Source of the DNA: a virus
Strand: one strand, 5' to 3'
DNA: 28,629 nt
IMG/VR virus record: IMGVR_UViG_3300044655_001213
Location: 1 to 28,629 of that record
Shown here: in pieces, positions 1-28,629 of the stretch
Position numbering within the stretch: position 1 is the stretch's first letter
Layout: every line of letters begins with the position of its first letter
Notes under the pieces: generated by a model
Databases searched by the model: none
Told to the model about the DNA's origin: nothing
The model's input: only the letters and a program-made list of their open reading frames with translations
Made by a program: the position numbers and the translations under genes

Positions 1-327
1 CTGCGCGTCGTCAACCCACGCCAGCCCGTTCAACGCATCAAGCACGGCCTTCAGCACGTTGTCGGCGTCAGGCTTTTTAACATGTCGATACGATGGCATC
101 GGCCTTGTTTTCCACGTCTTCGATTTCGGCCGAGGGAACCAAGCATTGACGACAATCTCCACCGCCTCATGGAATGGCAACCGCTTGCCGAATTCCGCCT
201 GTATCGCTCGCTTAAATGCGTGAACCGGATGCTTTGTCGGCAGGTACATGCGGGCATGTTTTCCGTGTGTCGATATGCGATGTCGTGGCTGTCCGACTGG
301 CTCGTGATGCACCGTGAACTCTCTCAT
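1..327 (-). CDS. rusA: RusA-like Holliday junction resolvase (partial, runs off the window)
   Basis: Seen: reading the minus strand from an ATG at 327, an open frame of 109 codons reaches the window edge with no stop. Its end carries the RusA signature KPDADNVLKAVLDALNG followed by VDDAQ, giving acidic residues D87, D89, D97 and D106/D107 where the family has its metal-binding catalytic aspartates. The N-terminus (GQPRHR, then AR-YLP-KHPV--FK) and the PRPKS motif also fit. Known: RusA proteins are about 120 residues, so only the C-terminal tail is missing; they act as dimers that cut Holliday junctions and are common in lambdoid phages. The start overlaps the upstream stop in an ATGA junction, and a purine-rich GAGGGGG lies just before it. 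It is the most distal gene seen in the leftward early operon, which fits a recombination or genome-resolution role before packaging. Confidence 0.9.
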   Translation of the reverse strand, partial: MREFTVHHEPVGQPRHRISTHGKHARMYLPTKHPVHAFKRAIQAEFGKRLPFHEAVEIVVNAWFPRPKSKTWKTRPMPSYRHVKKPDADNVLKAVLDALNGLAWVDDAQ

Positions 328-575
328 CCCTGCCCCCTCAATACGCCCCTACCACCTGGCAACATCCGCGTCGAACACTGCCGAATCTGAGACGGCCGAT
401 GCAATCCTTTGTTTTGCGGAAGATCAGGACGCTCCAGCCTGATTTGCTCCGCCAGCCCGATCGTTGTTTCTGTGCCCCAGATCTCTTCGAGCGATGGATC
501 TCGCGTCATTGGCTTGCGATCGACTGGAGCGTGTAGCCTGTTTGATTTCTTCCCGGCTTTTTTGCGTCGTGTCAT
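324..575 (-). CDS. small basic protein of unknown function
   Basis: An 83-aa frame between csrA and rusA. Its start overlaps the csrA stop in a TAATG junction and its stop overlaps the rusA start in an ATGA junction, which supports it as a real translated gene. The N-terminus is very basic (RRKKAGKK), followed by a more conserved-looking middle with the motif PSLEEIWG and a helix-like segment GLAEQIRLERPDLPQ. Similar 'EEIWG' or 'EEIYG' segments occur, from memory, in small planctomycete and phage proteins of unknown function. No membrane segment or cysteine pair is seen. The C-terminal third is Gly/Arg-rich and low in features. No function is proposed. Confidence 0.6.
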   Translation of the reverse strand: MTRRKKAGKKSNRLHAPVDRKPMTRDPSLEEIWGTETTIGLAEQIRLERPDLPQNKGLHRPSQIRQCSTRMLPGGRGVLRGQG

Positions 576-844
576 TAGACTTTTCTCCGCATCAATTCGC
601 CGGGAAGCCGTTCACCGATTCGAATCACTGGCACGATCGGGGCGATTGGAAACGCTTCCGGATTGAAGCCTGTTTCCTGAATCGCGTCGTGAATTTCCTT
701 GCGATCGATCCGCACGTTTTTTGATGCTGTGAAGCCGAGCCGTGCGTGGTTCGTTCCAATAGTGTCGACCAACTTTACGACGATTGTTTCTTCTCCGACC
801 GTGATAATGATTTCTTCCGATACGGCACGTCTTAGCACTAGCAT
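575..844 (-). CDS. csrA: CsrA-family translational regulator (phage-encoded)
   Basis: Known role: CsrA/RsmA homodimers bind GGA motifs in mRNA leaders, often over the ribosome-binding site, and repress or stabilise transcripts. Seen: the protein starts MLVLRRAVSEEIIIT, keeping the strand-1 leucine L4 of CsrA, and has RLGFTASKNVRIDRKEIHDAIQ in place of the E. coli RIGV-APKEVSVHREEIYQRIQ, so the RNA-binding arginine (E. coli R44) is kept as R48. Residues 57-89 form a Pro-rich extension beyond the usual 60-70 aa. I chose the ATG at 844 because it gives the canonical N-terminus and is preceded by AAAGGA at good spacing; in-frame upstream starts at 859 and 958 add non-CsrA sequence. The AAGGA of this Shine-Dalgarno site is itself a CsrA-type motif, so self-repression is plausible. 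A structured leader lies upstream. Confidence 0.88.
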   Translation of the reverse strand: MLVLRRAVSEEIIITVGEETIVVKLVDTIGTNHARLGFTASKNVRIDRKEIHDAIQETGFNPEAFPIAPIVPVIRIGERLPGELMRRKV

Positions 845-1053
845 TTGAAGTCCTTTCATTGAGAGAAAACCTGCGAACAGTCTCGACGTGACTGCTAAGA
901 ACGTCGAACCCTGGTGACTGTTCGCAGGAGTACAAATCAGAGCCTGCCGCGCCTTCATTGGCTTGCGGGGGCCAGCCGTTGAAAATCATTTTTCAATGCA
1001 GCAGGCTCTGAGGGAGTAGAAATCCGGTGCACCCTTGCGCTCGCCGGTTAGTG
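845..1053 (-). promoter_or_regulatory. structured leader upstream of csrA (two folded RNA domains)
   Basis: This 209-base gap holds no convincing gene but has dense inverted repeats. Domain A: CAGAGCCTGC (938-947) pairs perfectly with GCAGGCTCTG (1001-1010) and encloses a TTGAAAA/TTTTCAA hairpin (979-996, 4-nt loop) and a short GGCT/AGCC hairpin (960-977), so a three-way junction is possible. Domain B: CCTGCGAACAGTC (870-882) pairs perfectly with GACTGTTCGCAGG (916-928), and directly inside it TCGACGT (883-889) pairs with ACGTCGA (901-907), giving a 20-bp stem with an 8-nt bulge. On the transcript, domain B is followed by UUUUCUCUC and then the csrA Shine-Dalgarno sequence, so it could act as an attenuator or terminator. 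The function is inferred. Confidence 0.6.
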
Positions 1054-1164
1054 TCAGAACTCTTTGCCGCTTAGCAAAAACTGGCAGACGACAACGCCGC
1101 CAAGAATCAAAACAATCAGCAACGGAACAAACAGGTTGCACACGACTTCATTTGCTGGCTGCAT
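1054..1164 (-). CDS. 36-aa single-pass membrane peptide
   Basis: A very short frame with an excellent ribosome-binding site: AAAGGAGG seven bases before the ATG at 1164. The start lies inside the last codons of the upstream zinc-ribbon gene, which ends at 1148, in another frame, so the two are probably coupled. The peptide is mostly one hydrophobic helix, NLFVPLLIVLILGGVVVCQF (about residues 9-28), with short polar ends and a basic/acidic C-terminus (SGKEF). It has no lipobox or signal-peptidase site. Phages carry many small inner-membrane peptides of this kind, including holins and superinfection-exclusion proteins, but nothing here selects one of these. A longer in-frame extension exists but has no comparable ribosome-binding site and only shadows the neighbouring gene. 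Confidence 0.65.
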   Translation of the reverse strand: MQPANEVVCNLFVPLLIVLILGGVVVCQFLLSGKEF

Positions 1165-1444
1165 CTGCGAGCCTCCTTTGCTGTGCCGCTGCAACCCAAA
1201 CCTCTTGGGCTTTTTGAATGTTTGACTTTGACTGTTCACGGTGAAGGCATCCGCACGATCTGGTGTGGCCGTTTTGAATTCGCACCCGCAACACTTTGCA
1301 CGCTTTGCCACACTTGCACTGGCACATCCATTGGCTGTATCGCTTGCCGTGTCTAACTCTATACTCAACCTGCCAGAGTGGTTTCAGCAGTGAGTCTTTT
1401 GGCGGGACTGGCCTATCCGGTTTTCCGGGGCGATCAATTTTCAT
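1148..1444 (-). CDS. small zinc-ribbon protein with CxCG...SCGC motif
   Basis: A 98-aa protein. Residues 39-68 hold two cysteine pairs, CKCGK (C43/C45) and SCGCLHRE (C64/C66), with basic residues between them, which looks like a compact zinc-binding fold that contacts nucleic acid. The same pattern, with similar spacing, forms the N-terminus of the HNH endonuclease at 26964-27680. Here no HNH catalytic part follows; the C-terminus is a Gln/Ala-rich helix (QKAQEVWVAAAQQRR). It could be a free-standing DNA-binding adaptor or the remnant of a homing-type endonuclease that lost its nuclease domain. It joins the upstream gene by an ATGA overlap and contains the start of the membrane peptide downstream. 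Confidence 0.7.
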   Translation of the reverse strand: MKIDRPGKPDRPVPPKDSLLKPLWQVEYRVRHGKRYSQWMCQCKCGKACKVLRVRIQNGHTRSCGCLHREQSKSNIQKAQEVWVAAAQQRRLADAASK

Positions 1445-1797
1445 TTGCCGTCCTTTGCTCTAAACAACTGCCCACCATCTCGCTCCGCTTCCAGCCGAAT
1501 GCAGAGATCCGGATTGCGTTTGATCTCGTCCGCCCTCTTTCGAAAGTTGTCAAGCTTCTTTGCGTACTGCACAGGATCAACTTTCAAGTCTGAGCAGAAC
1601 CGATTGCAGCAGGCTTCAGCCAACTCGTTCGATGTCATTGGCTGACCGTGTTCGCGAAGAACTGCCAGGCATTGCAGTTGACGAGCATTGACTGTTGGCT
1701 GAATTCGTTCGGCTGCTTTGTGGCTTGTAATCGGGTCGCTGTGGCGGGCGATTGGGGCCGTTGCTTCCGGGATGTCGAAGAGGGTTAGTTGGCTCAT
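1441..1797 (-). CDS. winged-helix/HTH-like phage protein
   Basis: A 118-aa protein whose N-terminal part carries the motif HSDPITSHKAAERI, which I associate with a family of small phage proteins found near replication genes ('DP-TSH-AA'). Residues about 36-70 (NARQLQCLAVLREHGQPMTS then NELAEACC) read as the first helices of a winged-helix domain: an amphipathic helix, a short turn and a 'T-NELA' recognition region. The C-terminal half is charged (DNFRKRADEIKRN) and fits the wing and final helix. It overlaps the methyltransferase stop by ATGA and the next gene by ATGA, so it belongs to the same operon. A DNA-binding role in replication or gene control is inferred; no specific target can be named. 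Confidence 0.65.
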   Translation of the reverse strand: MSQLTLFDIPEATAPIARHSDPITSHKAAERIQPTVNARQLQCLAVLREHGQPMTSNELAEACCNRFCSDLKVDPVQYAKKLDNFRKRADEIKRNPDLCIRLEAERDGGQLFRAKDGK

Positions 1798-2801
1798 GTT
1801 GCGGCCTCCTCAAGTTCGTCTTCCATCTCGAACATTGTTCTCTGAGGATCTGCTTTTTTTGGCTGGCAAGCTGCTGCGAGATTTTTTACAGCCTGTCTGT
1901 AATAACTCGTTTTCAATTCGCACCCTACGCCGCGACGACCCTGAATAACTGGGGCATATACTTCTGATCCGACTCCCATGAATGGAGTCAACACAACGTC
2001 TCCGGGATTAGTCCACATCTGCACAGCCCGTGCGATTACATCCAATTGCAAAGGATGCTGGTGCCGCTCGTCGCCTTCGTCCTTCGACTCCTCGTATGGC
2101 AAAACGTTTTCTATCCTGATGTCATCCCAAAACGACGACGCATAATGACGCCAGATCCAGTGGCTGTACCGATTCTCAATCTGGTTTCCTTTCCATCCCT
2201 TCAGCTTCAACAGTTCTTTCGGTATTTCACGTTCTCCGTGATACTCAAACAATCCGTTCGGATGAGTGACTGGCTCTGGATTGACTCCGCGTTTTCTGAA
2301 CGGAATCAGGTAGTCCGCTGATGCGACATTCGTCAAAGTTGCGTCCTCGCAAATCTGCCGATGTGCCAGTGCTTTGCTCATTGTGCGATTGCGAACAGCA
2401 AGTGGTTCTTTCCAAATGCAAATTCTTGGAAGCATCTCGAACCCAAGCGACTCATGCAGCCTAATAATGTCGCCCGGAAAATCTGTGTACCCGCAAATGT
2501 TGGCCCCTTGCTTTGGTACATCCATGCAATGCACTGCCGAGATTCGACCGGGCTTCATCGCTCTGTGAATCTGCTTCACAATGAATCCGTAGTGCTCGAA
2601 AAACTCGGCGTATGTTCGTGCGTTAGACAGGTCGCGAACGCTGCTGCTGTAGTTGTATAAGCACCCTCCGTTCTCAGTCGCAAACGGCGGCGAGTAAATT
2701 GACATGCCGACCGACTCGTCTGGTATCGACTGCAGCACTTCGGCTGAATCGCCGTTGTAAATCGCGTACTGATCGCAAATAACTTGATCCATTACAGCCA
2801 T
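1794..2801 (-). CDS. DNA methyltransferase (N4-cytosine or N6-adenine, beta-type order)
   Basis: A 335-aa member of the N4/N6 DNA methylase group. The catalytic motif IV is SPPF at residues 37-40 near the N-terminus, and the SAM-binding motif I, TPFMGVGSE, lies near the C-terminus (about residues 268-276), so the domain order is circularly permuted as in the beta group. SPP(Y/F) is typical of N4-cytosine enzymes but also occurs in some N6-adenine ones, so the modified base is left open. The region between (about 150-250) would hold target recognition. The gene overlaps the helicase stop by ten bases; a second ATG at 2792 forms a TAATG junction and is an alternative start. Pairing with the SNF2-like helicase suggests they work together. 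No restriction endonuclease gene is seen nearby. Confidence 0.88.
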   Translation of the reverse strand: MAVMDQVICDQYAIYNGDSAEVLQSIPDESVGMSIYSPPFATENGGCLYNYSSSVRDLSNARTYAEFFEHYGFIVKQIHRAMKPGRISAVHCMDVPKQGANICGYTDFPGDIIRLHESLGFEMLPRICIWKEPLAVRNRTMSKALAHRQICEDATLTNVASADYLIPFRKRGVNPEPVTHPNGLFEYHGEREIPKELLKLKGWKGNQIENRYSHWIWRHYASSFWDDIRIENVLPYEESKDEGDERHQHPLQLDVIARAVQMWTNPGDVVLTPFMGVGSEVYAPVIQGRRGVGCELKTSYYRQAVKNLAAACQPKKADPQRTMFEMEDELEEAAT

Positions 2802-4165
2802 GACGGAACCTGCTCTTTCTCCGGGAAATAATCACTCGACACTAGGTGCATACTGTCCTGCATATGAGCCACGAGACTCTGAAACATTCGCTGCACTTGC
2901 TGCTTCTTTCGGTCGAGGTTCTCAGCGATTTTTCGCTCGCCCTCACTTAACACCATGTCGATTGTTACGGGATTCTTTTGCCCGAAGCGGTAGCATCGCC
3001 GCACGACTTGGTAGTACTGCTCAAAAGAGTGACTCGGAAAGATCACCTCGTGATTGCAGATTTGAAAGTTGAGGCCCCACGCTCCAATCTTAGGCTTGCA
3101 TACCAGCCGACGAATCTGGCCCTTTGCGAATCCAAGCAGGTATTCTTCCTTCTGCTCATCACTCATTGATCCCTTGACCTGCACGCAATCGTCGAGCATC
3201 TTTTCAAGCAGATCACATTCAGGATTCAGTTCGCCCCACAACGCCGTAGATCCGTTGTGATTGTTCGCCAGTTCGACAGCCTTTTCGCATCGCTCTTTGA
3301 TCGTTACGCGGCGTTCTTCTCGCTCCTCTCGCATATCGTTTGCTGACATCGCAAAAAGATTTCCGGCTCTTGCCTTAGTGCATTCGATGATGTGTGCTCG
3401 CTCGGTCAATGGCGGAAGAATAAATCGACTATCATCAAACCCGAGGTCAGAAGGTTTTTGAATTGATCTTGCCCACGAGCAAACCCACGACCAAAACGGT
3501 TCTTCAGCGTGACCGCGAAAACGGTATTTTGTGCGGCCCCATCCGTGATGATCCTTTGACGTTTCCTGCTTAAAGAACTTCGTGATCATGTCACGAAAGC
3601 CGAGCAATCCGAGTGCCTCTGATGACGTGCCAAGTTCCCAGAAATCGTTAGGGGCGGCCGTTGCTGTGCAGAGCAGTCGAAATTGAATTGTTCGCATGAA
3701 CTCGACGACTGTTGCTTTTCGCTCGCTCTTGAAGTCCTTTATCCCGCTTGATTCGTCGCAAACGACACCAGCAAACGTAGACGGATCGAACTTGTGAAGC
3801 TGCTCGTAGTTTGTAACAACGCACTGAGTAATTTCCTCGTGCTTTCCATCGCGAGACCGAACGGCCTTGATGCCGAATCTGTCCGCTTCCTCGACTGTCT
3901 GAGCACCGACAGCCAGTGGCGTAACGATTAATACAGGTCTATTTGTTCGCTCGATTACCTTTTCCGCCCAGGCCAACTGCATCGCAGTTTTACCCATTCC
4001 GCAATCAGCGAAGATCGCTGAGCGACCCATTCTCAACGCCCACTGCACAAGATGCTTCTGGAAGTCGTAGAGGAATTCAGGCAGTGATTCCGCTTCAAAT
4101 CCGGACTCGTTCAGCCACTGCGATTTCTTTTCAACGAATCGACTGTAATCAGTTACAGCACTCAC
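2792..4165 (-). CDS. SNF2-like superfamily 2 helicase/ATPase
   Basis: A 457-aa SF2 helicase with both RecA-like lobes. Seen: Walker A DCGMGKT (K59), Walker B variant VVCDESSGIKD (about residues 132-142), motif III LCTATAAPND (about 163-172), and motif VI QVVRRCYRFGQ (about 392-402) with the arginine finger, the hallmark of the SNF2 side of the superfamily. No extra nuclease or chromo-like domain is visible. Such ATPases translocate on duplex DNA. In phages they often sit beside a DNA methyltransferase, as here, where the next gene overlaps the stop. The start is GTG at 4165, fused to the stop of the ribbon-helix-helix gene in a GTGA junction. The role in replication, modification or counter-defence is not settled by sequence. 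Confidence 0.9.
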   Translation of the reverse strand: MSAVTDYSRFVEKKSQWLNESGFEAESLPEFLYDFQKHLVQWALRMGRSAIFADCGMGKTAMQLAWAEKVIERTNRPVLIVTPLAVGAQTVEEADRFGIKAVRSRDGKHEEITQCVVTNYEQLHKFDPSTFAGVVCDESSGIKDFKSERKATVVEFMRTIQFRLLCTATAAPNDFWELGTSSEALGLLGFRDMITKFFKQETSKDHHGWGRTKYRFRGHAEEPFWSWVCSWARSIQKPSDLGFDDSRFILPPLTERAHIIECTKARAGNLFAMSANDMREEREERRVTIKERCEKAVELANNHNGSTALWGELNPECDLLEKMLDDCVQVKGSMSDEQKEEYLLGFAKGQIRRLVCKPKIGAWGLNFQICNHEVIFPSHSFEQYYQVVRRCYRFGQKNPVTIDMVLSEGERKIAENLDRKKQQVQRMFQSLVAHMQDSMHLVSSDYFPEKEQVPSWL

Positions 4166-4317
4166 GTTTTCCGCCCCTTAAAATACTTTGCCGCGATCCG
4201 CCACAACACGCCCTGCCGACTTTCGCCGGTTTTCGTCGCTTCATCCGCCAGCGGCTTTTGCAGTTCCGGCGGAACACGCAGCAGCAGTTGTGGATTGCCT
4301 TTGACTTTCTTTGTCAC
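4162..4317 (-). CDS. small Arc-type ribbon-helix-helix protein
   Basis: A 51-aa frame starting with GTG at 4317, preceded by GAGG at good spacing; that Shine-Dalgarno site overlaps the stop of the upstream gene. The sequence NPQLLLRVPPELQKPLADEA followed by a Thr-Gly-Glu-Ser turn and a second helix (RQGVLWRIAAKYF) matches the ribbon-helix-helix plan: a beta strand with alternating side chains (QLLLRV), helix A, turn, helix B. Known: such proteins bind as dimers with paired strands in the major groove of palindromic operators. It ends in a GTGA overlap with the helicase. Being the second gene behind an operator-bearing promoter, it is a good candidate for the autorepressor that binds the TGATATCA palindromes, but that link is inferred. 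Confidence 0.75.
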   Translation of the reverse strand: MTKKVKGNPQLLLRVPPELQKPLADEATKTGESRQGVLWRIAAKYFKGRKT

Positions 4318-4322
4318 TTCAG

Positions 4323-4481
4323 TTACCTCGCTGCTTTGATCAAAACGTCACATGCAACCGCATAACGCAATGGAGAACCAACCGGCAACACGCTTAGTCG
4401 AATGCGAGCCAATCGTGCGTTTGCGTCGACTGACTTTGGCGTCGTGTAACCCAAAATCTCACATGCTTTTGAGTAGCTCAT
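4323..4481 (-). CDS. small HTH/excisionase-like DNA-binding candidate
   Basis: A 52-aa protein, the first gene behind the promoter at about 4.5 kb. The ATG at 4481 is chosen because AAGGA lies eight bases before it; a longer frame could start at 4565, but that ATG lies within the upstream operator half and before the predicted transcript start. The sequence SYSKACEILGYTTPKSVDAN reads like the first helices of an excisionase or MerR-type reader ('A-eiLGyt--ksv'), followed by a basic stretch (ARLARIRL) and GSPLRYAVACDVL, where 'RY--DVL' recalls the end of HTH-17-like modules. No cysteine cluster or membrane segment is present. A regulatory or excision role is likely but not demonstrated. Confidence 0.55.
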   Translation of the reverse strand: MSYSKACEILGYTTPKSVDANARLARIRLSVLPVGSPLRYAVACDVLIKAAR

Positions 4482-4512
4482 CGTTCTTTTCCTTACCAGT
4501 GTTTTGCGTCTC

Positions 4513-4566
4513 GGTGCGGGGATGATATCACTATCGGCAGGGGCGTCAATGGATGGTGATATCATT
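4513..4566 (-). promoter_or_regulatory. sigma70-like promoter with paired TGATATCA operators
   Basis: On the minus strand, TTGACG (4549-4544) and TATCAT (4527-4522) are separated by 16 bases, a good -35/-10 pair, with transcription expected to start near 4515 and the first gene at 4481. The palindrome TGATATCA occurs at 4523-4530, over the -10 box, and again at 4557-4564, just upstream of the -35 box. The two copies sit in a larger 10-bp inverted repeat, ATGATATCAC (4522-4531) and GTGATATCAT (4556-4565), with centres 34 bp apart, about three helical turns. A repressor bound to both could block the promoter or loop the DNA. The likely ligand is one of the two small DNA-binding proteins encoded directly downstream. 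Confidence 0.7.
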
Positions 4567-4630
4567 TTGTGAGATTGCGGGAAAGATTTTGTTTTGCCCG
4601 TGTTTTTGCGTGTATCCGGAAACGCAGCGA

Positions 4631-4652
4631 GCCGCACCCGATCGGATGCGGC
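4631..4652 (-). terminator. hairpin after the late operon, possible terminator
   Basis: GCCGCA (4631-4636) pairs with TGCGGC (4647-4652). The inside sequence CCGATCGG is itself self-complementary, so the stem can extend past one C-A mismatch. It lies 40 bases downstream of the last late gene (stop at 4692) and upstream of the 4.5-kb promoter, a sensible place to end late transcription. On the minus strand the stem is followed by TCGCTGCGTTTCC rather than a run of T, so it is not a textbook Rho-independent terminator. Confidence 0.4.
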
Positions 4653-4691
4653 CCTTCCCAGACTGCGTTTTTGCCTGCATCAGCCGCAAGC

Positions 4692-4892
4692 CTATGACGG
4701 TCCTTGCTTCCGTTGTTTTTCCTGCTCCCGAACCTCGTGAGCTTTTCTGATGTTTTCAGCTGCCTCTCGCTGCAACTGTTGCTCAAATTTCTGCCTGTCA
4801 GTTTCCGCAACGCTCTTGCCGACCAGCCTTGCCGCACATACGAGCAACACACAAACGAGAACCGCCAGCAGTAAAATGGCGATGGCTCTCAT
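4692..4892 (-). CDS. small protein with N-terminal TM helix and coiled coil
   Basis: A 66-aa protein. The ATG at 4892 overlaps the upstream stop as ATGA. Residues 3-22 are strongly hydrophobic (AIAILLLAVLVCVLLVCAAR), then a charged, helix-forming tail rich in Glu, Gln, Lys and Arg runs to the end (DRQKFEQQLQREAAENIRKA and onward). This is the topology of an inner-membrane protein with a periplasmic or cytoplasmic coiled coil. Among phage genes the closest architectural match is the i-spanin Rz, but Rz is more than twice as long, and I see no lipoprotein partner nested in or next to it. It is the last gene of the late operon, where lysis genes often lie. A lysis-related role is a hypothesis only. 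Confidence 0.6.
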   Translation of the reverse strand: MRAIAILLLAVLVCVLLVCAARLVGKSVAETDRQKFEQQLQREAAENIRKAHEVREQEKQRKQGPS

Positions 4893-7330
4893 AGTTCGTT
4901 GTCCACGACGTTGCCATAAGCATAAACGAAATCGCCACGCAACCAGGCATAGAGTGGCTGTGAAATCGTTTGTGAGTCTTTCGTACCCCATGCTCTTGAC
5001 CAAAGCAGCGAGGCGTCCGTAACGCTGTAGGCTGCGATTCCAGCAGGGTCCGTAAACTTTGTCACCGTCTGAACTTCAATGATGTCTTCCCCGGCTCGCG
5101 TCGATAGCCACGATCCGGGAATTCGTCCCGATCCGGGAGAGAAGCCCACATCCATGAGATACCTGACCCACATATGAGCTTTTTCAATCACAACGTCTGG
5201 TGAGTTTTCCAGTGTTGCGTGATAGCTCGGCAAATGATCGACCTCCACGTTTCCAGATCCAAGCAATGCCTCCAGTGCTGTCGTCATTTCAGCTGTGGTG
5301 GCATTCCAATCAAGCCACGCGGTGTAGTTGATGCCTGGCATCCGGGTGAATCGAAACCGGAATTGCTGTGGTTCGTCAGATCGTTGATTGGCAATGGGGT
5401 GATAGCCGATGATGTGGCTTGCGAGCATTTCTGGCCACGGGTCATATCCAAACCTTTCAGTTGCCGGATGTGACAATCCATACACACTGGAGCCATCCGA
5501 GCCAAACGCAGTCGCCCCAATCTTTAGGAACGATTCATCGACCCACGTATCGGAACCATCTGCATTGATCCGAAACGTATTATTTGGATTGTATCCGGTG
5601 TACCTGATGTCATAGCCCCACGACAAAAATGACGTGCTGCTTCCATCAATGAACGTCGTTGCTACGGAACCAGTGGAAAGCGATCCGTAGGTTGTCATAA
5701 CCTCGACCACAGTTGTGTCGCTGAATGCAACTGTCGCGGCTGTTCTGTCTCTCACACCATCAAATCTGGCTGGCCGAATCGGAATACAGGCAAGGCCGCT
5801 TTCAACGTCGATAACATCACGAGCCGAGAGCGTTGCGTTACAGAATGTCTGCCACCCGAATGACCACACCCCGCCGCTGATGCTCCACTTCTCAACAACA
5901 CTGGCCTTTACGCCATCGCCAGAGCCGCGAAGTTGCGGAGTGATGACCACAGCATTTGACGGTCCCGCACCGATTGACCGAATGCCCAAAACATTCAATC
6001 CGCTAACGGTCGGATTGTCGTCAGCGTCCTCGAACATCCTGAGCGTCGGCCGATCCGCCGAATAACCAAACTCATACCCGACCGCTGAAGTCATCGCCCC
6101 TGTGCCAGTGTCATAAGCCGCCGCGCATGATCCCGCCCGCCTGCTGTCCTCGACCGGATCGACTCCATCGTCGACAGTCACCTGCAAATGGCGAATTCCG
6201 TAGGCATAGGTGACATGTAAGTCACCGCCTGTTTCCGTGATGACTGCCGAATCCCAAAATCCGTCAGTGCCTTGCGACGTTTTGAATGATTCCATTGCCG
6301 CTTCGAGTGCTGTTATAAACGTGGCTGGATCGTCAGTCGTAGACGTGTAGTCAAACGTTGCGCCGCCGCCGTCGAACGTGAACGACCAGATTGAATCAAT
6401 GGACACCACACTCACACCGAGAATTAATTGTGCGGTTGTGAATGGGAAGATTGAATAGTTCGTAGTGAATGTATTCACCGGCAAAGTGCCAGTCGCCGTG
6501 TACGTGTCTGTCGCGGAAATGCTGGCGATGTCCCCGCCAGCAACACTCCATTCCACGTCGATCGAGATAGGAAGGAGTGGCCATGGTCCGCCTGTCGCTG
6601 TCGCTGCCACGCAATCTGACGTGGCCTCAAACAACGTCTCAACTGCTGATGCTGCAGCGTTGTACGGGATCGTGATTGTTTCGTTCGACGTGCGTGTCTT
6701 CAGATACACGTTGCCGTTCTGCTGGCCATGCGCGTGCAGAATGTATTCTTTATTGACCGTATTCGTGTTGTAGTCAACGAACTCGATAAACGGCAGGCGT
6801 TCGCCAACGATGACGTAATCCCCACCTGAGAGGGCTGCAGCGTTCGTGATTGTGATTCCCAGCACCAACGCAAACGACTCTGGCCGAACATCGCCACAAA
6901 AGAACCCTGTCAACACCGCTGATTCAATCGTGGTCCCGTCTGTGCTGTCGAGCTTCACAACGCTGACGGCCTCCATCACGTTCGGCGACAACGACGCTGC
7001 GTTGCGATTGCCGCACGGATTGTATGCCGGATACGAACCCGCACAGATTGCGTATTTGTTTAGCGTTGCGGATGTGTTCGGGACAACTCCGGAGATTGCA
7101 TCGGCTCCGTAGTGATGCCGCCAGAATGATCCCGGGCCGTATTCCCAAACTGTTGTGCCGTCTGTCTTGTCGATTCCCTTGATCGTGACTGACGCGATTC
7201 GGTTTTCTGCCCTCTGGCCGCCAACCTGCAGTGTCTTAAAGTGCCGCCGTGTTGCCGGTCTCTTCGTGATATCTTCCACGGATGGCCCAGCGCCTTGCCC
7301 TGATATCAATCGAAACTCTCGGCGTTTCAT
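4889..7330 (-). CDS. large tail-tip or fibre protein with repeated beta domains
   Basis: An 813-aa protein with no recognisable enzymatic motif. Three segments share a pattern of a beta strand, then a 'T-x-I-P-Y/W-N-A' turn, then an Ala-rich helix ending in EAL-like residues and another strand: about residues 207-262 (TITIPYNAAASAVETLFEAT), 313-390 (FTFDGGGATFDY, then FITALEAAMESF) and 651-700 (FRFTRMPGINYT, then EMTTALEALLGSGNVEV). This repeat type occurs in phage tail and surface proteins. The motifs DKTDGTTVWEYG and KLDSTDGTT resemble PQQ-type beta-propeller repeats, so a partial propeller is possible. It follows the tail hub candidate by an ATGA overlap and is the last large virion gene, fitting a receptor-contacting role. 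The start at 7330 is set by the overlap. Confidence 0.6.
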   Translation of the reverse strand: MKRREFRLISGQGAGPSVEDITKRPATRRHFKTLQVGGQRAENRIASVTIKGIDKTDGTTVWEYGPGSFWRHHYGADAISGVVPNTSATLNKYAICAGSYPAYNPCGNRNAASLSPNVMEAVSVVKLDSTDGTTIESAVLTGFFCGDVRPESFALVLGITITNAAALSGGDYVIVGERLPFIEFVDYNTNTVNKEYILHAHGQQNGNVYLKTRTSNETITIPYNAAASAVETLFEATSDCVAATATGGPWPLLPISIDVEWSVAGGDIASISATDTYTATGTLPVNTFTTNYSIFPFTTAQLILGVSVVSIDSIWSFTFDGGGATFDYTSTTDDPATFITALEAAMESFKTSQGTDGFWDSAVITETGGDLHVTYAYGIRHLQVTVDDGVDPVEDSRRAGSCAAAYDTGTGAMTSAVGYEFGYSADRPTLRMFEDADDNPTVSGLNVLGIRSIGAGPSNAVVITPQLRGSGDGVKASVVEKWSISGGVWSFGWQTFCNATLSARDVIDVESGLACIPIRPARFDGVRDRTAATVAFSDTTVVEVMTTYGSLSTGSVATTFIDGSSTSFLSWGYDIRYTGYNPNNTFRINADGSDTWVDESFLKIGATAFGSDGSSVYGLSHPATERFGYDPWPEMLASHIIGYHPIANQRSDEPQQFRFRFTRMPGINYTAWLDWNATTAEMTTALEALLGSGNVEVDHLPSYHATLENSPDVVIEKAHMWVRYLMDVGFSPGSGRIPGSWLSTRAGEDIIEVQTVTKFTDPAGIAAYSVTDASLLWSRAWGTKDSQTISQPLYAWLRGDFVYAYGNVVDNEL

Positions 7331-9216
7331 GCTGGCACAATTCCTCTGTCAACGATCAGCACTGTAGACGGGCCGCCTTCTCGGCTGAGTTCGAAACGTC
7401 GCTCAACGATCTGAACGTACCGATGCGTAGGAGCTGTGTCTGGTGCCGCGTCGACGCTGATCTCACGGCCAGCCACTTTTGTGATCAGATCACCAATCTT
7501 GTATTCGACGTGCCAGCCGGGAAGACGGAACTCACAATCAACATCTGCGTAGTGGTTTTGGTCTCGAATCTTTTCCGCGTAGTCTTCGGCCTCGGTCCCA
7601 TCGTCTCGAGTGTCCGAGGATCCAGTCAGCAGCGAAGCATATGAGCCGGAACTGTGGCGAAACCGTTTCTGAAACTTTTCTGGCATGAAGAGAACGATTG
7701 TGTTCGTTCTTGCATTGACCGCCCATGCCTGTTTGGCCGCGTATCCTCTCACTCTGTAATCGCCCTTGATTGTCCCAGTGACACGAACACGCGCGGAGCT
7801 GCCAGCCTGATACAACTCAGACGGAACCGCCTTGCCGTCGAAGTATATTCCAATCTGATCTGGACACAGTTTAATCGTCCAGGAATCTTCCGCCGCCAGC
7901 CAGTTTGAACCGCCGTCAGTGGAATACTGAACGACGATCGGCCGCCGCTGCTGCCTGTTGTCGCCCACGTCGTCTTGTGTCTGGTATGTGAGTGGCTCGC
8001 CCATCACGCGACGATGCGGAGTTGCGATGGTGAAGATATCGCCAAAGTCTGGAACTGTTGGTGTCTGCCCTAGACGTGAAACCGCCGGATCTAAATCGCC
8101 AGCCTCATTGGCAATCCACATTCTCCACGCTGTGACGTTGGCCGCGTAATCTGTGCCGTCTTTTGACAGTGCGTCTTCGTCGATGGCATCCGCTGCCGAT
8201 GGCCATGCCGGATAGAGATTGATCGTTATTTCTGCTTCTTCGAAATCGCCGTACACCGTCACTTCGTTGAATGAATCGCCTATCGAATTGTTGACGACGA
8301 TTTGATTGGTGTTTGCTTCAGCCAGATCAAGAACGGCATCCACCTCTGGGTACAACAGTTCTTTTTCTTCACCTTCACCGATCTTGAAGAACACAATTTG
8401 CGGCTTGGGCTGCGTGTAATCGATCCAGTGATTGTAGCCGAGCGGAATCAAGATCTTATCCAGCGCGGCCGGAAGATATGCTCCCATTTCGACTGTGACG
8501 TTCCGCACTGGTGGCGCGTCGTTCAATACATCGAGATCCACCGTTATTGGCCTGTCGATGAATTCCTCATCCGGATTTAGCAGTTCGCACAAAGCCTGAA
8601 CGGCTTCGTATAGCGTCCATTCGTTTCGGGTTTGCCCCTGATACGTCTGCCCATCAGCCGCGTCTGCCAGTTCTGGATGAGCCCAAAGGTATCCGCTGAA
8701 ACCATCGCCACTGGCCTCTGATCGAACTTTGTTGGAGCGATTGAATACCGTTTGTTCGTCGATAGTCGGATTGAAAACAATATGATCAGCAATCATTTTG
8801 TGGTTGCTGTCGATAGGATCCCACACACGATAGCCAGTGACGGGAACTCCAAAGTGATACGGTCGCAACTGGCTTGTGGCAGTCAGCGACTCGCCCGCCT
8901 GATCGATCTTGAATCCCTCGCTTACATAGTCTCCGAGATGCAGCCGCGTTTCGTCGTCGTCCGGTAATTCAACCTGGACCATCCGCGCGAATGACGCGGG
9001 CTGCTCTCGGTCCGCAAGTGATTCCGTCAACTGCCATTGCAGATTTGCATAATCGAGCCGGCCGCCGCCAGCAGATTGCACGACTTGTGAGCAATAGACG
9101 TTTTCGAATGTTTCTCCAGCTGTCGGCGGATCTCCAGATTCTGCCCCTAGAAGAACAACAAATTCTTCATAGGTGACAAACAGCGAATCATCAGCATTTA
9201 GAACGTCAGTGCTCAT
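7327..9216 (-). CDS. tail-tip/baseplate hub candidate
   Basis: A 629-aa acidic protein, third-largest of the tail proteins by position after the tape measure. Size and order (tape measure, three small proteins, a ~630-aa protein, then the fibre-like protein) match the hub or tip proteins of siphoviruses. Seen: the N-terminus is negatively charged (DDDETRLHLGDYV), the middle has a helix-rich region about an alanine-leucine hinge (AALDKILIPLGYNHW), and the C-terminal third is beta-rich, with a short insert of hydrophilic repeats (SGSYASLLTGSSDTRDDGTE). The C-terminus (RFELSREGGPSTVLIVDRG) resembles the end of hub domains, in which a lipoyl- or OB-like barrel is preceded by 'v----f-l--G---T-l'. 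I do not see a peptidase or lysozyme motif. The start ATG at 9216 has only a weak ribosome-binding site. Confidence 0.5.
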   Translation of the reverse strand: MSTDVLNADDSLFVTYEEFVVLLGAESGDPPTAGETFENVYCSQVVQSAGGGRLDYANLQWQLTESLADREQPASFARMVQVELPDDDETRLHLGDYVSEGFKIDQAGESLTATSQLRPYHFGVPVTGYRVWDPIDSNHKMIADHIVFNPTIDEQTVFNRSNKVRSEASGDGFSGYLWAHPELADAADGQTYQGQTRNEWTLYEAVQALCELLNPDEEFIDRPITVDLDVLNDAPPVRNVTVEMGAYLPAALDKILIPLGYNHWIDYTQPKPQIVFFKIGEGEEKELLYPEVDAVLDLAEANTNQIVVNNSIGDSFNEVTVYGDFEEAEITINLYPAWPSAADAIDEDALSKDGTDYAANVTAWRMWIANEAGDLDPAVSRLGQTPTVPDFGDIFTIATPHRRVMGEPLTYQTQDDVGDNRQQRRPIVVQYSTDGGSNWLAAEDSWTIKLCPDQIGIYFDGKAVPSELYQAGSSARVRVTGTIKGDYRVRGYAAKQAWAVNARTNTIVLFMPEKFQKRFRHSSGSYASLLTGSSDTRDDGTEAEDYAEKIRDQNHYADVDCEFRLPGWHVEYKIGDLITKVAGREISVDAAPDTAPTHRYVQIVERRFELSREGGPSTVLIVDRGIVPA

Positions 9217-9228
9217 TTAGTCCGCCCG

Positions 9229-9585
9229 TCAATACACGATCACTTCGACGTAGCAACTCGCCGTGTTTGCTTTCAGAAAGATATCTGCCTTCGATGGGCC
9301 GATCTCAAATTGAGTCGGAACCGAAGATGCCCGAAGATAGAACGGGTAATTTGCCGTTGTCGTGCCAGCCTCGACATAGTTTGTCGCGTCGTGGTTGTAG
9401 AGAATACAGAACCGCGGATTGGTCACGCCGTGCGTTACGGTGACCTCGCTGGTGGTGATCAGATGCCGCTTTCGATAGACCACCAACGGCGAATAATTGA
9501 CGCGAATACGCCCCGGGTTGAAATCGTTCTTGATGACTCCCGAGGACAGCAACAGCCTAAGATTGCTCGTGACTTCATTCGCCAT
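9229..9585 (-). CDS. small beta-rich tail protein, unknown
   Basis: A 118-aa protein, overlapping the upstream gene by 11 bases and followed by a 12-base gap. It reads as a beta sandwich: alternating hydrophobic strands separated by turns (RIRVNYSPLVVYRKR, ITTSEVTVTHGV, PRFCILYNHD, ADIFLKANTASCYVEVIVY). It has no signal peptide or membrane segment. Proteins of this size between tape measure and hub are often distal-tail or tail-tip adaptors, but the sequence does not identify one. The spacing suggests it is made in amounts similar to its neighbours. I do not recognise the family. Confidence 0.6.
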   Translation of the reverse strand: MANEVTSNLRLLLSSGVIKNDFNPGRIRVNYSPLVVYRKRHLITTSEVTVTHGVTNPRFCILYNHDATNYVEAGTTTANYPFYLRASSVPTQFEIGPSKADIFLKANTASCYVEVIVY

Positions 9586-9781
9586 TGGACTTTGCCTTTC
9601 CAGCGTCGCCGAATCCCGGCTGCTTTACTTTCGCCAGTTCCTTCTGGCGATGTTCATCAAGCGAACCTTTGCCGTCCCATGATGCGTCAACGTCGACGAT
9701 TGCGATTTCTGGAACATAGTCGCCGGGCGTTGCTTTGCTGTCATCGACATTGACTTCAACTATTTGGGCTTCTTCCGTCAT
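9575..9781 (-). CDS. small acidic protein in the tail operon, unknown
   Basis: A 68-aa acidic protein starting ATGACGG in an ATGA overlap with the gene before it and ending with an 11-base overlap into the next. The first half is Glu/Asp/Val-rich (EEAQIVEVNVDD and IAIVDVDASWDG); the second half is polar and lysine-rich (RQKELAKVKQPGFGDAGKAK), so it is probably partly disordered. No cysteine pairs, membrane segment or known motif is seen. Location suggests a tail assembly or adaptor role, but this is a guess from neighbours. Both junctions being coupled is the main reason to accept it as real. Confidence 0.55.
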   Translation of the reverse strand: MTEEAQIVEVNVDDSKATPGDYVPEIAIVDVDASWDGKGSLDEHRQKELAKVKQPGFGDAGKAKSNGE

Positions 9782-10191
9782 GACTTCACCTGCCTAAAAT
9801 TCAACATGCCTTTAACCTGCCACCCATTAACGCCCGAGCCATCTTCCCACGGGTCTTCTTCGGGCTCGAATCCGTTGAAGATAACGTTGCTGAATGTCGT
9901 ATCGGATTCACCTGAGAACGTGACCGTGAGCGTCCCAGACGTTCCGATTTCTTCGTTTAGCACTTCCATACCAGTCAGCAACGCAACGTGTGACGCATAG
10001 CCAGTAAGAATCAGCCAGCACGACAACTCACGACCACTTTTGCCCCCAACAAACGTGACTTCTCCGACAGTGCCAAACCAACGCTGAGTAACCCGAGCCT
10101 GATCCCATCGCCCAACCTTCACGCTTCCATGCGGATGCGTCCCGGTGTCGATCTTTTCGACTGATTCAGAATCTACGAGTGTAATCGTCAT
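9778..10191 (-). CDS. tail protein downstream of the tape measure, unknown
   Basis: A 137-aa protein starting in an ATGA overlap with the tape-measure stop. It is beta-rich (VTFVGGKSGRELSCWLIL, TSGTLTVTFSGESDTTFSNV) with a closing segment WQVKGMLNFRQVKS that looks like a final strand. The position directly after the tape measure is where many siphoviruses encode the distal tail protein, but the length is short for a full Dit. The segment GEVTFVGGKSGRELSC could be a loop-strand typical of tail-tube-like folds. Family not recognised. Confidence 0.6.
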   Translation of the reverse strand: MTITLVDSESVEKIDTGTHPHGSVKVGRWDQARVTQRWFGTVGEVTFVGGKSGRELSCWLILTGYASHVALLTGMEVLNEEIGTSGTLTVTFSGESDTTFSNVIFNGFEPEEDPWEDGSGVNGWQVKGMLNFRQVKS

Positions 10192-11915
10192 GGTGCTGTG
10201 GCCGCCGGAAGTGGTGCAACTTGTGGACGGACCTGCGGAACTGGCTGGCGTTGTTGTGGCTGATTCTTTTGCTGCGTTTCAAGCAGTTGCTTCAGCCCTT
10301 GTAATACGGTGATTTGGTCCTGCAGTAGCTTGCGATCTTCTGAACTTACCTGACCGCCAAGCGGAATAACACCGAACCCCATTCGCCTTTCCTGCGCCCG
10401 CTTCAGCGTGTCTATACCAACATCGATTGGATCCGCTCCGATGGCTGCCCCGGCAATCATGTTATTCTGCAGCAGCTTTTCAGTGTCGAGTCTATCCAGC
10501 CCAGACAGATTCACCTTCGCAATCGCATCGTCGACGATCTTTATTACAGTCCCTTCAAGGTCGCGATTGCCTGCAACTTCTGATGCAGCAATGTTTGCCT
10601 GTGCCCGTCGTTCCGCTCCAAGCTGTGCCGTCTCTCCGACTAACGCCTTATTGAGATCTCCAAAGAATCCCTGAGCTGCATCGATGCTCGAAATGTTCTG
10701 CTTGGCTTTTTCTTCAAACGCTACTGCGCGGGCTGACTTGTTTATGATTTCCGCAATGGCCGTTTTGCCGATTGACTCTCGCTGCGTTTCAAGAAACTGT
10801 TGCCCGATCGCAGGCACATCCTGCATCATCTTCAATCGTTCATCAAATGTATCCAAAGCCTGAAACGCTGCAATCTGTGCCTTTGAAACTTTAGTCACCT
10901 CGCCGTCATCGAGTTTCTTTTCCTTCTCAGGAACGAAAGATCCCATGCGGGTAAACATCATTCGCATGGTTGTGGCTGTATTGCTTCCGGTCTGATCCTT
11001 GATGATCTGCGAAATAACCGAAGACATTTCCAGCGCTCGCTCTGTTGAGACGCCTTTTTGTTGTGATAAATCAGCAGTTGCCGCCGCAAGCCCCGGGCCG
11101 ATATTTGCCGAGAACTCTGCAAGGTTTGTTGAGCGAACCTGTGATTGAGTTTGCAGCAACTGGCCCAACGCACCCTCGAAGTTCTGTGACCCTCCGAGCG
11201 ATGCAACGTCAAGCGTTCCGCCGACAAGTGCTCTCGCCTTTTGAGCGTCACCAACTGTCAGTTTGAGAGTTGCGGAAACAAGGGCCATCGCCTCCTCAAG
11301 GTCTTTGGCTCCCGCTGAAATTGCAACGCCCAGCAAATCCGCCAGCCCCTCATTAGTCGTTCCGAGCTTCGGAGCGTTCTCAAGAATCATCTGTTTGGCT
11401 TGCGGAATAGCCCCACCGCCGATGTTCTGCCCGACGTCGGCCAAAGCTTGCTCAAACGTGCGAGTCGTCGCGGCTGCATCCAGTTTCAATTGTTTTGCTT
11501 TTTCCAGCTCAGCGACGACAGCCGACACGATTACCTGAAACGACAACATGCCAGCCGCCAGTGCTGCAACCTTGCCGATTCCTTGCTGCAGCATCCCGCC
11601 CGTTTCAGAAGCTAATCCGCCAAGTTCGCCTTTGGCCACGTTTAGAGATTTGCGAAGCTCATCCACTTTTGCTTTTTGATCTGCAAACGCTTTCGTGCCG
11701 ATCTGCAGTTTTTTCAGAATCGCTTCGTTTTGCTTTAACTCCTCTTCGAGTTTGTTGAAGGAACCCGCAACGCCTTCTGCGCCCTTCTTGCCTGTGTCGG
11801 CCAACTTCTGAAGCGTCTTTTCCTGCTTGTCAAGACGTGAGTCGACGCGCTCAATCGTCTGCAGCATTCGCTGAGCCGTAGCGACCCATTCGACTTCGAT
11901 CTTTTCATCAGCCAT
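10188..11915 (-). CDS. tail tape measure protein
   Basis: A 575-aa alpha-helical protein. The N-terminal 95 residues are a strong coiled coil (RVDSRLDKQEKTLQKLADTG; KLEEELKQNEAILKKLQIGT). A hydrophobic stretch follows at about residues 112-136 (GIGKVAALAAGMLSFQVIVS), as tape measures commonly have one or more. The rest is Ala/Gln/Leu-rich helix, and the end is a Pro/Gln-rich tail (QPQQRQPVPQVRPQVAPLP). Known: the protein sets tail length at roughly 0.15 nm per residue, so this one predicts a short siphovirus tail, of order 85 nm. Direction, size and place between tail tube and tail tip fit. It overlaps the gene before it by eight bases and the next by ATGA. Confidence 0.8.
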   Translation of the reverse strand: MADEKIEVEWVATAQRMLQTIERVDSRLDKQEKTLQKLADTGKKGAEGVAGSFNKLEEELKQNEAILKKLQIGTKAFADQKAKVDELRKSLNVAKGELGGLASETGGMLQQGIGKVAALAAGMLSFQVIVSAVVAELEKAKQLKLDAAATTRTFEQALADVGQNIGGGAIPQAKQMILENAPKLGTTNEGLADLLGVAISAGAKDLEEAMALVSATLKLTVGDAQKARALVGGTLDVASLGGSQNFEGALGQLLQTQSQVRSTNLAEFSANIGPGLAAATADLSQQKGVSTERALEMSSVISQIIKDQTGSNTATTMRMMFTRMGSFVPEKEKKLDDGEVTKVSKAQIAAFQALDTFDERLKMMQDVPAIGQQFLETQRESIGKTAIAEIINKSARAVAFEEKAKQNISSIDAAQGFFGDLNKALVGETAQLGAERRAQANIAASEVAGNRDLEGTVIKIVDDAIAKVNLSGLDRLDTEKLLQNNMIAGAAIGADPIDVGIDTLKRAQERRMGFGVIPLGGQVSSEDRKLLQDQITVLQGLKQLLETQQKNQPQQRQPVPQVRPQVAPLPAATAP

Positions 11916-12576
11916 CTGGATTAGTTCGCTTCATTCCAAGCGTTGAAAGGAACGTGTCGAGAATGTGGTCTCTTCCGGTCCAGAGATTCAAGAAGACAGC
12001 AACTTCCGGCAACATTCGATAATTGATTTGCAGCAGTTTCAAAAGCCAGTTGATTTGTGCAGAGGGTTCGGTCTTGTAAATGAACATCCGCATTCCTGAT
12101 TCTTCGTCATAGACCTTTATCAACTGCTCAGCTTCATCACACACCCACGCAAACTGTCTTGTGACTTCCCACCGCATTGAGCCATCGTCGTTGCACTTCG
12201 CCGTCGCCTCTACCGTTGAGGGTGTTGGCAGTTTCCAGCGTTGTTCACCGAGCTTTACCCAGACCCCGGCCTGCGTGTAATTTCTTCGAATCTGATTTTC
12301 TTGTGGTGGCTTATCGTTCCAGAATCCCACGTAATAACGAGGTTGCCCATTTTCGTCTTTCGCGATCGATGGCACCCATGTCTGCTTCGCTTCGTCGCAG
12401 TGTCCCCACGGATGATCCGGATGAGGATAAAACACCATACAACCGATGATTTGATGCGGCCCCTTTTGACCTTCGATCACATCGTAGCTGTCGAGTGCGG
12501 ATGCAAACCCGCCAACCTTTGCGGCTGCTTCCAACTCTTTGCGGGCACATCGTGGAACGAATAACAGATAATGCAC
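11908..12576 (-). CDS. protein between tail tube and tape measure (assembly chaperone position)
   Basis: A 222-aa protein starting with GTG at 12576, preceded by AGGGGG. It lies where lambda-like phages encode the tail assembly chaperones G and GT, but it is a single frame with no overlapping second frame and no slippery heptamer near its end. Seen: a central region with many aromatics and charges (PRYYVGFWNDKPPQENQIRR), then helical segments ending in WTGRDHILDTFLSTLGMKR. No membrane segment or cysteine cluster typical of enzymes. The final eight bases overlap the tape-measure start. A chaperone role is inferred from position only. Confidence 0.5.
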   Translation of the reverse strand: MHYLLFVPRCARKELEAAAKVGGFASALDSYDVIEGQKGPHQIIGCMVFYPHPDHPWGHCDEAKQTWVPSIAKDENGQPRYYVGFWNDKPPQENQIRRNYTQAGVWVKLGEQRWKLPTPSTVEATAKCNDDGSMRWEVTRQFAWVCDEAEQLIKVYDEESGMRMFIYKTEPSAQINWLLKLLQINYRMLPEVAVFLNLWTGRDHILDTFLSTLGMKRTNPDG

Positions 12577-12584
12577 AGAACCCC

Positions 12585-13484
12585 CTATGGTAGAGCCACT
12601 GCAGCCGATGCCGTCAGAACCTTGCCGTGCAGAGTGATTGTCGCAGAGCCGTCGTCATTGTTTGAAACTGTCACGCCGCCAGTGTCAGCCAGCCCGGCCG
12701 CAAAGGTGAATCGAACGTGCTCGGTCGTCGCTGCTGCCGTGAACACTCCAGAGTCTGCCCGTTTCTTCATGTAGCAGTTCGCGGAGGTCATCGCGGTGAA
12801 GTCGCCAACAGTTCCGGCGATGGCTGCAAAGTCATTAACCGTCAGTTCAATGGTTGGCGTCGTCATCTTGATCGATGCCATCGTCGGAAAGATTGACCCG
12901 CTGCCCAGCGGTGGCTTTACCACTTCGATGCCCGGAGTCACTCGCAAAGATTGAACGCCTGCGACCAAAGTGCCGTTGATGTAACATGGCCCGAGTGTGT
13001 ATTCCGCCCCAAACGCCTGAGCCGCCAGAGCCTGACTTGAGGCATCGTCGCAACCCTTAGTGACACCGTCCGTTGAAAGCCAATGGACATCGAACCCGCA
13101 GGTTGCGAAATCCCCATCCTCCGATGCCTCAAACGAAGTCGGAACGATAAAGGCATTTGCGCCCGTCAACGCAACGAAATTCGATCCTGAGACGAACGAT
13201 CCACCTGACACTCGTGGTTTGTATGGAATCGTAATCGTTGATGAGGCCAGCGATAGCCCAGCAGAGCAGAACGCATTTGTGTTGAGTGCAACGAGCGTTG
13301 CAAGGTCTGCTGATGTAAGCGAAGAGACTTCTGCGGCTTTCTTGCCGCTGACCTGCACCACAGCAACGCCGCCGGAGTTCATGGCCTTGCGGTGTTCCTG
13401 CCCAGTCTTGTGGTCCACTCCAGTGATTTGGCGGACTGTAGACGTACCGAGAACCACGTCAGCTGGAACAAATATCGTCGGCAT
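12585..13484 (-). CDS. major tail tube protein candidate
   Basis: A 299-aa protein, beta-rich and Ala/Ser/Thr/Gly/Val-heavy, as in tail tube subunits. Its start is a TAATG junction with the tail-completion gene, and it is separated from the next gene by eight bases. Strand-like segments include VVQVSGKKAAEVSSLTSADL, ASIKMTTPTIELTVNDFAAI and SATITLHGKVLTASAAVALP; the last closes with a motif like the Ig-like C-termini of tube proteins. The position, right after the gp10/gpZ-type gene and before the chaperone and tape measure genes, is that of lambda gpV or HK97 gp11. Lambda gpV is 246 aa, so it is slightly long. Direct sequence recognition is weak. Confidence 0.55.
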   Translation of the reverse strand: MPTIFVPADVVLGTSTVRQITGVDHKTGQEHRKAMNSGGVAVVQVSGKKAAEVSSLTSADLATLVALNTNAFCSAGLSLASSTITIPYKPRVSGGSFVSGSNFVALTGANAFIVPTSFEASEDGDFATCGFDVHWLSTDGVTKGCDDASSQALAAQAFGAEYTLGPCYINGTLVAGVQSLRVTPGIEVVKPPLGSGSIFPTMASIKMTTPTIELTVNDFAAIAGTVGDFTAMTSANCYMKKRADSGVFTAAATTEHVRFTFAAGLADTGGVTVSNNDDGSATITLHGKVLTASAAVALP

Positions 13485-14008
13485 TACTTGATTCTCCGAG
13501 TTCGTTTTCGTTTGTACTGCGGAGAAGTTGCCCCCGCTCTATATTCAGACGCTTGTCGTTTGCGCTCGTAGGCGATTTCTTTCCGGGACATCCGAGCGAT
13601 TTCCTGCTTCTGCCATGTCGACAATCGCCGTTGTTTTTTGACAACTTTGGCTTTCTGTGCCGGTGTCATCTTTGCCCATTCGACCGGATCAATTCTTTTG
13701 TCAAGACTTGATCGCATCGTCAAACGGGCCATGTGTTGCGTGGCTGTGATCTGATGCTTCAGCCGCCGCTTCAAATTGCCCGTTCTGACGTTTGGTCGAA
13801 TGTGGCCCACTTTCTTCTGTTTGTATTCGTTGTAACTTGATGACCGTTTCCGGGCTCCGTATTCGGTGTAAGCCACGTTTTCAAAGTGCAGCGGAACACG
13901 TTCATTCCACTGCCGTTCCATCGTTCTTCTGTTGATTTCTCGCATCAGTCTTGCGTGCAATCTCGCAGTGAGATTTGCACGCTGAATCTGAATTTCGATT
14001 GAGTACAT
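13484..14008 (-). CDS. tail completion protein, HK97 gp10/lambda gpZ-like
   Basis: A 174-aa very basic protein. The signature is the PNVRTGNLKRRL segment (about residues 73-84), corresponding to 'P--TG-LR-S' of the gp10/gpZ/gpG tail-completion family, flanked by an N-terminal helix (ANLTARLHARLMREIN) and a helical, Lys/Arg-rich C-terminus (QRRLSTWQKQEIARMSRKEI). Known: these proteins sit at the head-proximal end of the tail and are needed for tail attachment. It shares one base with both neighbours (TGATG or TAATG junctions). The C-terminal 70 residues are unusually basic (KRKRTRRIK at the end), perhaps contacting the incoming DNA. Confidence 0.6.
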   Translation of the reverse strand: MYSIEIQIQRANLTARLHARLMREINRRTMERQWNERVPLHFENVAYTEYGARKRSSSYNEYKQKKVGHIRPNVRTGNLKRRLKHQITATQHMARLTMRSSLDKRIDPVEWAKMTPAQKAKVVKKQRRLSTWQKQEIARMSRKEIAYERKRQASEYRAGATSPQYKRKRTRRIK

Positions 14009-14484
14009 CAGAGGAACTCAAGTGTGAGCACCAAAACAAATCCCCATTCGCACCGAGCGTGATTTGGATCCGGATCAATCGCCCCGGGCTTCACTGAAAC
14101 ATTCAGAGCGTCTACCATTAACTGGCCAGCTCCGTTGACTGCTCCGTTGATGCCCGCCAGCAGACTGCCGGCCTGTGACCAAACCCATGTGTACTGATCA
14201 CTAATCGTTGCCTGATTTGCTTCCGGAACTGCCAGCTGAATGTCAATTTCGATTGGCAGCTTGCCCCGAAACGTGCTTTGCAACCAGTTCGTGTTGAATG
14301 GGTCAATGTCCAGCACGATCATCGGGCAAAGTGACTCCTCCTCCAGCTCCTCACATCCGCCCAGGTGAATTCGTTTGGCCGATTCTACTGAAGTCGACAC
14401 GCCGCAAATCGTCTGCCATGCGGTTAGGCCGCTCAGCATCGTTTTGACGTTTGTGACTGCTCCAGCAAAATCCAATGCGGCCAT
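14008..14484 (-). CDS. tail terminator or neck protein candidate
   Basis: A 158-aa protein between the head-closure candidate and the tail-completion gene. Strands and helices alternate: an N-terminal helix (GAVTNVKTMLSGLTAWQT), a beta region (CPMIVLDIDPF; KLPIEIDIQLAV), a helical middle (SDQYTWVWSQAGSLLAGIN) and a closing strand (GFVLVLTLEFL). This alpha/beta order is compatible with the gpU/tail-terminator fold, where a helix packs on a sheet and the last strand ends the protein, but no diagnostic motif exists. It shares the stop-start base with both neighbours (TAATG at its start). The function comes mainly from position. Confidence 0.5.
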   Translation of the reverse strand: MAALDFAGAVTNVKTMLSGLTAWQTICGVSTSVESAKRIHLGGCEELEEESLCPMIVLDIDPFNTNWLQSTFRGKLPIEIDIQLAVPEANQATISDQYTWVWSQAGSLLAGINGAVNGAGQLMVDALNVSVKPGAIDPDPNHARCEWGFVLVLTLEFL

Positions 14485-14846
14485 TAAAATGTACCTTTGC
14501 GGATGTACTTCCCGCCTTTCACTTCCGGCTGATAACGACCAAGTATTGCTGTCCTCATGCCAAGATCTGGATCCGTGATGTGGACAACTTCGTAACGAAT
14601 TTCGCCCACAACCACTGAATCCTTTTCTTCCAGCACTGACGCTTCAGCAAAGTCGAATGTTCTGACATGGGTGTATCCACGCCCGAACATGTCTTCCGTC
14701 GCCGCTCTGTCATCCCCGGGAATGCCGGTAATCAACAGAATGTTGCCAGGATCACCGCCGATGTATCGCTTGCATGACTCGGCAAACTCATCAGTCTGCA
14801 AAAATACCGTTGATACATCCGCGATGATTTGGCTACGCAATGTCAT
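14484..14846 (-). CDS. head closure/head-tail connector protein candidate
   Basis: A 120-aa protein beginning with a helix (SQIIADVSTVFLQTDEFAES) and then a beta barrel: DSVVVGEIRYEVVHITDPDL, then RTAILGRYQPEVKGG. The pattern 'D-V-V-g--Y-V--I--D--G----ILG' is what I know from the head-tail stopper proteins (lambda FII and HK97 gp7 types), which close the portal channel and bind the tail. The neighbours support this: capsid fusion upstream and tail-completion downstream. It starts in a TGATG junction. FII-like proteins are 110-120 aa, so length matches. Confidence 0.6.
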   Translation of the reverse strand: MTLRSQIIADVSTVFLQTDEFAESCKRYIGGDPGNILLITGIPGDDRAATEDMFGRGYTHVRTFDFAEASVLEEKDSVVVGEIRYEVVHITDPDLGMRTAILGRYQPEVKGGKYIRKGTF

Positions 14847-15529
14847 CAGGCACCATAAGCGAAGTTGAAGATCGGCCGAACTGTTGCGACAGTAATCGAT
14901 GGAACGCCAGTTCCTGATGCCTTGGCGACTGCGATGTAAGGCTGAACGTTCAGGCCAGCACCGAGTGCGGACATGTCAAACGTTGTGTCCTGTGCGACTC
15001 GCTCGCCTTCAATGAAGAAGCGAACGTCTGACAGACCCTTTTCAAAGTCTATCTTGAATGTCTTGTAAACGCCTGCCAAAGTCTGCCCAGTCGCCTTGTC
15101 GTCGTTGTCGACTGTTGCGTCATCCGTTTCAACGACGACCGCAGATGTCGATGCTGAGCCCTGAATGCGAAACCAAGCGTTGGTTGCAATGCTGTCCAGC
15201 GTCGCGTTATGTGCGGATGCAAGGCCCATCACAATTGTGGTCACAGAGTCAACACCAGCAACCAGTGCCACGAACTCAATGTACTTCAGCGTTCGAACGT
15301 CAAACGCCAGCACGTCGTTGTGATACAGGACAGCAAGTTGAGATTCGCTGGTGCTTGTCAAAGTCAGCTTGGCTGCCCCGCCGTCAGCAGTAACGCACAA
15401 AGCCGTTGGAGTCGTTCCGGTCAAAACCGCCGTCCAACCGTTCTGGCCTGGCGTTGTCGTAAACGCCTGAGCCCGTGTAAAATGTTCTCCGCCGACAACT
15501 GGCCATTCGACTGTTCCTCGATTGATCAT
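14846..15529 (-). CDS. virion protein after the capsid gene (decoration candidate)
   Basis: A 227-aa beta-rich protein with a small Ala/Gly/Thr bias, the first gene after the protease-capsid fusion. The segment TFKIDFEKGLSDVRFFIEGE (about 160-179), followed by FDMSALGAGLNVQPYIAVAK, reads like the strands of a jelly-roll lectin fold (LamG-like: 'v-id---g---fyvdG--v'). Proteins located here in other phages are capsid decoration or head-fibre proteins. The ATG at 15529 has AAAGGTG eight bases upstream, an independent ribosome-binding site, so it can be translated apart from the capsid gene; a hairpin-rich gap separates them. A decoration role is inferred from position and fold type. Confidence 0.5.
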   Translation of the reverse strand: MINRGTVEWPVVGGEHFTRAQAFTTTPGQNGWTAVLTGTTPTALCVTADGGAAKLTLTSTSESQLAVLYHNDVLAFDVRTLKYIEFVALVAGVDSVTTIVMGLASAHNATLDSIATNAWFRIQGSASTSAVVVETDDATVDNDDKATGQTLAGVYKTFKIDFEKGLSDVRFFIEGERVAQDTTFDMSALGAGLNVQPYIAVAKASGTGVPSITVATVRPIFNFAYGA

Positions 15530-15580
15530 CGCTATTCACCTTTCGAGATTGTTTGCCCCTCTCGGGGACTGAGCTATTCG

Positions 15581-15595
15581 CGGGAAACATTCCCG
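15581..15595 (-). other. short perfect hairpin in the gap after the capsid gene
   Basis: CGGGAA (15581-15586) and TTCCCG (15590-15595) form a perfect 6-bp stem with a 3-nt loop. A weaker CCCC/GGGG stem lies next to it (15556-15567). Both lie between the capsid-gene hairpin and the start of the next gene, so the transcript here carries up to three stem-loops in about 130 bases. Confidence 0.45.
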
Positions 15596-15613
15596 AACAG
15601 ATCTACGGCCTTA

Positions 15614-15637
15614 AGCCAGCCCTCGGAAGGGCTGGCT
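15614..15637 (-). terminator. strong hairpin right after the major capsid gene
   Basis: AGCCAGCCCT (15614-15623) and AGGGCTGGCT (15628-15637) are a perfect 10-bp stem closed by a 4-nt loop, 25 bases downstream of the capsid stop. The transcript after it reads UAAGGCC, with no U-run, so it is not a clear intrinsic terminator. Strong hairpins here may partly end transcription or shield the abundant capsid mRNA from 3' decay. Both are known phage strategies; which applies cannot be told. Confidence 0.5.
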
Positions 15638-15662
15638 CTTGGCAAACACGGAACGTGGTCGA

Positions 15663-17870
15663 TTATGCCTCGCCCTTATGTTTCTGGATTCCGCGATGGT
15701 CGAGAGCCTTGGCAGCCACTGACTGCAGCACGTAATAAGTGCTGGCCAAAGTGTGCTCGTCGCGAACTTCGCGAACCTGTGGCGTTTCCTGTCCTGCCAG
15801 GAATGTGACCTCGACTGTTTCAACTCGCGTTGGTTCTGCGAACAGATACCAAGCGACGGTTGAGGCAGCGTCCAGAAGCGGCTCAACGACCAACTTCAGC
15901 GACCGTGTTGGGTTGAATGTTCCGGCTCCGGTTGAACCCGGATCGTAAATGGAATTCACCAGCACTTCTGCCGTCGTTTCCAGTGATGCTGGGACAACGA
16001 GGTAAGCCGGAGTCAGGTTCAGGATGTCCGCTGACTCCGTGCCCTCTGGCGTGTTCTCGCCTCGCATCAGCCGCATCAGTGCTTTCAGCGTTCCGAGCGT
16101 TGTTGAACTTGGAGCCCCAGTTCCGGTTGTCAGATTCTTTCGGAATCGGAGCCCGGCTGGCGTCTCAAGAAACAGCGCCTGAGCGTCTCGCATGGTCGGG
16201 TTACTTGTGACCTGTGCCCAGGCGACAGTGTTGACAGTTCGGGCAGCAGCATCACCCAACTTCATTGGCGTTGATGTCAAAGCTGACATGTCATCATTGA
16301 CGATCAGCTTGTACCCAAAGTCGATGCCAATCGATCGGCACTCAACCGCGTAGGTTGCTTTGCCGTCCGCCATGCTCGCCATGTCTGGACGAACTGAATC
16401 ATTCCACACCGGCAGATTTGGAATCGCTCCCAACTGCATTCTGTGAATATTCTTGAAGTCGGTCGCTGACTGACCTTGCTTCATTGGTCCCCGCCATGTG
16501 GCAGGAACTTCCTGATAGCCGATCATCATCGACTTATTGACCGCATCGAGCGTCAGGTTGCTGAATGAGCCTGTTCCGTGATACGCCGCGCCGCCTGCAG
16601 CCGCACGAATACCAGCCTTTTCAGGGCCGAACATCGCACAGATTGCGATTTGGTCACGAGTCAAACCGAGCGTCTGAACGCCGCGTGAGCGGACATATTC
16701 CGTGGCCATGTCGAACAGTGTCGCATGACGGAAGGTGTCGGCCGCTTTGCTTCGCTGTGCCGCTGGGTAATACTTTTCGAGCTTGGCTTCGTCACCATTC
16801 AAAGCGGATCGGCAAGCGGTCAGCGTCAATGCTGAGCGAAGATCGACCTCAAGTCGCTCCGTACCGCTGGAAACGTGGCGAACAGTCACGCCGTAGCCGA
16901 TGTTTTCTGTCTGCTTGGCCTTTGCGTCTTTGATGTGTTTTCGCACGGCCGCAATGTCTTCCAGTCCTCGGCAAGCGTCGACTTCGCCGGGCATGTCGGA
17001 CAGTTCGCACAGCTCGCGGACATCAACTTCAAAGGCCTTGCGAGTTGCAGCCTGATCGGCGATCGCTTGACGGGTTGCATCAGCGACCAACTTGGCAAGA
17101 TCTGCAGCAGTTGGCAGCGTCTGAGTCTGCTGGCTGCGTTCTTCTTTCTTTTCCTCTTTCTTGACTTCGCCAAGCTTAGCGGCGTTATCGATCAACCATC
17201 GCTGAGCCTGTTCGTCGGTGAGATCTGCTGACATGCCTTTTGACAGCAGCAAAGCGCGGAGTTCTGCGTTCATTGTGAAATCTTCCTGTTCTTCTGAGGA
17301 CTTGAAACGGACCTTTGCGGGGTCCAGCCCACGCAACTTTGCCTGATCATCTGCCCCGATCGGAGTCAACGAGACTTCGCGGAGCCGCCACTTCGTTACG
17401 ACATTTAACGGGCCTTCGTAGGTCCGATTTCCGATTGTCTTCTTCGCCCCGGCTTCGATGTACTGGCGTTTCAAAACGTCATAGCCGACTGAAACATCGG
17501 TGATGTGCCCGTCCCGAACGCCGCCAAGTGCGTCGTCAGATTCTCTGCTTTTGCGAAACACCAGCGTCGCCGTGATCTCGTTCCCGTTAACCTTGATTTC
17601 TCGCGCGGAGCCGAGTTGATCTTTGACCGATCGGCGTTGATGTGAATCAAGAAACGGAACCTGCCGATTTGATGGAAACTCTGCCCCGGATGGCAACAGA
17701 ACTTCAGGAACCATCGCCTGGCGACCCCAGTCCGGCATGTCCACCGGCTGCTCGGTGCTGATGACCGCCTCAACGCTTCGGCCTTCTTCGTTGAACGTTG
17801 CGGCTCGTACGATTAAAGATCGATAGTTTGTGTCGGCCGTAGCCTGATCTCTCTGGCTGCGTTTACGCAT
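15663..17870 (-). CDS. prohead protease-major capsid protein fusion
   Basis: A 735-aa polyprotein. Residues about 20-185 are a prohead protease of the S78/U35 type, with catalytic His in PFLDSHQRR and catalytic Ser in HITDVSVGYDV, and the trailing TKWRLREVSLTPIGAD strand of that family. Residues about 200-330 are a charged, Lys/Glu/Gln-rich helical segment like a scaffold (delta) domain (KKEEKKEERSQQTQT). The rest is an HK97-type capsid region, ending LAGQETPQVREVRDEHTLAS. Known: such protease-capsid fusions occur in other phages and are cut during maturation. The ATG at 17870, with GGAGGAAG before it and an 8-base overlap with the portal stop, is preferred over 17906. A good internal start with AGGAAG is at 17273 (residue 200), see findings. 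Confidence 0.85.
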   Translation of the reverse strand: MRKRSQRDQATADTNYRSLIVRAATFNEEGRSVEAVISTEQPVDMPDWGRQAMVPEVLLPSGAEFPSNRQVPFLDSHQRRSVKDQLGSAREIKVNGNEITATLVFRKSRESDDALGGVRDGHITDVSVGYDVLKRQYIEAGAKKTIGNRTYEGPLNVVTKWRLREVSLTPIGADDQAKLRGLDPAKVRFKSSEEQEDFTMNAELRALLLSKGMSADLTDEQAQRWLIDNAAKLGEVKKEEKKEERSQQTQTLPTAADLAKLVADATRQAIADQAATRKAFEVDVRELCELSDMPGEVDACRGLEDIAAVRKHIKDAKAKQTENIGYGVTVRHVSSGTERLEVDLRSALTLTACRSALNGDEAKLEKYYPAAQRSKAADTFRHATLFDMATEYVRSRGVQTLGLTRDQIAICAMFGPEKAGIRAAAGGAAYHGTGSFSNLTLDAVNKSMMIGYQEVPATWRGPMKQGQSATDFKNIHRMQLGAIPNLPVWNDSVRPDMASMADGKATYAVECRSIGIDFGYKLIVNDDMSALTSTPMKLGDAAARTVNTVAWAQVTSNPTMRDAQALFLETPAGLRFRKNLTTGTGAPSSTTLGTLKALMRLMRGENTPEGTESADILNLTPAYLVVPASLETTAEVLVNSIYDPGSTGAGTFNPTRSLKLVVEPLLDAASTVAWYLFAEPTRVETVEVTFLAGQETPQVREVRDEHTLASTYYVLQSVAAKALDHRGIQKHKGEA

Positions 17871-19551
17871 CGAGAACTTCCTCCGGTAAATCGTCTTCAA
17901 CCGCATCTTCTGGCGATTGCTCTTCGCTCGAAGCCGCCATTTGCTGAACGGCCATTTGATCCTGAGCGTCGATGCCCATGATGTTATTGATGACTTCTGT
18001 CGGGATGCCCTTGGCCTCCGCTACTTCGTAAAGCTCGGCGACATCATTCAGGACATCTCGCCAGTTCACATTGATTTTGGCGCATTCCATTTGAAGCGAA
18101 GAAAGCCCAGCGTGAATTCGTTCGCTGGCTGCTCTGACGTCATCCTTCGGATTGATGGAAAGAGCGACGGGGCCTTGCCAGTTTGCCGATGAAAACATTT
18201 CCGGATTAGACTGGAACTCTTCAGCCGACACGATGCCATCGAAGTAGCCTTCAAAGACTGCGGTGCGAAGAATTGTTTCCCAAATTGGCTGGCAATAATG
18301 CGACGCGAACCACTCCTGCACAATCTGAATCTCAGGCCAGCAATCGTTGTCTGCCGATCGCTCAGAACTGAATGAACTGTTGCGGTAGTCGCCGGTGACA
18401 GTGCTGGCTTTCGTGCCTGGCAAAGCTGCCGCCGTGCCTCGCTGAAGATGCTGCACGAACGCTTCCGGGTTCATGTTTGGCTGATTAGGCGAAAGCAACT
18501 CGAACGATCCGTCTTTGCCTTTGTTGATCACCATCCCTGGCTGAATCTTGTTGATCGTGTTGCCGTCGCTGTCAGTTAGATCAGAACCGTCAGCGGAGTT
18601 TGAGTTGTATTCAGTTCCCTGATTAAGCCCGAGCTTAGTCGCTCCGGTCGGCTTGCTGTAGGCTGCAACCATGCACGAAGCCATCGCCGAAGCGGTGAGC
18701 ACGTTGTATTCCAGATCTTCCGTGCGTCGTGCGCGAAGAATTGCAGACGCGAACCACGGTACTCCGCGAACTTCGTCGATGTCTTCTTCAAGATATAGAT
18801 GCCCAATCTTGTCGATTGGTACTCGTGTTGCGGTCGCTGGAGCTGCGGCTGCGTCAGAGACGAGGTTATTCTTCACCCAGTACGCAACCCGCTCCTCGTT
18901 TGCGTTAAATTCGATTCCGCGAAACAGGCGATGTCCTTCCGGCAGTGTGGTTCGCAGGATTTCCGATTCGCTGGCAAGTCGGCACGTATCAACCAACTGG
19001 AGGACCACCGCAATCGGCAGGTTCCGGCGTAATTGTTCTGCCTGACTGATCGGCTTTATTCGATAAAGCGTATCACCTGACAAAATCGTCGACCGGAATG
19101 CCAATCTTTGCTGGCAGCCCATCGTTAAACCGCCTTTTCCGGGCAGCCCACGGGCATCAAATCCGCTCTGCAACTGCTCCCACAACTGCATTGCACGCTC
19201 ACGAAACGGCACATTTGGAGTACCATCGGCGAACATTGCCAGCGATTCAGGGTGCATTCCCTTACCGATCACCTTGGCTTCCAAGGATCGGACAATTTTT
19301 CGGCAGCTTGGATTGTCTCGGTACAGATCCCACGACTGAGCGCGGAGAAATTCGATTCGGCTTCCAGCGACTTCGTTTTCTTTTTGAACGACTCCGCGAA
19401 GTGCGTTCAGTCGATTCAGATTTGCGGCTGCGTATGGGCCTTTTGCAGTGCCCAACAGTTTGTTGACCTGCTGAATTGTGGCCCGTGCTTCCATGCGGCG
19501 AAGCTGAGCGACTGGCGAAAAAATGCCGACAATTGAATCGATGATGCTCAT
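17863..19551 (-). CDS. portal protein, lambda gpB type
   Basis: A 562-aa portal subunit. Typical features: RRMEARATIQQVNKL near the N-terminus; LRAQSWDLYRDNPSCRKIVR, resembling the 'R-LvRnNp-a--av' entry segment of the lambda family; FRSTILSGDTLYRI ('G--f-r') at about 165-178; HLYLEEDIDEVRGVPWFASA (contains 'RGvs-l-pvi'); and ALPGTKASTVTGDYRNSSFS (about 390-409), then RSADNDCWPEIQIVQEWFASHYCQPI. It forms a dodecameric ring at the capsid vertex and is the docking site for terminase. The ATG at 19551 overlaps the gpW stop as ATGA, so I prefer it to the longer frame from 19584. The C-terminus is acidic (SPEDAVEDDLPEEVLDA). Next gene overlaps by 8 bases. Confidence 0.9.
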   Translation of the reverse strand: MSIIDSIVGIFSPVAQLRRMEARATIQQVNKLLGTAKGPYAAANLNRLNALRGVVQKENEVAGSRIEFLRAQSWDLYRDNPSCRKIVRSLEAKVIGKGMHPESLAMFADGTPNVPFRERAMQLWEQLQSGFDARGLPGKGGLTMGCQQRLAFRSTILSGDTLYRIKPISQAEQLRRNLPIAVVLQLVDTCRLASESEILRTTLPEGHRLFRGIEFNANEERVAYWVKNNLVSDAAAAPATATRVPIDKIGHLYLEEDIDEVRGVPWFASAILRARRTEDLEYNVLTASAMASCMVAAYSKPTGATKLGLNQGTEYNSNSADGSDLTDSDGNTINKIQPGMVINKGKDGSFELLSPNQPNMNPEAFVQHLQRGTAAALPGTKASTVTGDYRNSSFSSERSADNDCWPEIQIVQEWFASHYCQPIWETILRTAVFEGYFDGIVSAEEFQSNPEMFSSANWQGPVALSINPKDDVRAASERIHAGLSSLQMECAKINVNWRDVLNDVAELYEVAEAKGIPTEVINNIMGIDAQDQMAVQQMAASSEEQSPEDAVEDDLPEEVLDA

Positions 19552-19760
19552 AGGCTCGCATCTCCCATTGAAAGGAGTGAGCACATTGAGCCGGTTGAGC
19601 CCATCGCGACTTCGTCCATTAACTCTTTTCGAGTCTGTCGAAGCTGAGCCAGATCCGCCATTCGTTGCCGACGACCGCCCGGACCCTGATATTCTTGCGA
19701 TGTCAGAGCCTTCAAGATTGCGGCGTTAGTCGCGTCGAGAAGATCGGAGGCAGTTGTCAT
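19548..19760 (-). CDS. gpW-like head-tail joining protein
   Basis: A 70-aa protein that fits the lambda gpW family in size (68 aa), place (between terminase and portal) and sequence plan: an N-terminal helix SDLLDATNAAILKALTS, a beta hairpin around QEYQGPGGRRQRM, and a second helix ADLAQLRQTRKELMDEVAM. gpW forms a ring below the portal and is needed for tail attachment. No Shine-Dalgarno sequence is visible. A perfect CTCGCA/TGCGAG hairpin sits directly before the ATG (19763-19777), and the 63-base gap before the gene is unusual for this operon. Confidence 0.8.
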   Translation of the reverse strand: MTTASDLLDATNAAILKALTSQEYQGPGGRRQRMADLAQLRQTRKELMDEVAMGSTGSMCSLLSMGDASL

Positions 19761-19762
19761 GC

Positions 19763-19777
19763 TCGCAGTTTGCGAGA
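19763..19777 (-). promoter_or_regulatory. hairpin abutting the gpW start codon
   Basis: CTCGCA (19763-19768) and TGCGAG (19772-19777) form a perfect 6-bp stem with a 3-nt loop, ending two bases before the gpW ATG on the transcript. With no clear Shine-Dalgarno sequence in the gap, it could limit or position ribosome entry. A second perfect stem, TTGCTA/TAGCAA, lies at 19804-19818. Confidence 0.45.
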
Positions 19778-19803
19778 CTCAATGACAAATGTCCTTACCA
19801 GTG

Positions 19804-19818
19804 TTGCTAGGGTAGCAA
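19804..19818 (-). repeat. perfect inverted repeat in the gap before gpW
   Basis: TTGCTA (19804-19809) and TAGCAA (19813-19818) form a 6-bp stem with a 3-nt loop, six bases after the stop of the zinc-ribbon gene. On the minus-strand transcript it is preceded by U-rich sequence and not followed by it, so it does not look like an intrinsic terminator. Confidence 0.4.
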
Positions 19819-19823
19819 AAGAA

Positions 19824-20108
19824 TTATCGCTCACCGTCCAGTTTGACAATCCGATGCTCGACCCTGATCACTTCTAGTTTCACTTCGACCGTCCATGTGT
19901 GACCGCACGGGCCGCAATCGCCCTTCGTGCATTTGTCGCACTTGTAATACCGCGTCCGGCCATGTGTTGAATACGCCGTGCCGTAACCGCCGTTGCCACT
20001 CCAGCAAATGGGGCAATGGCGATACTCTTCAATGGTTCGCAGTTGCGGCTTTTCGACTGGAGTTTCCGTAATCTTTTGAACTGGCTTTTCTGGTCTCTGC
20101 TTACTCAT
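19824..20108 (-). CDS. small zinc-ribbon protein downstream of the large terminase
   Basis: A 94-aa protein whose ATG at 20108 lies eight bases inside the end of the terminase gene; longer in-frame starts would only shadow that gene. The first 28 residues are basic, Pro- and Thr-rich (RPEKPVQKITETPVEKP), then the cysteine set HCPICWSGNGG ... YYKCDKCTKGDCGPCGHTW gives CPIC, CDKC and CGPC pairs, enough for a treble-clef or zinc-ribbon fold like the Ogr/Com or 'transcription factor zinc-binding' type. The C-terminal strand (TVEVKLEVIRVEHRIVKL) is beta. It may be a late-gene regulator or a virion assembly factor; the operon context (between terminase and gpW) does not decide. Confidence 0.65.
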   Translation of the reverse strand: MSKQRPEKPVQKITETPVEKPQLRTIEEYRHCPICWSGNGGYGTAYSTHGRTRYYKCDKCTKGDCGPCGHTWTVEVKLEVIRVEHRIVKLDGER

Positions 20109-22014
20109 TCCAGTTCCTTCCATCCGGCCGCTGCGTTCCTTGGTTGACGACTGTTTTTGATTGCGTCCAGACATTGCTACGGGGTGGAAATCCTCCATTT
20201 TGGTCGATGTAGGCATGGGCGAGCGCAAGCCCGTACCGGACGGCGTCTCTGAAGTCGTTCGCAATGTTTTCATCCTTTTTTTGCCAGTGAAGTTTCGCGT
20301 TGCCTCGATTGTCAATCTTGTCACCAATGGTCCCGTTGCAAAGCTGTGAAAGAAACTCAATGTCCTGTTCCGCTCCAAGACAAAGGGAAAGTGCTTCATT
20401 GTCTTCAGGAAGTCGTTCATCAAGCCGGGCCTGAAGATCCGTTTCCCAGAAATCTGTGTTGACCGTCAACAGTTGCTGGCCTGCATAATCGCCTGACTCG
20501 ACTTCGGCGAGTCGATACGGCAAACCACCGATGTCAGTCGATGAACCCTTTATTGCCAGCATTCCCGAGTGCGTGTTGCAAAAGTCATAGGTCTTTTTTG
20601 TGTCCCAGCCAGAATCAGCCGCTGCTGCGTGTGGCATCATTGGATTGCCACCATCCAAGTGCTGGTAAGGGTTGCGAATATGGGTGCCCCAAACGTCTTC
20701 AAGCGTTTGAGAAAAACCACAATCGACAAGATGAGCCGAACGATTTAGCCCGTGAGCCAGCACCACCCACACACGATAACCACCATCGGCGGCTTGCTGG
20801 TCTATCGTGACAGTGACCAGCCGAGCCCACTCTGGCAAGATCCGGCGAGGAATCTTTGTTGCCAGCCGCTCGCCAACCTTTTCCGGCGTGCTTTTCGACT
20901 TCTTAGCCTCCCAAGTTTCGCCCTTGTCTTCGTTAATCCACTGCTGAAGGTCTTTCGGCTTTTTGCACTTTCCAAGAAAGTCGTCAACGATGTCACCCCA
21001 TCCGTGAAACAGTGCATAGAAAACACTGATCTGACATCCGTAATCTGAGCCCCAGTTGACCGGCTTACTTCGCAGCCAACTGTGATCGTCCGCAGCCATC
21101 TGCCGAGCTTCAATAGCCTTTTCGTGATCGACTTCGCACCCCTGCGGAACCCAGACGCCTCGATTCATCATCCACGGCCTGTGAATGTCGTCAATTCGGC
21201 CCTCACAATGCAAACACACATAATGTGCCGTCCGTCGTGCGAGCCCTCTATCGGTCTGTCCGTTCGGTAACTTCTCGTAGTGAATCATTCCCGGCTTGGT
21301 TCCGTCGCCGAATTCGATCGGCTGAAACTTGAAGCAGTGCGGGCAGGGAACCTGATAACGGTGATTTGTTGACTGCAGCCGGCCGGTTTCAATCGCACTT
21401 CGGCCCTTGATGCTTGGCGTTGACTCAAGAATGAACTTCCTGTCTGGAAATTCCGCTCCGCGCTTGCGAAAACGCTGGATCGGATCACCTTCCGTTGACG
21501 TATTCTCCACAAACCATTTATCAATTTCGTTTCCGACGCCAACCCGAATCGACTTGTCAGCCAGCCGCGATTTGCCTCGAGGCCACGCACCATGACACAC
21601 CGAACGCTTCAGCCTGATCTGAGTTTTGCTCTGGCGAATCGCTTTCGGGGCCTGATCTCGCAAGCGCGGGCAATGCTCAATCATCTTCCAGAAACGACCG
21701 AACACGCCTTTGCAGTTGGTTTCATCTGGCGTGGCAAACATTGTTTCCTCTGGCCGTTGATCCATCGACCTTTGAAGCATTGCCAGAGTGAAATTCGTCT
21801 TAAACATTCGGGCCGCCCACTGTAGCCAGATCGTGCGGAACTGAATCGAGTCATAGGCCCAGCACGGTCCCTGCGGAGCTGTTACCCACGGTGACTGTTG
21901 CTCTGAAAATGCTTCGCCAGTGTGGCTGTAGAAATACATGCGGATCCAGTCGGCTGCGGATTCATTTATCCGCGGCCTTACCGAATCTGCCATGATGTCT
22001 AAAAGCCAGCTCAT
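20101..22014 (-). CDS. terminase large subunit, GpA family
   Basis: A 637-aa packaging motor and nuclease, close in length to lambda gpA (641 aa). Seen: a deviant Walker A motif AARMFKTN with K72, Walker B region VGVGNEIDKW (about 158-167), motif C LESTPS (196-201), zinc-type pairs CPHC (224-227) and CLHC (about 268-271), and a nuclease domain with VTIDQQAADGGYRVWVVL, AADSGWDTKKTYDF and FRDAVRYGLALAHA supplying acidic residues of an RNase H-like fold. Known: gpA with Nu1 cuts concatemers at cos to make cohesive ends, so a cos site is expected near the small-terminase gene. The start overlaps the small-terminase stop in ATGA. Confidence 0.92.
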   Translation of the reverse strand: MSWLLDIMADSVRPRINESAADWIRMYFYSHTGEAFSEQQSPWVTAPQGPCWAYDSIQFRTIWLQWAARMFKTNFTLAMLQRSMDQRPEETMFATPDETNCKGVFGRFWKMIEHCPRLRDQAPKAIRQSKTQIRLKRSVCHGAWPRGKSRLADKSIRVGVGNEIDKWFVENTSTEGDPIQRFRKRGAEFPDRKFILESTPSIKGRSAIETGRLQSTNHRYQVPCPHCFKFQPIEFGDGTKPGMIHYEKLPNGQTDRGLARRTAHYVCLHCEGRIDDIHRPWMMNRGVWVPQGCEVDHEKAIEARQMAADDHSWLRSKPVNWGSDYGCQISVFYALFHGWGDIVDDFLGKCKKPKDLQQWINEDKGETWEAKKSKSTPEKVGERLATKIPRRILPEWARLVTVTIDQQAADGGYRVWVVLAHGLNRSAHLVDCGFSQTLEDVWGTHIRNPYQHLDGGNPMMPHAAAADSGWDTKKTYDFCNTHSGMLAIKGSSTDIGGLPYRLAEVESGDYAGQQLLTVNTDFWETDLQARLDERLPEDNEALSLCLGAEQDIEFLSQLCNGTIGDKIDNRGNAKLHWQKKDENIANDFRDAVRYGLALAHAYIDQNGGFPPRSNVWTQSKTVVNQGTQRPDGRNWNE

Positions 22015-22520
22015 CGCCTTCCCTTGATGTCGTCGCTGAGTTCCTTGAGAGCAATCCTGATTGTGTCCTCGACCGCTTCTTTGATTGGGGCTTTCAATTC
22101 TGCCGGACAGATGTTCGCGACTTTCAGACCGAGGGAATTCAACCGGTTCACGAGTCTTGAAAGCCCGATTGCAATGTCCCTTTCGACTTCGTCTTTTCGA
22201 ATCAGCCTTCCCTGAGCCAGATCATTCTTCAGCTGGCGAGTCCTGGCGTTCTCCCATCGCTCCGCCATTTCCGCCCGCTTCAGCTCGATCCCGATTTCCG
22301 AAACGTCAGCATCTTCCGCAACTGCCTTAATGTTTTCAGACCGCCACTTCTGAACGGCTTCAATTGATGTTCGCGGACAGCCGCGGGCAACGTATTTATC
22401 AATCGTTGCAGTACAGACCCCGATCCCTTCCGCCATAGCCTTGATTGTGAGATTTCGCGTTCGCTTTGGCTTTGACGGTGGCTTTTTTGTTCGCGTCTGT
22501 GTTTTCCTTTTCTGCTGCAT
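22011..22520 (-). CDS. terminase small subunit, Nu1 type
   Basis: A 169-aa protein. An N-terminal Lys/Arg-rich leader (residues 1-23) is followed by a helix-turn-helix reading TIKAMAEGIGVCTATIDKYV (about 25-44), then a long charged helix (ERWENARTRQLKNDLAQGRL, RKDEVERDIAIGLSRLVNRL) like the dimer or oligomer core of Nu1. Known: Nu1 binds repeated sites in cosB and bent DNA, and recruits gpA. The ATG at 22520 has no clear Shine-Dalgarno sequence; a shorter out-of-frame start at 22530 has one (AGGTAGG) but codes only 43 residues. It follows the non-coding gap with curved DNA and overlaps the large subunit by ATGA. Confidence 0.85.
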   Translation of the reverse strand: MQQKRKTQTRTKKPPSKPKRTRNLTIKAMAEGIGVCTATIDKYVARGCPRTSIEAVQKWRSENIKAVAEDADVSEIGIELKRAEMAERWENARTRQLKNDLAQGRLIRKDEVERDIAIGLSRLVNRLNSLGLKVANICPAELKAPIKEAVEDTIRIALKELSDDIKGRR

Positions 22521-22806
22521 CGGATGCCATAAAAGGGGCCTACCTACCTACTCCCCAGAATTTTTTTACGTACAAAAAAACGATTCAGTGCTTTACCTGC
22601 GCGCCCCTCCGGGGGTGCCGGGAGGACCCATAAACGCCACAAAGCCCGTGTTTTTCGCGTGTTTCTTGCCCGTCCGCATCATTTTTTGCCGTGTTTTTCG
22701 CACTTTTGGTGCGTTTTTATGTCGTGTTTGAGGTCATTTTTAACCCGTTTTTCGGCCGATTTTTGCGGGGTTTCGGTGCGTTTTTGAACGCGTTTCCGCC
22801 TCGTTT
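22521..22806. promoter_or_regulatory. non-coding gap with curved DNA, candidate cos region
   Basis: A 286-base gap between an appendage gene and the small terminase gene. Its right half (22651-22808) carries fourteen T-tracts (A-tracts on the minus strand), centred near 22653, 22663, 22684, 22696, 22705, 22716, 22728, 22739, 22750, 22762, 22772, 22783, 22794 and 22806, with mean spacing 10.9 bp. Its left half has GC-rich symmetric CCCCTCCGGGGG at 22605-22616 and, at 22561-22580, TTTTTTT and AAAAAAA arms around ACGTAC. In lambda, cos lies directly upstream of nu1, and bending there is made by IHF. An intrinsic bend next to a Nu1-like protein fits a packaging initiation site, but the cut site is not proven. 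Confidence 0.6.
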
Positions 22807-23199
22807 TTACCCTGCTGCCACCGCTGCAGCGTACGCCTCTTCACCTGTCTGCGTATCGCTGTCAATAATGATCTTCAGATCCTTCTGACGGACTGGGACA
22901 GCATCAGTCTGTCCTGATTCTGTAACGAGAAACGTGCCCCAATAAACCCCGGCCGCATCGACACCGCCAGAACTGAAGTCATAGTTGACCGTTCCGCTTG
23001 CTGCCGTCACAACTGTGACACCTGTCGACGTTGCTGCAATCTTTGTTGTTCCGTCTGCAGCATTGATCATCTTGAACGTGACCGTCAGCCCAGTTAGGTT
23101 GATTGCACTCAGCGTGCCAGATGAATCAGGCTGCTGCAAAGTGACAGGCAATACTGTTCTGAGATCACCAACCCGTCTTCTGTGTACCTGTGCTGTCAT
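22807..23199 (-). CDS. BppU-like baseplate/appendage beta protein
   Basis: A 130-aa protein resembling the N-terminal Ig-like module of phage upper baseplate protein (BppU_N family): LPVTLQQPDSSGTLSAINLT, then LTVTFKMINAADGT, GTVNYDFSSGGVDAAGVYWG and TFLVTESGQTDAVPV, alternating strands that the family uses to contact its neighbours. It starts in an ATGA overlap with the gene before it and is the last coding gene of the right-hand cassette; its stop lies in the last A-tract of the curved region. It may link appendage proteins to the tail tip or the capsid. The family fit is by pattern, not by search. Confidence 0.6.
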   Translation of the reverse strand: MTAQVHRRRVGDLRTVLPVTLQQPDSSGTLSAINLTGLTVTFKMINAADGTTKIAATSTGVTVVTAASGTVNYDFSSGGVDAAGVYWGTFLVTESGQTDAVPVRQKDLKIIIDSDTQTGEEAYAAAVAAG

Positions 23200-23423
23200 C
23201 GGCTCGCCCCTTCAAGAGTCAACCGTTTTTGTGATGTTCCGACTGTTGCGAGTCGTTCTGTTGACGTGCCTTCGATGGTCAATCGCTGACGTGATGTGCC
23301 GATCAGCGCAAGCCTCGTCGTCACGATTTCAGCGTTCGCAACGACAGCCCCAGCCACACCCCACGGCCGAAAGGCAAACGACTGAAACGCCCAGCCTCTT
23401 TTTGCGTATCGTCCTGTGCTCAT
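23196..23423 (-). CDS. 75-aa protein with tandem decapeptide repeats
   Basis: The ATG at 23423 overlaps the upstream stop as ATGA; the longer frame upstream is a shadow of that gene. The N-terminal half has an aromatic segment (GWAFQSFAFRPWGVAG). The C-terminal 39 residues are four tandem repeats of a 10-residue unit, RLALIGTSRQ, RLTIEGTSTE, RLATVGTSQK and RLTLEGASR. The unit 'RL(A/T)(x)(x)GTSxx' suggests a strand-turn-strand rod or beta-helix. Located with LamG-like and Ig-like proteins, so likely part of a fibre or surface decoration. See findings for the repeat. Confidence 0.6.
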   Translation of the reverse strand: MSTGRYAKRGWAFQSFAFRPWGVAGAVVANAEIVTTRLALIGTSRQRLTIEGTSTERLATVGTSQKRLTLEGASR

Positions 23424-24049
23424 GTCTTCGTCAGCGTTGGAGCTGTCCTTGTTCCTGTGGAATCCTGACCAGCCATGTCGACCGTGAACGTCGACCCGAA
23501 GACCGTGATTGCGTAGGTCTCTGAAGCTGTCTGGGGATCGGCACAAGCCCCGGCTGCTACGGCGAGAAGATAGCCTGTACCGTTCTCAATGTTTGTGATC
23601 TGAGCACCAACAGCGGAGTCCAGTTCCGCGTTTACTTTGTTCGTCGATGGGTCGTAACCTGCATCGACAAAGTCTTTCAGGTCGGTTCCTGACTGAGCAT
23701 CGCCACCGATGTGCGTCACGTCCGCCTGCAAAACATCCGTACCCAAAACCATCGAATCAAACACCATCGCAGGCACAACCACCAGCCCGATCGGCGGCAT
23801 TTGATACGTGCTTTTATTGCAGGTGATCTGAGCACGTCCCAGCGTGTCGAGATTTCCCGTCGTTAGCACCAGCGTGTATTGACCATTTGCGATGTGTGTC
23901 AGTGTCGCCGCCGCTGCCAATGCCGTAAGAGTGCCTCCGTTTTTACTGATCGACAAATCCCCGATGACCGCAGACGTGTACTCTGCTCCCGTGCTGTCGA
24001 GAATCGGCCCAACGATCAATGTCGCTGCTGTGCTTTGCTTAGCCCACAT
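23420..24049 (-). CDS. Ig-like virion protein (recurrent phage family)
   Basis: A 209-aa protein. The N-terminal 110 residues are beta-rich and look like an Ig-like fold: KQSTAATLIVGPILDSTG, SAVIGDLSISKNGGTLTALA, NGQYTLVLTTGNLDTLGRAQ and VVVPAMVFDSMVLGTDVLQA. The second part starts with DVTHIGGDAQSGTDLKDFVD and AGYDPSTNKVNAEL, a linker I recall from phage and prophage virion proteins in several aquatic bacteria, including planctomycetes. The end is another beta segment (ETYAITVFGSTFTVDMAGQD). It is joined to both neighbours by single-base or ATGA overlaps. Role: structural or appendage; direct proof is absent. Confidence 0.6.
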   Translation of the reverse strand: MWAKQSTAATLIVGPILDSTGAEYTSAVIGDLSISKNGGTLTALAAAATLTHIANGQYTLVLTTGNLDTLGRAQITCNKSTYQMPPIGLVVVPAMVFDSMVLGTDVLQADVTHIGGDAQSGTDLKDFVDAGYDPSTNKVNAELDSAVGAQITNIENGTGYLLAVAAGACADPQTASETYAITVFGSTFTVDMAGQDSTGTRTAPTLTKT

Positions 24050-24831
24050 TATGATCCTGCTCCTACCAGCAAACGACGACGACGATTGAAACCAGCAACC
24101 AATGCAGACCTGCGACGTGAGGCAAGTTCGAAAGCAATACCGCGACGTGATGCCAACAGTGTGATTTCGTTGCTACTCAGCACCCTGCCATACACTCTCA
24201 CGTCGTCAATCTGCCCAACCCACGGAACCAAGACGGATTGAGCAGCCCCAATATGGCAAAAGGTCGTACCGATGTTGTATGCCGCAACTGTGTTTTGCTC
24301 CGCAGCCAAGACTCCATTAATATACAGTCCGATGTACCCCTGCCGCAGCACTCCAGCTAGATGTGTCCATTTCCCTATAAATGCGGACCATCCGGTGAAA
24401 CGTGCGAATGAGCTTGCGTGTAATCCAAATTCAATCTCATTTGCGAGACCTTTATAAATTCCGATCGCGTTTGCGGTCGTTGCTGTGCCGAACTTAATCG
24501 CGTGGTCTTCCGTTCTGTCGGAGGATTGCAACACCCAAATGGAAATCGTGATCTGACCTGTGCCAGTCACAGGAACGCGGGACGTTGGCACGTAATCATT
24601 CGACCCATCAAAGTCCAAAGCGTACCGTCCGCTTCTGACGACCCAATCTGAGCTTGCCGACATGTTTGTCAAGGTGCCGTGATTTCCAAATCCGCTCCAA
24701 TCTTGCAACGTCAACCCAGTTGGCCCCAGGCAAGGTGCAGCCGCAAACATACAACTACGCTGCAACTCTGGATAGAGCGGCTGTCCGTCGCGCGGTGCAA
24801 AACCGTTTGCGTATGATCCGGGCAGAATCAT
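24049..24831 (-). CDS. LamG/concanavalin A-like lectin domain protein
   Basis: A 260-aa protein with one LamG-like jelly-roll domain, residues about 30-230. The motifs are DWSGFGNHGTLTNM, YALDFDGSNDYVPTS, QITISIWVLQ, KWTHLAGVLRQGYIGLYING and IDDVRVYGRVLSSNEI, the classic order of Laminin_G_3 members. It ends with a short Arg-rich tail, RRGIAFELASRRRSALVAGF then NRRRRLLVGAGS, seen by me in other phage proteins of this type. Such domains bind glycans and are common on tail tips and capsids, so it may contact the host surface. It starts in a TGATG junction. Confidence 0.8.
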   Translation of the reverse strand: MILPGSYANGFAPRDGQPLYPELQRSCMFAAAPCLGPTGLTLQDWSGFGNHGTLTNMSASSDWVVRSGRYALDFDGSNDYVPTSRVPVTGTGQITISIWVLQSSDRTEDHAIKFGTATTANAIGIYKGLANEIEFGLHASSFARFTGWSAFIGKWTHLAGVLRQGYIGLYINGVLAAEQNTVAAYNIGTTFCHIGAAQSVLVPWVGQIDDVRVYGRVLSSNEITLLASRRGIAFELASRRRSALVAGFNRRRRLLVGAGS

Positions 24832-25538
24832 CAGAGACTATCCTCAATTGACTCTTCAAGCGGCGTGAATGTGATGCACTGATTTGTCTCAGTGTTGTGC
24901 AGAGCAGCCCCGCTGCGATTGTCAACGACCAGATTAAGATATCGCCCCTTTGGAAATATCACGCCAACCAGTGACGATTGTACTGTCGCTGTTGCTTGCG
25001 ACGTGCAGATATGCGAGCCAAGAAACTCAAGCTGCTTCGTTGCCGCGTCAATGTTGCTCGAATATCCCGTGTACGCCGCATCGCTGCCGGATGTGTTTCC
25101 GTCTCCTGCTCCAGTCGAATCACGATACGACGCGAACAGATTGATCGCATTGCCAGCCGTTGGTGTCGCGGCAATTTCAAACGACGCATTCAGCCGCCAG
25201 CGTTGTGCCCAATACTCGCCGAGATCCAACGTCGCGGACTGCCGACCACCCGCCGATGTGCCGTTCCCATTCGCCAATGATGCGAGCGTGATTGCAGCCG
25301 TTCCGCCACTGTTTTTAATTGTTTTGGCAGTGCCGTTCTTAATCTTAAAGTAATCTGGCAGAGCCATTGTTGATCCCTCTTCGGTAATTCCCAATAATCC
25401 ATCTGCCGCATCAATTGCAGCCAGCCAAATTGCCGCCCGCACTTCTGTCGGTTCTTCCCATTCTCTGACTCCGGATTTTGCAACCAGAGCGAGATAGATT
25501 GTGAGTCTCGTCTGTAGCAATTCGGAGCCTGTAATCAT
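24831..25538 (-). CDS. beta-rich virion protein, possible fusion of two modules
   Basis: A 235-aa frame starting in an ATGA overlap with the gene upstream. Residues 1-57 form a helical module (LLQTRLTIYLALVAKSGVRE and RAAIWLAAIDAADGLLGITE). Residues 58-235 begin MALPDYFKIKNGTAKTIKNS and are beta-rich, with repeated Thr/Ala/Gly segments (TAAITLASLANGNGTSAGGR, SATLDLGEYWAQRWRLNASF) as in phage appendage proteins. An internal ATG at 25367 has GAGGGATC before it, so the beta module could also be made on its own; see findings. The C-terminus is acidic (LEESIEDSL). Family not named, but the beta part resembles other virion decorations. Confidence 0.6.
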   Translation of the reverse strand: MITGSELLQTRLTIYLALVAKSGVREWEEPTEVRAAIWLAAIDAADGLLGITEEGSTMALPDYFKIKNGTAKTIKNSGGTAAITLASLANGNGTSAGGRQSATLDLGEYWAQRWRLNASFEIAATPTAGNAINLFASYRDSTGAGDGNTSGSDAAYTGYSSNIDAATKQLEFLGSHICTSQATATVQSSLVGVIFPKGRYLNLVVDNRSGAALHNTETNQCITFTPLEESIEDSL

Positions 25539-25951
25539 GTTGCCGTCCGTGCGTTTGCAATGTCGCTCGGAGTCAGTGTCACGTAACGGTCAAGCAACTG
25601 GCGTGCTCGCGATGCTGGCTCAGTCGACACCGAATCGAAGGACGCCCGTGCCGCCGTGTTGCTGCCGAATAGTTCGTAGAATCCGCTCACGATTACGGCA
25701 GGCTTCACAGTCCCGTCAAGCGTCTGATTGTTCCACCAACTCTGCTGAGCCGGAGACAACGCAGCCCATTCAGACGGAGAAACAACGATCTCGTCGGACG
25801 CAACTGACGCCCGATAGACTCGAATGTCTTCACGAACCTCATTAAGTAGGTTAGCGTTCGCCTCATCGTCTTCGGGTGCGGTCGTGAGTCCCAATTCCAA
25901 AGGATCGTTCGTCAGTTCCGCTTTGATGATCAACAGTTCTGCGTTATCCAC
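25535..25951 (-). CDS. small phage protein, paralogue of the next gene upstream
   Basis: A 138-aa protein, GTG start at 25951, preceded by GAGGGAG. It begins LLIIKAELTNDPLELGL and has LLNEVREDI, then ends SRARQLLDRYVTLTPSDIAN, matching the order of motifs in its neighbour (LVALKSELTDDPAAVGY, LLNRPQRTI, SRAEELGLGRVTESDVADAL). The two are therefore diverged copies. Small proteins of this pattern ('LK-ELt-DP---GY') occur in many phage virion or late operons, often without known function. No membrane segment or enzyme motif is seen. Confidence 0.65.
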   Translation of the reverse strand: MDNAELLIIKAELTNDPLELGLTTAPEDDEANANLLNEVREDIRVYRASVASDEIVVSPSEWAALSPAQQSWWNNQTLDGTVKPAVIVSGFYELFGSNTAARASFDSVSTEPASRARQLLDRYVTLTPSDIANARTAT

Positions 25952-25955
25952 AATT

Positions 25956-26357
25956 TTACTCCCTCAAAGCGTCTGCGACGTCAGACTCTGTCACGCGACC
26001 GAGTCCCAATTCTTCCGCCCTGCTGCCGGTTCTTCGTGTAGCCTGATTTATCTTCGTTCTCGTCTCGCTACCAACGGGAAACAATGCCCGCAAAGCCTGT
26101 CGCACGTTCTGCGACATTGGTACTTCACCGGCAGTCACAAACAGATTGAGATACTGCTTGTCCGCCGCTGGCAGGGCGGCAAACTCAGCACGATCAATGC
26201 AGGACACCAGCAATCCACTGCTTAGCGAATCAGCATCAATCGTTCGCTGCGGACGATTCAGCAGCCCAGCGATGGTGAGGTGATCACCTTTTGCAGCAGA
26301 ATAGCCAACGGCTGCTGGATCATCAGTCAGTTCCGATTTCAGTGCTACAAGATCCAT
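25956..26357 (-). CDS. small phage protein, 'LKxELTxDP' family
   Basis: A 133-aa protein with GAGGGA six bases before its ATG. N-terminal LVALKSELTDDPAAVGYSAA followed by an alternating helical region (EFAALPAADKQYLNLFVTAG; NVRQALRALFPVGSETRTKI) and C-terminal SRAEELGLGRVTESDVADAL. The GxxxRxxELG helix with the closing VTESDVADAL end looks like a helical bundle. It is the upstream copy of a tandem pair; the copies may form a heteromer. It follows the PAS gene after a 50-base gap that holds a 7-bp hairpin. Function unknown. Confidence 0.65.
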   Translation of the reverse strand: MDLVALKSELTDDPAAVGYSAAKGDHLTIAGLLNRPQRTIDADSLSSGLLVSCIDRAEFAALPAADKQYLNLFVTAGEVPMSQNVRQALRALFPVGSETRTKINQATRRTGSRAEELGLGRVTESDVADALRE

Positions 26358-26382
26358 GATTTCCCTCGATTTCTTATGACGA

Positions 26383-26399
26383 GCGGATCAACGATCCGC
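26383..26399. other. perfect hairpin between the PAS gene and the paralogue pair
   Basis: GCGGATC (26383-26389) and GATCCGC (26393-26399) form a perfect 7-bp stem with a 3-nt loop, eight bases after the PAS stop. The T-rich flank GTTTGTTTTTATT lies on the plus-strand side, which would make an intrinsic terminator for plus transcription. On the minus transcript the stem is followed by UCGUCAUAAG, so it is not a clean terminator for the genes present. Confidence 0.45.
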
Positions 26400-26407
26400 G
26401 TTTGTTT

Positions 26408-27067
26408 TTATTCCCGACCGCCAACCTGTTCCTGCATCGTCACCTTGACTGGCAGGTTCACAAGGCCCGTCCGTTGCAACAGTTCAACAACGTTATTCAG
26501 CCCAAAAATGGACAACGCCATTACGATAAATGCGGCCGCCATCTTCGGGTGTCGTTGCACCATTCGAATCGCCCCGAGCACGAATTTGTCTTCATCCGTC
26601 TGCGTCGTTATCGCCTTGAGCTCAACCGTCATCGCTTCGATTCTCGCATCCAGTTTCTGAGTGTGCTCCATCGCCATTGCGAAGGCCGTTGCTGTCCCGT
26701 TTTTTAGTGGCTCCCATGTGCACGCGAACCATTCTACATTCCCAGCAGGTGGATATCGAATCACAGTTAATATGCCCCAGTGTGATTCTCCCGATTTTTT
26801 TCTATATTTTTTTCTTACTGTCGACGCCTGCACGTAACCATCGGTAAGAGTCTTTGTGGCCAGCAAATCCGCTTCCAGACTTTCATCATCTACGCTGAGT
26901 TGTATCCATCCGATTTTCATCAGCTCAGATAGCGTATACTCAGACCACTCACGAAACGCTGCATTAGCGTATAGAATTGTTCCGTCCGCTTTCGAGATCA
27001 ACTTCATTGCTGAGCAATGCTCGATGATTGTTGCTAACTGTTCTTGCGTCGCGGACATTAGCCACAT
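26408..27067 (-). CDS. PAS-domain protein with C-terminal membrane helix
   Basis: A 219-aa protein. Residues about 10-118 form a PAS fold: MKLISKADGTILYANAAFRE then WSEYTLSELMKIGW (the N-box type start 'G-I-yaN-a---w-GYt--El'), a linker with charged repeats, and a beta end HWGILTVIRYP, WFACTWEPL. Residues 125-160 are a polar helix (HTQKLDARIEAMTVELKAIT) and residues 177-196 a hydrophobic helix (MAAAFIVMALSIFGLNNVVE), so it is anchored in the inner membrane. No kinase, GGDEF or other output is present. The ATG at 27067, with GGAG six bases before it, is preferred over 27058. The first 104 bases overlap the end of the HNH frame. Confidence 0.75.
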   Translation of the reverse strand: MWLMSATQEQLATIIEHCSAMKLISKADGTILYANAAFREWSEYTLSELMKIGWIQLSVDDESLEADLLATKTLTDGYVQASTVRKKYRKKSGESHWGILTVIRYPPAGNVEWFACTWEPLKNGTATAFAMAMEHTQKLDARIEAMTVELKAITTQTDEDKFVLGAIRMVQRHPKMAAAFIVMALSIFGLNNVVELLQRTGLVNLPVKVTMQEQVGGRE

Positions 27068-27680
27068 CGATTACTCCAAACACTGAAAACAATGGCGATT
27101 TACCACTATGGAACCGCTTGAGAATTGTTCCGTACTTCGCCGCACCTTCGACCGCCGCCCATTCAGAAATCGTTTTTGATTGTCCGTTAATTTCTATTCG
27201 TATGTTGTTTCTTCGGTTTCTCTGCTGCTGAGTCATCGTGGCCCATCGACAGTTGGCCTTGCAATACTCCCCCGTGCTGTCGATTCTGTCTATCGACTGT
27301 GATTCATCTGGATTCCCCATATCCTCCAGAAACGCCGTGAATTGCCTCCACCTGACGCAAACCCCTATCCCTTTAGCTCCGTACCACTTGTAGCTGATAT
27401 GTGCAGGATTGCTACATCGCTGAATCATCTGATTCCAGATACCATAGATCCGGGTTTTGCACCAATCATGCTTTCTGTTTCTGGCAACCATCACTGCGGT
27501 CTTGTAGCACCCGCACGATCTCGCCTTTCCTGATTTGACCCTTCCTATGTTCGTGATGAACCTATTTCCGCAGTGACACTTAAAGACAGCCATCCTGTCA
27601 TATCTCGAAACTCGAAATGCTTGACCCAACTGCACTGGCTTGCTGTTGACTGTTTCATTCCCTAATGCTTCAATTACCAT
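26964..27680 (-). CDS. HNH endonuclease with N-terminal zinc ribbon (homing-type)
   Basis: A 238-aa protein. Cys35/Cys37 and Cys56/Cys58 (KCHCGNRF ... RSCGCYK) form a zinc-binding N-terminus. The core YGIWNQMIQRCSNPAHISYK, WYGAKGIGVCVRW, FLEDMG, SIDRIDSTGEYCKANCRWAT and QQQRNRRNN is the well-known phage 'HNH/AP2' nuclease pattern, with SIDRIDN-G-Y---NCRWAT. A short HTH-like end (TISEWAAVEGAAKYGTILKR) follows. Beyond about residue 200 the frame runs 35 codons into the PAS gene in another frame and its sequence is not conserved-looking. ATG at 27680 with AAGGAG upstream. Such genes move as homing endonucleases; the 62-base gap upstream suggests an insertion. Confidence 0.8.
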   Translation of the reverse strand: MVIEALGNETVNSKPVQLGQAFRVSRYDRMAVFKCHCGNRFITNIGRVKSGKARSCGCYKTAVMVARNRKHDWCKTRIYGIWNQMIQRCSNPAHISYKWYGAKGIGVCVRWRQFTAFLEDMGNPDESQSIDRIDSTGEYCKANCRWATMTQQQRNRRNNIRIEINGQSKTISEWAAVEGAAKYGTILKRFHSGKSPLFSVFGVIDVANVRDARTVSNNHRALLSNEVDLESGRNNSIR

Positions 27681-27710
27681 GCCGTGAACTCCTTGTGTTC
27701 ATTGCCATCG

Positions 27711-27737
27711 CCCTGGACGTCCCTAAACGTCGCAGGG
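27711..27737. other. bulged stem-loop upstream of the HNH gene
   Basis: CCCTG (27711-27715) pairs with CAGGG (27733-27737), and ACGT (27717-27720) with ACGT (27727-27730), with small bulges and a 6-nt loop. It lies between the stop of the 117-aa gene and the HNH start. On the plus strand it is followed by TTTATTTATT; on the minus transcript no U-run follows, so it is not a clear terminator for the local genes. Confidence 0.35.
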
Positions 27738-27742
27738 TTTAT

Positions 27743-28096
27743 TTATTCGCACTCGCTACTTTGCGAGTTTCGCCGTGATTCAATCCAAAGCTTTGCCAAT
27801 TCAATGAGCAGTGGAAATGCCCAATTCCACAGAAACCAACCGAAAAAGCCTGCTCCAATTCCGGCTGCCTTGCAATCCGCCTTCCACCATTCGGCTGTGC
27901 CTTGTGATGTGCTGACTGGCACAGGATTGGCCAGTACGATCTCTGTGATTCTGCTCCAGTCGCTTTTCTGCTTCGCTGTCAATCCTTTTCGTGACTTACG
28001 GCCAGCGACGACAGGTGACACCACGCCATCCGCGAGACTGCGTAAAACCGCTGCCTCTTTGAATGCTTCTGCCCTGCTGTCATGTGCTGCCTTCAT
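27743..28096 (-). CDS. single-TM protein of unknown function
   Basis: A 117-aa protein. The first 75 residues are soluble and basic (VVAGRKSRKGLTAKQKSDWS and onward); residues about 77-105 are a hydrophobic stretch with aromatic edges (GIGAGFFGWFLWNWAFPLLI), then IELAKLWIESRR. A cytoplasmic N-terminal domain with one C-terminal membrane helix is likely. The start is a TAATG junction with the gene before it. Single-helix late-gene proteins can be holins or other membrane factors, but the large basic N-terminal part is not typical for a holin. Family not recognised. It precedes the HNH insertion. Confidence 0.6.
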   Translation of the reverse strand: MKAAHDSRAEAFKEAAVLRSLADGVVSPVVAGRKSRKGLTAKQKSDWSRITEIVLANPVPVSTSQGTAEWWKADCKAAGIGAGFFGWFLWNWAFPLLIELAKLWIESRRNSQSSECE

Positions 28097-28374
28097 CAGT
28101 AATTAACCCGAACATTCGTCAGACTCAAACTCACAATTGCATGATCTCGATGACACTTTGCAGAGATAAAATCAGGATCAGGTAGGCCCCTCAAACTCAC
28201 TTCTGCTTTCCCGTCCGTGATTCTCAGTTCAGCCGTCCCTGCGTTGTCTCGCACGATCCTTACATTGATTGATTCCGTCCACTCGATTCGATCCACATTG
28301 CCGTCGATGATTGCTCGAATCGCCTCACGCAATCCTGCTTTTCCAGTCATGTCGATCGGCTTTATCAGGCTCAT
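28096..28374 (-). CDS. small beta-rich protein, unknown
   Basis: A 92-aa protein. The ATG at 28374 is chosen because it overlaps the upstream stop as ATGA; a longer frame from 28437 would shadow that gene. Alternating strands (NVDRIEWTESINVRIVRD, TAELRITDGKAEVSLRGL) with a helix before them (KAGLREAIRAIIDG) suggest a compact alpha/beta fold. No cysteine pairs or signal. The end (HAIVSLSLTNVRVNY) is a strand. No function is proposed. Confidence 0.6.
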   Translation of the reverse strand: MSLIKPIDMTGKAGLREAIRAIIDGNVDRIEWTESINVRIVRDNAGTAELRITDGKAEVSLRGLPDPDFISAKCHRDHAIVSLSLTNVRVNY

Positions 28375-28629
28375 CGACGCCACCCAAACAAGCCCCGCCG
28401 CTGCCTTGTATTTGTCGGACAGACGCCGCCGGGGCAACTTGATCCACGCGAAACGAACTGCACTGGCTTTGCCTTCATCGCGACCTGCTTTCCGTCATGC
28501 AGATCTGCGTGGATATCTGCCATCTCCTGGTGAGTCATGCCGTCCGTGTTGATGCCATGCTCACGCAGATGTGCTGATGTCTGAAGGATTGTCGGATTCC
28601 AATTGCCCTGCACATCCCATTTGAGACGA
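28371..28629 (-). CDS. small protein, start probably outside the window
   Basis: The frame reads without a stop from the window edge (codons upstream of the GTG at 28613 read RLKWD) to the stop at 28371, so the true start may lie beyond the window. The visible part has a helix-rich region (TILQTSAHLREHGINTDGMT, QEMADIHADLHDGKQVAMKA), then a short cysteine loop SSCPGGVCPTNT and a basic end RQRRGLFGWRR. The CPGGVC loop could be a small metal or disulfide site. The stop overlaps the next start by ATGA. No family recognised. Confidence 0.55.
   Translation of the reverse strand, partial: RLKWDVQGNWNPTILQTSAHLREHGINTDGMTHQEMADIHADLHDGKQVAMKAKPVQFVSRGSSCPGGVCPTNTRQRRGLFGWRR

Follow-up and report, generated by a model that had tools for sequence, protein, structure and literature searches.

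A phased A/T-tract array beside cosQ as a putative curved accessory element of a lambda-type cos site

The window analyzed here, a virus contig of 28,629 bases whose coding strand is the minus strand, carries a long array of helically phased A/T-tracts that, as read from the sequence, forms the final ~180 bp of the chromosome at its right end and abuts the cosQ subsite of a lambda-type cos. The array is probably an intrinsically curved, cis-acting accessory part of that cos which acts with cosQ and the terminase large subunit (TerL) in recognition of the terminal cos, a function that we infer from the position of the array at cos, its conserved register, its predicted curvature and its linkage to the cosQ/TerL module.

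Results

Phased A/T-tracts and predicted curvature in the window

The packaging locus of the window is of the lambda type, with genes for a terminase small subunit (TerS), a gpA-type TerL, a portal protein and a capsid/protease (Table 1). TerL has the ATPase (PF05876, 130.6 bits, cut-off 25.6) plus the gpA nuclease (PF20454, 107.4 bits, cut-off 22.5) of the gpA type, and the Nu1-like small terminase that adjoins it had no match in Pfam.

The array fills the interval on the minus strand between the stop codon of the last right-arm gene and GGGTCCT. All 14 tracts named in a preliminary description of this DNA are present where it had placed them, and two additional in-phase tracts lie closer to cosQ (22632-22634 and 22641-22643). 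The spacing of ~10.9 bp with one missing slot that it had reported agrees with a spectral period of 10.95 bp and a single empty slot near 22674. The same description had singled out the array as the most striking structure in the window, and the array is indeed both the top phasing peak of the 28.6-kb window (power of 10.7 versus 2.5 at the best unrelated place) and its highest peak of predicted curvature (8.4 sd above the mean, compared to 3.9 for the second-highest). In comparisons with shuffled sequences, its phasing power of 10.46 stood against a maximum of 4.13 among 1000 dinucleotide shuffles, and its bend per turn, a model prediction, was greater than that of all 150 shuffles in both of two curvature models, as would be expected if the array has the strong intrinsic bend that had been proposed for it.

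When 75 related loci (~0.4 Mb) were scanned, each of the three top phasing peaks (8.1, 4.4 and 4.2) proved to be an array in the corresponding position, and no other phasing peak exceeded 3.4. We rejected a tandem repeat or CRISPR-like array, as no tandem repeat was found at the array, and a structured RNA, as RNA folding at the array was no better than that of shuffles (z = +0.76).

Table 1. Features of the packaging region in the window.
Feature	Position	Strand	Basis or remark
Terminase large subunit, lambda gpA type	20101..22014	-	phrog_15 and Pfam
Terminase small subunit, Nu1-like, N-terminal HTH	22011..22520	-	phrog_57 terminase small subunit, E 7e-15
TAGG x3 tandem repeat, bp 48-59 of left end; candidate TerS (cosB-like) binding site	22539..22550	-	covaries with TerS recognition helix
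I2-like element with a T7 (bp 18-24) and an A7 (bp 31-37), counted from left terminus	22561..22580	-	layout as in lambda I2 (PMC4856287)
cosN region, GC-rich	22586..22622	-	contig ends of relatives
cosQ, GGGTCCT	22623..22629	-	the 7 bp annotated as cosQ in phages 434 and 21, also present at the right end of lambda
Array of phased A/T-tracts (16, each 3-6 bp long; period ~10.9 bp)	22632..22808	-	last ~180 bp of right chromosome end before cosQ
Last gene of right arm, tail-like protein; stop codon overlaps first tract	22807..23199	-	

The array lies on the right chromosome end, beyond cosQ

Relatives were collected first as 36 contigs with a related TerL and then as 80 by TerL profile, all of them metagenomic contigs; no prophage relative turned up when 84,980 genomes of bacteria and archaea were scanned with TerL. 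The contigs of many relatives start at one homologous point, with GG(T) as the first bases, which is 547-585 bp before TerL in close relatives and ~987 bp before it in distant ones, and in G037 (44,560 bp) the right and left contig ends overlap by 10 bp at the homologous terminus. Judged from the assembled sequences, these shared starts and this overlap are the signature of fixed cohesive ends, which sets the group apart from SPP1-type headful packaging with its variable ends.

The contig ends of the relatives and the lambda-type cosQ together predict a cohesive cut at ~22597/22598, and such a cut places the array on the right chromosome end, with cosN between it and the terminase genes. The predicted left terminus is GGTAAAGCACTG, beginning at 22597 on the minus strand, and a 12-nt overhang would occupy 22586-22597 if its length and polarity are those of lambda. 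The match of the window to the 7-bp lambda-type cosQ is exact, and the start of cosQ is 32 bp from the terminus, the spacing also seen when ends are joined, versus 30 bp in lambda; G015 and G016 have the cosQ variant GGTACTC.

The preliminary description had assigned the array to the packaging locus, which its abutting cosQ bears out, but had located it on the Nu1/cosB side as a possible replacement for the bend made by IHF at lambda cosB. That placement does not hold, as the array is beyond cosQ, at the right end and on the opposite side of cosN, and the I2/cosB-equivalent side has elements of its own. A bend between cosN and the TerS gene, the trait of an IHF-type cosB, is thus not what the array provides.

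Elements of the left end

The left end appears from its sequence to have an A/T bend like that of I2 at bp 18-50. An I2-like layout was seen at bp 18-45 of the left ends of the window, L067, L075, L080, L104 and L110, often as TTTTTTTG(C/T)(G/A)NATAAGG followed by a second T-run, and resembles lambda I2. Left-end pattern matches in L162 and L164 were set aside as AT-rich chance matches.

A 4-bp tandem repeat was observed at bp 47-59, at a fixed distance from the terminus, in the window, L063, L066, L067, L080 and L105. The sequence of the left-end repeat varies with the recognition helix of TerS: TAGG x3 pairs with CTATIDKYVARG, TTCC x3 with SDTTLKKYFARG, TTGG x3 with STVTIDKYVARG and GTTT x2 with SQVTIHKYFAAG, the exception being G070, which has TTCC x3 with another TerS type. 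From this pairing, the repeat is a candidate for the minimal TerS site. It takes the place of a cosB with R3-I1(IHF)-R2-R1 at bp 50-166, which was not found, and IHF-like sites were not in excess. The start of TerS is 77 bp from the left terminus, compared to 190 bp in lambda. Since the complexity of cosB differs among lambda-like phages (PMC4669245), the missing R3-I1-R2-R1 weakens only the claim of a lambda-like cosB. Just inside the left end of L096, L100, L074 and L119, a reading frame that by eye is ParB-like lies between the terminus and TerS.

The register of the array is conserved in relatives

Phased arrays before cosQ are found in ten phages of the TerL group (the window, G015, G016, G046, G051, G034, G036, G037, G047 and G010; shuffle p of 0.001-0.016 each), the TerLs of which are 44-98% identical. 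Phasing in related phages, a check proposed in the preliminary description, is thus seen at the equivalent place in nine relatives, which represent five more lineages besides that of the window; the lineages are not fully independent because the arrays share ancestry. The distribution of arrays among the relatives is patchy.

In nine of the ten phages, the tracts occupy shared slots at ~3, 13, 25, 35, 55, 67 and 78 bp from cosQ, to which longer arrays add 89, 100, 110 and on, while the tracts of G010 are phased but about half a turn outside the common register. The distance from the array to the next gene varies among relatives and that to cosQ is constant. The slot at ~45 bp is empty in seven of the nine in-register arrays, the window included, and the empty slot near 22674 may be the place of a sequence-specific contact. 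In several arrays, AATGC/GATGC-like sequence was noted at the empty slot (22663-22684 in the window).

The mean pairwise correlation of tract-position masks among five lineage representatives was 0.462, a value reached by none of 2000 dinucleotide shuffles (maximum of 0.159) and by none of 2000 rotations that preserve the internal periodicity (maximum of 0.325). Identity between the tracts was only slightly above chance (0.325 versus 0.27), and A-runs and T-runs are swapped between phages at slots 3, 35, 67, 89 and 110. An A-run and a T-run at the same place bend the helix axis the same way. Given these swaps and inter-tract sequence that is near chance, it appears to be the shape of the DNA rather than its sequence that is conserved, and selection on the bend is the most economical reading of the slots and the A/T swaps. 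Some sequence-specific constraint may also exist, however, as G/C runs have a weaker conserved placement (0.172) and inter-tract identity is above chance. Predicted bend per turn was above shuffles in all ten arrays, with at most 7 of 150 shuffles reaching the value in either model, and in none of five controls.

A wider search, in which viral contigs were pattern-scanned for A5-T3-cosQ, gave mostly chance matches. Beyond the known members, short A/T trios before GGGTCCT were found in L195, L234, L255, L226 and L261; L195 and L234 are phased over 150 bp (p of 0.002 each), in L255 and L261 phasing is confined to the adjacent 60 bp, and in L226 it was not significant. Searching with the terminal gene of G015 returned only the two known records.

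The array is linked to the cosQ/TerL module

G037 and G034/G036 have TerLs that are 93-94% identical and nearly the same array, yet their TerS proteins belong to different families. Because the array is kept across TerS families, it is not matched to TerS type and does not look like a TerS-specific version of the packaging platform envisaged in the preliminary description. Comparison of G037 with G034/G036 (L080, L074 and L079) gives the appearance of a small terminase exchanged beside an unchanged cosQ/TerL module.

Nor does the array travel with the neighboring gene. In L171, L173 and L175, the last gene is 92-95% identical to that of the window, the cos is another one and there is no array; no TerL of this group is encoded in the 41-kb L171 record. 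On these sequence comparisons, the array is linked to the cosQ/TerL module and not to TerS type or to the neighboring gene.

The array is not indispensable, since G002 and G003, with TerLs 86-87% identical to that of the window, keep the window-type TerS and lack an array; only 7-8 bp separate the last stop codon from cosQ in these phages. We considered that array loss might be tied to loss of the I2 T-tract, which fits G002 and G003, but G015 and G016 retain a strong array although they have no T7. In lambda, 434 and 21, neither phasing nor excess curvature was found at the equivalent place.

Discussion

Relation to known bent packaging sites

The site described here shares with the lambda-type cos (cosQ-cosN-I2-cosB; lambda, 21, 434 and N15) a gpA-type TerL, an identical 7-bp cosQ at near-lambda spacing (32 versus 30), fixed cohesive ends and A/T-tracts at the position of I2. 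It departs from lambda in the shorter distance from the end to TerS (77 bp) and in having a 4-bp repeat where lambda has R3-I1-R2-R1, and compared with lambda, 434 and 21, only the window phage has ~180 bp of phased A-tracts beyond cosQ. It can be viewed as a lambda-type cos that carries an extra curved element at the right chromosome end; searches of open-access text on curvature at cos sites and on bending at cosQ returned no description of bent DNA beyond cosQ.

Bent DNA at packaging sites is known from other phages, but it is on the other side of the cut, is shorter or is a TerS site. In lambda, the static bend of I2 and the intrinsic/IHF bend of I1, of ~28-34 degrees, are located between cosN and nu1 (PMC4856287). 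These are intrinsic A-tract bends that act in cis at cos, as the array may do, whereas the array lies across cosN from them and extends over ~16 helical turns. The pacL site of SPP1/SF6 is likewise bent DNA beside the terminase cut, with shape conserved rather than sequence (PMC4737164; PMC4856287); SPP1, however, is a headful pac phage in which pacL is the TerS site, and the window group has fixed ends and arrays that are independent of TerS type. The TerS of HK97 recognizes the shape of an A-tract close to cos, and this tract near the cut has been linked to stalling of the motor at the end of packaging (PMC11331095). The HK97 site differs in being a single 9-bp A-tract located 15-29 bp downstream of the cut, while the array of the window is long and upstream of the cut.

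How the array may act

Most likely, the array acts on the arriving motor: a terminase translocating along a concatemer would meet the ~180-bp curved stretch just before it reaches cosQ and cosN, and the fixed curvature, read as shape and not as sequence, would wrap the DNA or slow it against the motor, or else offer a second terminase protomer a place to land. Both modes of action would improve the recognition of cosQ and the cleavage of the two cosN strands when packaging ends, and the array may perhaps also aid processive re-initiation. As some relatives lack an array, it would raise efficiency rather than be indispensable. What points to a role in termination is solely the adjacency of the array to cosQ. 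Lambda cosQ is needed to recognize and cut the downstream cos when packaging ends, and lambda termination is independent of cosB specificity (PMC4669245); recruitment of a second terminase protomer at cosQ has been proposed (PMC4856287). Set against a curved accessory element of this kind are lambda, 434 and 21, which manage with straight DNA here, the absence of an array from G002 and G003, and G010, with tracts that are out of register.

We suggest, more tentatively, that the array could be a previously undescribed cos subsite, a curved-DNA ruler of ~180 bp with its register locked to cosQ and its shape kept while its sequence turns over, which would tell the motor that the genome end is near, with no dependence on the type of TerS or on a bending protein from the host.

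Other explanations

The main rival, which we consider unlikely, is that the array is a platform for TerS binding and wrapping, in effect a cosB moved across cosN that works like SPP1 pacL. The TerS of SPP1/SF6 shows no sequence specificity in its choice of bent DNA (PMC4737164), the pacL site is wrapped and has an intrinsic bend (PMC4856287), and the cosB layout of lambda does not fit into the 77 bp that the window phage has, versus 190 bp in lambda, between the terminus and TerS. The same array, however, accompanies two TerS families (G037 versus G034/G036), the candidate TerS site, whose sequence varies with the recognition helix, is on the left side, and G002 and G003 have the window-type TerS with no array.

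It is improbable that the array is instead bound by a host nucleoid protein (HU-, IHF- or H-NS-like) that organizes cos or silences or insulates the junction between the right arm and the terminase genes. Phased A-tracts attract proteins of these kinds, and in the joined form the array is between two genes of the same direction. Its register is nevertheless tied to cosQ and not to a promoter or gene start, the same neighboring gene beside a different cos has no array, and the count of IHF-like sites is unremarkable.

Less probable again is an element of transcription, which would either end transcription of the right arm or, as curved DNA upstream, activate a promoter of the terminase operon once the ends join. 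The array directly follows a stop codon and is ahead of the terminase genes, and in some relatives (G034 and G051) its far end carries a palindrome resembling a hairpin. We rejected a promoter or terminator at the array itself, as the coding (minus) strand there has no sigma-70-like promoter or terminator, the intrinsic type of terminator (GC hairpin with U-run) being absent; RNA folding is at shuffle level. Moreover, among relatives it is the distance to the next gene that varies and not the distance to cosQ, and the register runs through a conserved empty slot that a terminator would not need. That a curved right end, placed at the portal or tail and entering first, helps to hold the DNA or to start ejection is hardly credible: the array coincides exactly with the final ~180 bp at the right end of the chromosome, which would be the leading end in these phages by analogy with lambda, but curvature in a narrow channel is of no obvious benefit and two close relatives have no array.

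Significance

Since phage genomes are generally without A-tract periodicity (Abel and Mrazek 2012, PMC3431218), a long phased array that is fixed at a packaging site stands out. For the way in which a lambda-type terminase recognizes the genome end via cosQ, recruitment of a second protomer and rearrangement of the terminase have both been proposed (PMC4856287). In the phages described here, the shape of the DNA beside cosQ is visibly constrained in a natural system, which makes the question of end recognition directly testable, and close relatives that lack an array are ready controls.

Elsewhere in the window, positions 26964-27680 encode a 238-aa protein that has no Pfam match, contains Cys-rich segments and by eye resembles a phage protein of the AP2/HNH type.
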